From an uncultured Gelidibacter sp. (lineage in GTDB: Bacteria; Bacteroidota; Bacteroidia; Flavobacteriales; Flavobacteriaceae): a DNA stretch of 64,000 nt. The stretch is taken from positions 310,001-374,000 of the forward strand of contig NZ_CANMTE010000003.1 in the NCBI RefSeq assembly GCF_947500795.1, read 5' to 3'. Positions 1 to 64,000 of the stretch are shown here, piece after piece (position 1 is the stretch's first letter; every line of letters begins with the position of its first letter). The notes under the pieces were generated by a model. The model had not been told where the DNA came from and did no database searches. It was given only the letters and a program-made list of their open reading frames with translations. The position numbers were made by a program, and so were the translations under genes.

Positions 1-1043
1 ATTGCTTTTCCCCCATCACTTAAAGATGCCCCTCTGATAAAATCCATTTGGCCACCAACTCCGGAATACATCTTAGAACCGATAGAATCTGCACATACTT
101 GCCCGGTAACATCTACCTCAATAGCAGAATTTATAGCCACCATTCGAGGATTCTGTTTAATGATAGACACATCATTAGTGTAATTGGAAGCGCGCATTTC
201 AATAAACGGATTATCATCTACATAATCATACAACCGTTTCGAGCCCATCAGGAATGTTGCTAAGGACCGACCTCTATTGATGTTTTTATAATTTCCATTG
301 ATTACGTTTTTCAAAATTAAATCAATCACACCATCACTAAACATTTCAGTATGCAATCCTAAATCTTTATGATTGGTTAACCTCGACAATACCGCATTCG
401 GGATACTACCAATACCCATTTGCAATGTGCTTCTATCATCAATTAAACTGGCCACAAAATCACCTATCTTTCCCTCTGTTGCATTTGGTTCTTCCATAAA
501 ATGGATAGGCAACGGTTCATCACAATCCACAAACGCATCAATTTCTGCTATATGAATAATGCCCGCTCCGTGTGTTCTAGGCATTTGCTGATTGACCTGA
601 GCTATCACATATTTGGCATTATCAATGGCAGCTAATGTGGCTTCTACAGATACGCCAAGGGAACAATACCCATGCCTATCAGGAACAGACACATGAATTA
701 AAACGACATCTAAATCGATAATACGTCGCTTAAAAAGTAATGGCAATTCGCTTAAAAAAACTGGCGTATAAGACCCGTTTCCAGCTTTTATGGTGTGTCT
801 GACGTTCTTACCAATAAAAAAGCAGTTCACATGGAAACTGTCCTTTAACTCCGGGTTGGCATAAGGCGCTTCGCCTTCTGTATGCAATTGGCAAATTTCC
901 ACATTCCTGAGTTCTTCATGCCGATTAGCCAAGGCATTAACAAGCAATTGTGGAGCGGCAGCGGCTGCCTGTATATAAATACGATCATTTGATTTTACCG
1001 CCTTTAAGGCTTCTTCTGCAGAAACTGATTTGTACATATTCAT
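1..1043 (-). CDS. Acetyl-CoA hydrolase/transferase family protein (4-hydroxybutyrate CoA-transferase-like), 3' end outside window
   Basis: I translated the reverse strand from 1043 to the window edge: it is open for 347 codons. It begins MNMYKSVSAEEALKAVK and continues through a CoA-transferase fold with VLIHVSVPDRHGYCSLG near residue 120 and HTEMFSDGV near residue 231. The Glu at about 233 in HTEM sits where this family carries the glutamate that forms the covalent CoA thioester. The family moves CoA between acetate or another short acid and an acyl-CoA, or hydrolyses acetyl-CoA, in the cytoplasm. The C-terminus lies beyond base 1, so the total length is unknown. An alternative start is the ATG at 1037. 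It is divergent from map. The substrate cannot be fixed from sequence. Confidence 0.85.
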   Translation of the reverse strand, partial: MNMYKSVSAEEALKAVKSNDRIYIQAAAAAPQLLVNALANRHEELRNVEICQLHTEGEAPYANPELKDSFHVNCFFIGKNVRHTIKAGNGSYTPVFLSELPLLFKRRIIDLDVVLIHVSVPDRHGYCSLGVSVEATLAAIDNAKYVIAQVNQQMPRTHGAGIIHIAEIDAFVDCDEPLPIHFMEEPNATEGKIGDFVASLIDDRSTLQMGIGSIPNAVLSRLTNHKDLGLHTEMFSDGVIDLILKNVINGNYKNINRGRSLATFLMGSKRLYDYVDDNPFIEMRASNYTNDVSIIKQNPRMVAINSAIEVDVTGQVCADSIGSKMYSGVGGQMDFIRGASLSDGGKA

Positions 1044-1055
1044 CCAATTTAATTG

Positions 1056-1063
1056 CAAAACTA
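1056..1063 (-). promoter_or_regulatory. Candidate -7 element for the CoA-transferase gene
   Basis: The reverse strand reads TAGTTTTG, matching the Bacteroidota -7 word TAnnTTTG, 12 bases ahead of the ATG at 1043. No good -33 TTG was seen, so support is modest. Confidence 0.35.
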
Positions 1064-1133
1064 TCCAACAAAATGCAGTAAAAAACTGTCGAAAGTCATG
1101 TTTTCAAAAAATGTCCACCCCATTTATTTTAAG

Positions 1134-1141
1134 TATCTTTG
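1134..1141 (+). promoter_or_regulatory. Candidate -7 element for map
   Basis: TATCTTTG matches TAnnTTTG and ends 17 bases before the ATG at 1159. It argues against the upstream in-frame starts, which would place the start codon inside or before the promoter. Confidence 0.4.
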
Positions 1142-1158
1142 CCAATATTTTTTTTACA

Positions 1159-1977
1159 ATGATTATACAAAAAACACGAGAAGAAATAGAATTGATGCGT
1201 GAAAGTGCGCTTATCGTTTCTAAAACTTTAGGCATGTTGGCCAAGGAAGTAAAACCTGGCGTTACTACCATGCAATTGGATAAAATGGCAGAAGAATTTA
1301 TTCGCGAACAAGGTGCCATTCCTGGATTTTTGGGTCTTTATGATTGTCCTTCTACCCTACTTTGCAGTACCAATGAAGCTGTAGTCCATGGATTGCCAAC
1401 AAATGTGCCTTTGAAAGAAGGAGACGTTGTAGCCATCGATTGTGGTGCTATTAAGAACGAGTTTTACGGGGATCATGCCTATACTTTTGAAATTGGTGAA
1501 GTTGCACCTGAAACCAAAAAGCTCCTTCAAATTACCAAAGAGTCTTTATATGTAGGTATCAGAGAATTAAAAGTCGGCAATCGCGTTGGTGATGTTGGTT
1601 TTGCTATTCAGCAATATTGCGAAGCCGAAGGTTACGGTGTGGTTAGAGAATTAGTAGGTCATGGATTAGGGAAGAAAATGCACGAGGATCCTGAAATGCC
1701 TAACTACGGAAAACGTGGTCGTGGTAAAAAGTTTGTTGAAGGTATGGTTGTGGCAATTGAGCCTATGATTAACTTAGGGACGCATCGTATCAAACAATTG
1801 AATGACGGTTGGACTATCGTTACTCTAGATGGGAAACCTAGTGCGCATTTTGAACACGATGTAGCTATCGTTGATGGGAAACCAGAGATATTGTCGACTT
1901 TCGGGTATATTTATGAAGCATTGGGGATTGTGTCTGATGAGGAAGATGAGTTTAGGCAGAAGGCTTTAGTTTTATAG
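1159..1977 (+). CDS. map: Type I methionine aminopeptidase
   Basis: This cytoplasmic enzyme removes the initiator methionine from nascent proteins. From the ATG at 1159 the product has 272 residues, the usual size for type I. The pita-bread metal ligands are all visible: D94 (AIDCG), D105 (YGDHA), H168 (VGHGLG), E201 (AIEPM) and E232 (HFEHD), with the substrate-side H77 in VVHGLP. The frame is open upstream to a start at 1030, but that extension is not family-like and would cross the likely promoter at 1134, so I chose 1159. Its stop lies 6 bases before the repeat array that precedes the GxxExxY gene. Confidence 0.96.
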   Translation: MIIQKTREEIELMRESALIVSKTLGMLAKEVKPGVTTMQLDKMAEEFIREQGAIPGFLGLYDCPSTLLCSTNEAVVHGLPTNVPLKEGDVVAIDCGAIKNEFYGDHAYTFEIGEVAPETKKLLQITKESLYVGIRELKVGNRVGDVGFAIQQYCEAEGYGVVRELVGHGLGKKMHEDPEMPNYGKRGRGKKFVEGMVVAIEPMINLGTHRIKQLNDGWTIVTLDGKPSAHFEHDVAIVDGKPEILSTFGYIYEALGIVSDEEDEFRQKALVL

Positions 1978-1983
1978 AGCTTT

Positions 1984-2025
1984 CACGGAGATACGCGGAG
2001 ATTTCGCAGAGATACACTGAGATTT
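1984..2025 (+). repeat. Left array of four 10-11 bp units (CRCNGAGATW type) abutting the GxxExxY start
   Basis: Four head-to-tail units are visible: CACGGAGATA, CGCGGAGATTT, CGCAGAGATA and CACTGAGATTT, of 10, 11, 10 and 11 bases. The last unit ends at the base before the ATG at 2026. An inverted counterpart with the same spacing lies at 2395-2436. Confidence 0.85.
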
Positions 2026-2403
2026 ATGAACGATAAATTGACTGAACGAATTATTGGAGCAGCCATAGAAGTTCATAGAACTTTAGGTCCAGGATTGTTG
2101 GAATCTGCATATCAGAAGTGTTTATTTTTCGAACTCAAGTCTCAAGGTTTTGAAGTTCAGCAAGAAATTCCGCTACCCATTATTTATAAAGATATTAAGC
2201 TTGATCATGGCTATCGTATTGATTTATTAGTCGAGAATGAGGTGGTCATCGAAATAAAAACCGTCGATAAGTTTACTGATGTGCATTTTGCACAAATATT
2301 AACCTATCTAAAACTAGGGCATTTCCCTAAAGGATTGCTCATTAATTTTCACACCAAACTATTAACTACAGGCATTAAACGCTTCATTAATTCACCTCTG
2401 TGA
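2026..2403 (+). CDS. GxxExxY protein, PD-(D/E)XK nuclease-like
   Basis: The 125-residue product carries the signature that names the family: G23, E26 and Y29 in GPGLLESAY. Downstream, D66 (YRIDLL) and E76-x-K78 (VIEIK) form the D...ExK core of the PD-(D/E)XK nuclease superfamily, and AQILTYLKLG follows as a helix. Family members are small solitary proteins of unproven function; some relatives are encoded within 23S rRNA intervening sequences. The gene is packed between two inverted short-unit arrays: the left one touches its ATG and the right one contains its TGA. This suggests that gene and arrays form one inserted unit between map and the methyltransferase. Nuclease activity is an inference from the intact core residues. 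Confidence 0.88.
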   Translation: MNDKLTERIIGAAIEVHRTLGPGLLESAYQKCLFFELKSQGFEVQQEIPLPIIYKDIKLDHGYRIDLLVENEVVIEIKTVDKFTDVHFAQILTYLKLGHFPKGLLINFHTKLLTTGIKRFINSPL

Positions 2404-2436
2404 ATCTCTGCGCTTTCTCTGTGAATCTCTGTGACC
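2395..2436 (-). repeat. Right array, inverted copy of the 10-11 bp unit array
   Basis: Read on the minus strand this gives units CACAGAGATT, CACAGAGAAAG, CGCAGAGATT and a partial CACAGAGG, again spaced 10, 11, 10. Aligned by hand with the array at 1984, roughly three quarters of positions match. It contains the GxxExxY stop codon and ends 5 bases before the TTG start of the next gene. Confidence 0.82.
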
Positions 2437-2440
2437 CATT

Positions 2441-3205
2441 TTGAAGAAACTCTTTAAATTAATCCTCAACACCATCCCAAGGCCAATCCTCATCCGATTG
2501 AGTTATGTGGCACGGCCTGTTTTAGCTTTCTTTTTAAAGGGCGATAAATTTACTGATCCGATAGATGGTAAGAGTTTCAAAACCTTTTTACCTTATGGCT
2601 ATGGTACGCAACGCAACAATGTGTTATCGCCATCAACATTAAGTTTGGAACGCCACCGACTGTTATGGTTGTATCTTAAAAGCGACACAGATTTCTTTAC
2701 CGCGCCTAAGAAAGTCCTTCATTTTGCGCCAGAGCAAGCATTTTACAAACGATTCAGAGCAATGAAGCATTTGGATTATGTGACAACGGATTTAAATTCG
2801 CCGTTGGCTGATGTGAAGGCTGACATTTGCAATCTGCCGTTTAAGGACAATGAGTTTGATGTCATTTTATGCAATCATGTGTTGGAACATATTCCGGATG
2901 ACACGAAAGCTATGCAGGAATTATATCGAATTATGAAACCTGGGGGTTATGGGATTTTCCAGATTCCTCAGGATTTGAATAGAGCAGAGACTTTTGAAGA
3001 TGATACTATTACAGATCAGAAAGAACGGGCTGCTATTTTTGGTCAGTATGATCATGTTCGGATTTATGGTCGGGATTATTTTGATAAGCTTCGTTCTATT
3101 GGATTTACAGTAGAGGAAGTTGATTATACGGCGACACTTTCGGATGAAGACGTTATGCGGTATTGCTTAGCGAAAGGGGAAGTAATTCCGGTGGTGCGGA
3201 AGTAA
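2441..3205 (+). CDS. Class I SAM-dependent methyltransferase (type 11 fold), TTG start
   Basis: The 254-residue protein has a methyltransferase core: VLHFAPE in place of the usual motif I, DYVTTDLN for motif II, and DVILCNHVLEHIPDD followed by RIMKPGGYGIF for the later motifs. The substrate is unknown. The basic, hydrophobic N-terminus (MKKLFKLIL) is intact from the TTG at 2441, while an in-frame TGA at 2432 blocks any longer start and the next in-frame ATG lies deep in the domain. The repeat array of the GxxExxY unit ends 5 bases upstream, so the native leader and possibly the A of an ancestral ATG were replaced. Translation may be weak. Confidence 0.85.
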   Translation: MKKLFKLILNTIPRPILIRLSYVARPVLAFFLKGDKFTDPIDGKSFKTFLPYGYGTQRNNVLSPSTLSLERHRLLWLYLKSDTDFFTAPKKVLHFAPEQAFYKRFRAMKHLDYVTTDLNSPLADVKADICNLPFKDNEFDVILCNHVLEHIPDDTKAMQELYRIMKPGGYGIFQIPQDLNRAETFEDDTITDQKERAAIFGQYDHVRIYGRDYFDKLRSIGFTVEEVDYTATLSDEDVMRYCLAKGEVIPVVRK

Positions 3206-3234
3206 GTTGTCGGGGTAAAAGTTTCGTGTTTTGG

Positions 3235-3440
3235 GATTATGGGATTCCTCCTTCGTCGGAATGAGAAAACTGATGTTAATCTTGATAGAAGCCGTTTACT
3301 GTAACGAATACTATAGTGCTTGATTATGGGATTCCTCCTTTGTCGGAATGACAAATTGTTGCTAATATTTATGGAGGGCAATTTCTGTAACGATTCTATA
3401 GTGCTTGATTATGGGATTCCTCCTTTGTCGGAATGACAAA
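3235..3440. repeat. Three direct copies of an ~86 bp intergenic repeat with a GGAATCCCATAATC-type core
   Basis: The core GATTATGGGATTCCTCC-TT(C/T)GTCGGAATGA occurs at 3235, 3322 and 3407, a period of 85-87 bases. Copies 2 and 3 also share the preceding CTGTAACGA...CTATAGTGCTT, so the repeated unit is longer than the core. On the minus strand the core reads TCATTCCGACAAAGGAGG. The array lies between two convergent genes (methyltransferase and apbE). No open frame in it is credible. Confidence 0.85.
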
Positions 3441-3445
3441 ATAAA

Positions 3446-4471
3446 TTAATCTTCAGGGAAACCGTTTAGGGATAGCGTTTCCAATTCCCTTTTATCATTT
3501 TCAAAAATCAAGAATACTTTTAATTCTGGGTGAGTTGCTAAAAAGGCTTTCACCTTTTCAATTCCCATAGCTTTAAATGCCGTGGCGTAGGCATCAGCGG
3601 TCATACAGTCATCAGCAATTACTGAAATACTCAACAAATTCGTTTTACTTGGATATCCCGTTTGGGCATCGATAATATGAGAGTAACGATTTCCCAAACT
3701 GTCCGTTTTAAACTTTCGATAGGTTCCAGATGTGGCCATGGCTTCATCATGCAGGGCAATCACTTTTAAAATGGATTGTTCACCATCAAAATGAGGCAAT
3801 TCAACACCTACTCTCCAAGGTTTTTGTTTTTCAAAATTCTGACCTTTACATCTAATTTCGCCGCCAATATCTACAATATAATCTTTGATATTCTGACTTT
3901 CGAGAAATTCTGCAATCACATCTACACCATATCCTTTGGCAATCGCATTAAAATCGATAAACGTATTCGGATTGTCTTTAACGATTTTATTGTTGTTTAA
4001 ATTCACCTTATCCAACCCAACACTCACCATCAAACTATCAATTTTAAGACTGTCTAAGGCAATTATTGTTCCTTCGGGACCAAAATCCCATGCGTTGACT
4101 AAAACGCCTATTGTCGGATCAAAAACACCGTTAGTAGCTTCATAAATTTCCTTCGACGCATTAAATACAATTTTGAAATGGGAATCCACCCGAACACCTT
4201 CATTGTGGTTAATTTTTGAAATATCTGAATCTGCTTGGTACGTCGACATTGAATTATTGATCACCTGAAATAAGCTATCAATTTGACGTTGATAGTTTAC
4301 ATTATCTTCAGAATGGTATTGCACACCATAAGTGGTTCCAAAAATGGCACCTGTTATGACAGTGTTTTTCGGTTCTTGCTTACAGGAGACTAAAACTAAG
4401 ATAAATAGGATTCCAAAAAGGTTTCGACTCTGTTTAAGTAAATTCATCAGGATACTTTTTGGTTCTTTCAT
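3446..4471 (-). CDS. apbE: FAD:protein FMN transferase, lipoprotein
   Basis: ApbE moves FMN from FAD onto a threonine of target proteins outside the inner membrane; known targets include NqrB and NqrC, both encoded nearby. The 341-residue product has a signal segment followed by the lipobox LVSC, so it is probably a lipoprotein. Family motifs are present: MSTYQADSDISKIN, FIDFNAIAKGYGVD, GEIRCKGQN, and the C-terminal HIIDAQTGYP and TADAYATA, the last giving the Mg/FAD ligands. Start at 4471 is the first ATG; Met8 is an alternative. It follows the small gene at 4481-4858 by 9 bases on the same strand. The nqr operon lies upstream beyond an opposite-strand gene. Confidence 0.93.
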   Translation of the reverse strand: MKEPKSILMNLLKQSRNLFGILFILVLVSCKQEPKNTVITGAIFGTTYGVQYHSEDNVNYQRQIDSLFQVINNSMSTYQADSDISKINHNEGVRVDSHFKIVFNASKEIYEATNGVFDPTIGVLVNAWDFGPEGTIIALDSLKIDSLMVSVGLDKVNLNNNKIVKDNPNTFIDFNAIAKGYGVDVIAEFLESQNIKDYIVDIGGEIRCKGQNFEKQKPWRVGVELPHFDGEQSILKVIALHDEAMATSGTYRKFKTDSLGNRYSHIIDAQTGYPSKTNLLSISVIADDCMTADAYATAFKAMGIEKVKAFLATHPELKVFLIFENDKRELETLSLNGFPED

Positions 4472-4480
4472 CTTCAGATT

Positions 4481-4858
4481 TTAATTCAGATTAGTGTCGA
4501 CCACTTGAATGCCATTGTATTCAATCAAGTATTCTTCGTTTAAATAAACTGGTAAATCTTCTCCTTTCGGATTACCGAGGCCGACACCTGCATATAAAAC
4601 TTTCGCATCCTTTTCCCTTGCATGTTTTTTGAAGGATTCCATCCAAATCATATCATAATTATTCGGGTTCTCAGGAAGCATCACCGCCTTAACGATGACA
4701 AAGAAATATTGCTTGTTTTTATCAATACAAACAAATTGAGGATGTCTTTTAAGTTTGCTATTGATGGCTATAAATTCAAAGCCTCGTTTCTCCAAATCCT
4801 TTCCGACATGGTTCATGGCGAGGTTATGTAGTTCTTGTGGTGTAAGTGCTTTGCTCAT
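4481..4858 (-). CDS. Conserved small protein, unknown function (possible degenerate nuclease-like fold)
   Basis: I do not recognise a characterised family. From the ATG at 4858 the product is 125 residues, soluble, with no signal or membrane segment. It runs helix, GFEFIAI strand, then HPQFVCIDKNKQYFFVIVKA (39-58), then a long charged helix and KVLYAGVGLG. This layout resembles the alpha-beta-beta-beta-alpha-beta order of PD-(D/E)XK proteins, with only P40 and K57 at catalytic-like places. The track frame could start at 4885, but a likely -7 element at 4863-4870 favours 4858. It is probably co-transcribed with apbE (9 base gap), which suggests a link to flavinylation or the NQR pump, unproven. 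Confidence 0.7.
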   Translation of the reverse strand: MSKALTPQELHNLAMNHVGKDLEKRGFEFIAINSKLKRHPQFVCIDKNKQYFFVIVKAVMLPENPNNYDMIWMESFKKHAREKDAKVLYAGVGLGNPKGEDLPVYLNEEYLIEYNGIQVVDTNLN

Positions 4859-4862
4859 GTTG

Positions 4863-4870
4863 CAAAAATA
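4863..4870 (-). promoter_or_regulatory. Candidate -7 element for the 4481-4858/apbE unit
   Basis: The reverse strand reads TATTTTTG (TAnnTTTG) only 4 bases ahead of the ATG at 4858, so the transcript would be leaderless or nearly so. Confidence 0.35.
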
Positions 4871-5074
4871 CAATAATGCCAACAATTAAGATCTTAAGTA
4901 AATTAGAAAATATAACAAATCAAAAAAAATGGAAAATTCGGTTAGAACGATTTGAAATTGTAACATCCATTATCTTAGTTTTTGGAAATTCAAGCGTTTG
5001 TTACTGTTAAAACTCTTTAAAGACTTCATTTAAAATTGCTTTTTCAGTATCTTAATAGTCACAAACTTCTAATT

Positions 5075-5533
5075 ATGAACACTTCATACCGATTAGAACA
5101 AGCGCTAAAGAAACTATACACCGCGTTTCACAACAACACACTACACCCAGAATGTTGTCAGCAGTGTGCCGTAGGAAATATTTTGGACAATACCGATGCC
5201 TGGAAACATCTTTCCGACCGTCATGGATCGTTACAGTTGAATTATGTGGGTTTGGTAAATCAGAATATTGGAAGGACATTTAATGGGTATGCTCCTCTCG
5301 AATTACTGCAAATTGAAGCCACATTCCTTAAAGCTTGTGGCTATAGTTTACCCTTACTTCATGGTGGAAGGAAACCAAAATCCCCAACAGACAAGTCCAT
5401 ACTTTTTGAAGGCTTATGTGCAACAGTTGCATTGCTATGTGAGCTGGATGGCGTCGAAAATGTAATGGATTGTTCTAAAATCTTTGATTATAATCCTGAA
5501 CAAAATCACCACATCACAAACATGATTGTATAA
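5075..5533 (+). CDS. Conserved hypothetical protein with a CC..C cysteine cluster
   Basis: The 152-residue soluble protein begins MNTSYRLEQALKKLYTAF. It has HPECCQQCAVGN near residues 23-34, a compact cysteine group that could bind a metal or form a redox site, and further Cys residues at GLCATVALLCELDG. I recall close homologues in Flavobacteriaceae, sometimes labelled as NqrF, but nothing here resembles the ferredoxin or FAD domains of NqrF, so I do not use that name. The frame is open from 5036, but the ATG at 5075 matches the family N-terminus. It converges on nqrF with a shared bidirectional terminator at 5532-5563. Confidence 0.72.
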   Translation: MNTSYRLEQALKKLYTAFHNNTLHPECCQQCAVGNILDNTDAWKHLSDRHGSLQLNYVGLVNQNIGRTFNGYAPLELLQIEATFLKACGYSLPLLHGGRKPKSPTDKSILFEGLCATVALLCELDGVENVMDCSKIFDYNPEQNHHITNMIV

Positions 5534-5563
5534 AAAAACCCAACACTTTCATGTTGGGTTTTT
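5532..5563. terminator. Bidirectional intrinsic terminator
   Basis: AAACCCAACA, a 6-base loop, TGTTGGGTTT forms a perfect 10 bp stem with A and T runs on both sides. It ends the + gene at 5533 and nqrF on the minus strand. A second short dyad TTCCTAT...ATAGGAA lies at 5567-5584. Confidence 0.85.
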
Positions 5564-5618
5564 AAATTCCTATGCTAATAGGAACCTATGATATAAAATT
5601 AAGATTCAATTTTAATGA

Positions 5619-6929
5619 TTATCCACCAAAGTCGTCAAATCTGATGTTCTCATCTGGGATTCCGAAGTCTTCACCCATCTTTTGAACCGCTTGGTTCATC
5701 AACGGAGGACCACAGAAATACAATTCGATATCTTCTGGTGATTCATGGTGATTTAGGTAGTTATCAATAACACAGTTGTGAATAAATCCTACGAAACCAT
5801 CTCCAGGAGCGTCAATATTTTCTTTTACTTGCCAATTATCTTCTTCCAAAGGTTCAGACAAGGCTAAGTAAAATTTAAAGTTAGGGAAATCTCTTTCTAA
5901 CTCACGGAAATGCTCTAGGTAGAACAACTCACGTTTAGAACGACCACCATACCAATATGTTACTTTACGACCTGTTTTTAAGGTTTTGAATAAGTGGTAC
6001 AAGTGAGAACGCATTGGCGCCATACCAGCTCCACCACCAACATATAACATTTCTGCCTCAGATTCATTGATAAAGAATTCACCGTAAGGACCTGAAATAA
6101 CTACTTTATCACCTTTTTTCTGATTAAAGATGTAAGATGATGCGATACCTGGGTTCACATCCATCCAACCGTTTTTAGCACGATCAAAAGGAGGTGTTGC
6201 AATACGAACGTTCAACATAATTTCACGTCCTTCTGCAGGGTAAGAAGCCATAGAATAAGCACGCTCTACAGTTTCTTCATTTTTCATTACCAATGGCCAC
6301 AATTTAAATTTGTCCCATTCTTCTTGGAATTTATCTGGTCTGTCATGCTCTTCAGGATGCGCAGTGATATCCATATCCGCGAAGTTTATAGTACATGGTG
6401 GAATTTCAATTTGGATATACCCACCTGCTTTGTAGCCCATATCTTCTGGAATCTCAACAACAAACTCTTTAATGAAAGATGCTACGTTATAATTTCTTAC
6501 AACTGTTGCTTCCCATTTTTTAATTCCGAATACTTCCTCAGGAATGGTAATTTCCATATCCTGTTTTACTTTTACCTGACATGATAAACGTGCACCATGT
6601 TGTAATTCTTTTCTTGTAAAGTGAGGTGTTTCTGTTGGAAGCGCTTCACCTCCACCTGATAATACATGACATTCACATTGAATACATGTTCCACCACCAC
6701 CACAAGCTGATGGTAAGAATATTTTTTCACTACCAAGTGTAGATAGTAAACTATTACCTGAAGATACTTCTATCTCACGTTCACCGTTAATCAAGATTTT
6801 AACCGGTCCTGATGGTGATAACTTTTGTTTTACAAAGAGCAATAATGTTACCAATACCAGCGTGATTATTAAAAAGGCTGCTACTGTTGCTATAATGGTA
6901 CCTAAGGTTCCTGCTGCTAATAAAATCAT
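5619..6929 (-). CDS. nqrF: Na+-translocating NADH:quinone reductase subunit F
   Basis: NqrF is the electron-entry subunit: it oxidises NADH through FAD and a [2Fe-2S] cluster at the inner face of the membrane. The 436-residue product has an N-terminal membrane helix (residues ~5-30), a ferredoxin domain with SACGGGGTCIQCECH near 75 and a fourth Cys in RLSCQV, then the FAD-binding RAYSMASYP and the NAD-binding GGGAGMAPMRSHLY, ending with the family-typical IRFDDFGG. It is the last gene of nqrABCDEF, one base after nqrE. Length and domain order are standard. Confidence 0.97.
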   Translation of the reverse strand: MILLAAGTLGTIIATVAAFLIITLVLVTLLLFVKQKLSPSGPVKILINGEREIEVSSGNSLLSTLGSEKIFLPSACGGGGTCIQCECHVLSGGGEALPTETPHFTRKELQHGARLSCQVKVKQDMEITIPEEVFGIKKWEATVVRNYNVASFIKEFVVEIPEDMGYKAGGYIQIEIPPCTINFADMDITAHPEEHDRPDKFQEEWDKFKLWPLVMKNEETVERAYSMASYPAEGREIMLNVRIATPPFDRAKNGWMDVNPGIASSYIFNQKKGDKVVISGPYGEFFINESEAEMLYVGGGAGMAPMRSHLYHLFKTLKTGRKVTYWYGGRSKRELFYLEHFRELERDFPNFKFYLALSEPLEEDNWQVKENIDAPGDGFVGFIHNCVIDNYLNHHESPEDIELYFCGPPLMNQAVQKMGEDFGIPDENIRFDDFGG

Positions 6930-6930
6930 C

Positions 6931-7665
6931 TTATTCGTTTACTTTAGTGATGTTCAACGTTTGTTTATCTTCTGTAGTTTTTTCAATTTGAGATAGTTCT
7001 TTATCTCCTTCTTGTACAACAGTTCCTTTAGCTACTTCTGGTTCATCGCCACCAGTTAGCATTCCTCCAAAGCTCATAAAACCAATAGCCATTAATCCGG
7101 TAATGATAAACGTGATCCCTAAACCTCTTAATGCTGGTGGAACGTTAGAATATCTTATTTTCTCACGGATGGCAGCAATAGTAAGAATTGCTAAGAACCA
7201 ACCGATTCCTGAAGACACACCGTAGTTAAACGCCAATCCTAAGGTTTGGATATCTCTTGATTGCATGAATAATGAACCACCCAAGATGGCACAGTTAACC
7301 GCAATAAGAGGTAAGAAAATACCTAATGAATTATATAATGAAGGTGAAAATTTCTCTACAACAATCTCTACCAATTGTACCATTGTTGCAATGGTTGCGA
7401 TAAACATGATAAAGGAAAGGAAACTCAAGTCGTAGCTTGCATATTCTTCACCTAACCAAACTAACGCGCCGTCTTTCAAAATGTATTGATCCAACAACCA
7501 GTTTAAAGGTACTGTAATGGCCAATACGAAGATGACCGCAGCACCAAGACCAACTGCTGTAGCTACTTTTTTAGATACCGCAAGGTAAGAACACATCCCA
7601 AGGAACGTAGCAAATACCATGTTATCTATAAATATCGATTTAAAAAATAATTCTAAGTGTTCCAT
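6931..7665 (-). CDS. nqrE: Na+-translocating NADH:quinone reductase subunit E, with hydrophilic C-terminal tail
   Basis: NqrE is one of the two homologous six-helix membrane subunits (with NqrD) that hold an iron centre between inverted half-membrane helices. The 244-residue product shows [14 protein letters not shown] near the N-terminus and [14 protein letters not shown] in the middle, both carrying the cysteines expected for the iron site. After the usual end of the family, at about FMSFGGML, there is an extra ~38-residue polar tail rich in E, D, K and T. Most described NqrE proteins are near 200 residues. It precedes nqrF by one base and follows nqrD by a 98-base gap, the only loose junction in the operon. 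Confidence 0.95.
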
Positions 7666-7736
7666 TTTTTAAGTTATAAGTTTTAGTACTTAAAGTGCCT
7701 AAAGTTTTATAATTCAAATAACATTAAACTGTTACT

Positions 7737-7760
7737 TGACAACTGAAGACTGCCTATTTG
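7737..7760 (+). repeat. Short copy of the ACTGAAGACTGCC repeat family between nqrD and nqrE
   Basis: TGACAACTGAAGACTGCCTA matches the AACTGAAGACTGC and AGACTGCCTACTG words of the repeat blocks at 42182 and 43939. It sits inside the 98-base nqrD-nqrE gap. Confidence 0.5.
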
Positions 7761-7763
7761 AGT

Positions 7764-8414
7764 TTAGTCTTCTATTAAATCTTTGTTTCTACTACGTTGG
7801 ATCCAGATAATGATACCGATAACAATTAGTGCCATTGGCGATAATAACATAAATCCGTTATTCTCATATCCTAATGCGTATAATCCTGTTTGCTCTCCTG
7901 GAATTGGGTTACCTAATACAGGGAATCCTAATAAAGTTCCTGAACCTAATAACTCTCTGAAGAAACCAACAATAATTAATATCACACCATAACCAGCAGC
8001 ATTACCAATACCGTCCAAGAACGAACGCCAAGGACCATTTCCTAAAGCGAACGCTTCAAAACGACCCATGATAATACAGTTAGTAATAATTAATCCGACG
8101 AAAACAGAAAGTGTTTTACTCAATTCGTAAGCGAATGCTTTTAACACTTGGTCAACAATAATTACTAAAGCAGCAACTACAACAAGTTGAACAATAATTC
8201 TAATTTTAGAAGGAATAACATTTCTTAATAAAGAGATCACTACGTTTCCGATGCCCAATACGAACAATACAGAAACGGCCATTACTATGGAAGCTTTCAA
8301 CTCAGCCGTAATCGCTAAAGCGGAACAGATTCCAAGTACCTGAATTGTAATAGGGTTATTGTCAGCTAATGGATCAGTAATTAATTTTGTATCTTTTTTA
8401 GATAAAAGTCCCAT
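7764..8414 (-). CDS. nqrD: Na+-translocating NADH:quinone reductase subunit D
   Basis: The 216-residue membrane protein is the partner of NqrE. It has six hydrophobic segments, LGICSALAITAEL near residue 28 and LIITNCIIMGRFEAF near 108, with Cys residues at the positions that ligate the intramembrane iron. The C-terminus SRNKDLIED is polar. It starts 3 bases after nqrC. Length is normal for the family. Confidence 0.96.
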   Translation of the reverse strand: MGLLSKKDTKLITDPLADNNPITIQVLGICSALAITAELKASIVMAVSVLFVLGIGNVVISLLRNVIPSKIRIIVQLVVVAALVIIVDQVLKAFAYELSKTLSVFVGLIITNCIIMGRFEAFALGNGPWRSFLDGIGNAAGYGVILIIVGFFRELLGSGTLLGFPVLGNPIPGEQTGLYALGYENNGFMLLSPMALIVIGIIIWIQRSRNKDLIED

Positions 8415-8417
8415 AGA

Positions 8418-9209
8418 TTAATTGTTTTTTAAAGTGTCAAAATAAGGTTTGTAAAGCTTTAAATCGCTTTTTATCATCGCTGTTACACCGTCACCAGTAA
8501 TGGTTGCACCTGCAATAGCATCTACCGCATTATCAGTTTTATTATTATTTTTAGGATCAGCATTACCTTTTGCTACAGTGATCCCTTTAAAGACACCATC
8601 TTCAGACAATAAATGTTCGCCAATAAAATCATCCATAAAATAACGTTGCTTGATGTTTGCCCCTAATCCAGGAGTTTCACCTTTATGATCAAAGTAAGCA
8701 CCTTGCACTACCATATCCTTATCTACAGCAACATATCCCCAAATAGCATCCCAAAGTCCTTTTCCGTAAATTGGAGCTACATAATAGGTGTTACCATCTC
8801 TCTGACCAACAAATAATGGAAGCTTTCTATTCTTGCCATTTTTTGCATTTTCCTGTTCTTTTTTAACATCAATCAGGTAAGGTTCTTGTTTTGTCTCTGC
8901 AACATACTCGTCACGTGTTTGAGTCTTAACAATTTTCCCACTAGCATCAATTGTAATTACCAATTGGTCTGTCACATTATTTTTAAATGCTTCAGGCGCT
9001 TTCGCAGTGGATATAAATACCGCATTGGATTCATCATTATCATTAATGCCTAATGCATAAAGTATATTCTGCTGTTTTTCCAAACGCTGATTTTCAGTAA
9101 TACTTGGTTTCAAAGATGACGCTGTAAAGGCCAATAATGCTCCAACTACTACCACCATTACTACGGCGAATAGTATGGTATATGAATTTTTATCTGTTCT
9201 CTTTTCCAT
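8418..9209 (-). CDS. nqrC: Na+-translocating NADH:quinone reductase subunit C
   Basis: NqrC carries a covalent FMN on its periplasmic domain. The 263-residue product has one N-terminal membrane helix (residues ~11-30), then a soluble FMN-binding domain with LWDAIWGYVAV and GETPGLGA. The flavinylation site DAIAGATITG is near residue 236, where the Thr of GAT receives FMN from ApbE. The apbE gene lies at 3446-4471. nqrC is 2 bases after nqrB and 3 bases before nqrD, so translation is likely coupled. Confidence 0.97.
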   Translation of the reverse strand: MEKRTDKNSYTILFAVVMVVVVGALLAFTASSLKPSITENQRLEKQQNILYALGINDNDESNAVFISTAKAPEAFKNNVTDQLVITIDASGKIVKTQTRDEYVAETKQEPYLIDVKKEQENAKNGKNRKLPLFVGQRDGNTYYVAPIYGKGLWDAIWGYVAVDKDMVVQGAYFDHKGETPGLGANIKQRYFMDDFIGEHLLSEDGVFKGITVAKGNADPKNNNKTDNAVDAIAGATITGDGVTAMIKSDLKLYKPYFDTLKNN

Positions 9210-9211
9210 TC

Positions 9212-10435
9212 TTAAGCCGTTTTAACTTTTAAACGTTTCATTCTTTTCTTCACATTGCCTTGCACCACATAATGATCGATAGTAGGTGCAAAAACATTCA
9301 TTAATAATATCGCCAACATAACACCTTCTGGGTATGCAGGGTTAAACACACGGATTAAGATTGAAATAAATCCTATAAAGAATCCGTAATACCATTTTCC
9401 AATATTTGTTTGAGAACCTGTAACTGGGTCAGTTGCCATGTAGACAGCTCCAAAAGCGAAACCACCAATTAGCAAGTGATGCCACCATGTTGTGTTCATC
9501 AATCCGAAGAATTTACTACTTTCAGTAATCCATCCTTGCGCTACAACAAAATTGAAGATTAAGCCCATTGTTAGTGCTCCCAATACCGTTGATACGATAA
9601 TTCTCCAGCTTCCAATCTTTGTAAAGATTAAGAATAAAGCACCTAATAATATCAACATTGTAGACGTCTCACCAACTGAACCTGGAATCATTCCGAAGAA
9701 CATCTCTGCTACTGAATATGATGGCTCATGGTTTTGAGCTAAACTACCCAATACTGTTTCACCAGAAATAGCGTCAACATTTTGTCCAGCTGCAATCGCT
9801 TTATCTCTAGCAACAGCACCGTGTACCCATACTTTATCTCCAGACATCCAAGTTGGATAAGCGAAGAATAAAAACGCACGGATAGTTAATGCTGGGTTAA
9901 GAATATTCATTCCTGTACCACCAAACACTTCCTTACCGATTACAACACCAAAAGCTACAGCTACTGCAAGCATCCAAAGTGGTGTATCAACAGGAACAAT
10001 TAAAGGCACTAACATACCAGTTACCAAGTAACCTTCTTCAACCTCGTGACCTTTGATGACTGCGAAAATAAATTCTATCGCCAAACCAACACCGTAAGAA
10101 ACGATCACCAATGGCAATACTTTCCAAAGGCCGATAACTAAGTTATCCCAAGACCAGAAAATAGCACTGAAAAATCCGTCAGCACGACCAATTTCCCCTA
10201 ATGCTAAATGATGTTGGTAACCTGCATTGAACATACCAAAAATCAAACAAGGAACTAAAGCCATAATGACCGTGTTCATTGTTCGTTTTAAATCGTCCAC
10301 TACTCTAATATGAGAACCACTGTGCGTTGTTTCATTTGGAGCATACAAAAAGGTATGCAACGCGTTGAACGCCGGCGCCATTTTGGTACCTCTGTATTTT
10401 TCTTTTAAACTATGTAAATTACTTTTCAAGCCCAT
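9212..10435 (-). CDS. nqrB: Na+-translocating NADH:quinone reductase subunit B
   Basis: NqrB is the large membrane subunit; it holds covalent FMN and riboflavin and forms the sodium path with quinone reduction. The 407-residue product has about ten membrane segments and the conserved GKEVFGGTGMNILNPAL and DPVTGSQTNIGKW. The expected FMN-Thr site is NVDAISGETVLG, with Thr227. The usual pattern ends in S-G-A-T, but residue 226 here is Glu. The gene is 2 bases after nqrA. Function is secure; the effect of Glu226 on ApbE recognition is unknown. Confidence 0.96.
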   Translation of the reverse strand: MGLKSNLHSLKEKYRGTKMAPAFNALHTFLYAPNETTHSGSHIRVVDDLKRTMNTVIMALVPCLIFGMFNAGYQHHLALGEIGRADGFFSAIFWSWDNLVIGLWKVLPLVIVSYGVGLAIEFIFAVIKGHEVEEGYLVTGMLVPLIVPVDTPLWMLAVAVAFGVVIGKEVFGGTGMNILNPALTIRAFLFFAYPTWMSGDKVWVHGAVARDKAIAAGQNVDAISGETVLGSLAQNHEPSYSVAEMFFGMIPGSVGETSTMLILLGALFLIFTKIGSWRIIVSTVLGALTMGLIFNFVVAQGWITESSKFFGLMNTTWWHHLLIGGFAFGAVYMATDPVTGSQTNIGKWYYGFFIGFISILIRVFNPAYPEGVMLAILLMNVFAPTIDHYVVQGNVKKRMKRLKVKTA

Positions 10436-10437
10436 GT

Positions 10438-11793
10438 TTAACCAATTTCTTTAATCATTACGTCCAAACCTTTTCTGATAATTTGTTGGTGCGGTTGTTT
10501 AGAAACACACACAAATTCAGTCAATGCAAAGTCCTCAGGTGCAACTTCGTACATTCCTAAAGCTTCCATTTCATCTAAATCTTCATACAAGCAAGATTTT
10601 AAAATTTGCATTGGATAGATATCTAAAGGAAAAACTTCCTCATAACTTCCTGTCAACACAAAATTACGGTGCTCCCCATTGGTATTGGTATCCAAATCAT
10701 ATTTCTTATTTGGAGTCAACCAAGAGAACGTCAACGCTCTTGAGCTTGAAATTTTATCAAAAACTGGCTTATTCCATCCGAAGAACTCGTAATCATCACC
10801 TTCAGGAATAATAGTAATTGTGTTACTGTAATAATCTAAATAACCATCCGGTTTAACACGCTTCCCTGTCAATACGTTTCCAGAGATGATACGATCGTTA
10901 CCGTTTTGCTCTACGCCATTGTCATACACCATTGTAGAAACCTCACTTGCTATTTTAGTAACGAAGTAACGTGGTTTTTTAACTGAAGATCCAACAAGAG
11001 CCACAATACGTTCTGCATTGAACTTACCTGTTAGTATCAATTCCCCAATAATAACCAAGTCTTGAGCTGCAACAGTCCAAACAACTTCGCCTTTATTTAC
11101 TGGGTCAATTTTATTGATTTGCGTACCAACATTCCCTGATGGATGTGGGCCTGAAACTTTATGAAGTGTGATACCTTTAAGACCAGCTAACGGTGAGTTT
11201 GATTTTTTACCAACACTCACGTGCACCTTACCTGCTGTCAATTTACCTAACGCCGTAATTGCCGCCTGTAATTCAGCTTCTTTACCTTGAAGTACATAAT
11301 CAAGATCAGCAGCTAATGGAGCACTAGCATATGCAGAAATGAAGATGGCTTTAGGAGCGCGGTCCGGTTTTGCAATAATGTCATAAGGACGCTGCTTGAT
11401 AAAAGCCCAACATCCCGATGCCAATAAATGCGCTTTAACGGTTTCAGCATCAACTGCATCTACATTAAATTTTCCATAATCTTGATAAGATTGCTCTTTA
11501 TCAGCTTGGATTTTAATACCTACGATACGTCTCTTTTCTGCACGCTCTATTTCAATAATCTCTCCTGAAACTGGTGAAACGAATTTCACTGCCTCATTGG
11601 ATTTGTCATAAAAAATAGGCTCTCCGGCTTTCACCTTAGCACCTTCTTTTAAAATTAATTTTGGAATAACACCGTGGAAGTCTTCAGGTCTTAAAGTATA
11701 AAAGTTACTCAAAACCGCCTTTTCAGTGGTTTTTTCGGCTTCGCCCTTAAGTTTGATATCGAGACCTTTTTTAATCTTAATGTCGTTTGACAT
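10438..11793 (-). CDS. nqrA: Na+-translocating NADH:quinone reductase subunit A
   Basis: NqrA is the cytoplasmic-face subunit thought to take part in quinone reduction. The 451-residue product starts MSNDIKIKKGLDIKLKG, typical of the family, and has a barrel-sandwich-like N-domain (VKAGEPIFYDKSNEAVKF) followed by the Rossmann and SLBB-like regions (GPHPSGNVGTQIN, TGKFNAERIVALVGSSVKKP). It is the first gene of the operon nqrABCDEF. Tandem -7 words and an 8 bp dyad lie just upstream at 11829-11869. Confidence 0.97.
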   Translation of the reverse strand: MSNDIKIKKGLDIKLKGEAEKTTEKAVLSNFYTLRPEDFHGVIPKLILKEGAKVKAGEPIFYDKSNEAVKFVSPVSGEIIEIERAEKRRIVGIKIQADKEQSYQDYGKFNVDAVDAETVKAHLLASGCWAFIKQRPYDIIAKPDRAPKAIFISAYASAPLAADLDYVLQGKEAELQAAITALGKLTAGKVHVSVGKKSNSPLAGLKGITLHKVSGPHPSGNVGTQINKIDPVNKGEVVWTVAAQDLVIIGELILTGKFNAERIVALVGSSVKKPRYFVTKIASEVSTMVYDNGVEQNGNDRIISGNVLTGKRVKPDGYLDYYSNTITIIPEGDDYEFFGWNKPVFDKISSSRALTFSWLTPNKKYDLDTNTNGEHRNFVLTGSYEEVFPLDIYPMQILKSCLYEDLDEMEALGMYEVAPEDFALTEFVCVSKQPHQQIIRKGLDVMIKEIG

Positions 11794-11828
11794 GTTTATA
11801 AGTCTATTTGTTAATAGTTATAGTAAAG

Positions 11829-11850
11829 CGATTTTATCACAGTAAAATCG
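11829..11850. promoter_or_regulatory. Perfect 8 bp dyad at the expected nqr transcription start
   Basis: CGATTTTA, six bases, TAAAATCG. It lies 36 bases ahead of the nqrA start and just downstream of the candidate -7 words, so it would be a 5'-terminal RNA hairpin or an operator overlapping the transcription start. Confidence 0.5.
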
Positions 11851-11853
11851 GTG

Positions 11854-11869
11854 CAAATTTACAAATTTA
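11854..11869 (-). promoter_or_regulatory. Tandem candidate -7 elements for the nqr operon
   Basis: The reverse strand reads TAAATTTG twice in direct succession (11862-11869 and 11854-11861). Both match TAnnTTTG. The start codon is at 11793, leaving a leader of about 50-60 bases. No clear -33 element was seen. Confidence 0.45.
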
Positions 11870-11972
11870 TAATACAGATTTCATAATTATTGTTATAAAA
11901 TTTATACGGTATCGATTGCGGAAATTTTACGGCGTAATTTTTGTTTATCTTTACTTTTCAAATTGCATCTTG

Positions 11973-13223
11973 ATGACCTTATATTTTAAGCCTTTTCTAG
12001 TCCTTTTATTCGTTACAGCTTTTGGCTTCTCACAAGTTGAAGAAGTCAATCCGCCAAATTACATAAAAACCATTGCTTTTAAAGGCAGCACCAATGAAAG
12101 TCAATTGCCTATCATAAAACTGGGAGAACCGCTCTTATTGGAATTTGATGCGCTCTCTGGCACTGAACCTGATTTTTATTATGTTATTGAGCATTATAAT
12201 TATGATTGGACGCCATCCAACTTGGTAAAATCTGAATATTTAAGAGGTTTCGACAACCAACGCATCCAAGATTACAAAAACTCGTTCAATACCTACCAAA
12301 TATACTCCCATTATATGCTGCAAATTCCCAATCAACAAACACGTGGATTATTGGTAACGGGCAATTATCTTATCAGTATTTTTAATGATTCGGATGAATT
12401 GGTCTTCTCCAGAAAATTTATGATTTATGAAGATTTGGTAAATGTTGGAGTTTCTGTTAAACGGTCTAGGGATGTGAAATATATTGACAAAAAACAATCG
12501 GTAGATATTGTGATCAACAACAGTAATTTCAACTTCAACAATCCATTGGAAAATGTCAAAAGTTTGATTATTCAGAACAACAATCTCAACACTGCCATTT
12601 CTAATGTTAAACCACAATACACCTTAGGCAACCAATTGATTTATAAGTACACTTCAGAAACTAGTTTTTGGGGTGGCAACGAATATTTATACTTCGAAAA
12701 CAAAGACGTCAGAGCGGCCAATGCAAGGGTTCAATTCATCGATTTACAAGACATTTATCACAGTTACCTATTTATAAACACACCACGGGTCAACCAAATT
12801 TACACGTACAATCCGGACATTAACGGTAATTTTTTGATTACTGCCGTAGATACGGATGATGTTTCCATAGAAGCAGATTACACCATGGTGCACTTCGCGC
12901 TGCAACATCCGGAATTGACAAACGGGGAAGCGCTTTACGTGTATGGGAATTTCAATAATTACGCTTTAGAATCAGATAACCAACTAAAGTACAATTCAGA
13001 AAGCGGACTATACGAATGCGCTTTTCGAATGAAACAAGGATTTTACAATTATAAATATGTGATGACGGACCGAAATGGCACATTAAATGAGGGTGCTATT
13101 AGTGGCAACTATTATCAAACTGAAAACAACTATAAAGTATTGGTGTATTATAGAGATTTAGGAGCCCGTTATGACCGGTTAATTGGTATGGGGGAAGCAA
13201 CATCTGTTGACATCTCAAATTAA
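11973..13223 (+). CDS. Type IX secretion system Plug protein (DUF5103)
   Basis: Proteins of this family plug the SprA outer-membrane translocon of the type IX secretion system from the periplasmic side. From the ATG at 11973 the product is 416 residues with a signal peptide (FLVLLFVTAFGFSQ). The N-terminal domain contains DFYYVIEHYNYDW and LRGFDNQRIQDY, both typical of DUF5103. The C-terminal part has VYGNFNNYALESD and GFYNYKYVMTD, an E-set/CBM-like sandwich. The frame is open from 11808 but the extra residues cross the promoter region and are not family-like. It is divergent from nqrA and followed by apaG. Confidence 0.85.
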   Translation: MTLYFKPFLVLLFVTAFGFSQVEEVNPPNYIKTIAFKGSTNESQLPIIKLGEPLLLEFDALSGTEPDFYYVIEHYNYDWTPSNLVKSEYLRGFDNQRIQDYKNSFNTYQIYSHYMLQIPNQQTRGLLVTGNYLISIFNDSDELVFSRKFMIYEDLVNVGVSVKRSRDVKYIDKKQSVDIVINNSNFNFNNPLENVKSLIIQNNNLNTAISNVKPQYTLGNQLIYKYTSETSFWGGNEYLYFENKDVRAANARVQFIDLQDIYHSYLFINTPRVNQIYTYNPDINGNFLITAVDTDDVSIEADYTMVHFALQHPELTNGEALYVYGNFNNYALESDNQLKYNSESGLYECAFRMKQGFYNYKYVMTDRNGTLNEGAISGNYYQTENNYKVLVYYRDLGARYDRLIGMGEATSVDISN

Positions 13224-13326
13224 AAGCGATGACCCTAAAAAACAGACAAACTAACTCCAACCATAAAAAATTATTAAATTCTCATAAAAAATCATATTTT
13301 AGCAAATACCTAAAGATTATTTTATT

Positions 13327-13713
13327 ATGGTCCAACAAGTTACAAGTGGCATAAAGATAACCGTAGAAACCATTTTTGAAGGTACTTTTTATAAAAATTA
13401 CAAAGTTCATTACGCTTTCGGTTACAAAGTCACGATCGAGAACCAGAGTAAAGATGCTGTACAATTAACGTCACGGCATTGGCGAATAATGGATGCACTG
13501 AACAATAACGAAATCATTGAAGGCGAAGGCGTCATTGGCAAAAAACCAATTCTAAAGCCCGGCGAATTTCACACGTATAGATCAGGCTGTTTGTTATCAT
13601 CTCCTTTTGGAGCCATGCATGGCTATTACAATATGGTCAACTTTACAACATCTAATAAATTTAAAGTATTTATTCCTTCATTTAAATTGAGCGCACCATT
13701 TGCATTGAATTAA
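13327..13713 (+). CDS. apaG: ApaG domain protein
   Basis: The 128-residue protein is a full-length ApaG: a single fibronectin-III-like sandwich with KVTIENQSKDAVQLTSRHW and the glycine- and proline-rich GVIGKKPILKPGEFHTYRSG near the middle, then FGAMHGYYNM. ApaG has been linked to cobalt and magnesium efflux phenotypes in enterobacteria, but its molecular role is not settled. It lies 103 bases after the Plug gene and may share its transcript. Confidence 0.92.
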   Translation: MVQQVTSGIKITVETIFEGTFYKNYKVHYAFGYKVTIENQSKDAVQLTSRHWRIMDALNNNEIIEGEGVIGKKPILKPGEFHTYRSGCLLSSPFGAMHGYYNMVNFTTSNKFKVFIPSFKLSAPFALN

Positions 13714-14033
13714 AATAGATCTGTATTAGCTTAACACTCGATACATTTAAAGCTTCTACATCACTTCGCCTGCTCCATAATCAAGTTCTTCTTCAGTTTT
13801 CCTTACGCGTTCTTTTAATAGACACGAGTTCCACAACTTCAAAAGTTTAAAACCAATTTCAATCGCAAATTATTCCGGAAATCTCCCCAAACACACGTAA
13901 TTGACGCCCAGCTTCCAAACCCGTTTTGACACACACTATTTTTAACGTCCTTTTAGTAACTCATCACCCCATAAAAGATTCAATTTTTGTACCTTTGGGA
14001 CTTAAATTTTTAAACTATCAAACTTAAATACTC
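13714..14033. other. Intergenic region before pruA
   Basis: I see no gene, RNA or repeat in these 320 bases apart from the TACCTTTG promoter word at 13990-13997. Confidence 0.6.
13990..13997 (+). promoter_or_regulatory. Candidate -7 element for pruA
   Basis: TACCTTTG matches TAnnTTTG and leaves a leader of about 30 bases before the ATG at 14034. Confidence 0.45.
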
Positions 14034-15659
14034 ATGGGAAAAGGATTTTTCAAGGTACCAGTAGCAGTAAATGAACCTGTAAAGACATACGCTCCAGGAT
14101 CGGCTGAACGTGAAGCTGTTCTAGCAGAATATGCAAAAATGTACAATAGCAAAGTTGATGTACCACTATATATTAACGGTAAATACGTAAAAACGAACAA
14201 CACCAATACCATGTCTCCTCCGCATGACCACAAGCATGTTGTTGGAACATACCACTTGGCTGAAAAGAAACATGTTGAAGAAGCTATTGCAACGGCTTTG
14301 GAAGCTAGAAAAACATGGGCTAATTTACCTTGGGAACACCGTGCTGGTATTTTCTTAAAAGCTGCAGAATTGATTGCTGGTCCTTACCGTGCAAAAATCA
14401 ACGCAGCAACAATGATTGCTCAATCTAAAACAATCCACCAAGCAGAAATTGATTCTGCATGTGAATTGATCGACTTTTTAAGGTTCAACGTTCAGTTTAT
14501 GACTGAAATCTACAATGACCAACCTGCAAGTACGAGTGATGCATGGAACCGAATTGAATACAGACCTTTAGAAGGATTCACATACGCAGTTACACCATTC
14601 AACTTTACCGCTATTGCTGGTAACTTACCATCATGTATGGCGTTGATGGGGAATGTGGTGATTTGGAAACCTAGTAATCATCAGATTTATTCTGCAAAAG
14701 TGATCATGGACATCTTTGAAGAAGCAGGCGTTCCTGCAGGAGTTATCAACGTTGTGTTTGGTGATGCTGCAATGATTACTGAAAGCGTTATGGCGAGTCC
14801 TGATTTTTCTGGATTGCATTATACGGGTTCAACAAGTGTATTCCAAAGCTTGTGGAAACAAATTGGTAACAACATTGAAAAATATAAAACCTACCCAAGA
14901 ATTGTTGGAGAAACAGGTGGTAAAGATTTTATCGTAGCTCATAAAACAGCAAATCCTAAACAAGTAGCAACCGCTATTGTTAGAGGTGCATTTGAATTCC
15001 AAGGTCAAAAATGTAGCGCAGCATCAAGAGCTTATATTTCAAAAAGTATTTGGAGTGAAGTGAAGGATTATGTAATTGAAGATCTAAAAACCATCACGCT
15101 TGGTTCTCCAGAAGACATGAGTAATTTCATGACTGCAGTAATCCATGAAGCGTCGTTTGATAAATTGGCTAGTTTTATTGATCAAGCTAAAAAAGATAAA
15201 AACGCTACGATTATTTCAGGTGGAAACTACGATAAGAGCAAAGGGTATTTTATTGAACCAACAGTTATCGAAACTACGGATCCAAAATACAGCACTATGA
15301 CAACCGAACTTTTCGGACCTGTTATGACAGTGTATGTATATGAAGATAAAGACTACAGCAAAACCCTGAAATTGGTTGACGAAACAAGTGAATACGCATT
15401 AACAGGCGCCATCATCGCAACTGATCGTTATGCAATTGACGAAGCTACCAAAGCGCTTCAAAATTCAGCTGGTAACTTCTACATTAACGACAAACCAACT
15501 GGAGCTGTTGTTGGCCAACAACCTTTTGGAGGCGCAAGAGCATCAGGAACAAATGACAAGGCAGGAAGTGCACAAAACTTGTTGCGTTGGGTTTCTCCAA
15601 GAATGGTAAAAGAAACATTTGTAACACCAACAGATTACCGTTATCCATTTTTAGGATAA
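14034..15659 (+). CDS. pruA: L-glutamate gamma-semialdehyde dehydrogenase (1-pyrroline-5-carboxylate dehydrogenase)
   Basis: This NAD-dependent aldehyde dehydrogenase converts glutamate semialdehyde to glutamate in proline breakdown. The 541-residue length fits the monofunctional P5C dehydrogenase group, not the long PutA fusion. The catalytic Cys is in FQGQKCSAASRAY and the general-base Glu in VGETGGKDF; the substrate loop FTYAVTPFNFTAIAGNLP is present. It has its own promoter word and a strong terminator, so it looks monocistronic. The biosynthetic genes proC, proB and proA lie about 25 kb away in the same window. Confidence 0.97.
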   Translation: MGKGFFKVPVAVNEPVKTYAPGSAEREAVLAEYAKMYNSKVDVPLYINGKYVKTNNTNTMSPPHDHKHVVGTYHLAEKKHVEEAIATALEARKTWANLPWEHRAGIFLKAAELIAGPYRAKINAATMIAQSKTIHQAEIDSACELIDFLRFNVQFMTEIYNDQPASTSDAWNRIEYRPLEGFTYAVTPFNFTAIAGNLPSCMALMGNVVIWKPSNHQIYSAKVIMDIFEEAGVPAGVINVVFGDAAMITESVMASPDFSGLHYTGSTSVFQSLWKQIGNNIEKYKTYPRIVGETGGKDFIVAHKTANPKQVATAIVRGAFEFQGQKCSAASRAYISKSIWSEVKDYVIEDLKTITLGSPEDMSNFMTAVIHEASFDKLASFIDQAKKDKNATIISGGNYDKSKGYFIEPTVIETTDPKYSTMTTELFGPVMTVYVYEDKDYSKTLKLVDETSEYALTGAIIATDRYAIDEATKALQNSAGNFYINDKPTGAVVGQQPFGGARASGTNDKAGSAQNLLRWVSPRMVKETFVTPTDYRYPFLG

Positions 15660-15677
15660 TCTAAGTAATAGTTATAA

Positions 15678-15711
15678 AAAAAATCCCTAGACTTTCGTTT
15701 AGGGATTTTTT
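15678..15711 (+). terminator. Intrinsic terminator after pruA
   Basis: AAATCCCTAGAC, TTTC loop, GTTTAGGGATTT (one G-T pair) followed by T residues. The preceding A run could also serve rsmG on the other strand. Confidence 0.88.
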
Positions 15712-15764
15712 GTTTCTAAGATATTTTTAAAATTTAGCCATCATTCTTAATGGCAGATTTTAAA

Positions 15765-16394
15765 TTAGCCTTTATATTTTAAAGGCAAGTGAACGAGTTT
15801 CTTGGTCTCGAAAAATTCTTCTTTATAATATTCAGTAAGATCATACACGGTAGCTTTTGGAAAATCCACCAGCTCTTCAGCCAAATCGCCACCTTTTAAA
15901 TAGATAATCCCGTTTTTAAGGTCATGTTTTTGTTTTTTAGCCACTCTATCTTTCACCCAATGCACAAATGTTGGCATTGCAGCCACTGCCCTACTTACAA
16001 TAAAATCATAGGTATCCTTGATCTCTTCCACACGACAGTGCGAGGTTTTCACATTGGTCAATTGCAAACCTTCAACGACTTCATCAACAACTTTCAGCTT
16101 TTTCGCAATACTATCCACCAAGTGAAAATTAGTTTCAGGAAACATAATAGCTAATGGAATTCCAGGAAAACCGCCACCCGTTCCAACATCCATCACTTTA
16201 GATCCTGGCTTAAAGGAAATGAATTTAGCAATAGCCAAAGAATGGAGCACATGCCTTAAGTACAATTCATCTATATCCTTGCGTGACACCACGTTAATTT
16301 TAAGGTTCCAATCTTTGTAAAGTTCTTCAAGTTGCTCAAATTGCTTCACCTGGGTTTCTGACAAGTCAGGAAAATATTGTTGAATAAGTTGCAT
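15765..16394 (-). CDS. rsmG: 16S rRNA (guanine527-N7)-methyltransferase
   Basis: RsmG (GidB) uses SAM to methylate G527 of 16S rRNA at N7. The 209-residue product matches family length. SAM motif I is VMDVGTGGGFPGIPLAI, preceded by the family-typical WNLKINVVSRKD and LYLRHVLHSL, and followed by FHLVDSIAKKLKVV and the motif DFIVSRAVA. It converges on pruA and stands alone. Confidence 0.96.
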   Translation of the reverse strand: MQLIQQYFPDLSETQVKQFEQLEELYKDWNLKINVVSRKDIDELYLRHVLHSLAIAKFISFKPGSKVMDVGTGGGFPGIPLAIMFPETNFHLVDSIAKKLKVVDEVVEGLQLTNVKTSHCRVEEIKDTYDFIVSRAVAAMPTFVHWVKDRVAKKQKHDLKNGIIYLKGGDLAEELVDFPKATVYDLTEYYKEEFFETKKLVHLPLKYKG

Positions 16395-16411
16395 TCTGCT
16401 TAATTTTTTTG

Positions 16412-16419
16412 CAAAAATA
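16412..16419 (-). promoter_or_regulatory. Candidate -7 element for rsmG
   Basis: The reverse strand reads TATTTTTG, 17 bases ahead of the ATG at 16394. Confidence 0.4.
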
Positions 16420-16477
16420 GGTAATTTTATATAGTTATTTTTAGCATATTCTTATCATCATCGCCACAATAAATGAT

Positions 16478-16485
16478 TATCTTTG
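16478..16485 (+). promoter_or_regulatory. Candidate -7 element for the desaturase-aminotransferase unit
   Basis: TATCTTTG matches TAnnTTTG and lies 56 bases ahead of the ATG at 16542. Confidence 0.4.
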
Positions 16486-16541
16486 TGTTTTCCCTTTATG
16501 ATGGCCTGATTATTGAAGCTATCACAGTAAATTACAACTAA

Positions 16542-17642
16542 ATGACAGAACAAACTCTTTCCTTCTCCAGAACCGATTCGGCTAAATTTTTCAGAACATT
16601 AAACAAACGCGTTAACGATTATTTTAAAGATAATAACATTAAGCGTACAGGAAACTGGCAATTATGGGTAAAGACCGTTGTAATGTTTTCTTTGTTCTTG
16701 ACGCCTTATTTTCTAATACTAACGCTCGATTTACCTTCATGGGCAATGCTTCTTTTAACCATTGTTATGGGAATAGGCATGGCTGGTGTTGGTATGAATG
16801 TGATGCATGACGGCAATCATGGTGCTTTTTCAAATAAAGAATGGGTAAACCGTTTAATGGGCAGCAGCATCTATATTTTAGCAGGTAACGTTTACAACTG
16901 GAAGGTACAACACAACGTGCTTCACCATACCTATACTAACATCCATGGGCATGATGAAGATTTAGAAGCAGGTAGAATTTTACGTTTTTCTAAACACGCG
17001 GAGTGGCACAAACACCATAAATTTCAACATTATTATTCAGTATTGCTTTATGGCTTATTGACCATCAACTGGGCTATTACAACTGATTACCTTCAAATGA
17101 AACGCTATTTAAAGCGTAAATTATCTTACGGTAAATTCCCTAATCCTAGAACAGAATGGAGTAAGCTTGTGATTTCAAAAATTATTTATGTTTCTATCTG
17201 GATTGTATTACCAATGGTGCTTACTGATATTCCATGGTGGCAAGTACTTCTTGGATTTTTCATAATGCATTATGTAGCTGGACTTATTTTAAGTGTAGTT
17301 TTCCAATTAGCACATGTTATGGAAGATGCTGAAATGCCATTACCAGAAGAAAATGGGACGATGAAAAATTCATGGGCCATCCACCAATTACAAAACACGA
17401 TCAATTTTGGTACAAAAAACAAAATTGTAAACTGGTTTACTGGCGGATTGAACCATCAAGTGGAACACCACATCTTTCCACACATTAGCCACGTGCATTA
17501 CACTAAAATTTCTAAAATAGTTAAGGAAACTGCTTTGGAATTCGACCTCCCATATAAAGAATACAAAACTACTCGTAAAGCAATTATCGCACATTTCAGA
17601 TATCTAAAAGAAATGGGCCTTAATCCTGCGTTACAATCTTAA
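16542..17642 (+). CDS. Membrane fatty acid desaturase (acyl-lipid/acyl-CoA, front-end type)
   Basis: The 366-residue membrane enzyme is a di-iron desaturase that puts a double bond into acyl chains using oxygen. The three histidine boxes are visible: HDGNHG (89-94), HNVLHH (124-129) and QVEHH (306-310). A Gln as first residue of the third box is typical of front-end desaturases such as delta-5/6 enzymes. No cytochrome b5 domain is fused, so electrons must come from a separate donor. Two pairs of membrane segments flank the boxes. Regiospecificity is not inferable. The aminotransferase gene follows after 13 bases. Confidence 0.9.
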   Translation: MTEQTLSFSRTDSAKFFRTLNKRVNDYFKDNNIKRTGNWQLWVKTVVMFSLFLTPYFLILTLDLPSWAMLLLTIVMGIGMAGVGMNVMHDGNHGAFSNKEWVNRLMGSSIYILAGNVYNWKVQHNVLHHTYTNIHGHDEDLEAGRILRFSKHAEWHKHHKFQHYYSVLLYGLLTINWAITTDYLQMKRYLKRKLSYGKFPNPRTEWSKLVISKIIYVSIWIVLPMVLTDIPWWQVLLGFFIMHYVAGLILSVVFQLAHVMEDAEMPLPEENGTMKNSWAIHQLQNTINFGTKNKIVNWFTGGLNHQVEHHIFPHISHVHYTKISKIVKETALEFDLPYKEYKTTRKAIIAHFRYLKEMGLNPALQS

Positions 17643-17655
17643 TCACAACCTACAA

Positions 17656-18840
17656 ATGAATTTACTTTCGGATAGAATTTTAAATATGTCCACATCTGCT
17701 ACTTTAGCAATGGCCGCTAAAGCAAGAGAATTAAGAGCAGAAGGAAAAGATATCATTGGTTTAAGCCTTGGCGAACCAGATTTCAACACTCCAGATTTTA
17801 TAAAAGAAGCGGCAATACAAGCCATCAATGACAACTACAGTTCTTACTCTCCTGTTGATGGGTATGTGGAACTGAAAGATGCTATTATCACAAAATTTAA
17901 ACGTGACAACGGCCTTACTTATAATCACAATCAAATTGTGGTGTCTACAGGTGCGAAACAATCGCTCGCTAATCTTGCTGCCGTTATCCTTAATGATGGT
18001 GATGAAGTTATTTTACCTTGTCCATATTGGGTTAGCTATGCTGATTTAGTAAAATTAAACGATGGGGTTCCTGTTGAAGTACCAACAACCATTGCTACTG
18101 ATTTTAAAATGACACCAGAGCAATTGGAAGCTGCGATTACACCGAAAACGAAAATGCTTTGGTACAGTTCTCCTTGCAACCCAAGTGGATCTGTTTATAG
18201 CAAGGAAGAGTTACGTGCTTTAGCAGATGTCTTAGCAAAACACCCGAATATCATTGTGGTTTCAGATGAAATCTACGAGCATATCAATTTCTCTGGCCAA
18301 CACGCAAGCATGGCACAGTTTGAAGATATGTATGACCGTACCGTAACTGTAAATGGCGTTTCTAAAGCATTTGCAATGACGGGCTGGCGTATTGGTTATA
18401 TTGGTGGTCCTGAAAAAATTGCTCGCGCTTGCAACAAAATGCAAGGTCAAATTACAAGCGGTGCTAACTGTATAGCACAACGCGCTGTAATTACTGCGTT
18501 AAATGAATCGCCTTCTCGCGTTCAATTTATGATTGACGAATTTAAAATCCGTCGTGATTTGGTCCTTGATCTTCTTCAGGACATTGAAGGTTTTAAGACC
18601 AACGTTCCAGAAGGTGCATTTTATGTGTTCCCTAACATATCCTACTATTTTGGAAAGACGTTGAGAGGAAAAACGATCACTAATGCTTCGGATTTCTCAC
18701 TATATTTATTGGAAGAAGCCCTTGTTGCAACGGTTGATGGTGGTGCATTCGGAAATCCTGATTGTATTAGAATTTCATACGCAGCCTCTCAAGAACAAAT
18801 TATAGAAGCTATGAAACGTATTAAGGCAGCACTAAGCTAG
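17656..18840 (+). CDS. Class I/II PLP-dependent aminotransferase, aspartate aminotransferase type
   Basis: The 394-residue protein is a fold-type I aminotransferase of the aspartate aminotransferase I-gamma/I-beta-like group: GLSLGEPDFNTP at the N-terminus, STGAKQSLANL, the PLP contact CNPSGS, SDEIYEH, and the Schiff-base lysine in NGVSKAFAMTGWRIGY; the substrate-carboxylate Arg is in DCIRISYA. It probably moves the amino group between aspartate and 2-oxoglutarate. Co-transcription with the desaturase is likely from the 13-base gap, though no metabolic link is obvious. Confidence 0.92.
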   Translation: MNLLSDRILNMSTSATLAMAAKARELRAEGKDIIGLSLGEPDFNTPDFIKEAAIQAINDNYSSYSPVDGYVELKDAIITKFKRDNGLTYNHNQIVVSTGAKQSLANLAAVILNDGDEVILPCPYWVSYADLVKLNDGVPVEVPTTIATDFKMTPEQLEAAITPKTKMLWYSSPCNPSGSVYSKEELRALADVLAKHPNIIVVSDEIYEHINFSGQHASMAQFEDMYDRTVTVNGVSKAFAMTGWRIGYIGGPEKIARACNKMQGQITSGANCIAQRAVITALNESPSRVQFMIDEFKIRRDLVLDLLQDIEGFKTNVPEGAFYVFPNISYYFGKTLRGKTITNASDFSLYLLEEALVATVDGGAFGNPDCIRISYAASQEQIIEAMKRIKAALS

Positions 18841-19311
18841 ACTTTAACCGTTTTTATTTGATATTGAAGAAGCCACTTTTAAAGTGGCTTTTTTGTTCAT
18901 ATAAATTTCAAACTCAATCGATGTAGTAACAGTTTTTCCATTTTACAAATTTTATAGCCTGTTTTCCCAAAATTCAACAATATCACAAATTCTACCATTC
19001 ACCCTTCTGAAAGTACTGTAAATACTGAAAAAACCGCATCAAATTACCTGTCGTAACCCACTACAAACCAAACCCTTACTGTCTTCAAAATTTCTAGTTT
19101 TTTGCTCTCAGCTACAAATGTTAATATCAAAATAAATCAATCACAACCATTTGATTTTTAGGTTTTTATATTATCCTATTTTGATTTTATGATTAAAACA
19201 TCCGCAACACTTTAACGTTTTTTTTGTTAATATTTAGATTATTTAACATTCCGCATTGTTTTGTATGCATTTTATCGTTTTATTTGTTTCCATAATTCTA
19301 ACCATTTTATA
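18841..19311. other. Intergenic region before the susC-like gene
   Basis: After the terminator at 18870-18894 there are about 417 AT-rich bases. I found no gene, no structured RNA and no exact TAnnTTTG word; near-matches such as TATTTTGA exist but are not convincing. Long leaders are common ahead of regulated SusC genes. Confidence 0.5.
18870..18894 (+). terminator. Intrinsic terminator after the aminotransferase
   Basis: AAGCCACTT, TTA loop, AAGTGGCTT then TTTT. Confidence 0.85.
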
Positions 19312-22300
19312 ATGAAAACAAAATTTAGTCTAATTCTAACACTATGTTTAGTGTTGGTTGCTCAAATTACATTTGCGCAACAAAAAACAATTTCGGGAAC
19401 AGTTTCTGACGAATCTGGTATTCCATTGGCTGGAGTAAATATTTTGGTCAAGGGAACAACCACAGGAACCCAAACCGATTTTGATGGTCGTTATTCCATA
19501 AACGCTAAAGCGGGTGATGTGTTATCATTCACTTTCGTAGGACTAAAAACCAAAGAAGTCACTGTAGGCACCTCTAACACAATCAACACAACTTTGGCTT
19601 AAGATGCCGCTGTATTGGATGAAGTGGTAGTAGTTGGTTACGGTGTACAAAAAAAATCAGAGGTCACAGGTGCTATCTCAAGTATCTCTGGATCTGATAT
19701 TCAAGGTTTGGTAACCCCAAGTTTTGAATCACAACTAGCTGGTAGAGCAGCTGGAGTACAAGTAACTTCCAACAATGGAATTATTGGTGAGGCTCCAAGA
19801 ATTAGAATTAGAGGTATTGCTTCTATTGGATCAGGAACTTCCCCACTAGTAGTTGTGGATGGGATGCCAATTTACTCTGGAGACGTAGGGGGTTATGCTT
19901 CTGCAAATGGTTTGGGAGACATTAATCCAAATGACATTGAGTCTTATGAGATTTTAAAAGATGGTGCAGCTACTGCAATTTACGGTTCAAGAGCTGCGAA
20001 TGGTGTGATCTTAATTACCACTAAAAAAGGTAAAAGAGGCACAATGAAAGTTGGCTATAGCACTGTAACTGGTTTTGCTTCTGCAATTAAAACGTTCGAT
20101 TTATTAGAAACACCTGATTTCTTGGTTATCTCTAATGAAAAGCGTACTAACAGAGGACAAGCTCCTTGGGCAGTAGGCAATCAGTACAACACAAATTGGC
20201 AAGATGCGGTTTTAAAAACAGGTGCTCTTCAAACAGATCACAACCTTTCTTTTAATGGAGGTAGTGAAGCTACAAAGTATTTCTTCTCTATGGGTTACGC
20301 AAACCAAGAAGGTGTTGCTAAAGCAAATAGCTTAGCGCGTTACAACTTAAGAGCTAGCCTTGAGCACAACCTTAACAAATGGCTTACCATTGGTGGTAGT
20401 ATTGCGTTAACTAGAACTGAATATGAAGGATTAAACACAGGGATGAATTCACTTTCAGGAAACATCTTTAATGCGACAAGACAATTGCCTAACACGCCAA
20501 TCTTCAATGCTGACCATCCAACTGGTTACAACTTAACACCTGACAATAGCTTTGTGGGCCAATGGGACAATACTGATCCTGTAGGTGACAACATTTCGAA
20601 CATTGCTTATGTATTGGCAAAAAACAAGTATAAATCAAAAGTTAATAGAACTATCGTAAACACGTTTGCTTCTATGGACTTATTTGAAGGTTTAAACTAC
20701 AGATTCCAAGCAAGTGCTGACAACCCACTAACTTCTGGTTTCTTATATTGGAATCCAGTACACGGTGACGGTAGAGGTTCTAACGGTAGACTTCAAAACA
20801 ACAATAACGATTTACTAAGATGGAATATCCAAAACATTTTAAGCTACAACAAATCGTTTAACAATGAGCATAACTTAGGTGTGACTTTGGTGTCTGAATA
20901 CCAAAAGGAAAAAAACCAATCGTTTTTTGGAACAGGTACAGATTTATTGGATGAATTCTACAACCAAAACTTAGTAACTAATGCTTACGGTACACAAACT
21001 TCTGGAGGAGGAATTACTGAAAATGGTATTATTTCTTATGTTGGCCGTGTAAGCTACAACTACAAACAAAAATACTTCCTTCAAGGTTCAATTAGACGTG
21101 ATGGTATTTCAAAGTTAAGTGCAGCAAACCGTTGGAATAACTTTACAGGATATTCTGCAGGTTGGAATATCGCTAATGAAGGCTTCTGGGGCGATCTTAA
21201 AAACACAGTTAACGAATTCAAAATTAGAGGATCTTATTCTGAAGTAGGAAATACTGAAATTGGTAGCTACCCTTACTTAGGCTTAACCTCAGCGTCAAAA
21301 TACGGTACTTTAAACGGAATTACTTTTAGCCAATTTGGTAACGACCAATTGCTATGGGAAACAAGTAAAAAGACTGACTTTGGTGTGGATGTAGCAATGT
21401 TCAATAACAAATTGAGATTGACTTTTGATTACTACAACAATGATATTGATGGTTTAATTCTTGACGTTCCACTTCCAGCATCTTTAGGTGTTCCTGGTAG
21501 CAGAATTAAAAAGAACATTGGTGCTATGAGCAACAAAGGTTACGAATTTGGAGTAGACTACAGAGCTGTTTCTAATGAAAAATTCAGCTGGAACATCACT
21601 GCAAACTTAACTATGGATAAAAATGAAGTGTTAAGCATTCCAAATGGTCAAGACATTTTGGGAGGTACATTCTCTGATGCCAACATTGCTCAAAACTTAA
21701 TTATTAGAGAAGGGCAACCAATCAACTCTATCTACGGATTTAAGTATTGGGGTGTAAATAAAGCTAATGGTAACCCTGTTTATTACAAAGCGGATGGTTC
21801 TTTAGTACAAGGTAACTTAGCCACTGCAAGATATGCTGTATACGATCCTAGCAACCCTGCTGACGTTTCGCAAGCTTCTTCATTAAGCGCAAGTTCTGAC
21901 CGTGTAATTTTAGGTAATACACTTCCTAAATACTATGGGGCACTTATCAACCGCTTAACGTATGGTGATTTTGATTTAAGCTTCATGTTCCGTTTTAGTG
22001 GTGGTAACAAGATTTTCAACTCAACGAGAAGAGATTTAGTTACTCAAAACTTAAACAACAACAGCACCGAGATCTTAGGAAGATGGCAAAGTCCAGAAAA
22101 CCCAGGAGATGGTGTAACACCAAGATTATGGGCAAGTAGCAACACATTTACTAACTTAACTGGTAGTGCAACAACAAGATTCTTGGAAGATGGTGATTTT
22201 ATCAGTTTAGACAACCTAACTTTAGGATACCAAATGCCTAAGTCGTTAACTGAAAGAATTAAGGTAGACAATATCAGATTGTTTGTTCAAGGACAAAACT

Positions 22301-22416
22301 TGTTAACTATTACAGACTACAAAGGGTTAAACCCTGAGATGGAAACTGGAGGGGTTGATTTAAACGGAACTCCTAGAGCTAAAATCGTATCTGTCGGATT
22401 AAATGTTAATTTATAA
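19312..22416 (+). pseudogene. SusC/RagA-type TonB-dependent receptor interrupted by one in-frame TAA
   Basis: SusC-type receptors import glycans or peptides across the outer membrane with a SusD lipoprotein lid. The frame from the ATG at 19312 encodes a signal peptide (LILTLCLVLVAQITFAQ), a carboxypeptidase-regulatory-like domain (TISGTVSDESGIPLAGVNILVKG), then at 19600-19602 a TAA. The same frame continues for 933 clean codons: DEVVVVGYG TonB box, plug (VVDGMPIYSG, YGSRAANGVILITTK) and a barrel ending VSVGLNVNL. Homologues usually have Glu-Asp where TAA-GAT stands, so a GAA to TAA change is the simplest reading. The downstream part has only a TTG at 19615 as start and lacks a signal peptide, so it could not be exported alone. 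Recent inactivation, readthrough or a base-call error are all possible. Confidence 0.88.
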
Positions 22417-22426
22417 TATTAATAAA

Positions 22427-23983
22427 ATGAAAAATATATTCAAATTTTTAGCAGTATCTGTTATTGGAATCGGAATGGTTTCATGTTCAGAGGAAGCTAT
22501 ATTAGACTTGAGCCCTATCAATAATATTTCTATTGATGATGCCTTCTCTTCTCCTTCGCTTATTCAAAGCTCGCTTAACGGTATGTATAACGCCGCAGCT
22601 ATTGGAGAATATAACGGTACAGGACGAGGTTATGTTTGGGGTGCAGCGTTTGTACAACAAGGAGACAACAGAGGTGAAGATGTAGTTAATACCGCTACCT
22701 TTTACCAATTGACCTATACCGCTACCTATGATGGTACTACTGCAAACAACGTGTACTATTGGATTGACGGTTACAGACTGATCAACAGAACAAATCTTGT
22801 TATAGAAGGGGTTACAAAAGCTATTGAAAACGGAATTTTAACTCCGGAAGTAGGTAATGACTATATTGGTCAAGCCAAATTTTTAAGAGCTATTACTCAT
22901 TTTGAATTGTTAAACTTTTTTGCAAGACCTTATAACTTTACGCCAGGCGCAACACATCCAGGTGTGCCTTACAGAGAAGTTGGAATTGACACCCAAAGTG
23001 AAATTGATTCTGAAATGCTAAAAGGTAGAAATACCGTAGCTGAAACATATGATAAAGTTTTGGCTGACTTAAATGATGCTGAAAACTTAATCACAAGTAC
23101 GCAACTTACAAAAGCGTCTAAAAATGCTGCTATAGCATTTAAAACTCGCGTGTACTTACACATGAGAAACTGGAACAAGGTTATAGAAGAAGGCAACAAA
23201 CTTACAGGTGCTTACACCTTAACAGCTGAGCCTGATGGCGTTTTTGATGACAGCTACGGCAACACTGAATCTATCTTTTCTACGTTACAGTCTGCTACAA
23301 ACAACCCAGGTGTAAATGCTGCATTAGCTTCTCAGTACAACGGAAGACGTTTAGTTGCTATCAGCCCTATTATTTGGAGAGATCCAAGCTGGTTAGTGGA
23401 TGACAAACGTCGTTCTGAAACTTACAGTGGAGAAGATCCAGACGGAATGGTGTTTACTGTAGGCGGAAGAAAATACACTGCGAAATATAGAGACCGCGTG
23501 AATTACACTGATGCTGCACCTGTTATTAGATACGCAGAAGTTCTTCTAAATATGGCTGAAGCACACGCTAGAAAATCGACACCAGACTTACTTGCTTCTT
23601 TAGAGCTGTTAAACAAGGTTAGAAATAGAGCATTAGCTTCTCCAGCAACACAAGCGTATACAGCAGCGTCATTCACGACTCCTGCAGCGATGGTTGCCGC
23701 TATTATTAAAGAACGCAGAATTGAATTCTTGATGGAAGGAAGACGTTGGTCAGACATCCACAGATTACAAGGCGATGATCTTCATCCAATAGATGGTATC
23801 CCTGCAAAAGTAGGTAACGGAAACCCTCCTGCGACTGCCTATGTTTTAGGGACACCTTACACAGGACCTTATGGCGTTGACGCTATCCCTGGCTCTGACC
23901 CAAGATTCTTGTGGCCAATACCACAAGTTGAAATTGATGCCAACCCAACATTAGCTGGACAACAAAACCCAGGTTGGAACTAG
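22427..23983 (+). CDS. SusD/RagB family nutrient-binding outer membrane lipoprotein
   Basis: SusD proteins sit on top of their SusC barrel and bind the nutrient. From the ATG at 22427 the product is 518 residues with a lipobox GMVSC, a TPR-like N-terminal half (AKFLRAITHFELLNFFARPYN is the typical helix) and the C-terminal RagB-type part with YAEVLLNMAEAHAR and IIKERRIEFLMEGRRWSDIHRL, ending LWPIPQVEID...NPGW as is usual. The track frame starts at 22403 within the susC end, but the lipoprotein signal begins at 22427, 10 bases after the SusC stop. It is intact. No glycosidase or peptidase gene is adjacent, so the substrate is unknown. Confidence 0.95.
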   Translation: MKNIFKFLAVSVIGIGMVSCSEEAILDLSPINNISIDDAFSSPSLIQSSLNGMYNAAAIGEYNGTGRGYVWGAAFVQQGDNRGEDVVNTATFYQLTYTATYDGTTANNVYYWIDGYRLINRTNLVIEGVTKAIENGILTPEVGNDYIGQAKFLRAITHFELLNFFARPYNFTPGATHPGVPYREVGIDTQSEIDSEMLKGRNTVAETYDKVLADLNDAENLITSTQLTKASKNAAIAFKTRVYLHMRNWNKVIEEGNKLTGAYTLTAEPDGVFDDSYGNTESIFSTLQSATNNPGVNAALASQYNGRRLVAISPIIWRDPSWLVDDKRRSETYSGEDPDGMVFTVGGRKYTAKYRDRVNYTDAAPVIRYAEVLLNMAEAHARKSTPDLLASLELLNKVRNRALASPATQAYTAASFTTPAAMVAAIIKERRIEFLMEGRRWSDIHRLQGDDLHPIDGIPAKVGNGNPPATAYVLGTPYTGPYGVDAIPGSDPRFLWPIPQVEIDANPTLAGQQNPGWN

Positions 23984-24349
23984 TTAATTTATGTTAGTCT
24001 ATAAATAATAGTCAGACATTCCTAAAACAATGGATTGCTATAAAAAGAAAACCGTTTCGAATTTCGAGACGGTTTTTTTTTGTTATGATAATATCAGATT
24101 TTCACTTGATTTTAATGACTTATCTAACACTGCTACTGCTTTCTTCATTAACATAATTCTAAAATTAGATAATGCAACACTAAATTACATAATCAAAAAT
24201 AGCGTCATAAAAGAATCCAAATTCCTATGCTATCCAGAATATTAAACACTTAGAAGATTGAATTGAGCAAGTATGATCCAGCGCCTTTAAGTCACATTAG
24301 AATACATACTTATAATTACATCGAGCAGGATCTTACAATCGCCTACAGC
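23984..24349. other. Intergenic region between susD and trkH
   Basis: These 366 bases hold the terminator at 24047-24080 and otherwise nothing I can support; the short frames in it have no family-like features. Confidence 0.6.
24047..24080 (+). terminator. Intrinsic terminator after susD
   Basis: GAAAACCGTTTCG, loop, CGAGACGGTTTTTTTT; the stem has one T-G pair and is followed by a long T run. Confidence 0.85.
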
Positions 24350-25843
24350 CTATCTATTTCTCCAGAAGAAAGGTGTCATTATGATCAGGACTGTAAACAA
24401 TTCCAAACGCCCGAGCAGCATCAAGAAAGAAGCCCACCATTGCGCTAAAGGCGGCAATGCGGCATAGTTATTCACGGGGCCAAATGCACCAAGTGCCGGA
24501 CCTATATTCCCCAAACTAGAAGCAGCTAAACCTATAGAAGATTCAAAGTCAATATCAAAAAAAGAAAACCCTAACGCTCCGACAATAAACGAGAGCATGT
24601 ATAGAATGAAAAACCCAAGAATATTATATACCACAACCCCTGGAATAGCCTTCGTATTATAACGCACGGGCAAAACGGCATTTGGATGCAAAGCCCGCTT
24701 AAATTCTAGGAATCCGTTTTTTATCAAAATTAAATGACGGACCACCTTTACGCCACCTGATGTACTGCCTGCAGATCCTCCCAGAAACATCATTCCGAAG
24801 AAAAATACAGTCAACAATGGCGTCCATAAGGTATAATCTGCTGTAATAAAACCTGTAGTGGTAACCACTGATAACACTTGGAAGAGTGCGTGCCTTATTG
24901 AGCCTTCTTCTCTTCCTAAAACCAAAGGATGATCAATAGAAGAGAGTGATAAATCTGCTCTAAAATAAATTGTCAGCGCCGCAATAATTGTAAATGATAC
25001 TATAAATTTAAAATACCATTTTAATTCTTCATCATGTAACGCTTTTTGAAATTTTCCTTTAAAGGCATAATAACTCAACACGAAATTGGTTCCCGCCAAA
25101 AACATAAAAATCATGATGATATATTGAATCAGCGGATTGTCATTCCAATGCGCTATACTCGTGTTTTTTGTCGAAAATCCACCTGTAGATATAGTACTCA
25201 TCGCATGATTTACGGCATCAAAAAAGGACATTCCAGCCACATTCAACAACACAGTTTCAGCTGCGGTATATCCAAAATAAATGAGCCATAAACGTTTTGC
25301 TGTATCAGTAATACGCGGGTGCAGCTTGTCGGCACTTGGTCCTGGCGCCTCCGCTGCAAATAATTGCATTCCACCAATACCTAATAATGGCAAAATAGCA
25401 ATCGCTAACACGATAATCCCCATCCCACCAATCCAATGTGTGGTACTACGCCAAAACAGCACTCCTTTTGGCACCACCTCAATATCGTTGAGTATTGTAG
25501 CTCCCGTAGTGGTATAGCCTGACATTGTTTCGAAAATAGCACTTGTAAAACTTGGGATTACCTCAGTAACCATATAAGGCAAGGCTCCGGAAATGGCCAT
25601 GACCACCCAACCAAAGGTGACCACCATATACCCCTCCCGTTTGTTCATTTCTTTACGATGATTCTTGGTCAGTAGCATTAAAAAAACACCAACCAACAAT
25701 ACCGCTAAACCGGAGAGAAAAAGTTTTAAAGTAACACCATCGTCATAAATTAGACTGATGAGCGTTGACAAGAGCATGAAGCCTCCATTGAAAAGCAGTA
25801 ACAGTCCGAAAAAATGGAAAATGATTTTGTAATTAATTTTCAT
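24350..25843 (-). CDS. trkH: Trk/Ktr-type potassium uptake channel subunit
   Basis: TrkH is the inner-membrane ion-conducting subunit of a constitutive K+ uptake system. The 497-residue product has four M1-P-M2 repeats. Their filter segments are visible: SGYTTTGATIL, TISTGGFST, TTTGFITAD and SLGNIGPALG, with the intramembrane loop GGSAGSTSGGVK. It follows trkA after 81 bases, so TrkA is probably its cytoplasmic gating ring. Confidence 0.94.
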   Translation of the reverse strand: MKINYKIIFHFFGLLLLFNGGFMLLSTLISLIYDDGVTLKLFLSGLAVLLVGVFLMLLTKNHRKEMNKREGYMVVTFGWVVMAISGALPYMVTEVIPSFTSAIFETMSGYTTTGATILNDIEVVPKGVLFWRSTTHWIGGMGIIVLAIAILPLLGIGGMQLFAAEAPGPSADKLHPRITDTAKRLWLIYFGYTAAETVLLNVAGMSFFDAVNHAMSTISTGGFSTKNTSIAHWNDNPLIQYIIMIFMFLAGTNFVLSYYAFKGKFQKALHDEELKWYFKFIVSFTIIAALTIYFRADLSLSSIDHPLVLGREEGSIRHALFQVLSVVTTTGFITADYTLWTPLLTVFFFGMMFLGGSAGSTSGGVKVVRHLILIKNGFLEFKRALHPNAVLPVRYNTKAIPGVVVYNILGFFILYMLSFIVGALGFSFFDIDFESSIGLAASSLGNIGPALGAFGPVNNYAALPPLAQWWASFLMLLGRLELFTVLIIMTPFFWRNR

Positions 25844-25924
25844 AGTGTTCTTTCAAAACTAAAGAGATAATTCATTTGTTAGGACCGAATGACTATCTCA
25901 TTAATTTAATTGACGGTAATGTTC

Positions 25925-27274
25925 TTAAAAGAAGAATTTTTCCACTTGAGTAATTGCTCGCGGTAAACAGCACACCACTACTCTATCTCCTGCACGCACT
26001 TTAAAATCTCCCAACGGAATAATTCCAGTGCCGTTACGAATCACGCCTCCAATAATGGCTGAGCGCGGAAAATCTAAATCTTTAATTAATTTATCTGTGA
26101 TTTTTGACCGATTCTTAACTACAAATTCCAATAATTCGGCATTCATATTATTAAGTTTGGTCATAGCCACAACTTCTCCTTTACGGATGTATCTAAATAT
26201 ATTGTTGGCCGCCAAAAGCTTTTTGTTGATCAAGGTGTCGATACCAATAGATTGCGAAAGTTGGTAGTAATCCATGTTTTCTACCAAAGCAATGGTTTTT
26301 TTAACGCCTTTAGATTTAGCCACCAAACACGACATGATATTGGTTTCAGAATTCCCAGTAACTGCAATGAAAGCATCCATTTTACTGATATTTTCCTCTT
26401 CCAACAATTCCACGTTACGGCCATCTCCATTTATAACTAAGGCATTTGGTAAATCGTCAGCTAATTCAAAAGCAATATCCTTATCACTTTCAACTAGTTT
26501 TACGTTGAATTTACTTGCACATAAATCCTTTGCGGTTTTATGTCCAATTTTACTACCTCCAAGAATCATAACGTTTTTCACGTCAGACCTTACTTTTCCA
26601 GAAAGCTCAAAGAGTTCTTCATCACCACCTTTCGAAGTTATAAAAACAACCTTATCCCCTTCCTTAAATTGCGTGTCGCCACGAGGTATGATTGTATATT
26701 GTGTTCCAAAACGTTGAATTGCAATCGGTACAAAATGGAGTTCCGGAAACACCTCAGCGGCTTCCTGAACTGTTTTATCCACAAAAGTCGCCGTTCTTGA
26801 AAGTTTTAAACTTAACATGGTCAATGCGCCTTCTTCAAACTCATAGCTATCATTAAACCCGTATTGATTCAAAAGCAATTCAATTTCGCCAGCAGCTAAA
26901 GATTCGGGTGAAATCAACTCGTCGATTCCGAATTTCGAAAATCCGACCTCATCTTTCTGATCAATAAATTCTGTATTGGAAATTCTTGCAATAGTTCTTT
27001 TAGCGCCAAGTTGTTTCGCTAAAACGCAGGCGGTAATATTTGTAGTCTCTGAAGATGTGACCGCAATAAATAAGTCTGAACTTTCAATTCTGGCATCTTT
27101 TAAAACCGCAATAGAAGTGGCATCACCCTTTATGACCCTAATATCCAAATGATCAATAGCGTACACCAAACTTTCCTTTTTCGTATCTAATAGGGTAATT
27201 TCTTGCGATTCGTACGATAATAATTTTGCCAAATGAAATCCAACTTCACCAGCACCTGCAATAATTATTTTCAT
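25925..27274 (-). CDS. trkA: Trk system potassium uptake regulatory protein
   Basis: TrkA forms the cytoplasmic ring that gates TrkH in response to nucleotides. The 449-residue protein has the duplicated RCK layout: Rossmann domain 1 (MKIIIAGAGEVGFHLAKLL), TrkA-C domain 1, Rossmann domain 2 (NVMILGGSKIGHKTAKDL near residue 235) and TrkA-C domain 2 ending in GDRVVVCC. It leads the trkA-trkH operon and is divergent from ubiE. A 7 bp dyad lies next to its probable promoter. Confidence 0.95.
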   Translation of the reverse strand: MKIIIAGAGEVGFHLAKLLSYESQEITLLDTKKESLVYAIDHLDIRVIKGDATSIAVLKDARIESSDLFIAVTSSETTNITACVLAKQLGAKRTIARISNTEFIDQKDEVGFSKFGIDELISPESLAAGEIELLLNQYGFNDSYEFEEGALTMLSLKLSRTATFVDKTVQEAAEVFPELHFVPIAIQRFGTQYTIIPRGDTQFKEGDKVVFITSKGGDEELFELSGKVRSDVKNVMILGGSKIGHKTAKDLCASKFNVKLVESDKDIAFELADDLPNALVINGDGRNVELLEEENISKMDAFIAVTGNSETNIMSCLVAKSKGVKKTIALVENMDYYQLSQSIGIDTLINKKLLAANNIFRYIRKGEVVAMTKLNNMNAELLEFVVKNRSKITDKLIKDLDFPRSAIIGGVIRNGTGIIPLGDFKVRAGDRVVVCCLPRAITQVEKFFF

Positions 27275-27299
27275 TTGTAGATGTATTCAAAAAAACGTA

Positions 27300-27332
27300 C
27301 AAATATAATATTTTAAAACGTCACCCTTCCAA
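27300..27332 (-). promoter_or_regulatory. Candidate trkA promoter (-33 TTG and -7 TATATTTG)
   Basis: On the reverse strand TTGG at 27329-27332 is followed after 22 bases by TATATTTG at 27300-27307, fitting the TTG/TAnnTTTG Bacteroidota promoter, 25 bases ahead of the ATG at 27274. Confidence 0.5.
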
Positions 27333-27339
27333 TTTCTAT

Positions 27340-27358
27340 CTGATATAATAGATATCAG
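27340..27358. promoter_or_regulatory. Dyad between trkA and ubiE, possible operator
   Basis: CTGATAT, AATAG, ATATCAG is a perfect 7 bp inverted repeat. It lies 7 bases beyond the candidate trkA -33 and about 100 bases before the ubiE -7. No T run follows it, so it is not a terminator. Confidence 0.4.
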
Positions 27359-27459
27359 GCAATTCGCAACTTATGCTTTAGCAGTTATCCTCAGATTACA
27401 AATAAGAATACTGCGCCACTTTTCATAAGCGGATGACGCCTTAGCAATGAAAAAATATG

Positions 27460-27467
27460 TAATTTTG
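27460..27467 (+). promoter_or_regulatory. Candidate -7 element for ubiE/menG
   Basis: TAATTTTG matches TAnnTTTG, 14 bases ahead of the ATG at 27482. Confidence 0.4.
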
Positions 27468-27481
27468 CCAAAAATATTGGA

Positions 27482-28213
27482 ATGTCAGAAAAAGTAAAGC
27501 CGTATAAGGACAGTCAGTTGAACAAAAAGCAACAAGTTGCACAAATGTTTGACAATATTTCTAAGGAATACGATGGATTAAACCGTGTGATCTCTTTTGG
27601 AATAGACATCAAATGGCGTAAAAAGGTTGTTGACATTGTTGCAAAATCGAAACCTAAACGCATCTTGGATATTGCTACAGGAACTGGCGATTTAGCAATA
27701 AATTTAGCACAAACAGAGGCTCAAGAAATTATTGGTTTAGACATCAGTGACGGTATGCTTGAAGTTGGCCGCAAAAAGATTGCGGAAAAGAATTTGAGCG
27801 ATAAAATTAAAATGACACTCGGCGATTCTGAAAGCCTTCCATTTGAAGACAACAGTTTTGATGCCATTACAGTAGCATTTGGAGTGCGCAATTTTGAGCA
27901 TTTAGAGAAAGGACTTTCTGAAATTTTACGCGTCTTGAAACCTCAAGGCACTTTTGTGATCTTAGAAACTTCTGTGCCAACAAAAACACCTTTTAAACAA
28001 GGGTATAAGATTTATTCGAAATATATTTTGCCAACCATTGGAAAAATCTTCTCTAAGGACCGTTCAGCGTATTCCTATCTTAGCGAATCGGCATCCGTTT
28101 TTCCTTATGGTGAAGCCTTAAACAATATTTTAAGACAAATTGGGTTTAGTAATGTTGAGGATTTACCTCAAACGATGGGTGTCGCAACTATTTACACGGC
28201 TACCAAATCATAA
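27482..28213 (+). CDS. ubiE: Demethylmenaquinone methyltransferase
   Basis: UbiE/MenG carries out the last methylation in menaquinone synthesis. The 243-residue product has the family start [27 protein letters not shown] motif [14 protein letters not shown], the motif [15 protein letters not shown] and the family-specific [26 protein letters not shown], ending [12 protein letters not shown]. As Bacteroidota make menaquinone, the demethylmenaquinone reaction is the likely one; menaquinone is also the electron acceptor of the NQR pump at 5.6-11.8 kb. porT follows 28 bases later. Confidence 0.95.
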
Positions 28214-28241
28214 ACCTGAATTGAACCAGAACCTCAAAACA

Positions 28242-28964
28242 ATGAAAAGAACCGTCCTAATTATAGTGCTTTTATTAATGTATACGTCAGCATCCGCACA
28301 GTTATTCTCCAAAGAAAAAATTGTAAATCAAGAAAATTTTGATAAGGATTTTTTGACTTGGGGTTATTTTTTGGGATTCAATAGTTATGATTTTAAGTTT
28401 CAATATACTGCTGATCAAGCAAAAAATCCAGACATCCTTGTAGAAACCACCTTAGGTTTTAACGTAGGTCTTGTTGGAGATATGCGTATCAATGAGTATT
28501 TAAATTTACGTTTTGAGCCGGGTCTATACATCACCACGAGAAACCTACAATATGATGAAAGTTATTTTGCAGGACAGGAGTTTAACCAATTTGACTTAGT
28601 CCGTGAAGTAAAATCCACTTACATCCACTTCCCTTTACTTCTAAAGGCTTCTACCAAACGTATCAACAACTTTAAACCATTTGTGGTTGGCGGATTTTCC
28701 ACTGCTTTAAACCTATCAAGCAACGAAGAGAATCCTGATGATAATGATGCAGGCGAATTTAGAACCAAAAAAAATATGCTTTTTTATGAGTTAGGTTTTG
28801 GTATCGACTTTTATTTGGAGTGGTTTAAGTTTACGCCATCCATCAGAGGCATCTTTGCTATTAACGACGAATTGGTGAGAGATAACGATCCTAATAGTCC
28901 ATGGACAAGCAATATTGACAAAATGCAAACACGTGGAATATTCGTGAATTTCACATTTCAATAA
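28242..28964 (+). CDS. porT: PorT/SprT family type IX secretion outer membrane protein
   Basis: PorT (SprT in Flavobacterium) is an outer membrane beta-barrel needed for type IX secretion and gliding. From the ATG at 28242 the product is 240 residues with a signal peptide (VLIIVLLLMYTSASAQ), then YFLGFNSYDFKFQY and INEYLNLRFEPGLYIT, which fit this family, and strands up to the end VNFTFQ. The track frame starts at 28140 inside ubiE, but the signal peptide fixes the start at 28242. The ubiE-porT order is, from memory, common in Flavobacteriaceae. Confidence 0.87.
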   Translation: MKRTVLIIVLLLMYTSASAQLFSKEKIVNQENFDKDFLTWGYFLGFNSYDFKFQYTADQAKNPDILVETTLGFNVGLVGDMRINEYLNLRFEPGLYITTRNLQYDESYFAGQEFNQFDLVREVKSTYIHFPLLLKASTKRINNFKPFVVGGFSTALNLSSNEENPDDNDAGEFRTKKNMLFYELGFGIDFYLEWFKFTPSIRGIFAINDELVRDNDPNSPWTSNIDKMQTRGIFVNFTFQ

Positions 28965-29000
28965 CTTCGCAGAATTTCAGAACAAAGTAATCCGATTAAT

Positions 29001-29729
29001 TTAAGTCCGTCGTTTAAATTCACTTAACAAAACAGCCGTTGCTGTGGCGACATTCAAACTTTCAGTAGATTGGTGCGCGCTGAAACTTGGGATGCTAAGT
29101 CGGTCTTCAATCAGTTTTTCAACGTCAGCAGAAATTCCACTTCCTTCATTACCCATTATTAAAATGCCTTGTTCTGGCAATGTCGTTTCATAAACATTTG
29201 CACCGTCCATAAATGTACCAAACTTTTGAACTTTAGATTCCTTTAGGAATTCTTCTAAATTCAAATAACTCAAATGCACGCGTGTTAACGACCCCATAGT
29301 TGCCTGCACCACTTTCGGATTGTAACAATCTACCGTAGTTTCACTGCACACCAAATGCTCTATTCCAAACCAATCGCACAGCCTTATAATCGTTCCTAAA
29401 TTGCCCGGGTCACGCACATCGTCTAACGCGACAATTAATTTATCTGTAGAAACCGCCTTCGCAGGTGGAATTTCAAAAACAGCCAACACTTCCTGAGGCG
29501 TGGTCAACGCACTTATTTTTTTAAGTTCTGCGGTACTTATCAGACTAAAATGTTCTGCATCCACATCAAAATTATCATTCACAGCATACAAATGATGCAA
29601 CTTAAAAGAAGATCTCAAAAACTCATCCACCGCCTTTTTTCCTTCAACAGTAAATAACTGATGTTTTGAGCGTTGCTTTTTTTGTACAAGGCTCGTAATT
29701 AATTTTATTTGATTCTTTGTTAACATCAA
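29001..29729 (-). CDS. TrmH/SpoU family RNA 2'-O-methyltransferase
   Basis: SPOUT-fold enzymes methylate ribose 2'-OH in rRNA or tRNA. The 242-residue product has an N-terminal substrate domain (QLFTVEGKKAVDEFLRS) and the knotted SAM domain with motif 1 LDDVRDPGNLGTIIRLCDWFG, motif 2 ILIMGNEGSGIS and motif 3 LSIPSFSAHQSTESLNVATATAVLL. The target nucleotide is not inferable. Two ATG codons (29729 and 29726) are equally good starts. It is divergent from tamL. Confidence 0.92.
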   Translation of the reverse strand: MMLTKNQIKLITSLVQKKQRSKHQLFTVEGKKAVDEFLRSSFKLHHLYAVNDNFDVDAEHFSLISTAELKKISALTTPQEVLAVFEIPPAKAVSTDKLIVALDDVRDPGNLGTIIRLCDWFGIEHLVCSETTVDCYNPKVVQATMGSLTRVHLSYLNLEEFLKESKVQKFGTFMDGANVYETTLPEQGILIMGNEGSGISADVEKLIEDRLSIPSFSAHQSTESLNVATATAVLLSEFKRRT

Positions 29730-29781
29730 AATCTATTTACTTTTGTTACGTTATTTATTCCAATTAAGGATTTATTTAATG

Positions 29782-29814
29782 TTTGTTTTACCACCTATAA
29801 AAACAGTAAATTTG
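29782..29814 (+). promoter_or_regulatory. Candidate tamL promoter with both -33 and -7 elements
   Basis: TTTG at 29782-29785, 21 bases, TAAATTTG at 29807-29814: one of the two best full matches to the Bacteroidota promoter in the window. Confidence 0.55.
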
Positions 29815-29843
29815 AGCTCATCAACACTTATGTCAATTTCTCT

Positions 29844-32378
29844 TTGAAACTTAAGGTAGCAAAAATATCATTTATTACGACACTATTCATAATGTTGTCT
29901 TCCTGCAATGCCGTAAAACGCCTTAGCAGTGATGAATATTTGTTAATGAATAACAACGTGCATGTCAATGGTAAGAAAAACAATACGGACGCACTCAATA
30001 GTTTGTTATACCAGAAACCTAATGGGAAATTCCCGCTTTTCGGCATTCCTATAAGACTTCATATTTACAATCTTGCAAGACCAAACATTGATTCAATTTT
30101 AGACGCCAAATACAGAAATCCTGAAGACCCTAAAACAGGTCTCAAAAATTTCCTATCCTTAAAACAATACGAAGCTTTAGTCAATTCTAAAAGCAAATTT
30201 AATAGTTGGCTGAAAACTACAGGAGAGCCTCCTGTAATTATCAACACTGCAAAAGCTGATAAATCGACCGCAAATCTAAAAACCTATTATTATAAAAATG
30301 GGTGGTTCAATGCCGATGCTTCCTACAAGATAGATACTGTAGACACTAAAAAAGGTGAATTAAATTTTCATGTAAAAACTGGTGATCCCTATTATTTAGA
30401 TTCTATCCGAACTAAAATATATTCGCCAGTTATTGATACGCTTTACAAAACCATTAAAAAGAATTCCCTTCTTGTAAAAGGTGATCAGTTTAAAGAAATC
30501 AATTACACCAATGAGCGGGACCGAATGACAACCGAATTACGTAATTCTGGCCTCTATCATTTTGCCCAAGATTACATCACCTTTGAACTCGATACTATTG
30601 GCACCAACAAAAAGGTCAACACGGATATCATTGTACAAAACAGGATCATCAGATATGACGATTCCATTGAAGTAAAACCATTTAAGGTTTACAAGATTAA
30701 GGATGTGAATATTTTTACGGATGATGCCTATCAAAATAAGGGTCTTAAACCTACAGATACCATAAACTACAAAGGGTTTAACATTTACAGTTACGGCCGA
30801 TCGAAATACCGTGCAAAAGCGCTGACAGACGCTGTTTTTATTACAAAAGGTGCGCTTTTTAAAGACCTGAACAGAACCAGAACTTATCGTCATTTAAGTG
30901 AATTACGCACCTTCAAATATCCTAATATTGAATATGTAGAAAACGAAATAGACACAACTTTAACGGCTAATATCTATTTAATTCCGAAGAAAAAATTCGG
31001 GTTGAATTTTAACGCCGAAGTATCTCAAAGTAATATCCAAACGGTTGGTTTTGCTTTTAGCGGCGGACTTTTAATACGTAATGTGTTTAGAGGTGCAGAA
31101 ACACTAGAAGTTTCTGGATTAGGTTCGATTGGTGCTTCAAAAGATGCTAAAAATAATAATGACGCCTTTTTTGATATAACGGAAGTTGGAGCGACAGTAA
31201 AACTCACCATTCCGCGATTGTTTTTTCCTTTAAATACGGAGAAGGTCATTCCGAAATTCATGTCGCCAAGCACCAGAATTAGTGCTGCCGCAACAAGTCA
31301 GCGTAACATCGGGTTGGATAAGCAAACCCTATCTGGCGTGTTAAGTTATAATTGGTATCCTAATCAAAAAGTGACCAATACTTTAGATCTTTTTAATGTT
31401 CAGTTCGTAAAAAACTTAAACGTGGACAACTATTTTGGCGTGTATCAAAACTCGTTCAACAGTCTGAATAGTATTGCTAAAAACATCAACTATATTGATA
31501 AAAGTGAGAATTTGAGCATTCCTACTGGGGCCAATCAATTTATTGCTGACGTTCTTAATAATGAGACATCACTCTCTCCAAATGACGAAAATTACTCGAC
31601 CATTAGTAATATTGATCAAAGGAAAACAAGATTGACGGAAAACAACCTTATTATTTCCTCGAGTTTTAATTACGTCAAAAACAGAAGAGAAAATATTTTT
31701 GACAATGATTTTTCTATAGTCAGATTTCGAGTAGAGTTTGCTGGAAACATCTTATCTAGCCTCGCCAATATTGCAGGAGCCACTAAAAATGCAAATGATC
31801 GTTATGATATTTTTGGAGTTGCCTTTTCGCAATACACCAAAACCGAATTAGATTATGTGAAGTACTGGGATTTAGGAAAAAAGAATGTGCTTGCCGTCCG
31901 TAGTTATTTTGGAATTGCCGTGCCTTATGGCAATTCTGAAAACATTCCTTTCTCAAAAAGTTTCTTTGCCGGCGGACCAAATGACAACCGTGCGTGGACC
32001 GCTTATAATTTAGGTCCGGGAAGTTTAAAATCGACCAACGAATTTAATGAGGCCAACTTTAAATTACATTTCAGTGCAGAACAGCGTTTCAACCTTTTCG
32101 GCTCATTATTTGGCGCTTTCTTTGTTGATGCAGGGAATATCTGGAACGTATTTGATAACGTCACTGATGATGCTCAAACCTTCGATGGCTTTAGCTCCTT
32201 AAAAGACATTGCCGTCGGTTCAGGGTTTGGTTTGCGCTATGATTTTAGCTTTTTCGTGCTGAGAGGTGATATTGGCTTTAAAACCTATGACCCATCCTAC
32301 AATTTAGGAGACCGTTGGTTTAAGGATTACAACTTTAGTAATGCCGTATTTAATATCGGTATCAACTATCCTTTCTAA
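29844..32378 (+). CDS. tamL: TamL, Omp85-family outer membrane lipoprotein, TTG start
   Basis: TamL is the lipid-anchored Bacteroidota form of TamA, an Omp85 protein helping assemble or traffic outer membrane components. The 844-residue product has a lipobox MLSSC near residue 20, then NAVKRLSSDEYLLMNNNVHVNG typical of the group, POTRA-like modules (YYKNGWFNADASYKID, FKVYKIKDVNIF), and a C-terminal barrel with the surface motif SFFAGGPNDNRAWTAYNLGPG and the terminal INYPF ending in Phe. The only start ahead of the signal sequence is the TTG at 29844; I found no in-frame ATG in the 70 bases before it. No tamB follows, unlike in many relatives. Confidence 0.9.
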   Translation: MKLKVAKISFITTLFIMLSSCNAVKRLSSDEYLLMNNNVHVNGKKNNTDALNSLLYQKPNGKFPLFGIPIRLHIYNLARPNIDSILDAKYRNPEDPKTGLKNFLSLKQYEALVNSKSKFNSWLKTTGEPPVIINTAKADKSTANLKTYYYKNGWFNADASYKIDTVDTKKGELNFHVKTGDPYYLDSIRTKIYSPVIDTLYKTIKKNSLLVKGDQFKEINYTNERDRMTTELRNSGLYHFAQDYITFELDTIGTNKKVNTDIIVQNRIIRYDDSIEVKPFKVYKIKDVNIFTDDAYQNKGLKPTDTINYKGFNIYSYGRSKYRAKALTDAVFITKGALFKDLNRTRTYRHLSELRTFKYPNIEYVENEIDTTLTANIYLIPKKKFGLNFNAEVSQSNIQTVGFAFSGGLLIRNVFRGAETLEVSGLGSIGASKDAKNNNDAFFDITEVGATVKLTIPRLFFPLNTEKVIPKFMSPSTRISAAATSQRNIGLDKQTLSGVLSYNWYPNQKVTNTLDLFNVQFVKNLNVDNYFGVYQNSFNSLNSIAKNINYIDKSENLSIPTGANQFIADVLNNETSLSPNDENYSTISNIDQRKTRLTENNLIISSSFNYVKNRRENIFDNDFSIVRFRVEFAGNILSSLANIAGATKNANDRYDIFGVAFSQYTKTELDYVKYWDLGKKNVLAVRSYFGIAVPYGNSENIPFSKSFFAGGPNDNRAWTAYNLGPGSLKSTNEFNEANFKLHFSAEQRFNLFGSLFGAFFVDAGNIWNVFDNVTDDAQTFDGFSSLKDIAVGSGFGLRYDFSFFVLRGDIGFKTYDPSYNLGDRWFKDYNFSNAVFNIGINYPF

Positions 32379-32603
32379 GCGAAGCATTAACTGCGAATCT
32401 TCTATAATAACCCATCACTTCATCGTGATTAAATCTACATGGATTCATTTTCGCTCCCATCCATCGCTTAAAATTCAGTGATAACTCAGAATAGATTTTC
32501 ACAACAAAACAAATGCCTGATACTATAAGGTTTTCGCCAATTCAATTGTAATGCGTTTATAAAAAACAGCAGCCACAAACTCTTAATTTAGCTTTAATTT
32601 CAT

Positions 32604-32611
32604 TATTTTTG
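32604..32611 (+). promoter_or_regulatory. Candidate -7 element for fbaA
   Basis: TATTTTTG matches TAnnTTTG, 24 bases ahead of the ATG at 32636, and overlaps the extended start at 32609, which I therefore reject. Confidence 0.4.
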
Positions 32612-32635
32612 AAATTAATTAAACAACTAAACATT

Positions 32636-33703
32636 ATGAGTCACAACATAAAACCAGGAGTTGCAACAGGCAAAGAGGTACAAGCCATTTTTAAACTTGC
32701 AAAAGAAAAAAACTTTGCTTTACCAGCAGTTAACGTTATCGGATCCAACAGTATCAATGGTGTATTAGAAACTGCAGCAGCATTAAACGCTCCAGTAATC
32801 ATTCAATTTTCAAATGGAGGCGCTATTTTTAACGCAGGTAAAGGCTTGAGCAACGACGGACAAAAAGCAGCCATCGCAGGTGCTGTTGCCGGTGCAAAGC
32901 ACGTTCACTTAATGGCAGAAGCTTATGGTGTTCCTGTAATTTTACATACGGACCATTGTGCAAAAAAATTATTGCCTTGGATTGACGGCCTTTTAGATGC
33001 CAGCGAAAAGCATTTTGAAGAAACTGGAAAGCCGTTATACAGCTCACATATGATTGATCTTTCCGAAGAGCCAATTGAAGAAAACATCGAAATCTGTAAA
33101 CAATACCTAAAGCGCATGAGCAAAATGGGAATGACTTTAGAGATAGAGTTAGGTATTACTGGTGGTGAAGAAGATGGTGTAGACAACACTGATGTTGATG
33201 ATTCAAAATTATATACGCAACCAGAAGAAGTTGCTTACGCTTATGAAGAATTAAGTAAAGTAAGTGACCAATTCACCATTGCTGCAGCTTTCGGAAACGT
33301 GCATGGTGTTTACAAACCAGGAAACGTAAAACTGACTCCGAAAATCCTTAAAAATTCTCAAGAATTTTTATCTAATAAGCACGGTGTGCCTCATAACCAC
33401 ATCGATTTTGTATTCCATGGTGGATCAGGATCTAGTGTTGAAGAAATTAGAGAAGCTATCGGTTACGGCGTCATCAAAATGAATATTGATACCGATATGC
33501 AATATGCATTTATGACTGGTGTTCGTGATTACTTCTCAGACAAAGAAGCTTACCTTAAATCTCAAATTGGAAGTCCTGACGGCGAAGATTCTCCAAACAA
33601 AAAGTATTATGACCCAAGAGTTTGGCTAAGAAAAGGCGAAGAAACATTTGTTGAGAGATTAAAAAAGGCATTTGAAGATTTAAATAACGTAAATACTTTA
33701 TAA
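32636..33703 (+). CDS. fbaA: Class II fructose-bisphosphate aldolase
   Basis: This zinc enzyme splits fructose 1,6-bisphosphate into two triose phosphates in glycolysis and forms it in gluconeogenesis. From the ATG at 32636 the product is 355 residues, the size of class IIA enzymes. Zinc ligands are in ILHTDHCAKK, in AAFGNVHGVYKPG and in DFVFHGGSGSS; MNIDTDMQYAF is the phosphate-binding segment. accD follows 115 bases downstream with its own promoter word overlapping the fbaA stop. Confidence 0.96.
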   Translation: MSHNIKPGVATGKEVQAIFKLAKEKNFALPAVNVIGSNSINGVLETAAALNAPVIIQFSNGGAIFNAGKGLSNDGQKAAIAGAVAGAKHVHLMAEAYGVPVILHTDHCAKKLLPWIDGLLDASEKHFEETGKPLYSSHMIDLSEEPIEENIEICKQYLKRMSKMGMTLEIELGITGGEEDGVDNTDVDDSKLYTQPEEVAYAYEELSKVSDQFTIAAAFGNVHGVYKPGNVKLTPKILKNSQEFLSNKHGVPHNHIDFVFHGGSGSSVEEIREAIGYGVIKMNIDTDMQYAFMTGVRDYFSDKEAYLKSQIGSPDGEDSPNKKYYDPRVWLRKGEETFVERLKKAFEDLNNVNTL

Positions 33704-33708
33704 CTTTG
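33701..33708 (+). promoter_or_regulatory. Candidate -7 element for accD overlapping the fbaA stop
   Basis: TAACTTTG matches TAnnTTTG. Its TAA is the fbaA stop codon. It would give accD a leader of about 100 bases. Confidence 0.35.
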
Positions 33709-33715
33709 CACCGAT

Positions 33716-33742
33716 GTTTTAGACGATTTTTAAGTCTGAAAC
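33716..33742 (+). promoter_or_regulatory. Leader hairpin upstream of accD
   Basis: GTTTTAGAC, nine-base loop, GTCTGAAAC pairs over 9 positions with one G-T pair. No T run follows, so it is not a classical terminator. Confidence 0.35.
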
Positions 33743-33818
33743 GTTAAAGAATTTAAAGTAATTAAAGTTATAATCATAAGAGTTTTGCTGTTGCGAAACT
33801 ATAAAATCATACATCAAT

Positions 33819-34676
33819 ATGTCTTGGTTTAAAAGAAAAACTAAAGGAATTACCACTACTACCGAGGAGAAGAAAGACACACCAAAAGGCTTGTGGTACA
33901 AATCTCCAACGGGTAAAATTATAGATACTGAAGAGCTAGAGAAAAATTTCTTTGTGAGTCCTGAAGACGGCTATCATGTTAGAATTGGAAGCAAGGAGTA
34001 TTTTCAAATTCTGTTTGACGACAATGAATTCAAGGAACTAGATCCTAATTTATCATCTAGAGATCCTTTAAAATTTGAGGATACCAAAAAATATCCGGAC
34101 CGTTTAAAAGCTGCACAAGCTAAGACCAACCTTAAAGATGCCGTACGTTGCGCTGTTGGGAAGTCTAAAGGAAAGAATATTGTTGTAGCCTGTATGGATT
34201 TCGCCTTTATTGGTGGTTCTATGGGAAGCGTTGTTGGTGAAAAGATTGCTCGCGCTGGCGAATATGCGTTGAAGAAAAAACTGCCTTTTGTGATTATTTC
34301 AAAATCTGGTGGTGCACGTATGCAAGAAGCAGCATTATCCTTAATGCAATTGGCCAAAACATCGGCTAAATTGGCGCAATTGGCTGATGCAGGAATTCCT
34401 TACATTTCGTTATGTACAGACCCAACAACAGGAGGAACAACCGCTTCTTTTGCAATGTTGGGAGACATCAATATCAGTGAACCTGGTGCTCTAATTGGTT
34501 TTGCAGGACCTCGTGTTGTAAGAGACACAACAGGTCAGGAATTACCAGAAGATTTCCAAACTGCTGAGTTTTTATTGGAACACGGCTTTTTAGATTTTAT
34601 CACGGAACGTAAAGATTTGAAGAACAAAATCAACCAATACATTGATTTGATCACCAATCAACCGTTACGAGCATAA
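33819..34676 (+). CDS. accD: Acetyl-CoA carboxylase carboxyltransferase subunit beta, without zinc-ribbon cysteines
   Basis: AccD with AccA transfers the carboxyl group from biotin to acetyl-CoA, the committed step of fatty acid synthesis. The 285-residue product has the crotonase-like carboxyltransferase core: [38 protein letters not shown] and [16 protein letters not shown]. In E. coli the N-terminus holds a four-cysteine zinc ribbon. Here the matching stretch (residues 26-55, YKSPTGK and [12 protein letters not shown]) keeps the spacing and the His-x-Arg end but has Ser, Gly, Ser and Asp where the cysteines would be. No accA is in the window. Confidence 0.94.
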
Positions 34677-34698
34677 ACGAAGCGTTTTAAAATAAATG

Positions 34699-34745
34699 TG
34701 CCACACTTACAAGAAGATTTTTTCTAGTTAGTGTGGCATTTTTTA
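34699..34745 (+). terminator. Intrinsic terminator after accD
   Basis: TGCCACACT and AGTGTGGCA form a perfect 9 bp stem with a 22-base loop, followed by six T. Confidence 0.8.
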
Positions 34746-34764
34746 TGAGGTCACTTTGCTTAAT

Positions 34765-35874
34765 TCAAGCTTTCATAAGGGCGACTTTAAAGGTTGAACC
34801 CACACCTACTTGACTTTCAACTGTAATTTTACCACCCATACTGTCTACATGATTTTTGGTAATAAACAATCCAATTCCTCTAGCATCCTCTCGCTTATGG
34901 AAGGTTTTCTTAAATTGAAAGAGTTCATACTGATGGGCATCCAAATTAATTCCCAAACCATTATCTTCAACCTCCAACACAACAATGTCTGCCGTTTCCT
35001 TTATCCCTAACTTCACATAAGACTGCCGTTCCTTCGAACTGTATTTTATGGCGTTGGACAAGAGATTGAGAATTACACTGTCCAGATACACCGGGATAGC
35101 CAAAACATGTATGGGGTCTTTAATAGTATTGATAATCTCACAGCCTTCATGACGGGCAATGGCATTTATGTTATAAATAGCACTTTCTACAAACTGTTTT
35201 AAATTTAAAGGTGTTAATTTTCCTTTTGCTGAAAAGTCTGCCTGCCTAACTTCATTGAGATTTGAGATGGTATTTTCAAGTTGACACAGTGCTTCTTTAA
35301 GCATTATAAAATTGTTATCATGCTTAATATCTTCAAGTTCTTCCTCCATGAAACCTGAAATAACGCTTAAATTTCCGAGGTGAGTTCTTATGTCGTGGGT
35401 AGCGATGTGTGCAAAATCCTTAAGCCTTTCATTTTGGATGTTAGCAATATTGGTGATGGCATTCATCTGCCCCAACATTTCCTTCTGTTTTGTAATGTCA
35501 ACCATCTGAAATATAAAATAAAGCGGACTTTCTCCAGCTTCAGTAGTTTCTCCATATTCTAACGAGACCGATGAAAGTCCCCAAATCAACCGACCTGTCT
35601 TATGGAAATAGCGTTTTTCAATTTGATATTGATCGATGTCGCCCTTCAACAATTGTCCTAACTGTTCCATATCTACATCTACATCTTCCTTATGGGTAAT
35701 ATCAGGAAATGTCATCGTATAAAATTCATCTTCGGAATAGCCTAATAGATTCATTAGACTCTGATTCACCTTAACCCACCTAAAATCCAATCCAACAATA
35801 GCAATTCCATTGGGAGCATGGTCAAATATATTTTCGAACAGCTTATCCTTAATGTTAACGAGATGTGACGGCAT
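34765..35874 (-). CDS. PAS-domain sensor histidine kinase, soluble
   Basis: The 369-residue protein has no membrane segment. It starts with a PAS domain (residues ~10-115: FENIFDHAPNGIAIVGLDFRWVKVN, LLGYSEDEF) plus PAC (YFIFQMVDITKQKE), then a dimerisation helix with the phospho-acceptor His in IATHDIRTHLGNL near 158, and an ATPase domain with N box NLLSNAIKYSS, G1 VEDNGLGIN and G2 ARGIGLFITKNHV. The H box reads HDIRTH where most kinases have HExRxP; variants of this kind occur in Bacteroidota. No response regulator is adjacent, so partner and signal are unknown. Confidence 0.9.
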   Translation of the reverse strand: MPSHLVNIKDKLFENIFDHAPNGIAIVGLDFRWVKVNQSLMNLLGYSEDEFYTMTFPDITHKEDVDVDMEQLGQLLKGDIDQYQIEKRYFHKTGRLIWGLSSVSLEYGETTEAGESPLYFIFQMVDITKQKEMLGQMNAITNIANIQNERLKDFAHIATHDIRTHLGNLSVISGFMEEELEDIKHDNNFIMLKEALCQLENTISNLNEVRQADFSAKGKLTPLNLKQFVESAIYNINAIARHEGCEIINTIKDPIHVLAIPVYLDSVILNLLSNAIKYSSKERQSYVKLGIKETADIVVLEVEDNGLGINLDAHQYELFQFKKTFHKREDARGIGLFITKNHVDSMGGKITVESQVGVGSTFKVALMKA

Positions 35875-36013
35875 AATATTAGGGTATATCGCTTAAAATT
35901 AAACAACTACGACTAACACTTTTAACCCAATTCCAAATAATTGTATCGGCATTACCTTGCTCAGAAATCGATTAAATTATCTGCACAAGCATTATTCATA
36001 TTATAATAATCAC

Positions 36014-36021
36014 TATATTTG
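36014..36021 (+). promoter_or_regulatory. Candidate -7 element for rpsO
   Basis: TATATTTG matches TAnnTTTG, 54 bases ahead of the ATG at 36076, and overlaps the extended start at 36019. Confidence 0.45.
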
Positions 36022-36075
36022 CAGCTTGATTCGAAAACCGAGTCGTACATAACAATCATTTACAACAATATTAGC

Positions 36076-36345
36076 ATGTATTTAGATCAAAAAGAAAAAG
36101 AAGAAATCTTTACAAAACATGGTAAAGGTGCAAAAGACACAGGTTCTGCAGAAGGGCAAATCGCTTTATTCACTTACAGAATCAATCATTTAACTGAACA
36201 TTTAAAAAGAAATCGTAAAGATTACAATACTGAGCGTTCATTAGTAAAATTAGTAGGTAAGCGTCGTGCTTTACTCGATTATCTAACTAAAAAGGATATC
36301 TTAAGATACCGTGCTATCGTTAAAGAATTAGGATTAAGAAAATAA
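36076..36345 (+). CDS. rpsO: 30S ribosomal protein S15
   Basis: S15 binds 16S rRNA at a three-way junction in the central domain of the small subunit. From the ATG at 36076 the product is exactly 89 residues, the standard length, with KDTGSAEGQIALFTYRI, HLTEHLKRNRKDYNTER and LVGKRRALLDYL all typical. It is followed by a terminator hairpin and then pnp, the classic rpsO-pnp order. Confidence 0.98.
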   Translation: MYLDQKEKEEIFTKHGKGAKDTGSAEGQIALFTYRINHLTEHLKRNRKDYNTERSLVKLVGKRRALLDYLTKKDILRYRAIVKELGLRK

Positions 36346-36356
36346 TCACTATAAAG

Positions 36357-36380
36357 ACCACGCCTTTCAGCGTGGTTTTT
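36357..36380 (+). terminator. Intrinsic terminator between rpsO and pnp
   Basis: ACCACGC, six-base loop, GCGTGGT then TTTTT. Partial read-through into pnp is known for this arrangement elsewhere. Confidence 0.85.
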
Positions 36381-36534
36381 TGTTACCATATCACTCAAGC
36401 GTAAGAGTTTAAAAATCGCAAATAAGAAGCGAATTCCGAAAATAGGTTCGGGACTAAAAGGTTTTTCATTGGTCAACACACAACACTACACAACAACAAC
36501 ACAACGACCATTGTTTAATTAGAATTAAAAAATT

Positions 36535-38799
36535 ATGATTCCAAAAGTATTTAAAGAGGTCATTGACCTCGGTGATGGACGTACAATCTCCATCGAAACC
36601 GGAAAATTGGCTAAACAAGCCCATGGTTCGGTTGTTGTGCAATCAGGAAAATGTATGTTATTATGTACTGTTGTTTCCAATTACAAACAAAGTGATGTTG
36701 ACTTTTTACCGTTAACTGTAGATTACAGAGAAAAATTTGCTGCGTCAGGACGTTATCCAGGTGGTTTCTTCAAAAGAGAAGCAAGACCAAGTGATGGTGA
36801 AGTTTTGACCATGCGTTTAGTTGATAGAGTTTTACGTCCATTATTCCCAAAAGATTATCACGCTGAAACTCAAGTTATGATTCAGTTGATGTCTCATGAT
36901 GATGATGTGATGCCTGATGCTATGGCTGGATTAGCGGCTTCTGCTGCCATTCAGTTATCAGATTTCCCTTTTGAATGCCCAATCTCTGAAGCAAGAGTTG
37001 GTCGTATTAACGGCGAATTTGTAATCAACCCAACAAGAGCTCAATTATTAGAGTCGGATATTGACATGATGATTGGTGCTTCTGCTGATTCAGTAATGAT
37101 GGTTGAAGGTGAGATGGATGAAATCTCAGAAGAGGAAATGGCTGAAGCAATTAAGTTTGCTCATGAAGCTATTAAAGTACAATGTGCTGCTCAAGTAAGA
37201 TTGGCTGAAGCATTTGGTAAGAAACCAGTTCGTGAATACGAGCCAGAAAGAGAAGATGCTGACTTAGCAAAGAAAATTCATGATATGGCATACGATAAAG
37301 TGTATGCTATTGCAAAAGCTGGTTCAGCAAAACATGAACGTAGCGCTGCATTTGAAGCGATTAAAGAAGAAATCAAAGCCACTTTCAGCGAAGAAGAATT
37401 AGCTGATTATGGTGGAATGGTTTCTAAATATTACTATAAAGCTGAAAAAGCTGCTATCCGCGACTTGACCTTAAATGAAGGGTTGCGTTTAGACGGTCGT
37501 AAGACTGACGAGATCAGACCAATTTGGTGTGAGGTAGATTATTTACCATCTACACACGGTTCTGCAATCTTTACACGTGGAGAAACTCAAGCATTAGCAA
37601 CAGTTACTTTAGGTACCTCTAGAGAAGCAAACCAAATAGACATGCCATCTTTTGAAGGTGAAGAGCGTTTCTATTTACACTATAACTTCCCTCCTTTTTC
37701 AACCGGTGAAGCAAGACCAATCCGTGGTACATCTCGTAGAGAAGTAGGTCATGGTAACTTGGCACAACGTGCGTTAAAAGGAATGGTTCCTGATGAGTGT
37801 CCTTACACAGTAAGAGTTGTATCTGAAGTATTAGAATCTAATGGTTCTTCTTCTATGGCAACCGTTTGTGCTGGTACAATGGCGCTTATGGATGCTGGGG
37901 TGAAGTTAATTAAACCTGTTTCTGGTATTGCTATGGGATTAATTTCTGATGGTGATTCTGGTAGATATGCTGTATTGTCTGATATTTTAGGTGATGAAGA
38001 TCATTTAGGTGATATGGACTTTAAAGTTACTGGTACGGCAGATGGTATTACGGCTTGTCAAATGGACATCAAGGTAAAAGGATTGTCTTACGAAATTTTA
38101 GTGAATGCTTTAAAGCAAGCACGTAATGGTCGTTTACATATTCTTGAGAAATTGGTAGAAACTATTGCTGAACCTAATGCAGAAGTTAAAGCTCATGCTC
38201 CAAAAATGATTACTCGTGTGATTCCTAATGAATTCATTGGTGCATTAATTGGACCAGGTGGAAAAGTGATTCAAGAGTTACAAAAAGCAACTAAAACGAC
38301 GATTGTTATCAATGAAGATCCTATTACCGAAGAAGGTATTGTGGAAATTTTAGGTACCAACCAAGAAGGTATTGATGCTGTATTGACTAAGATCGATTCA
38401 TTATTGTTCAAACCAACTGTTGGAGGTACTTACAAGGTGAAAGTGATCAAAATGTTAGATTTTGGTGCTGTTGTTGAATATTTAGATGCACCAGGAAACG
38501 AAGTGTTATTACACGTAAGTGAATTGGCATGGGAACGTACTGAAAATGTAACTGACGTTGTTAATATGGGCGATGTTTTTGAAGTGAAATACTTCGGCGT
38601 AGATCCTAAAACTCGTAAAGAAAAAGTATCTCGTAAGGCGTTGTTAGAAAAACCAGAAGGTTATGTAGCAAGACCGCCAAGAGAAAATAATGGTAGAGAC
38701 AACAGAAGTGGTGGACGCGATAATCGTGATAACCGCGGATCTCGTGATAATAGAGGTCGTGATGATCGTAAACCAAGAGAAGAAAGAAAAGAGGAATAG
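36535..38799 (+). CDS. pnp: Polyribonucleotide nucleotidyltransferase
   Basis: PNPase degrades RNA from the 3' end with phosphate and can add tails in reverse. The 754-residue product has two RNase PH cores (first with [24 protein letters not shown]; second with [13 protein letters not shown] and the catalytic [10 protein letters not shown] region), a KH domain ([15 protein letters not shown]) and an S1 domain ([23 protein letters not shown]). A tail of about 45 residues rich in R, D, N and G follows S1 ([16 protein letters not shown]), making it longer than the usual ~710. It ends at a strong terminator. Confidence 0.97.
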
Positions 38800-38825
38800 A
38801 CTCTAATTTATCTTCATAATATACT

Positions 38826-38861
38826 AACCTCTCAAGTTTTTAAAACTTGGGAGGTTTTTTT
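38826..38861 (+). terminator. Intrinsic terminator after pnp
   Basis: AACCTCTCAAGTTTT against AAAACTTGGGAGGTT, one T-G pair, then a T run. Confidence 0.85.
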
Positions 38862-38978
38862 ATGCCTTAATTTTAACGAAAACCCGACAAACTTGCACAT
38901 TCCCGACAACCTGTCACCTCTCCTAAATTTTCAATTTTAGGGAATTAACAACTATTGTAGTATTAAATTGACAAAAAC

Positions 38979-39002
38979 GCAGCTAGTACGAGTAATAGCT
39001 GC
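38979..39002. promoter_or_regulatory. Dyad in the proC upstream region
   Basis: GCAGCTA, ten bases, TAGCTGC, a perfect 7 bp inverted repeat 100 bases before proC. ATTG and CAAT extend it imperfectly. A function is not known; it may be a regulator site. Confidence 0.3.
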
Positions 39003-39102
39003 CAATTTGATGAAACTTCAAAATTAGCCTCAAAAAACGGGCCTTCCGTACAGTCCTTGCAGCTAATTACGCAAATAACATTGATAATCAACAAATTAAG
39101 AA

Positions 39103-39906
39103 ATGAAAGTATTAGTCATTGGAGCAGGAAATATGGGGTTGACCTATGCAGAAGGAATGGCAAGCTCCCCTTTGCTCAGCAAACACAAACTTCGGATTTT
39201 TGACACGGATCCAAAAAAAATAGAAACTTTAAATCAGCAACCTCAATTTGACGTTTATGATAACCTTGAGGATTGTCTACCAAAAGCTGACATCGTATTT
39301 ATCGCGGTGAAGCCTTATCATAGTGAAGAATTATTTAAAACGATGAAGCCAATGCTCAATGATGAGCAGATTTTTGTATCACTCATGGCAGGTGTAACGA
39401 TAGAAACCATCCAACAACAAATTAGCAGAAATAAAGTGGTGAGAACCATGCCTAATTTACCAGCTCAAGTTGGTAAAGGTGTGACTTCTTATACAGAATC
39501 TGAGGAAGTTTCAAAAGTAGAATTGTTAATGGTGAGAAACCTTATCGATACTACCGGGACGTCCATTCATGTAGATACTGAGAATTTTATCGATGCTTCC
39601 ACCGGAATTTCTGGTAGTGGACCGGCATACGTATTCTACTTTATGCAATCGATGTTGGAAGCCGCTTTGAAAATGGGCTTTTCAGATTACGATTCCAAAG
39701 TCCTTGTGAGCAATACTTTTGAAGGCGCCATTGAGCTCTTCAATCAGAATGATATTTCACCAGAATCGTGGATTGCAAAGGTGGCGTCTAAAGGCGGAAC
39801 CACACAAGCAGCCATAGATTCTATGGACGATAATAATGTTAAACAACTCATTGAAGAGGCGGCATATGCAGCATTTGATAGAGCCGTTGAATTAGGAAAA
39901 AAATAG
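39103..39906 (+). CDS. proC: Pyrroline-5-carboxylate reductase
   Basis: ProC reduces 1-pyrroline-5-carboxylate to proline with NAD(P)H, the last step of proline synthesis. The 267-residue product has the Rossmann start VLVIGAGNMGLTYAEGM, FIAVKPYHSEEL, MPNLPAQVGKGV and the C-terminal substrate and dimer segment ASTGISGSGPAYVFYFMQSM, then KVASKGGTTQAAID. It leads the proC-proB-proA run; proB begins 2 bases after its stop. Confidence 0.96.
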   Translation: MKVLVIGAGNMGLTYAEGMASSPLLSKHKLRIFDTDPKKIETLNQQPQFDVYDNLEDCLPKADIVFIAVKPYHSEELFKTMKPMLNDEQIFVSLMAGVTIETIQQQISRNKVVRTMPNLPAQVGKGVTSYTESEEVSKVELLMVRNLIDTTGTSIHVDTENFIDASTGISGSGPAYVFYFMQSMLEAALKMGFSDYDSKVLVSNTFEGAIELFNQNDISPESWIAKVASKGGTTQAAIDSMDDNNVKQLIEEAAYAAFDRAVELGKK

Positions 39907-39908
39907 TA

Positions 39909-40679
39909 ATGAACATAAAACGAGTAGTAGTAAAAGTTGGTACCAACGTACTGACAAATAAAGATAATAGAATTTTAGGTCCCGTTTTAAGGGAATTGGT
40001 AAGACAAATATCTGTATTAAATGAACGGGATATCGACGTTATCCTTGTATCCTCAGGATCTGCAATTGCCGGAAAGGAAATCCTTGGCGAAACCAGTATT
40101 CAAGATACATCCATAAGACGACAGGTATATTCTGCTGTTGGACAACCGCGAATGATGCGTCATTATTATAGTCTGTTTCATGATTACGGCATGAGATGCG
40201 CACAGGTTTTAGCTACAAAACGCGATTTCGACAAAGGGAAGCATCGCGATAATATGATCAACTGTTACGAAGGATTGCTATCAGAAGGCATCACGCCTAT
40301 TGCGAATGAAGATGATGCGACATCATTGACAATGTCTATGTTTTCAGATAATGACGAGTTAGCAAGTTTGGTTTCTGAATTATTGGATGTGGACCGATTA
40401 ATTATCCTTTCTGATACTGACGGATTATACACTGGGCATCCAGATGATGAAAACTCAAGACAATTGAAGGAGGTTAAAGGCGATGCTGCTGTAGAACAAT
40501 ATGTGATGGAGTCCAACAAAAAAGAAGGTGAAGGCCGAGGCGGCATGGCTTCAAAACTAAAAATCGCCAAAGGAACCGCCAAGAAAAACATCCCGACCTA
40601 TATCGCAAATGGAAAACGCGAGAACATCATTGTGGATATTATTGACAATAAAGAAGTCGGAACGAAATTTATTCTTTAA
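39909..40679 (+). CDS. proB: Glutamate 5-kinase, short form without PUA domain
   Basis: ProB phosphorylates glutamate at the gamma-carboxyl, the first and feedback-controlled step of proline synthesis. The 256-residue product is only the amino-acid-kinase domain: VVVKVGTNVLTN, VILVSSGSAIAGKEIL, FSDNDELASLVSEL, LIILSDTDGLYTG and GRGGMASKLKIAKG. The C-terminal PUA domain of the ~367-residue enterobacterial enzyme is absent. It is tightly coupled to proC, and separated from proA by a 223-base spacer full of inverted repeats. Confidence 0.95.
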   Translation: MNIKRVVVKVGTNVLTNKDNRILGPVLRELVRQISVLNERDIDVILVSSGSAIAGKEILGETSIQDTSIRRQVYSAVGQPRMMRHYYSLFHDYGMRCAQVLATKRDFDKGKHRDNMINCYEGLLSEGITPIANEDDATSLTMSMFSDNDELASLVSELLDVDRLIILSDTDGLYTGHPDDENSRQLKEVKGDAAVEQYVMESNKKEGEGRGGMASKLKIAKGTAKKNIPTYIANGKRENIIVDIIDNKEVGTKFIL

Positions 40680-40722
40680 TCCTGTAGAGAATTTGATGCA
40701 GGAAACACGAATCAAAAAATTA

Positions 40723-40787
40723 CTTCCCTCCCGATAACTATCGGAATTCAAGGGAAGGTGGCTTCAATTCCAAAAAAGGAATTGAAG
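40723..40787. repeat. Nested inverted repeats between proB and proA
   Basis: Two adjacent hairpins: CTTCCCT (40723) with AGGGAAG (40751) enclosing CCGATAACTATCGG (40731-40744), then CTTCAATTCC (40762), six A, GGAATTGAAG (40778-40787), a perfect 10 bp stem. GGAAGGG follows at 40791 and could pair alternatively with CTTCCCTCC. It resembles a dispersed palindromic repeat, or an RNA structure between two coupled genes. Confidence 0.65.
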
Positions 40788-40902
40788 TCGGAAGGGTTCC
40801 TACTTCAAACTTTGACTATTGAACGCATAAAAAACGTCTAAACAGTCAACGAATAAAAAGTACCATACCCCTCCCACAGATAAATTAATTAAAACAAAAA
40901 TT

Positions 40903-42102
40903 ATGAAACTTATACAAACAGATATAAAAAACAAAGTATTACAATCAATGATCAACATTATTGATAGAGAACGTAATGCGATATTAGAAGCGAACCAAAA
41001 AGACTTGGACGCTTTTAATAGAGATGACCAAGCGCTATATGACCGATTAGTTGTTGACGATTCAAAAATTGATGGTATGATTACCGCCATAAAAGAAGTC
41101 AAAGCGCAGGACGATCCTGTTGGACAAGAAATCTCCAACTTAGTTTTAGACAGCGGATTGAAAATCACCAATAAAACGGCGCCATTTGGAACGATTATGA
41201 TTATTTATGAATCACGACCAGATGTGACTATTGAAGCGGCAGTTTTAGCTTTTAAAGCAAATAATAAGATTCTACTGAAAGGAGGAAAAGAAGCATTGAA
41301 CAGTAATCTTATTCTTGAAAAATGTTGGCACGAAGCGTTAGAGGAAAACGGACTTGAAAAAGATTGGATCAGACTCTTACACTTACAACGTGAAGAAACG
41401 CAGGAATTCTTAAAGAATCCGCCAGAAAAAATCGATCTTATTGTACCAAGAGGTGGAGAACGACTCATCAAATTTGTTAAAGATCACGCCACATGTGCAG
41501 TATTGATTAGTGGTAGAGGTAACAACTTCTTATATGTTGCCAAAGATGCCGATTGGGAAAAAGCTATCAAGGTTATTGTAAACGCTAAAACGGATAAGAT
41601 ATCTGGGTGTAATGCCTTAGACAAAGTATTAGTTGACAAAAACATTCCTAATTATGAAGCCAAACTCAAAGAATTACAAACCGTCTTAAGCAGTTTAGAT
41701 GTAGAACTATTGGTCGACAATAAAGTGGGCACCATTTTAACCAACGAAGCGGAAATAGAAAATGAAGATACTTGGTATGAAGAATTCTTGGCCATGAAGC
41801 TCTTAGTCGCTGAAACAAACGGATTGGATACCGCAATTGAAACCATCAACACGTATTCAGGTGGACATTCCGCTTCTATCTTAACGGAAGATCAAGAACT
41901 AGCCCAAACCTTTATGGAACAAGTAGACAGTGCGGCAGTATATCATAATGCCTCAACACGATTTACTGACGGCGGACAAATGGGAGTTGGTGCCGAATTG
42001 GCCATTAGTACGGACAAGTTACACCACAGAGGGCCTTTGGGATTAAAACAATTGGTGACGAATAAATATTATGTGTTTGGTGATGGGCATGTGAGGGTTT
42101 GA
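40903..42102 (+). CDS. proA: Gamma-glutamyl phosphate reductase
   Basis: ProA reduces gamma-glutamyl phosphate to glutamate semialdehyde with NADPH. The 399-residue product shows the family motifs FGTIMIIYESRPDVTIEAA, ILLKGGKEALNSN, IVPRGGERLIKFV, the catalytic Cys in TDKISGCNALDKVL, and YHNASTRFTDGGQMGVGAELAIS. It follows proB after a 223-base structured spacer and completes the route from glutamate to proline with ProB and ProC. Confidence 0.96.
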   Translation: MKLIQTDIKNKVLQSMINIIDRERNAILEANQKDLDAFNRDDQALYDRLVVDDSKIDGMITAIKEVKAQDDPVGQEISNLVLDSGLKITNKTAPFGTIMIIYESRPDVTIEAAVLAFKANNKILLKGGKEALNSNLILEKCWHEALEENGLEKDWIRLLHLQREETQEFLKNPPEKIDLIVPRGGERLIKFVKDHATCAVLISGRGNNFLYVAKDADWEKAIKVIVNAKTDKISGCNALDKVLVDKNIPNYEAKLKELQTVLSSLDVELLVDNKVGTILTNEAEIENEDTWYEEFLAMKLLVAETNGLDTAIETINTYSGGHSASILTEDQELAQTFMEQVDSAAVYHNASTRFTDGGQMGVGAELAISTDKLHHRGPLGLKQLVTNKYYVFGDGHVRV

Positions 42103-42181
42103 TAGGATTGAGGTATGAGGCTTGAGTTCTTAAGATGTTAGAATAGAGAACTGAGAAAAGAGAACTAAAAATTGAAATCTT

Positions 42182-42323
42182 CCAACTGAAGACTGCACAC
42201 TGAGGACTGCCAACTGAATACTGCCTACTGCTTGCCCGTCCGCAACATTTTGCGGAGGCGGGAAGACTGCCGACTGATTGCCCGTCCGCAGCATTTTGCG
42301 GAGGCGGGAAGACTGAATACTAC
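42182..42323 (+). repeat. ACTGAAGACTGCC short-word repeat with two GC-rich hairpin units
   Basis: A run of words such as AACTGAAGACTGC, GAGGACTGCCAACTGAATACTGCCTACTG leads into two near-identical 36-base units at 42234-42269 and 42280-42315, each CCCGTCCGCA...TGCGGAGGCGGG followed by AAGACTG. The arms pair into a hairpin with a small bulge. A third unit is at 43977. The GC-rich units stand out from the AT-rich surroundings. Confidence 0.8.
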
Positions 42324-42383
42324 TCAAAAGTTAAAAATTCATAAAAATTTGCATTTGTCATAAATTTTAGTAAATTATAGGTT

Positions 42384-42758
42384 ATGGTTTATACAGATAA
42401 AGAGAAATATTCGGAGATTTTAAGTACGTCTTTGACGTATTTAGAGAACAGTGGTTTTGAGAACATTAAAGCAGACGCAGAGGGTTATGAAACCCCAAAA
42501 TCGTATCACAAAAAAGGCAGTGATATTGATGTGACCCCAGATATTGTCGCAGAAAAGGAAGGCAGAAAACATTATTTCGAACTGAGTTTGAAATCTGACG
42601 AACCGCGATTGTTAAAATCAAAATGGTTATTCCTAAACACCTTAAGCACAATGACTTCTTCACGTTTTAAAATTATAACAACACGTGGACATTACAAGTT
42701 TACCAATGAAATGTTAGAAGACATTAACTTGACGGATAAAAAATTAATCAAAATTTAA
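42384..42758 (+). CDS. Conserved small protein, unknown function (possible nuclease-like fold)
   Basis: I do not recognise a named family. The 124-residue soluble product runs helix (EKYSEILSTSLTYLENS), GFENIKAD strand, then VTPDIVAEKEGRKHYFELSLKSD (50-72), a helix WLFLNTLSTMTSSRFKIITTRG, and a polar end. D53, E66 and K70 are placed roughly as in the PD-(D/E)XK core, though the E-to-K spacing is not the standard ExK. It resembles the protein at 4481-4858 in length and layout. It sits between the repeat block and rpoD, 98 bases before rpoD. Confidence 0.7.
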   Translation: MVYTDKEKYSEILSTSLTYLENSGFENIKADAEGYETPKSYHKKGSDIDVTPDIVAEKEGRKHYFELSLKSDEPRLLKSKWLFLNTLSTMTSSRFKIITTRGHYKFTNEMLEDINLTDKKLIKI

Positions 42759-42856
42759 AATTAATTTCCACTTTTTTGTAACATTTTGAGTGGCCTTTAC
42801 GTATAACTACTTACGAAAGGATTATTCACCATTTTAAATTAGAGACACATATTTAA

Positions 42857-43720
42857 ATGAGACAACTCAAAATTACGAAGCAAGTAACCAATAGGGAAAC
42901 CGCTTCGCTAGACAAGTATCTTCAAGAAATTGGAAAAGTTGACTTAATTACTGCTGACGAGGAAGTAGAATTGGCACAACGTATTAAAGCAGGAGATCAA
43001 CTCGCTTTAGAAAAATTGACAAAAGCCAATTTACGTTTTGTTGTCTCGGTAGCAAAACAATATCAAAATCAAGGCCTTACCCTACCCGATTTAATTAACG
43101 AAGGGAATTTAGGACTTATCAAAGCGGCACAACGTTTTGATGAAACACGTGGTTTCAAGTTTATTTCTTACGCGGTATGGTGGATTCGTCAATCTATTTT
43201 ACAAGCGTTGGCAGAACAATCTCGTATTGTGCGTTTGCCATTGAATAAAATTGGATCGATTAACAAAATTAATAAGACGTTTGCCTTTTTAGAGCAAAGT
43301 CATGAGCGTCCACCAAGTGCGGAAGAAATTGCAAAAGAATTGGACATGACTATTAATGACGTAAAAGAGTCCATGAAAAACTCTGGCCGTCACGTATCCA
43401 TGGATGCACCGTTAGTTGAAGGTGAAGATTCTAACTTATATGACGTTCTACGTTCTGGTGAGTCGCCAAATCCTGATAAAGATTTATTACATGAATCTTT
43501 ACGTACAGAGATTGAGCGTGCGTTAGAAACATTGACACCTCGTGAAGCTGATGTCATCCGTTTATACTTTGGTTTGGGAGATCAACACCCAATGACCTTG
43601 GAAGAAATTGGAGAAACATTCGACTTAACTCGTGAACGTGTTCGACAAATTAAAGAAAAAGCAATTAGACGTTTAAAACATACGTCTAGAAGTAAAATAT
43701 TAAAGACTTATTTAGGATAG
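42857..43720 (+). CDS. rpoD: Primary RNA polymerase sigma factor
   Basis: This is the Bacteroidota housekeeping sigma factor that recognises the TTG/TAnnTTTG promoters seen through the window. The 287-residue product lacks the long region 1.1 and non-conserved region of E. coli RpoD. It has region 1.2 ([20 protein letters not shown]), region 2 ([33 protein letters not shown]), region 3 and region 4.2 ([21 protein letters not shown]). Two hairpin terminators follow it. Confidence 0.97.
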
Positions 43721-43766
43721 TGATCCGTAGAGATTACACCTAAGTTACGATAACAAACAGTTACAG

Positions 43767-43789
43767 ATTCCCGCTTTCGCGGGAATTTT
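43767..43789 (+). terminator. First terminator after rpoD
   Basis: ATTCCCGC, TTTC loop, GCGGGAATTTT. Confidence 0.75.
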
Positions 43790-43814
43790 ACTGTTCGTTT
43801 TTTGATTGATGAAA

Positions 43815-43848
43815 GAACCCTCGGCTGATTACCGGGGGTTCATTTTTT
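43815..43848 (+). terminator. Second terminator after rpoD
   Basis: GAACCCTCGG, seven-base loop, CCGGGGGTTC then ATTTTTT; a 10 bp stem with one T-G pair. Confidence 0.8.
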
Positions 43849-43938
43849 GAAGTTGAAATTTAAGTTGAAGTTGAAGTTGGTAAACTAGGAGCGAAATTCA
43901 AGGTCAATGTAACAACAGAAACCAGAAACAATCTATCC

Positions 43939-44031
43939 AAGACTGCCTACTGAATACTGAATACTGCCTACTGCTTGCCCGTCCGCAGCATTTTGCGGAG
44001 GCGGGAAGACTGAAAACCGCAAACTGCCAAC
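43939..44031 (+). repeat. Second block of the ACTGCC repeat with one GC-rich hairpin unit
   Basis: AAGACTGCCTACTGAATACTGAATACTGCCTACTG-type words lead into the unit at 43977-44012, almost identical to the units at 42234 and 42280, then AAACTGCCAACT. It ends 10 bases before the rpe -7 word. Confidence 0.8.
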
Positions 44032-44041
44032 TATTTTTATT

Positions 44042-44049
44042 TATCTTTG
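44042..44049 (+). promoter_or_regulatory. Candidate -7 element for rpe
   Basis: TATCTTTG matches TAnnTTTG, 23 bases ahead of the ATG at 44073; its upstream part is repeat DNA. Confidence 0.45.
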
Positions 44050-44072
44050 CCGAAACTTTACAACAACACAAC

Positions 44073-44735
44073 ATGTCTACAAAAATTATTGCCCCTTCAA
44101 TGCTAGCAGCAGATTTCGGTAACCTTCAACGCGATGTTGAAATGGTTAACAACAGTGACGCCGATTGGTTCCATATTGACGTTATGGACGGTCATTTTGT
44201 ACCGAATATCTCTTACGGAATGCCAGTCATTTCTGCTATTAAAAAACACGCCACTAAACCATTGGACGTGCATTTGATGATTGAAAAACCAGAACGTTAT
44301 ATTGAAGAATTCGCTAAAGTGGGAGCTGATATCATTACGGTGCACTACGAATCAACAGTTCATTTACATCGCACATTAAGACAAATTAAAGATGCAGGCT
44401 GCAAAGCGGGCGTAGTACTTAATATCACGACGCCTCTTGTGGTTTTAGAAGATATCTTACCGGAATGCTATATGGTGCTTTTAATGTCCATAAATCCAGG
44501 CTTTGGAGGTCAAAAGTTTGAAGAAGTGACCTACAAGCGTATTAAAAACCTTCGCAAGATGATTGATGAACAAGGTTTAGATACTCGTATCGAGATTGAT
44601 GGCGGCGTCACCGATCAAAATATTGAGAAGTTAGTTGCCGCAGGCGCAGATGCATTTGTTGCGGGCAGCCATGTATTCAAGAGCGATAATCCGACGGAAA
44701 CTATTAAGGTGTTGAAGGAATTGGCTAACGCTTAA
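44073..44735 (+). CDS. rpe: Ribulose-phosphate 3-epimerase
   Basis: Rpe interconverts ribulose 5-phosphate and xylulose 5-phosphate in the pentose phosphate pathway. The 220-residue TIM barrel has the family motifs APSMLAADFGNL, FHIDVMDGHFVPNIS (metal and acid residues), PLDVHLMIEKPERY, VLLMSINPGFGGQKF and RIEIDGGVTDQNI. It appears monocistronic with its own promoter word and terminator. Confidence 0.97.
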   Translation: MSTKIIAPSMLAADFGNLQRDVEMVNNSDADWFHIDVMDGHFVPNISYGMPVISAIKKHATKPLDVHLMIEKPERYIEEFAKVGADIITVHYESTVHLHRTLRQIKDAGCKAGVVLNITTPLVVLEDILPECYMVLLMSINPGFGGQKFEEVTYKRIKNLRKMIDEQGLDTRIEIDGGVTDQNIEKLVAAGADAFVAGSHVFKSDNPTETIKVLKELANA

Positions 44736-44773
44736 CTCCGCCTTATTGCTAAATAACATTCATTATTCAAAAC

Positions 44774-44806
44774 AAAAATCCCCGAGGTATTACCTTGGGG
44801 ATTTTT
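44774..44806 (+). terminator. Intrinsic terminator after rpe
   Basis: AAAATCCCCGAGGT, ATT loop, ACCTTGGGGATTTTT; a long stem with one G-T pair and flanking A and T runs, so it may work in both directions. Confidence 0.88.
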
Positions 44807-44895
44807 GTTTTGATTATAGATTACCACAAATACTCGGTAGTTACTAAATTATTAAAAAGGCCTATAATACCATCTATGGTGGTTTCTTATCAAAA

Positions 44896-45315
44896 TTAAA
44901 GTTGCATCAATAGATAATTGATTAAGTCTGTAGTCGTGACAATTCCAACTAATTTTCTATCATCTACAACAGGTAATGCGTGGAATTCTTTTTTCGCCAA
45001 GATTTTAGCGACGTCCTTAATGCTTGTATCCGAAGATACAGTGACCACATGCTTCGCCATCACCTGTTCGATCGTAAACATGTTGTAGACCAAACTTTCT
45101 ATTTCGTCTTCCGTTTCGTCAACCGCATCAGCAAAGCTGATTCGAAGCAGATCCGTGTAGCTGAGGATTCCAATTATGGCATCACCATCAACAACGGGAA
45201 TATGTCTAATCTTATGCTTTTTAAATAGGTGTTCCGCTTTCTCCAAATCATCCTCCTTTTTAAGAGTAATGATTTTGACAGACATTATGGTGGACACTGG
45301 TTGTGGGTTTTTCAT
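44896..45315 (-). CDS. CBS-pair domain protein
   Basis: The 139-residue protein is a single Bateman module: CBS1 (VSTIMSVKIITLKKEDDLEKAEHLFKKHKIRHIPVVD) and CBS2 (VEQVMAKHVVTVSSDTSIKD type, HALPVVDDRKLVGIVTTTDLI). Such modules bind adenosine nucleotides and usually control another protein; no effector domain is fused, so the role is unknown. It has one of the best promoters in the window, just upstream, and lies 84 bases beyond the end of the exopolysaccharide unit, probably separate from it. Confidence 0.92.
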   Translation of the reverse strand: MKNPQPVSTIMSVKIITLKKEDDLEKAEHLFKKHKIRHIPVVDGDAIIGILSYTDLLRISFADAVDETEDEIESLVYNMFTIEQVMAKHVVTVSSDTSIKDVAKILAKKEFHALPVVDDRKLVGIVTTTDLINYLLMQL

Positions 45316-45340
45316 GGTAACTCTCTTTAGTTTTCACTAT

Positions 45341-45371
45341 CAAAGGTATTCCATAACCTAACTACATCAAA
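45341..45371 (-). promoter_or_regulatory. Candidate promoter for the CBS gene with -33 and -7 elements
   Basis: On the reverse strand TTTG (45368-45371), 19 bases, TACCTTTG (45341-45348), then 25 bases to the ATG at 45315. Confidence 0.6.
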
Positions 45372-45398
45372 TGATAATTATCAGTCGACTAATCTTAC

Positions 45399-47738
45399 TT
45401 ATTTTTCATCGCTACCATAACCATAACCATAGCCATAGTTGTAACTGTAACCGTAAGATTTGCTCGCCCCTACACCATTTACAATATATGCCATATTCTT
45501 TAGGCGACCAGAATCACTCAATTCTTTAGAATAATCTAACAATGATTTTTCAGTGACTTCAGCCCTAACTAAATATAAGGTGGCATCAGCAAATTCAGAA
45601 ATCAATAAGGTGTCAGTTACAAGAATTGTTGGCGCCGTGTCTACGATGATATAATCGTATTCATCTTTAGCCTCATTCAATAAAATCTCCAAACGCCCAT
45701 TCGTTAGTAAATGTGCAGGGTTTGGAGGAATGCTTCCCGCTAATAAGACATCATGATTAGCATGCATTGGGAATCCCTTAATTAAAGCACTTCTCCAATC
45801 TAAGGTAACATCATAAAGATAATTTGACAAACCTACTTGCTCTTTACTTGAAGACGGCTGTGTGTAATTGTGTATCTGCGGATTTCTTAGATCGGCACCA
45901 ATAAGTAAAACTTTCTTATTTAAGCTTGAAAGCGCTAACGATAAATTAAGCCCCACATAGGTTTTTCCCTCGCCTTTTATTGTAGAAGTTATATAAACTA
46001 CTTTACCCTTCGCGCTTCCATCGGTTGGTAAAATATAATTCACATTAGAACTTAATATCCTAAAAGCTTCCGCTTGTACATTTCTGGCAGCCGGATCAAT
46101 AAACAAAGAATCGCTCCCTACTATTTTAGGTATCTCAGCAACGATTGGCACCGAATCTATTCGTACCTGAACATCTTTTTTCCCTTTCACTTTAGTGTCA
46201 AAGAAATTCTTTCCAAAAATGATTCCGAAAGGCACCAACAAGCCCGCAAATAATGCCATAAGATAGGTCTTTTTTCGATTAGGCGAAATTGGAGGTCCAA
46301 TTGATGAAGCATATTCTACCACTTTAATTGATGGTTCCGTTATGGCCAGATTAATCGCCGCTTCTTCACGCTTTTGAAGTAAATATAAATACAACGATTC
46401 CTTAATGCCCTGTTGACGCTCTATAGAGCGTAGAATTTTCTCTTTTGCAGGGATGGTAGAAACCTTAGAAGTAAATTTATTATTTCTACTTACCAATTGA
46501 TTTTTTGAGGCTTGCAGCTGAGATTTGTAAGTATTTAATGAAGCGTTAATATTTTTCTTTAATTCCTTTAAATTTTCACTAATTGTCTGCACCATAGGAT
46601 TATTCTTCCCTCCACTAGTTAAGAGTTTATCCCTCTCCAAAACGAACTTGTTATAAGAACTAATCAATTCATTCGTATTAACACTAGAGATGCCTATATT
46701 GGCGGGTAACAATTCTGAATCGTTATTATTCAGGTTTAATGATTCTGCTAGCATGTTTGACAACAGAATCTGACTTTCAATAGCAAATACCTCATTTTCA
46801 GAGGATGTCTGTTGTGTCAACCCAACTTGTGCATCCACCTGTATATCAAAAAAATTGTTGTCTTGTTTATAATCGCGCTTTTGCCCTTCTATGGAGTCTA
46901 ATTCACCTGCTATCGATCCAAAACGTTGATCAATAAAATCAATAGTTCGTTTAGAAACCTCCTGTCGATCGATAACCCCATCCATATTAAACACAGAAAG
47001 AATCTCATTTAGTACTTTTTCCGATTTAGCTTTATTTTCTCCTGTAAAATTCAGTACTAATAGATCACTTGTATTACCTAATATTGAAACTCCAAGCTGA
47101 TTCTTTATGCTCTGAGCAGCCGAATTAACTGGAATCAGTGTAAAAATATATGTCTTACCTATGTTCTCCTTAATTTTTTTTACACTTTCCACTTCCACTT
47201 CAAAAGGTAGGTCATGATCAATACCAAAAGAACTGTAATTAGGGAAAACGTTTACTTTATTTGAATTGTCATTATAGATTTCAAAACCTTTATCTTTTAC
47301 TAATATCTTAAATGATTCACTATAAACTATGCTATCATTCGGAATGGTTTTAATCAGTTTGAAAGGAAATCCATTTATTTCAGAGGTTCGCACATTACCC
47401 TCTTCAAAAAATGCCATAGTAAGATCAAGATTTCTGACTACACGTTCACTAATTCGTAGTGACTTCAATACCTCTATCTCATTTTCCAAATTTAAATTAG
47501 AATTATTAAAACCAAATGAAGTCAGCTCTAAACCCTTCTTTTCATCCAAAACCTGAATTTTAGCAGTTGTACTATAAACGTTTGGTGAATAGCGAAGCTT
47601 CAGAAAGGCAATTGTTAATGCAATGGCCGCTCCAAAAACAAACCAAATCCAATATCTTAAATATTTTTTAATTTCATGCTTGATTACTTCACCTTGGTCA
47701 GGTTCCCCAGTAATAGTATTGATATTCTGTTGATTCAT
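45399..47738 (-). CDS. Polysaccharide chain-length regulator and tyrosine autokinase (Wzc type)
   Basis: Wzc-type proteins control polymer length and export by cycles of tyrosine autophosphorylation. The 779-residue product has two membrane helices (residues ~30-50 and ~500-520) enclosing a periplasmic Wzz domain with coiled coil, then a cytoplasmic kinase with Walker A STIKGEGKTYVGLNL, Walker A' VLLIGADLRNP and Walker B YIIVDTAP. The C-terminal tail is a tyrosine cluster alternating with glycine (SYGYSYNYGYGYGYG), the expected phosphorylation region. It is the last gene of its unit, 2 bases after the Wza-type gene. Confidence 0.94.
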   Translation of the reverse strand: MNQQNINTITGEPDQGEVIKHEIKKYLRYWIWFVFGAAIALTIAFLKLRYSPNVYSTTAKIQVLDEKKGLELTSFGFNNSNLNLENEIEVLKSLRISERVVRNLDLTMAFFEEGNVRTSEINGFPFKLIKTIPNDSIVYSESFKILVKDKGFEIYNDNSNKVNVFPNYSSFGIDHDLPFEVEVESVKKIKENIGKTYIFTLIPVNSAAQSIKNQLGVSILGNTSDLLVLNFTGENKAKSEKVLNEILSVFNMDGVIDRQEVSKRTIDFIDQRFGSIAGELDSIEGQKRDYKQDNNFFDIQVDAQVGLTQQTSSENEVFAIESQILLSNMLAESLNLNNNDSELLPANIGISSVNTNELISSYNKFVLERDKLLTSGGKNNPMVQTISENLKELKKNINASLNTYKSQLQASKNQLVSRNNKFTSKVSTIPAKEKILRSIERQQGIKESLYLYLLQKREEAAINLAITEPSIKVVEYASSIGPPISPNRKKTYLMALFAGLLVPFGIIFGKNFFDTKVKGKKDVQVRIDSVPIVAEIPKIVGSDSLFIDPAARNVQAEAFRILSSNVNYILPTDGSAKGKVVYITSTIKGEGKTYVGLNLSLALSSLNKKVLLIGADLRNPQIHNYTQPSSSKEQVGLSNYLYDVTLDWRSALIKGFPMHANHDVLLAGSIPPNPAHLLTNGRLEILLNEAKDEYDYIIVDTAPTILVTDTLLISEFADATLYLVRAEVTEKSLLDYSKELSDSGRLKNMAYIVNGVGASKSYGYSYNYGYGYGYGSDEK

Positions 47739-47740
47739 AA

Positions 47741-48499
47741 TTATTTTGTTATGATGAGAACAGTACTTAATGCAATAGAAAACACTGATAGTAAAGTTCC
47801 TAAATTACCAATAAAACCAGAACTCTTCACCTTCGGACCATTTTGATTAATCATGATCACATCATTAGGTTTTATAAAATAATAAGGACTCGTTAAAAGA
47901 TCGGCAGATGTTAAATTTAAATGAGTTGTTTTATACACGCCGTCAGTTTCGCGAATTACCAAAATATCTTCGCGTTTACCATTAATAGTTAAATCTCCTG
48001 CCATCCCTAACGCTTGCAATAAAGTGACACTTTCTTCGGTAAAATTATATGTTCCAGGACTTTTAACTTCACCCAATATAGTAACCTTAGCATTAAGCAA
48101 TCTTACATTAACTGTAGGATTCTTAAGATGTCCACCTTCTTCTAATAGCCGTGACAAATCTTTCTCAAGCTGACTTGTTGTTTTATTTTTGGTTGAAATA
48201 ACTCCAAGCTCTGGGAAATTAATGGTATGGTCTTCAGAAATTAGATAGCCGTCCAATTTCATTAAATCGACACTTGTAGAACTAGATTCTCCTGAAGATC
48301 TGTTATATGGTATAGTCGTTTCATGAACCAAAGCCCCAACGGTAATTTTTAAGATATCATTAGGCTGAAGCACTGGCTTCACATAATTGATCGGGGTCTT
48401 ATTATACTGATCAGCGTCTTGAAAATATAATATTTCCTTTTTAGAGGCGCAAGAATTAAGAATCAGTAACGCAACGAATGTAAAAAGAGTATGTTTCAT
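47741..48499 (-). CDS. Polysaccharide export outer membrane lipoprotein (Wza/OPX type)
   Basis: OPX proteins form or complete the outer membrane exit channel for capsule and exopolysaccharide. From the ATG at 48499 the product is 252 residues with a lipobox LILNSC, the poly-export domain (PNDILKITVG, GYLISEDHTINFPELGVIS) and an SLBB domain (VTILGEVKSPGTYNF), then a hydrophobic C-terminal helix (SVFSIALSTVLIITK). The open frame begins at 48547 but the signal sequence fixes 48499. It is 2 bases before the kinase gene. Confidence 0.93.
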   Translation of the reverse strand: MKHTLFTFVALLILNSCASKKEILYFQDADQYNKTPINYVKPVLQPNDILKITVGALVHETTIPYNRSSGESSSTSVDLMKLDGYLISEDHTINFPELGVISTKNKTTSQLEKDLSRLLEEGGHLKNPTVNVRLLNAKVTILGEVKSPGTYNFTEESVTLLQALGMAGDLTINGKREDILVIRETDGVYKTTHLNLTSADLLTSPYYFIKPNDVIMINQNGPKVKSSGFIGNLGTLLSVFSIALSTVLIITK

Positions 48500-48579
48500 G
48501 GAAAAATTTAATTGAATCAAGATGAACTCAATTCGATAGAAGTGCAAAAATAAACGGATTTTTTAAACATCACACAAAA

Positions 48580-49704
48580 TTATTGTGCTTGTCCCATTAT
48601 TTCTGATTTACTGTTATTTTTAAAAAGCCAGTTATAGATAAACACTGTAGAATATAAGGTGGTACCAATAACTATTATAAGTGCAAATTGTAAGTGAATA
48701 TTAAAATCCTTAAACAACAAGCAAATCACAAACAATAATGTATTGACCAAAACAATAAATCCTGTAGTTTGTTTATGAGTAAAACCTAATTTTAAAAAGC
48801 CGTGATGCAAATGGTTTTGATCAGCCGAAAACGGACTTTTCCTATGAATAAAAGCTCGAATAAAAAAGATACGCAATGTATCGAGAAGAGGAAAGAAAAC
48901 AATTGTCAAGGCTAAAATTGGAGCAGAGTTACCATATTTTGAAAAAATATCACCTTGTGCTTCACTTATAAATCGAACAGCAAAAAAAGCTACCATAAAC
49001 CCTATTATCATAGAACCTGTATCACCCATAAATATTTTTCTATGTTTAGAGAAGTTCAATCGTAAGAACGGAATTAATGAACCCATAGTCGCAACAGCAA
49101 CAGTTGCCATACTTACATCATCAGTTTTAAGAAAAATATAAGTGAACGCCGCAGCAGCAAATAAAGCTAAACTACCTGCTAATCCATCTACACCGTCAAT
49201 AAGATTGTATGCATTGATAATTAAGACATATACAAACAATGTGAAAATTACAGAAACCCAATAAGGCAAGGTATTAATCCCAAGAATTCCGAAAAAACCA
49301 ACAATTCTAGTATCCGTAAATACTATAAGAACCATAGCGGCAAGCACCTGCCCCATCAACTTCTTGCTAGGGGACAATACCAACAAGTCATCCTTAAGCC
49401 CCAAGAAAAATAAGATGGTCATCCCTCCTAAGAGCAGTAATAAAATCTTTGTTTCTAAAAGACCACCAAGCGTTGTAATCACCACAACAAGACTCATAAA
49501 TATTGCGATTCCACCAAGTGTAGGCGTTTTTTTTGAATGTACACTTCTTGAATTCGGTTCATCCATTAAATGCTTCGTTTCAGAAATCGTGAAAATTGCT
49601 GGAAATGAGCCCCACGACACAACAAATGCTAAACTAAACGCTGCAAAAAGCCAAATACCCACATAATCTAAAGGATTGAAATAAGCGAGAAGTTCCTGAA
49701 TCAT
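48580..49704 (-). CDS. Undecaprenyl-phosphate sugar-1-phosphate transferase (WecA/MraY family)
   Basis: This membrane enzyme starts repeat-unit synthesis by moving a sugar-1-phosphate, typically N-acetylglucosamine-1-phosphate, from UDP-sugar to undecaprenyl phosphate. From the ATG at 49704 the product is 374 residues with about ten membrane helices. Motifs are PTLGGIAIF, GLKDDLLVLSPSKK (paired Asp), NAYNLIDGVDGLAG, FMGDTGSM and the HIHH-like NHLHHGF. Earlier in-frame starts up to 49767 lie over a promoter word. It leads the wecA-like/wza/wzc unit, with two candidate -7 words upstream. Confidence 0.93.
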   Translation of the reverse strand: MIQELLAYFNPLDYVGIWLFAAFSLAFVVSWGSFPAIFTISETKHLMDEPNSRSVHSKKTPTLGGIAIFMSLVVVITTLGGLLETKILLLLLGGMTILFFLGLKDDLLVLSPSKKLMGQVLAAMVLIVFTDTRIVGFFGILGINTLPYWVSVIFTLFVYVLIINAYNLIDGVDGLAGSLALFAAAAFTYIFLKTDDVSMATVAVATMGSLIPFLRLNFSKHRKIFMGDTGSMIIGFMVAFFAVRFISEAQGDIFSKYGNSAPILALTIVFFPLLDTLRIFFIRAFIHRKSPFSADQNHLHHGFLKLGFTHKQTTGFIVLVNTLLFVICLLFKDFNIHLQFALIIVIGTTLYSTVFIYNWLFKNNSKSEIMGQAQ

Positions 49705-49756
49705 AATAACATAGGTTTTAATATCCTTGGGAAAATATAGTAATTGTAAATCCCAG

Positions 49757-49764
49757 CAAAGATA
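49757..49764 (-). promoter_or_regulatory. Candidate -7 element (proximal) for the wecA-like/wza/wzc unit
   Basis: The reverse strand reads TATCTTTG, 52 bases ahead of the ATG at 49704. Confidence 0.45.
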
Positions 49765-49828
49765 CACGTAAAGTGTTTATTCCCATAAGATTTAATATAT
49801 AAAAACTATATTTTATTTTCTATGAACA

Positions 49829-49836
49829 CAAAGGTA
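49829..49836 (-). promoter_or_regulatory. Candidate -7 element (distal) for the wecA-like/wza/wzc unit
   Basis: The reverse strand reads TACCTTTG. A TTG lies 13 bases upstream, closer than usual. Confidence 0.4.
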
Positions 49837-49894
49837 TAATTGTCCTTAACAACATATTAACTCAAATGCGGAAATTATTTCACTAATTAACAGG

Positions 49895-50650
49895 CTATTT
49901 CGCAAACCATTGGGGAATTTTAGAGAGATTCTTTTGTAAAATTACAAAAAGAGGATAATCAATTTTGTTTGTTTTGGCAGCATGGAAATCTTCTTTGGTC
50001 TTTTGGATTAGGTTACTTAGGCTTCTATTACTGGCCCCACCAACGCGCATTTTCATAATAGTCATAGGAAGATAATGGAAGTTATAATCTACTCGTTGGA
50101 ATATGCGGAGAATAAAATCGTAATCCGCGGCAATCTTATAATTCAAGTCAAAATACCCATGGGTATTGTAAACTTCCTTTTTTAAGAACAACGTAGGATG
50201 TGCGGGCATCCAACCACGATTCAAAAGTTTAGGTGAAAAAGCTTGACTTTTCCAATTGCGTACAATTTTTTCTGTATCGTCAAATTGCACATAATGCAAA
50301 TTGCCATAAACACCGTCAAAACCCCCAACCTTTAAATAATCTGCAATTTTCGAAATAATGGTGTTATCTGCAAGGAAATCATCCGAATGTACAAAACCAA
50401 TCACATCTCCTGTAGCCTTGGCAATCCCTTTGTTCAAGGCATCATAGATACCTTTGTCAGGTTCAGAACTATAAAAAATACTTCTGTGCTTCTCTGCTTT
50501 CGATTTAATGAGATCTAAAGTTCCATCTTTAGAACCACCATCCACCACAATGTATTCAATATTATTATAATCTTGGTTTAGAACCGATTTCATGCATACT
50601 TCTAAAGTTTTCACACTGTTATATGTGGCCGTGATAATGGAAATTTTCAT
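49895..50650 (-). CDS. Glycosyltransferase family 2
   Basis: The 251-residue cytoplasmic enzyme is a GT-A fold inverting transferase adding a sugar to the lipid-linked repeat unit. It has the N-terminal MKISIITATYNSVKTLEVC, IEYIVVDGGSKDGTLDLI and the acidic FVHSDDFLADN, then KIAADYDFILRIF typical of the group that includes WcaA-like enzymes. Donor and acceptor are unknown. Its start directly follows the stop of the WcaF-type gene (no gap). Confidence 0.93.
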   Translation of the reverse strand: MKISIITATYNSVKTLEVCMKSVLNQDYNNIEYIVVDGGSKDGTLDLIKSKAEKHRSIFYSSEPDKGIYDALNKGIAKATGDVIGFVHSDDFLADNTIISKIADYLKVGGFDGVYGNLHYVQFDDTEKIVRNWKSQAFSPKLLNRGWMPAHPTLFLKKEVYNTHGYFDLNYKIAADYDFILRIFQRVDYNFHYLPMTIMKMRVGGASNRSLSNLIQKTKEDFHAAKTNKIDYPLFVILQKNLSKIPQWFAK

Positions 50651-51199
50651 CTAATTAGTTATTGTTCTTAGTTTAATTTTTATGGCAGGGTTTCCTCTAT
50701 AAATTCCTAAGGCTTCCAAATTGTCACTTGCTACCGAACCCAATGACAAAACTGAGTGACTCCCCATGGTCACCCCAGGGCCCACAATACTTTTGGCTCC
50801 TACCCAACATCCTTCTTTTAGTATAATTGCCCCAATCATCAAATCAAAACTAGTTTTCTTATAATTGTGATTGCCACAGATCAAAAATGCACCTTGTGAG
50901 ACGCAAACATTATCCTCTATAATAATAGTATCTAAATTATCAATCCAGACATCTTCACCTATCCAGCAATGATTACCGATATTTAATTTCCAAGGATATT
51001 TTATATTGATATGAGGCTTTATTACCACTCCCTTTCCGATGTTTGCTCCAAACAACCGCAACCAAAATACTTTCAAACCTGAGGAAATATTTAAAGGATT
51101 GCGTAAAAATAATTCATTAATTATATACCATGATAACCGTTTGAAAAAAGATCCAGGTAGATACCAACTGTTATCGTATTTTGATAAATCTGTTTTCAT
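50651..51199 (-). CDS. WcaF-type hexapeptide-repeat acetyltransferase
   Basis: The 182-residue protein is a left-handed beta-helix O-acetyltransferase of the colanic acid WcaF/NodL type. Hexapeptide turns are seen from LFGANIGKGVVIKPHINIKYPWKLNIGNHCWIGE-like coils (given in part) through GCWVGAKSIVGPGVTMG, and the catalytic-like His is in CGNHNYKK. It probably uses acetyl-CoA to acetylate a sugar of the repeat unit in the cytoplasm. It overlaps the upstream glycosyltransferase stop by 4 bases. Confidence 0.88.
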   Translation of the reverse strand: MKTDLSKYDNSWYLPGSFFKRLSWYIINELFLRNPLNISSGLKVFWLRLFGANIGKGVVIKPHINIKYPWKLNIGNHCWIGEDVWIDNLDTIIIEDNVCVSQGAFLICGNHNYKKTSFDLMIGAIILKEGCWVGAKSIVGPGVTMGSHSVLSLGSVASDNLEALGIYRGNPAIKIKLRTITN

Positions 51200-52326
51200 T
51201 GAAATAGATTTAGATTTGATTGTAATAATTTTGGATTTTCAGAAAACGCTATAGAATATTTAATGGCATTATCTGACCATGTTTGATAATCTTCTTTTGA
51301 TAAATGACAAGCTGCCTTCACACAACGTGCCACATCATTGGGATCTTCAATATCAATATCCCAACCTATTTTCTTAGTTTGCAAATCCTTCCAGGGCGTT
51401 TGATTAGAAATCAGGACTGGGCAACCCGCGGATAATGCTTCAAGAATGGCGTGACCGAAATTTTCTCCTTTAGAAAGTAATATAAAAAAATCATAGGAGT
51501 TAAGTGTTTCGATCATATGCCGCCCGTCTATACTCCCCTTGTAATTTACAAAAATATTTGAAGGCAACCTTGCTATTACCTCTTGGCATTTTTTCCAATA
51601 CATTTCATCATATATTGCACCATATATATCAAAATTTATGTCTTGTGTAATCTTAGAAAGTGCGCTCAATGATTCCAATATCCCCTTCTCCACAGAAATA
51701 CGAGCCACCGTCACAAATTTCAAAACTTCAGATTTCTTCTTGGGTTCGGAGCTAACTGATTTTTCAATTTTACGTGGTAATTGGTTTATCACCCTAATAT
51801 TCTTAAAGCGTTTTACACGTTTTATAACATCTAAACGTTCATTTTCATTGGCAACATGAAATATAATATTTTTATACAGCCCAAGTCCGTTTGCAATGGT
51901 TAAAAAAACTATTTTCTTTAATTTTTTGACACTAAAAGCTTGATCAGAAAGCATTCCGTGAGGGTTAACGATACATTTTTTATTTTTTGCGAACCATAGT
52001 GGCAAAATCGAGAAGTACACAGAAAAAATTCCGTTAACATAGAGCCAATCGAATTCCGATGAAGAAACCAAGTCTTTAATCTTACTAAAATTCGTATTAT
52101 ACTTTGATAGATAAAAAACTGAAGTCTTGGATAAATCCGTCCACGAATTTAAAGTGATATGCGGGTAGGTTTCCGTTTCTGTATAATCACAATCCCTTGT
52201 AACTATTTTAAACTCCAATTCTTCTTCCAAATGGTCTACAAAATTCCCAAAGGCAGTAATAGTACCACCTGCCTTATAACCAGGCCGATACCAATCTATA
52301 AAAGCTAAGACTGTCTTTCTTTTCAT
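51196..52326 (-). CDS. Glycosyltransferase family 4
   Basis: The 376-residue GT-B enzyme has the retaining-GT4 E-x7-E motif in GENFGHAILEALSAGCPVLIS, an N-terminal acceptor domain starting VLAFIDWYRPGYKAGGT, and VTVARISVEKGILESL at the start of the donor domain. It transfers a sugar during repeat-unit assembly; specificity is not inferable. It is the first gene after the 294-base gap in the locus and is coupled to the WcaF-type gene by a 4-base overlap. Confidence 0.92.
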   Translation of the reverse strand: MKRKTVLAFIDWYRPGYKAGGTITAFGNFVDHLEEELEFKIVTRDCDYTETETYPHITLNSWTDLSKTSVFYLSKYNTNFSKIKDLVSSSEFDWLYVNGIFSVYFSILPLWFAKNKKCIVNPHGMLSDQAFSVKKLKKIVFLTIANGLGLYKNIIFHVANENERLDVIKRVKRFKNIRVINQLPRKIEKSVSSEPKKKSEVLKFVTVARISVEKGILESLSALSKITQDINFDIYGAIYDEMYWKKCQEVIARLPSNIFVNYKGSIDGRHMIETLNSYDFFILLSKGENFGHAILEALSAGCPVLISNQTPWKDLQTKKIGWDIDIEDPNDVARCVKAACHLSKEDYQTWSDNAIKYSIAFSENPKLLQSNLNLFQ

Positions 52327-52620
52327 TATTAAAATTTATTTAAGAATGTTTATGTCTTCCTTATTTGTTATTTAATTAAAGATGCCATTCCTTTCTAAAA
52401 GAAATCACCCCTTAAAATCTGAATATGAACAATGAAGGTCCAATTTAAATTAGAAAATCAGTCATTATTTCTAATAATTAAAATACCAAATGGTGGTTTA
52501 GTTAACTATATTAATATTCTAAACAAGACCTAATCATAAAACCTTAACTATCAATTAATTGATGTGATAATATTTTCATATTAGCCTGTTAAGAACGAAT
52601 AACTTCCTTCATAAATCATG
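52327..52620. other. AT-rich gap splitting the exopolysaccharide locus
   Basis: These 294 bases hold no gene. The only distinct element is the perfect palindrome ATCAATTAATTGAT at 52550-52563. I found no TAnnTTTG word on the minus strand, though a promoter for the downstream glycosyltransferases would be expected. Confidence 0.55.
52550..52563. repeat. 14 bp perfect palindrome
   Basis: ATCAATTAATTGAT is self-complementary and lies in the gap between two glycosyltransferase genes; it could be a regulator site or chance in AT-rich DNA. Confidence 0.4.
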
Positions 52621-53655
52621 TTATTTAAGCAGTAAACTCATTAAATTTGCAGCGCCTCTTTCAGGTGTGATATTTTGTGCTAATTCTCTACTTCTTTTTG
52701 AAAAGTTTTCTAAGCTTTCAAAATTCATTTTTATGATTCTTTCCATTGCCTGTTTTAATGCTAAACTATTTTCCGGTTTAACTTTACAACCATTAAAACC
52801 ATCAATAACAAAATGGGGAGCTGCTCCGCAAACTTCAGTACATATTATAGGTAGTCCCGATGCAGCCGCCTCATGAATGACTAGTGCCCAAGGTTCATAT
52901 ATTGATGGCAATATGAAACATCCTGATTTATTTAATTCTAATCTTAATTCCTCATGTTTCATAAAATCTTTCACAATCACATTCTTTTTATTTAGAAATT
53001 CTTTTTTAAGTTCACCATCACCAATAAGAGTTAAAGTCCAACCATCTAAATTTTCTATTAAACCCCATGCTTCCAATAAATAACCTAACCCCTTTTCTTC
53101 TGCAAATCTTCCAATATAAATAAAGTTTTTTGGATAATCTTCTCCTGATTTTAAGGGTAATTCTTGAAATTTCTTGATATCACAACTCAATGAGTTAAAT
53201 ATTATTTGGTCCTTAGAGAAACCGAGCTTACGAGCATATTCATATTGATAAACACCCGAAGCCCAAATATGTGAAAATGCCTTTTTCAAATGAAATGGAC
53301 TTATCATACTATTAATTCTTTGAGACCAATCACCACGCCATTGTGTATCTGAATAAGAAACGATTGGAATATTCAACTTGTTTTTAATCTTTTTAGACAC
53401 CCAAACGTATTCACTTATAAACCAACCACTAACGACTATTATTTCTGGATTTATTGTAAGAATTACATTCATTAATTCTTTTTTATTATAGTCACTTAAT
53501 TTATATGTATAAAACTTATCAGTATTAGGTGGTATGTAAGTAAAGTTCTTGCTAACACTAAAGGAATGAACATCCACGTTATAATATTCAATTAATGCAT
53601 TGATTGATACCATTTGGTGTGGTACGTAACTGCCAATAAGAAACACACATTTCAT
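52621..53655 (-). CDS. Glycosyltransferase family 4
   Basis: The 344-residue GT-B enzyme has FIYIGRFAEEKGLGYLLEAW at the donor-domain start, GDGELKKEF, and the E-x7-E region PSIYEPWALVIHEAAASGLPIICTE. The N-terminal domain starts KCVFLIGSYVPHQMVSINAL. The substrate is unknown. It begins 2 bases after the acyltransferase gene, so it belongs to the upstream half of the locus and ends it. Confidence 0.92.
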   Translation of the reverse strand: MKCVFLIGSYVPHQMVSINALIEYYNVDVHSFSVSKNFTYIPPNTDKFYTYKLSDYNKKELMNVILTINPEIIVVSGWFISEYVWVSKKIKNKLNIPIVSYSDTQWRGDWSQRINSMISPFHLKKAFSHIWASGVYQYEYARKLGFSKDQIIFNSLSCDIKKFQELPLKSGEDYPKNFIYIGRFAEEKGLGYLLEAWGLIENLDGWTLTLIGDGELKKEFLNKKNVIVKDFMKHEELRLELNKSGCFILPSIYEPWALVIHEAAASGLPIICTEVCGAAPHFVIDGFNGCKVKPENSLALKQAMERIIKMNFESLENFSKRSRELAQNITPERGAANLMSLLLK

Positions 53656-53657
53656 AC

Positions 53658-54389
53658 TTAATTTTTATTTGAATTTAAAGTTATAATTTGAGCCTCCTCT
53701 TCCTCTAAGACGCGGTACACATCTGTTTTAATGAGTTTGGCAGGAGTACCCGCAATTAATGAATAATTGGGTATGTCATAATTTTTATTACATAGACTTA
53801 GACTAGCAATGATACAATAGTTAGGTGTTACAGTGCCTTTCATTATTGAAACTCTATTCCCAATCCAATTATTCTCACCTATTTTTATTGGTGAATTTCT
53901 TTTTGAGAGCTCACCTGTTTTCTTATTTTTTATAAAATGTAAATCAGTATCAATCAATTGACAATCCCACGCAAATCTAGAATTAGCTCCTATTTCAATA
54001 TATTCATAGCATATAATTTTAGAATTATAATTCATTAGAATATTAGAGCCAAATATTAATTCTGCTTCTGGTTGAATTTGAATTGATACTCCAACGCCCA
54101 AATTCACTTTCCCTTTAAATATTAAAGTTCCCATGATTTTTAATAAAATCTTGTTATCATGCCAAACTTTCGTATCCTCACCTAAAAAGCCCAATCTAAT
54201 CATCCCCGTACTAACTATTCCTTCAATTTTGATTCTTCCAGATAAATCATAAAAATAAGTATTGTTAGATAAGATAATTGGAAGTTTTATTGCCTGATGC
54301 CAAGGCAATTTTGTAAAATTTAAAAATAAAGTTTTGATAATAGAAATTCTAGATATCCTTCTTATTTTATTTAAATTTCTCCAACTCAT
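53658..54389 (-). CDS. Hexapeptide-repeat acyltransferase
   Basis: From the ATG at 54389 the product is 243 residues, with a left-handed beta-helix (GKVNLGVGVSIQIQPEAELIFG, NYNSKIICYEYIEIGANSRF) and a C-terminal GENNWIGNRVSIMKGTVTPNYCIIASLSL and AGTPAKLIK. It resembles serine/maltose-type O-acetyltransferases and probably acetylates a sugar of the polymer. An upstream ATG at 54434 would overlap the polymerase gene by 68 bases; 54389 overlaps it by 23 and fits homologous N-termini better. The acyl group and target are unproven. Confidence 0.82.
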   Translation of the reverse strand: MSWRNLNKIRRISRISIIKTLFLNFTKLPWHQAIKLPIILSNNTYFYDLSGRIKIEGIVSTGMIRLGFLGEDTKVWHDNKILLKIMGTLIFKGKVNLGVGVSIQIQPEAELIFGSNILMNYNSKIICYEYIEIGANSRFAWDCQLIDTDLHFIKNKKTGELSKRNSPIKIGENNWIGNRVSIMKGTVTPNYCIIASLSLCNKNYDIPNYSLIAGTPAKLIKTDVYRVLEEEEAQIITLNSNKN

Positions 54390-55620
54390 AATTATTAATT
54401 TTATTAATTTTTTCAATTGACAGATAACCTTCAATAATACCTAATAATAGCCATAAGTAGAAAAACAAAAACGCCCCTGAAGCGAACACATAACCTTCAA
54501 TAATCATATGTACTGTTACTAAAATTAGTAAGCCGCCAACAAAACTCGTATAATTCCTATTACGATCATATTTTATCATAAATAATAAATTTCTTAAAAA
54601 CAAAAACAATATTGGCAAAAGACCGAATAAACCTGTCATTGATAATATTGTCAACCACGATGAACCAGGTTCTATTGTACCAGTTATTGCATTATAATCA
54701 TCAAGTCCATTGATATCAATAGAGGCAAACCCAATCCCGAAAATAGGGGAAGATTGAAACTCAACTATTCTTTGATTCCATTTCGTGGTTCTCGAGTCAA
54801 ATGGATCGTCGACAGCATCTCTGTCCATTTTAGAATTTAAAAAATCAGCTTTATCTTCCCATAAAGGAAAGGATATTGTTAGCGCAGCAACTATCACTAA
54901 AACAGTGGAAAGGTACTTTGAAAGTCTCCCTTGGTAAATTTTATATAAAAAAAACAAAGAACCTAAAACTGTTGCAATTAGTGCACCTCTAGATCCAGCA
55001 GCAACTACAGTAATGAAAGAAAAAAAAACACAAACAACCAACAATAATCGTTGCTTTTTATTATTCCGCTTTCTAAAGTAATAAAAAAAAGAAGTTAAGA
55101 CTGAAATGCCTGCCATGGGCCCCAACAACATGGAATGATTATATAATCCAGTGAAATCTATTCTAGTATGCCCCATCCAATTAACAGCTACACCTCGATA
55201 GACTCCTGTTACTAGGCCTAATAGAGACAACACAACAATAACAAGATTTATTTTATTTAATAATGAGAATAATTTAAAACGAAACGACATTAAACTGGTC
55301 GATATTATCAATGGACCAACTAAATAAAGAATCATCACAAATAACAAAAATCGAACATATGGTTTAAACAAAGGGGGAACATCGTTAATTAGAATGCTAG
55401 TCAAGCAAGCAATAATTAAAAATACCATATGCATATTAATCTTTTTACTCTCTTTTAGACTATAGAAGAAGAGGACAGAAAATATAGAACCTAGTGCCAC
55501 AAAATATAAATCTCCAATATAGAATCCAACAGACAATGCATTATTGAATACAATAATGGCCAAAAAAATTATCAGATACTTGAATGGTGATTTTCTCTTT
55601 AGAGAATTGAAATCTCGCAT
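54367..55620 (-). CDS. O-antigen ligase/polymerase family protein (Wzy-like)
   Basis: The 417-residue inner membrane protein has about ten to twelve hydrophobic segments and a large external loop carrying RTTKWNQRIVEFQSSPIFGIGFASID, followed by SSWLTILSMTGLFG, the pattern of the Wzy/WaaL family. In this locus it is the likely polymerase that joins lipid-linked repeat units at the periplasmic face. The stretch GLYNHSMLLGPMAGISVL and AAGSRGALIATVLGSLFF are typical. Its start lies inside the end of the upstream glycosyltransferase (22-base overlap). Confidence 0.88.
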   Translation of the reverse strand: MRDFNSLKRKSPFKYLIIFLAIIVFNNALSVGFYIGDLYFVALGSIFSVLFFYSLKESKKINMHMVFLIIACLTSILINDVPPLFKPYVRFLLFVMILYLVGPLIISTSLMSFRFKLFSLLNKINLVIVVLSLLGLVTGVYRGVAVNWMGHTRIDFTGLYNHSMLLGPMAGISVLTSFFYYFRKRNNKKQRLLLVVCVFFSFITVVAAGSRGALIATVLGSLFFLYKIYQGRLSKYLSTVLVIVAALTISFPLWEDKADFLNSKMDRDAVDDPFDSRTTKWNQRIVEFQSSPIFGIGFASIDINGLDDYNAITGTIEPGSSWLTILSMTGLFGLLPILFLFLRNLLFMIKYDRNRNYTSFVGGLLILVTVHMIIEGYVFASGAFLFFYLWLLLGIIEGYLSIEKINKINNYELEKFK

Positions 55621-56750
55621 AAAAATTTATCTACTAAATTATCTATATTAATATCTATAGCAAGGGTTTGATTGGGCATATTAGTAATATAATCAATAAT
55701 CAATTTTGAAAGTTGATCTACGTCCGACTTGCCTATCAACCATTTGTTTTTTTCGCTGTCAGGAATCAATTCACTTATACCCTGCTCATGAACACCAATG
55801 AATGGTACACCACAAGCATACGCCTCTGTATATACGCAACCAAAAGCCTCGTGATAAGATGGCAAAACAAATAGATCTAATTCATTATAAAAGTCGTTAA
55901 GCTGGCAATGCAAAACCTCCTTTCTAAACTCTACAATCTCTTCTAAATAATTACTATGTACAAATTTCTTGCAGTCAGCTAAGGTTTCCCCGGACCCAAT
56001 AAAAATCACTTTTAGTTTTGTAACTCCTTTTTTTACAACTTCGTTTATCGCCTTGAGTAAAGTAATTTGGTCTTTCAATGGCCAAAAATTAGCAACACAA
56101 CCAATTACAAACACATCATTTTCTTTGATATTTTTTACTGCATAAAACTTTGACAGATCAACACCATTATAAAGAACATATTCTCTATTAATAATAATGT
56201 TTTTAAAACTTTTTAAATACTCTAAAGTCTTTTTACTTACCCCAACATGAATATCTATTTTATTGCAAATTTTAATACCATATTTTTCAATGTATTTATT
56301 GTACCATTTAAATTTGCTTAATACGCCCAAAGTTAAGTTTAACACATCAAATCCATGATGTTGAAGTATGGTTTGTGTTTTGGGGTTTTTAGACTTTATG
56401 GCGTTAACCAAGTAGCCATAGGAGGTGCCGTGTGCATGTGCGTACTTGATAGTATTTGTATCAATTCCTAGCTTCTTAAATTTAAGAAACAAACTTAATT
56501 CTGATAATTTTGAAAAAAGGTTAGGAAACACATAGGAAGGCAAATTGAAAGTATTAAATCTATAAATCTTCACACCCTCAAATTCATAATCCACCTCTTT
56601 CTCAAACCATTTTTTGGGCTTAAAAACAATCACTCGTAAATTTCCATTTTTTGTTATTGCCCTAACCTGATCTAAAATATATGGAGCTCTGAAGTTCTTT
56701 TCTGTAGGAAAAAGACCCGTAATCACAATATACTTATTTATATTATTCAT
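55599..56750 (-). CDS. Glycosyltransferase family 4
   Basis: From the ATG at 56750 the product is 383 residues. It is a GT-B enzyme with ILQHHGFDVLN in the acceptor domain, VIGCVANFWPLKDQITLLKAI at the donor-domain start and the E-x7-E motif in PSYHEAFGCVYTEAYACGVPFIGV. The TTG at 56753 gives one more Met and is less likely. The 40-base spacer ahead of its start is largely a TAT trinucleotide tract. Specificity is unknown. Confidence 0.92.
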   Translation of the reverse strand: MNNINKYIVITGLFPTEKNFRAPYILDQVRAITKNGNLRVIVFKPKKWFEKEVDYEFEGVKIYRFNTFNLPSYVFPNLFSKLSELSLFLKFKKLGIDTNTIKYAHAHGTSYGYLVNAIKSKNPKTQTILQHHGFDVLNLTLGVLSKFKWYNKYIEKYGIKICNKIDIHVGVSKKTLEYLKSFKNIIINREYVLYNGVDLSKFYAVKNIKENDVFVIGCVANFWPLKDQITLLKAINEVVKKGVTKLKVIFIGSGETLADCKKFVHSNYLEEIVEFRKEVLHCQLNDFYNELDLFVLPSYHEAFGCVYTEAYACGVPFIGVHEQGISELIPDSEKNKWLIGKSDVDQLSKLIIDYITNMPNQTLAIDINIDNLVDKFLCEISIL

Positions 56751-56754
56751 CAAC

Positions 56755-56782
56755 TATTATTATTATTATTATTATTATTATT
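56755..56782. repeat. (TAT)9 trinucleotide tract in the glycosyltransferase leader
   Basis: Nine perfect TAT units plus one base. On the coding (minus) strand it reads (ATA)n and ends 5 bases before the ATG at 56750, and it begins 8 bases after the upstream stop codon. Length changes would alter the leader spacing but not a reading frame. Confidence 0.9.
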
Positions 56783-56790
56783 TGAAACTA

Positions 56791-57951
56791 TTAAGACTCC
56801 AATAGCCTAAGTATATTATGTTTAAAACTAACAAAAGACATATCACTTTGGCTTAATAATAATTCTTGCTGTACTCTAAGCTGTAGTTTCTCAGACGCTA
56901 ATAAGCCTACAACTTTGGAGACAGCTTCTTCTACGTTATCAAATATTAAATTCTCATTTTGAACTAACTCCTTCTGCGCTCCCTCAAAAGGCACAAATGG
57001 AATTATCCCTGCCATAATAATCTCCCCAGTAGAAATACCGAATGCTTCTCTAGTACATGAACTAATTGCATATCTGTATTGGGGCAAGGTTGTTTTAACT
57101 TTATCTCCATAAATTGCTCCTGGTGCATCAACCCAATCTTTATCTTTTATTAGGTCATTAATTCTTTTTGAATAATCGTTATCGCTGAATTGACCAAATA
57201 TGGTTAATTTGACATCAAAGTTCCTTTCTCTTACTTTCTCGAGTATACTTATAGAATCTTCAATTCTCTTTTCTGGAGAAATACGACCAAATGAGACGAA
57301 CTGATTTAATCTAAGTTCCCAAGGTATGAGCTCAAACTCCTGATTAATTGGGGGATTAATTACAATTGGAATCGATGTGGTGTATGGAGCTGACAATTGC
57401 GCTGTCCATCTCGAATTTGCAATAAAAACATCGTCCTTATGGAGTTCATAAAATGATTTTCCTCCAATATTCTTACCAATTAAGAAAAGGATTTTTTTGA
57501 AACCATGGGGCTTTTTTAATTCTGTTGCGTAGCTCTTTTCCAATTCAGGATTCCAAACCACGTCAGATAAAAAATGTAAAGCCGGTCTTCCCCATCCAAT
57601 AATCCTAGAGGCTGTTATTCTAATGTCATAGTTTGGTGCAATATATCTGCAATATTTAAGAAAGATGGCATGCCAAATATTGCCTGCTACAGTTTGCTTC
57701 AAAATATATGCAAATGGTAATTTAACTAAGATAACTTCCGAAGGAGAAATAGAAGTTCTTGCAGCTGTATTTAATTCCTCTAAATCCCAGCCTCCTCTTG
57801 TCACCAAATGAACTTCATATTTATCTTTAATAGCATTAATTAAGTACATGGTAGCAATCTCTGCCCCTCCTCTGCCCCAATATCCATGGGCAATAATCAC
57901 TTTCTTTTTCAATTTCTTCTTAAATGTACTTGTCTGAGATACCATTACCAT
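56791..57951 (-). CDS. Glycosyltransferase family 4-like protein
   Basis: The 386-residue protein starts with a basic coiled stretch, then KVIIAHGYWGRGGAEIATMYLINAI, the glycine-rich acceptor loop of GT-B enzymes. The donor domain begins FVSFGRISPEKRIEDSISILEKV and has TREAFGISTGEIIMAGIIPFVP, where the E-x7-E motif keeps the Glu pair (E of REAF and E of GEII). The donor sugar is unknown. It follows the SGNH gene after 2 bases. Confidence 0.88.
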   Translation of the reverse strand: MVMVSQTSTFKKKLKKKVIIAHGYWGRGGAEIATMYLINAIKDKYEVHLVTRGGWDLEELNTAARTSISPSEVILVKLPFAYILKQTVAGNIWHAIFLKYCRYIAPNYDIRITASRIIGWGRPALHFLSDVVWNPELEKSYATELKKPHGFKKILFLIGKNIGGKSFYELHKDDVFIANSRWTAQLSAPYTTSIPIVINPPINQEFELIPWELRLNQFVSFGRISPEKRIEDSISILEKVRERNFDVKLTIFGQFSDNDYSKRINDLIKDKDWVDAPGAIYGDKVKTTLPQYRYAISSCTREAFGISTGEIIMAGIIPFVPFEGAQKELVQNENLIFDNVEEAVSKVVGLLASEKLQLRVQQELLLSQSDMSFVSFKHNILRLLES

Positions 57952-57953
57952 TT

Positions 57954-58907
57954 TTAATTATTAATGTTTTCATTGATAAGTATAGAAAATTCGTGAGATA
58001 ATATTGTAGCGCCTTTACTATTTAGGTGGGAAGCATTATAAAACATTTCTTTATTATCATAAATTGAAAGGTATGAGAAATCAAAGTACATAACATCAGA
58101 TTCTTTGGCCAAATTTTCAATTTTTAAATCAACCAATTGCTTCTGAGGAAAGTAGCTGTAAAGCTCTTTATATCTTGGTGTCTGACAAAGAATTACCTCT
58201 ACACCTCTTTTTCTACATTTTATAATAATATCATTAAGTAATGTCAATCCTTCATCGATTTCACTAGTGCTAAGTACGATCTGGTTTTCACCCATCGTTT
58301 TTTTAAAGTTATCAAAATCAGAATTCCAACTTCTTTCCCAATTGAAATAGCCTTTTTGCAATGTATAGGTGTTTGCTGGATACAAATTAGATTTTAACCC
58401 TGTTTTGACAATTTTATACTGCCCTCTATATTTTACTAACGGAAACAATCTCTCTATACTCACTTTACTATCAACTTGAGATAAAATTGGAAATATGTAC
58501 GGTTTGTTTAAATATGGCAAATATTGTTCCTTCTCAAATATCTCCGATTTCTTTTGAAATGAACCAATATCCAAACTCAACACAATATACTTTGGTTTGG
58601 CGTTAGCCAAAATGGAGTTAATTATTGGTTGTTGAAGAAATAAGTTTGTTGCATCCTTACCTAAATTGTAGGAGCTATAACCCGTAATATCTTCAATGAT
58701 CGAAGGATCAAAATGAACTTTCGCCCTCGAATTACCAACTATAATTATATCATCATTTATATTATTAGTAAATAAACGATTCCAATCCCCATATAAATCA
58801 TCATTTGTTTTTCTTAAACCCTTATCCACAGCTAAAGTCAATACCGACAATACTAAAAAACTGGCTAAACTATAGTAAATAATCTTTTTTATAAATTTCT
58901 TCATCAT
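57954..58907 (-). CDS. SGNH-hydrolase-like membrane-anchored partner of the MBOAT acyltransferase
   Basis: The 317-residue protein has one N-terminal membrane helix (residues ~8-27) and a periplasmic domain of the DltD/AlgJ-like SGNH type. Block I is GNSRAKVHFDP with the nucleophile Ser, a middle motif is VLSLDIGSF, and block V is NASHLNSKGA with the His; the usual Asp of DxxH reads Asn here. Such proteins take the acyl group delivered by an MBOAT protein and put it on a polysaccharide. Its ATG overlaps the MBOAT stop in TAATG, a tight translational coupling. Confidence 0.82.
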   Translation of the reverse strand: MMKKFIKKIIYYSLASFLVLSVLTLAVDKGLRKTNDDLYGDWNRLFTNNINDDIIIVGNSRAKVHFDPSIIEDITGYSSYNLGKDATNLFLQQPIINSILANAKPKYIVLSLDIGSFQKKSEIFEKEQYLPYLNKPYIFPILSQVDSKVSIERLFPLVKYRGQYKIVKTGLKSNLYPANTYTLQKGYFNWERSWNSDFDNFKKTMGENQIVLSTSEIDEGLTLLNDIIIKCRKRGVEVILCQTPRYKELYSYFPQKQLVDLKIENLAKESDVMYFDFSYLSIYDNKEMFYNASHLNSKGATILSHEFSILINENINN

Positions 58908-60346
58908 TAAAATTGAAAATAAATAAACGTTGTGGACTCATTTACCATAAATAGATACATTATAAATCCTATACAGACATAAAATGATCGTCTTAGGATA
59001 GGTGGTAATTTACTAAACCTTAACAGGTAGTCATCGTATCGAAATAAGAACCATTCAAAAACAATGAAAACAACAATTAAAAAAATTAGTTGCGGTTTAA
59101 AATAATAGAAGTTCTCTGGCAAGAAAGAATTAGCAAACATTCTCCCAAAATAATCTAATGCTATAGAAATACTGGGAGCGCGAAAAAACACCCACGCCAT
59201 ACACACCAAAGTAAATGTTAAAGACATTTGAAAAAACTCCTTTATGCTAGGTAATAATCTATTCTCTGCCACGACATTCGTGTTTTTACGATTAGCCCCA
59301 GATAGCAATAAAGGAATAAAATATAAAGCATTCAATGCACCCCATACAATAAAAGTCCAATTTGCACCATGCCAAAATCCGCTGACAATAAAAATTATGA
59401 AAACATTACGTACAGCCAACATTGTGTTGACTCTACTTCCACCTAGCGGAATATACAAGTAATCTCTAAACCATGTGCTTAATGAAATATGCCATCTACG
59501 CCAAAACTCTGCAATATCGCGGGAGAAATACGGTGTTTTAAAATTTGTCATCAAGTTGAATCCAAAAAGCTTAGCTGTTCCAATTGCTATATCAGAATAA
59601 CCTGAGAAATCGCCATAAATTTGTAGGGCAAAGTAAAAAGCACCTAACAACAATACCGATCCAGACTGATCTTGATAATTTCCAAAAATTTCATTTACCA
59701 CTAGTGCACAGTTATCAGCAATAACTATCTTTTTAAAGAGCCCCCAAAGGATTTGCCTCATTCCATCTACTGCCTTATCATAATTAAATTTTCGTTTAGA
59801 CGTAAACTGTGGTAATAAATTAGAAGCCCGTTCAATTGGACCAGCAACTAATTGTGGAAAAAAACTTACAAAAGCAAAAAAGGCGACAACATTTTTAGTT
59901 GGTTTTAATTGCGATCTATAGATATCTATTGAATAACTAACGGTCTGAAATGTATAAAAGCTAATACCAACAGGTAAAACCACATTGAGAGTGAATGGAT
60001 CAATCTTATAACCGATACTTTCGAAAGCATGATAAAGTGAAACAGAAAAAAAATTAAAGTATTTTAGTACTGCTAAAAGCCCAAAGTTGGACATCAAGCT
60101 TATGGTTAGAAATAACTTCTTCTTTTTCTGGGTTTCGGCCTCATCTATTTTTAATCCCAAAATGAAGTCTAACCCTGAACTTAATATAATTAATGATAAA
60201 AATCTCCAATCCCACCAGCCATAAAACAGGTAACTTCCTAATAGTAAAAGTAGATTTTGATAAGGTATATTTTTTCTAAAAACTCCCCAATAAAGTCCAA
60301 AAACAATTACTAGAAATATTAAAAACTCAAATGAATTGAAAAGCAT
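58907..60346 (-). CDS. MBOAT O-acyltransferase (AlgI/DltB-like)
   Basis: MBOAT proteins move acyl groups, commonly acetyl, across the inner membrane for polysaccharide O-acetylation. The 479-residue product has about ten membrane helices, the AlgI-type start LIFLVIVFGLYWGVFRKN, VLPVGISFYTFQTVSYSIDIYR, the conserved DIAEFWRRWHISLSTWFRDYLYIP region (quoted in part) and the catalytic His in VSGFWHGANWTF. With the coupled SGNH protein downstream it forms a two-component O-acetylation module. Acetyl as donor group is inferred from the AlgI type. Confidence 0.93.
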   Translation of the reverse strand: MLFNSFEFLIFLVIVFGLYWGVFRKNIPYQNLLLLLGSYLFYGWWDWRFLSLIILSSGLDFILGLKIDEAETQKKKKLFLTISLMSNFGLLAVLKYFNFFSVSLYHAFESIGYKIDPFTLNVVLPVGISFYTFQTVSYSIDIYRSQLKPTKNVVAFFAFVSFFPQLVAGPIERASNLLPQFTSKRKFNYDKAVDGMRQILWGLFKKIVIADNCALVVNEIFGNYQDQSGSVLLLGAFYFALQIYGDFSGYSDIAIGTAKLFGFNLMTNFKTPYFSRDIAEFWRRWHISLSTWFRDYLYIPLGGSRVNTMLAVRNVFIIFIVSGFWHGANWTFIVWGALNALYFIPLLLSGANRKNTNVVAENRLLPSIKEFFQMSLTFTLVCMAWVFFRAPSISIALDYFGRMFANSFLPENFYYFKPQLIFLIVVFIVFEWFLFRYDDYLLRFSKLPPILRRSFYVCIGFIMYLFMVNESTTFIYFQF

Positions 60347-60376
60347 TACTTATTGTTTAATTGATTAATTAATCTT

Positions 60377-61615
60377 TTAATCTATTTTACTTAAAAATGA
60401 ATTATAGGTATTCAACATGTAATTTTCGGATAAATAATTATTAAGTTCGGAAGATTGAAAATCTTTAAGTTTGTTTTTATTCCATTCCAAATATAAAATT
60501 TCCAAACTTTGAAATATATTAGCTGCATCTGTATTATCAGAAACTAACCCACCGCCATATTCGTTCAAGATATCCTTCATAGTCCCTATTTTAGGAGAAA
60601 TAGACATAATTGTTAAGTCGGCCTGAATATAATCCGAAACTTTACTCGGTAAAAATATTCCTTCTTCACATTTTGCTTCAATCAATAGGCCAACAGAACA
60701 TGTTCTTAAAAACTCTAATGTATTTTTGTAGGGCATTGCACCAGTGATCTTAACCACTTCATCAAGATTAAATTCGTTGACCAATGCTTTGAGCCCTACG
60801 TCCTCAACACCGATGATATAGCACTCAATATTATTAGTACTATATTTTTCTGTAAGATTTCTTAGTGCTTTAAAAAACAACTCAGGAGATCGTTCTTTCG
60901 ACAAATTACCGGCATGACAAATACTGAAAGTATTTCGTTTTTGGATGCCTGTATCTAAATTAAGTGCAGTATTAAGATGAGGTAAAATTTCTGAATTTTC
61001 ATCTTTAAACACACCTAACTTATGCTGTAAATAATTAAAAAGACGCTTTGATGGAAACGTATTATAGTCCGCAGAACTGGCAATATCTTTAATATATCGA
61101 GTGTAAAAGAATTGATCAATAAAATTTGTTTTTTCCTGATACGGCTCTGGAAAGATAAAAAAAGGTGGATCATTCCAGTTTGCAGCCCACCTAACGCCAG
61201 TTGCTTTTTTAAATTTTAATGCTGGTAAATGACCAAAATCTGAAATAGACCTCGAGATAATAAAATCAAAAGGCTTTTCATTATGTAAACTAATTGCCTT
61301 TTTATATGCTTTATGGGCCCAACCTACCCCATTAATCGGATGCTTCATGGCTAAAATCGATTTTATTTTTCTTATCAATCGATTTTTTGGATTAATATCC
61401 ACTGAGGGGATGTTATGTGTACTGGTTCGAAGGGGTTCCCACAGTGATGACCAGCTATCTTCATATGTAACACCATTGTAACTTGCGGTGCTAATTACAG
61501 TAACATCAAATCCATTATTTTTTAATGCAAGCGCAAACTTATTATTTGTTAATGCTTCAGAAAAACTATTGGGTGCAAAATAGGATGCGAAAATTAAAAT
61601 TCTAGGCTGATTCAT
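60377..61615 (-). CDS. Glycosyltransferase family 4-like protein
   Basis: The 412-residue GT-B protein starts RILIFASYFAPNSFSEALTNNKFA, the typical N-terminal acceptor loop. The donor domain begins FSICHAGNLSKERSPELFFKAL, then ITGAMPYKNTLEFLRTCSVGLLIEAKCEEGIFLPSKVSDYIQA (quoted as separate short motifs: GAMPYKNTLEFL and LPSKVSDY). This SDY-type end replaces the classic E-x7-E. The substrate is unknown. Its ATG overlaps the pyruvyl transferase stop by 4 bases. Confidence 0.87.
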   Translation of the reverse strand: MNQPRILIFASYFAPNSFSEALTNNKFALALKNNGFDVTVISTASYNGVTYEDSWSSLWEPLRTSTHNIPSVDINPKNRLIRKIKSILAMKHPINGVGWAHKAYKKAISLHNEKPFDFIISRSISDFGHLPALKFKKATGVRWAANWNDPPFFIFPEPYQEKTNFIDQFFYTRYIKDIASSADYNTFPSKRLFNYLQHKLGVFKDENSEILPHLNTALNLDTGIQKRNTFSICHAGNLSKERSPELFFKALRNLTEKYSTNNIECYIIGVEDVGLKALVNEFNLDEVVKITGAMPYKNTLEFLRTCSVGLLIEAKCEEGIFLPSKVSDYIQADLTIMSISPKIGTMKDILNEYGGGLVSDNTDAANIFQSLEILYLEWNKNKLKDFQSSELNNYLSENYMLNTYNSFLSKID

Positions 61616-62694
61616 GTTAAATTAGATTTCAAATAATCCCTAAACAATATGCCTGCATCATTGGAAAGAATTTCCATTTGAGATTTAGTTTTAACGATGT
61701 TTTCTTTTAGAGAATTATAATTTTTGTTTATTGAAGTAACCTTATTATATAAAACGTCTACACTATCTTTTGGATCCCAATTAAAACAATCATTATCAAA
61801 CTGTGAAGCGAGGTAGGTTAATTTTTGATCAAGTCCTACTGTTATGAAAGGTTTATACATCAAAGTTGAAAAGATGGCGGTATGAAACCTAGCCGTAATA
61901 AAAAGATCACAACTCTCGAGTTGCGATAAAAAACCTTTGAATGAAAATATTTTGGCATCCCACTTTATAAATCCTACCTTATGTTCTAATAGCAGATTTT
62001 CGACAGCAACATCCTCCTTATCAGAAAACAGATAAAACTCTAATTCAAAATTATCCTTTTTCAATAATTCCGATAATTCGATTAACTTATTCACATAGGC
62101 ATTACCTTCTTCATATTTCCAATGCCTTAATACAACCCCGATTTTCTTAATGTTATTGGCTGGGTTAATTTTAAAGTTACACCATTCCTGAAATTCTGAC
62201 AAGAAACATAAATCTGCTCCAAGATGGTAATTTTGTAAGTTTAAGCTCCTGCATTCTTCGTATGAATATTGATCTCTAACCCAAGTGAATGAAGATTTCT
62301 TTAAAATAGAACTGGCAAATATATCTTCTTTTATGCCATTATTAAATGGCCCCAACCCTACACCAATCATAGCGTATTTAGAGCGTTGATTTATCATCCA
62401 TTTATAAGCAGATAATCTTATTTTAAGTTTTTCAATAAAACCGCTCTTTTTAGATGTAAAAGAAAAAAATTGCGTCCCTCCTGCATAAAGAACTAACTGT
62501 ACATCATTGCTACTAGGTGAACCCACATTAGCGTTTGCCGCTAAATCTCTAGGATAATATAACTCGTCACAATCGTAAACAGTATCATCATCTAACCCAA
62601 GTTTGGTTAAAAATTGATGACATGCTAAGAGCAGTGCATCATCGCCAAAATTGCCTTCTGAAAAATTTCCTTTAATAAGTATTTTTGATTTCAA
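61612..62694 (-). CDS. Polysaccharide pyruvyl transferase family protein
   Basis: Members (CsaB, WcaK, Pvg1 types) transfer pyruvate from phosphoenolpyruvate to a sugar, forming an acidic ketal. The 360-residue product has the family start ILIKGNFSEGNFGDDALLLACHQFL, YAGGTQFF, AMIGVGLGPFNNG, the motif VRDQYSYEECR and, near the C-terminus, DLFITARFHTAIFSTLM with the conserved Arg-His. Which sugar is modified cannot be told. It is coupled to the following glycosyltransferase by a 4-base overlap. Confidence 0.88.
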   Translation of the reverse strand: MKSKILIKGNFSEGNFGDDALLLACHQFLTKLGLDDDTVYDCDELYYPRDLAANANVGSPSSNDVQLVLYAGGTQFFSFTSKKSGFIEKLKIRLSAYKWMINQRSKYAMIGVGLGPFNNGIKEDIFASSILKKSSFTWVRDQYSYEECRSLNLQNYHLGADLCFLSEFQEWCNFKINPANNIKKIGVVLRHWKYEEGNAYVNKLIELSELLKKDNFELEFYLFSDKEDVAVENLLLEHKVGFIKWDAKIFSFKGFLSQLESCDLFITARFHTAIFSTLMYKPFITVGLDQKLTYLASQFDNDCFNWDPKDSVDVLYNKVTSINKNYNSLKENIVKTKSQMEILSNDAGILFRDYLKSNLT

Positions 62695-62774
62695 TCTTTT
62701 TATTTTTTAATTATATATTCATTGGACATCAAATTGTTGATAACATCCAATACATGTTAAACCATATCTTCACA

Positions 62775-64000
62775 TTAATTAAAACCTGATTTTTTGATTT
62801 TAATTATCTGGTTGACAATTTTTGTTTTCTCTGATTTTGACAATCCAATTTGGTAAACTAAGAATATCAGAACACTTGTAGAAGTGACTAAAGTTAACAC
62901 AAACCTAGTTATTTCGTTATTAGTAATTGAATGTACTAAAAGTGATATCCCTATCGTAAGGATCAGAATAGGAATCGTCCTTACCACGACTTTTTGTAGG
63001 TAAGTAATGATCGATAATCCTCCGTGCAATTTAGCAAAATATAAACGTAATAATAACGCGGGTATTTCTATTAAAAAAGAAACGATAAGGATAGTATACG
63101 GGGGATATCCTAAATATAGAAATAGATACCCTATTGGTATGATTAACAATATTAATGAGCCTACAATTATTTGATACCATTTAATGTTTCCTACTGCCTG
63201 AAGAATTATGGGTAACCCAGAACCTAATTGGTTGAGTAACGTAATTAAAATTACTAATCTTCCAAAGGTCACTGTATAGTCGGGAACTTCTTTTAACCAA
63301 AGTTTCAAAACAAAAGGCATCTCTATTAAGACAGGAACCGCAATAATGGCTAACATAAAAAAAGAGAATTTACTTGCACTCATTGCCAAATCCAACATAC
63401 GCGTTCTATCTTGAGAACCTTCACTTTTTAAAATTTGAGGATTAAATGAATTAAGTAATGTTGATGAAAACCCTAATAATTGTGAGTTGATTTGATTTGC
63501 AATGCCGTAAGCTGCATTAATGGTGGTGCCATAAAATATATTCAATAGGACAGCTACACCCTGATTTCTTCCAATACTGCAAGCTACCCCAAAAGTATTC
63601 CAACCGGCAAAACTGGTCATATCCTTTATTAAAATTTTGTCGTAATATTTATCTAATTGTATTTTTATAATTGAATATTTTTGCATAGTATACAAACCCT
63701 GCACACCCAATATTAAAACCACACTTAAAGCAGATAACAAACTATAAATGAACAACTTATCAAATCCGGTGTAAAACAAATAAAATGCGATTAGCAACTT
63801 TAATACAGAGCTAACGATTTCAAAGAGTGCTACAATTTTGAAATTTTCATGAGAATTCAGCAATGCTTCAAAAGGCACAGAAAACACCGTTATCATGGTG
63901 CTAAATGTCATAAAGTGAAAAACTGTTTTGGCTATATCAATTTTATCTTCACTTATATTTAAAATATTTTCAAAAAAGAAGAACCCAGCTACTTCTAAAA
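62775..64000 (-). CDS. Polysaccharide flippase (Wzx/MATE-like), 5' end outside window
   Basis: The minus frame is open from 62775 through the right edge: codons above 63911 still encode a helix and loop (FFFFENILNISEDKID by my reading), so the Met at 63911 is internal. About 408 residues are present, with ten or so membrane segments, including MTFSTMITVFSVPFEALLNSHENF and GTTINAAYGIANQI, typical of Bacteroidota oligosaccharide flippases. It would flip the lipid-linked repeat unit to the periplasm for the Wzy-like polymerase at 54367. The N-terminus is missing. Confidence 0.88.
   Translation of the reverse strand, partial: LEVAGFFFFENILNISEDKIDIAKTVFHFMTFSTMITVFSVPFEALLNSHENFKIVALFEIVSSVLKLLIAFYLFYTGFDKLFIYSLLSALSVVLILGVQGLYTMQKYSIIKIQLDKYYDKILIKDMTSFAGWNTFGVACSIGRNQGVAVLLNIFYGTTINAAYGIANQINSQLLGFSSTLLNSFNPQILKSEGSQDRTRMLDLAMSASKFSFFMLAIIAVPVLIEMPFVLKLWLKEVPDYTVTFGRLVILITLLNQLGSGLPIILQAVGNIKWYQIIVGSLILLIIPIGYLFLYLGYPPYTILIVSFLIEIPALLLRLYFAKLHGGLSIITYLQKVVVRTIPILILTIGISLLVHSITNNEITRFVLTLVTSTSVLIFLVYQIGLSKSEKTKIVNQIIKIKKSGFN

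Follow-up and report, generated by a model that had tools for sequence, protein, structure and literature searches.

Phased inverted arrays around GxxExxY genes, and their gene-less relatives, as a possible REPtron-like repeat system served by a nuclease-family protein

In REPtrons, a RAYT (TnpA-REP) gene lies between inverted REP/BIME repeats, these repeats are also dispersed between other genes, and repeat and protein co-vary (PMC2817692, PMC8266576). A small ORF between complementary arms is likewise found in 23S rRNA intervening sequences with an S23/IVP frame, and for the Coxiella 23S element one paper describes complementary ends and tandem heptamers before its S23 ORF (PMC4990558). The corresponding family, PF05635 (23S_rRNA_IVP), is named after these intervening sequences and, according to another paper, resembles Avd, the essential reverse-transcriptase partner in diversity-generating retroelements (PMC10053308). 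The protein family considered here is GxxExxY, for which our search of the open-access literature found no tested role; arrays or repeats are unmentioned in the open-access passages that name it, and PDDEXK_3, Avd combined with S23, the array strings and the combination of the repeat with Flavobacterium gave no match in the same literature.

The locus studied lies in a stretch of 64,000 nucleotides from an uncultured Gelidibacter sp., hereafter the window, where a GxxExxY gene stands between inverted phased arrays, as the sequence-only reading had claimed. The features are as follows, the arrays being placed from the sequence and pattern matches and the neighbouring genes by Pfam:

1159-1977, plus strand: map, methionine aminopeptidase (PF00557), left neighbour, conserved at the site
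1984-2021, plus strand: left array, four CRCNGAG units with spacing 10-11-10, pointing into the gene
1984-1990, plus strand: left unit CACGGAG
1994-2000, plus strand: left unit CGCGGAG
2005-2011, plus strand: left unit CGCAGAG
2015-2021, plus strand: left unit CACTGAG
2026-2403, plus strand: GxxExxY gene, 125 aa, PD-(D/E)XK nuclease fold (TIGR04256, PF13366, fold)
2396-2433, minus strand: right array, four inverted units with spacing 10-11-10 from outside in
2427-2433, 2417-2423, 2406-2412 and 2396-2402, minus strand: units of the right array
2441-3205, plus strand: SAM-dependent methyltransferase (PF08241), right neighbour

Four CRCNGAG units are present on each side; the 10/11 phasing first described therefore stands, but with three spacings per arm (10-11-10) in place of the 10-11-10-11 given before, and the right array, previously set at 2395-2436, is corrected to 2396-2433. 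The two arms form one inverted repeat (1983-2033 and 2384-2434) of 51 nt with 73% complementarity, and since the frame runs from 2026 to 2403, the GxxExxY gene shares its 3' end with the innermost unit of the right array. Of the pair of marks expected of insertion sequences and MITEs, inverted ends together with a target-site duplication, the inverted arms are present at the window locus, and the duplication is unreadable (see below). Two three-unit patterns, allowed up to two mismatches, match seven times in the 3.46-Mb host genome, five times on the window arms and otherwise at C1:37503 and C1:43366, with zero matches of the reversed control in the whole genome; the exact pattern with looser letters gives one further array place (C1:1051368). 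The same genome holds two other GxxExxY genes whose array texts differ from those of the window, one beside a ACGCAGAT-type array (C2:137330) and one with CCACGAAT-type arrays around it (C3:125519), both read by eye. Separately, three copies of a GATTATGGGATTCCTCCTTTGTCGGAATGA-like text, apparently another dispersed repeat, follow the methyltransferase gene at 3229-3440 of the window.

The window protein matches both family models over their full length and well above the cut-offs, namely TIGR04256 with 152.4 bits (cut-off 35; E 6e-45; model positions 2-116 of 116) and PF13366 (PDDEXK_3), its sole Pfam match, with E 8e-43; these models name only the protein. Its AlphaFold model is confident (pLDDT 93.5), and the Foldseek matches to it are moderate, the first being 4ic1 (SSO0001), which we take to be a Cas4 (E 7e-4, TM-score 0.51 by query), and the next lambda exonuclease (E 0.013, TM-score 0.46 by query). 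Solved structures searched with a sequence profile of GxxExxY gave no match at E<=1, and PADLOC returned weak matches to Cas4 and to RT-associated PD-(D/E)XK proteins (best E 3e-4). The candidate catalytic residues read from the sequence are D66, E76-x-K78 and Q90xxxY94, in which D66, E76, K78, Q90 and Y94 presumably take the Cas4/lambda-exonuclease roles; across 27 aligned relatives D66, Q90 and Y94 never vary, and E76 and K78 hardly do. Conservation of D...E-x-K...QxxxY is expected of an active PD-(D/E)XK nuclease of the Cas4/lambda-exonuclease class. GxxExxY thus shares fold and residues with Cas4 and lambda exonuclease, but the window protein differs from them as a minimal domain of 125 aa with a single cysteine, and no CRISPR gene is among its named neighbours, the flanks being map and the methyltransferase gene. 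The nuclease-like character first attributed to the protein is borne out by family (PF13366) and fold (Foldseek), and GxxExxY is probably a minimal Cas4/lambda-exonuclease-like PD-(D/E)XK enzyme with a predicted cutting activity. Among six genus orthologues of the window gene, the frameshifted G003 copy being left out, 12 of the 15 pairs have a dN/dS of 0.02-0.07; one near-identical pair reaches 0.19, two pairs are saturated, and several dS values are above 1.

That the arrays might be a peculiarity of the window locus was rejected, since they recur in the loci of the family and in 80 named loci, which are mostly from Bacteroidota, many of them from metagenome bins, and include Proteobacteria, Planctomycetota, Acidobacteria, Chloroflexi and others. 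After removal of 11 of 130 loci (no or short frame, or truncated), the flanks of the GxxExxY gene form a significant inverted repeat (p<=0.01) in 87 of 119 loci and none that is significant in 32, against 0 of 64 control ORFs at p<=0.01 and 2 of 64 at p<=0.05, the controls being drawn from the window and one other stretch of the host genome. The unit frame that recurs across loci is CRCNRAK (CACAGAG, CGCAAAG, CACGAAT, CACAGAT and others). Among 146 loci, 56 left arms and 62 right arms carry chains of four units, most frequently with the spacing 10-11-10 (23 left, 21 right), and 9-12-9 (6 left, 11 right) comes second on the right; both spacings give about 21 bp per unit pair. The self-similarity of the flanks peaks at lag 10 (raised from 8 to 13), with a second hump at 19-23. 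A motif selected from the family loci was then applied to the named ones, and a score of at least 19 was reached in the expected orientation by 22 of 80 upstream-forward and 25 of 75 downstream-reverse flanks, compared with 8 of 80 and 3 of 75 in the wrong orientation and 15 of 1894 control windows. On the outer side of the arrays, 78 arms share only a weak T-N-T-T-A. The arrangement varies in some loci, the gene lying beside the hairpin and not between its arms in L315-L317, and the nearest flanking arrays being direct and not inverted at L002 and L329. As separate observations, the gene together with an array hairpin is repeated in tandem in L324 (G347) and L325 (G245), at distances of about 541 and 740 bp, an arrangement that unequal recombination would produce, and the gene of L329 (G312) is embedded among CACAGAT units that form a direct, satellite-like series and show a longer repeat order.

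The type of array follows the lineage of the protein, which, together with the 87 inverted loci, upholds the earlier claim that array and gene belong together. On the protein tree, the AG or AT ending of the unit changes twice over 103 labelled loci (500 shuffles: mean 13.4, minimum 10) and the CAC or CGC start ten times over 96 (mean 28, minimum 20), while the finer AGg/AGa label is weakly tree-like, with 16 changes over 79 loci (mean 24, minimum 15); the tree, built from 152 proteins and 122 columns, is short and poorly resolved, and 49 of its 152 rows have too few units for an array label. Several array types may coexist in one genome, and each then goes with a protein lineage of its own (G000, G007, G132). 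In 14 of the 15 genomes whose gene could be labelled, the dispersed arrays are of a type that also flanks a gene there, which is a weak test because only two of the 15 have AT-type arrays. This comparison covers 18 of the 79 array genomes with one to five listed arrays each, excluding G312 and G095, whose listed arrays lie at a gene; the exception is G142, with 16 AG-type arrays and a sole gene of AT type.

Arrays are also found apart from the gene. In the family sample, whose 149 genomes represent 148 genera of a single family, the strict three-unit pattern matched 58 times in 12 genomes and its reversed control not at all; 11 of these 12 carry GxxExxY, as against 32 of the 149 overall (p=1e-7), and the one array-bearing genome without the gene is 64% complete. 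The phylum sample has arrays in 70 of 395 genomes, 62 of the 70 being gene carriers compared with 186 of the 395 (p=2e-15, without kinship correction), with 346 array copies in gene carriers and 16 in others, and at least two matches of the reversed control. By eye, eight of the 58 family arrays have a GxxExxY gene no more than about 300 bp away, and the other 50 lie apart from any such gene. Most arrays are therefore without a gene nearby, which taken literally is an outcome that had been named as refuting the earlier reading, yet they are almost confined to gene-carrying genomes, and for this reason we read the dispersed arrays as gene-less relatives. Among 48 arrays read in context, four fall inside an ORF of at least 90 aa, compared with 73% of random positions, and gaps between divergent genes hold few (4 of 42 with both neighbours called). 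The gene-less forms comprise single arrays, arm-loop-arm hairpins, outward pairs, multi-type composite blocks and tandem series, with tandem growth at L329 and L331. G519 contains eight arrays and G322 two, although neither genome has a PF13366 match (for G519 at E<=1), and six more genomes without TIGR04256 have a single array each. The CACAGAG arrays of L326-L328 (G519) are long perfect or near-perfect palindromes whose outer flanks are palindromic as well. Composite intergenic blocks in L213-L223 (G142) and L224-L236 (G091) combine several adjoining periodic texts, in which arrays of CACAGAG and of CACGAAT/CACAGAT are joined by others such as TTTTCAAATCTTCAAATT, GTTATGGGTTATG and ACTTCGTACTTCGTA.

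The history of the window copy can be approached through its site. Empty sites, with map and the methyltransferase gene 2-9 nt apart, are seen in 8 of 28 family loci, in other genera, and at other loci the gap is longer or is taken up by different DNA. In 14 of the 149 family genomes a GxxExxY match falls at the site (compared by eye). Within the genus the site is filled in all nine genomes, seven times by the window type (frameshifted in G003) and twice by a second type (L017, L023) with a 35% identical GxxExxY and CACGAAT-type arrays, the L023 copy, in G005, being broken. The expected empty sites thus exist in other genera, and none was found among the nine genomes of the genus. At L017, the 3' end of map is partly duplicated, together with the left array of CACGAAT type, between map and the methyltransferase gene, and seven other loci (L058, L059, L064, L067, L068, L073, L075) have instead a gap of 326-329 nt with a small ORF, cupin-like by eye. 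At another site, flanked by genes for a hydrolase and a methyltransferase, five of the nine genus genomes have a gene-less CACAGAG hairpin, three a GxxExxY gene beside a CACAAAG hairpin and one another array type; the three long inserts encode GxxExxY proteins that are 62-66% identical. As both sites hold differing array or gene types, the elements share sites. The map-methyltransferase site accounts for 18 of 152 tree rows and five changes (17 in shuffles), of which starred branches force only two, which points to two or more arrivals and to descent that is mostly vertical. A recent jump was not observed, and a target-site duplication is unreadable because filled and empty map-methyltransferase sites have diverged too far. 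Carriage by phages or plasmids has little support: the window protein found no match in phage records and eight in 72,556 plasmid records, and a pattern search with A2 gave one GxxExxY locus on viral contigs; a GxxExxY protein is listed in one paper on an algal virus. By sequence comparison the window copy is old, mostly vertically inherited and constrained, and not a fast jumper. The array-gene association, the nuclease family and fold and the empty sites of other genera support part of the earlier picture of a mobile or selfish unit; movement itself was not seen.

These features invite comparison with REPtrons. The GxxExxY gene, at the window locus as at the 87 loci, is flanked by two inverted repeats, its arrays are dispersed without it (50 of 58), and array and protein co-vary with the single mismatch of G142. 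The enzymes are nevertheless different, GxxExxY being a PD-(D/E)XK protein of the Cas4/lambda-exonuclease kind whereas that of REPtrons is an HUH/Y1 transposase related to IS200/IS605, and so are the repeats, phased 7-nt cores every 10-11 bp in the one and a short palindrome with a GTAG-type head in the other. Because the enzyme that defines REPtrons is not the one found here, the GxxExxY system is REPtron-like in its working and not a REPtron. We consider it an even proposition that array, gene and array together are a copy of a REPtron-like repeat-plus-nuclease system acting on DNA, and both mobility and DNA cutting are inferred for it. It can be hypothesised that the GxxExxY protein would bind the units, which even phasing places on the same side of the helix, or else a hairpin formed by facing arrays, and would cut or resect there; repair may then copy the arrays, and occasionally the gene, into other intergenic places, preferably where an array is already present. 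Several observations count against this reading: the age and constraint of the window copy and the absence of observed jumps, the arrays of G519 and G322, neither of which has a PF13366 match, the unmatched types of G142, the 32 loci without significant inverted flanks, and the loci in which the gene is not enclosed by inverted arms (L315-L317, L002, L329).

Another explanation, which we regard as unlikely but worth weighing, reverses cause and effect: slippage and recombination would have spread the arrays as host or neutral repeats, perhaps bidirectional terminators, protein-binding sites or supercoiling sites, with GxxExxY as a host enzyme that trims hairpins or breaks there and is kept where arrays are common. 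The strong purifying selection and mostly vertical descent of the window copy would fit it, as would the tandem growth at L329 and L331, the palindromic arrays of G519, which has no PF13366 match, and the scarcity of arrays between divergent genes (4 of 42). A free host enzyme, however, need not sit inside arrays matched to its own lineage, as GxxExxY does, and several gene types can coexist in one genome, each paired with an array type of its own (G000, G007, G132).

Whether the arms act as RNA or as DNA bears on a further possibility, that the element is an RNA unit like a 23S intervening sequence, whose arms pair so that RNase III or GxxExxY excises it from the map-methyltransferase message. 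The 471-nt element does fold better than its shuffles (z -4.3) with the arms paired, which is expected of any inverted repeat, and PF05635 genes, like the Coxiella element, share the layout. Within loci the unit cores match to the same degree as between them (0.852, and 0.846 by permutation), while spacers match more within loci than across them (0.466 vs 0.378, p=0.0035, 19 loci); these 19 loci are what was left of 146 after removal of 107 that have no four-unit chain on one arm or the other, and of 20 out of the remaining 39 whose spacing is unequal. Pairing could produce the spacer excess, which shared descent explains too, and over half of the spacer positions are mismatched. If a sense-RNA stem were maintained, arm differences tolerated as G.U should exceed those of the A.C kind, but in the 87 loci they number 164 vs 181 (26 vs 38 loci); conservation of the arms as a sense-RNA stem accordingly lacks support and was set aside, and the RNA pairing suggested by the sequence-only reading is likewise unsupported. 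Gene-less hairpins and single arrays also exist, some between convergent genes, and an Rfam scan of 20 of the 80 named loci gave no match at the gathering score, rRNA included. In positions 1-8000 of the window Rfam gave only two sub-threshold, unrelated matches, and the identification of the window element as a 23S rRNA intervening sequence was rejected as it has no rRNA match; the scanned GxxExxY loci differ from such sequences in lying outside rRNA and in their period of about 10.5. An RNA unit is for these reasons improbable, and we infer that the arrays function at the DNA level.

The layout is not confined to GxxExxY. PF05635 occurs in 113 of the 149 family genomes, and among 29 of its loci (one of 30 dropped), drawn from the best-scoring matches (L251-L280), 19 have inverted flanks at p<=0.01, with flank self-similarity highest at lags 7, 14, 21 and 28. 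The PF05635 layout would thus parallel that of GxxExxY with a period of 7, like the Coxiella heptamers. That GxxExxY and the Avd-like PF05635 are partners in a defence or reverse-transcriptase system, serving retroelement copying supplied in trans with the arrays as cDNA products, would suit this common layout, the reported likeness to Avd and the PADLOC matches to Cas4 and RT-associated PD-(D/E)XK proteins, but with those matches weak (best E 3e-4) and so few copies on mobile replicons (one viral-contig locus, no phage record, 8 of 72,556 plasmid records) it is very improbable.

Taken at the level of the repeat-plus-nuclease reading, the results suggest a little-known family of spreading repeats tied to their own nuclease. 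We tentatively propose, as a possibility that we would still rather doubt than assert, that phased-array elements are a third kind of bacterial dispersed repeat beside IS/MITE and REPtron. Each small nucleic-acid protein would have an inverted array of its own, of a characteristic period (about 10.5 bp in the case of the Cas4-like GxxExxY, 7 bp in that of the Avd-like S23/IVP), would spread gene-less arrays in trans and would replace other types at shared intergenic sites. If this is true, the 23S intervening sequences would be merely the best-known landing place of the S23 branch. The pairing with arrays gives both the GxxExxY and the S23/IVP families, which are widespread (32 and 113 of the 149 family genomes), a concrete candidate substrate; the tie between GxxExxY and its arrays would account for one class of intergenic repeats, and a PD-(D/E)XK enzyme would join the nucleases that serve dispersed repeats.
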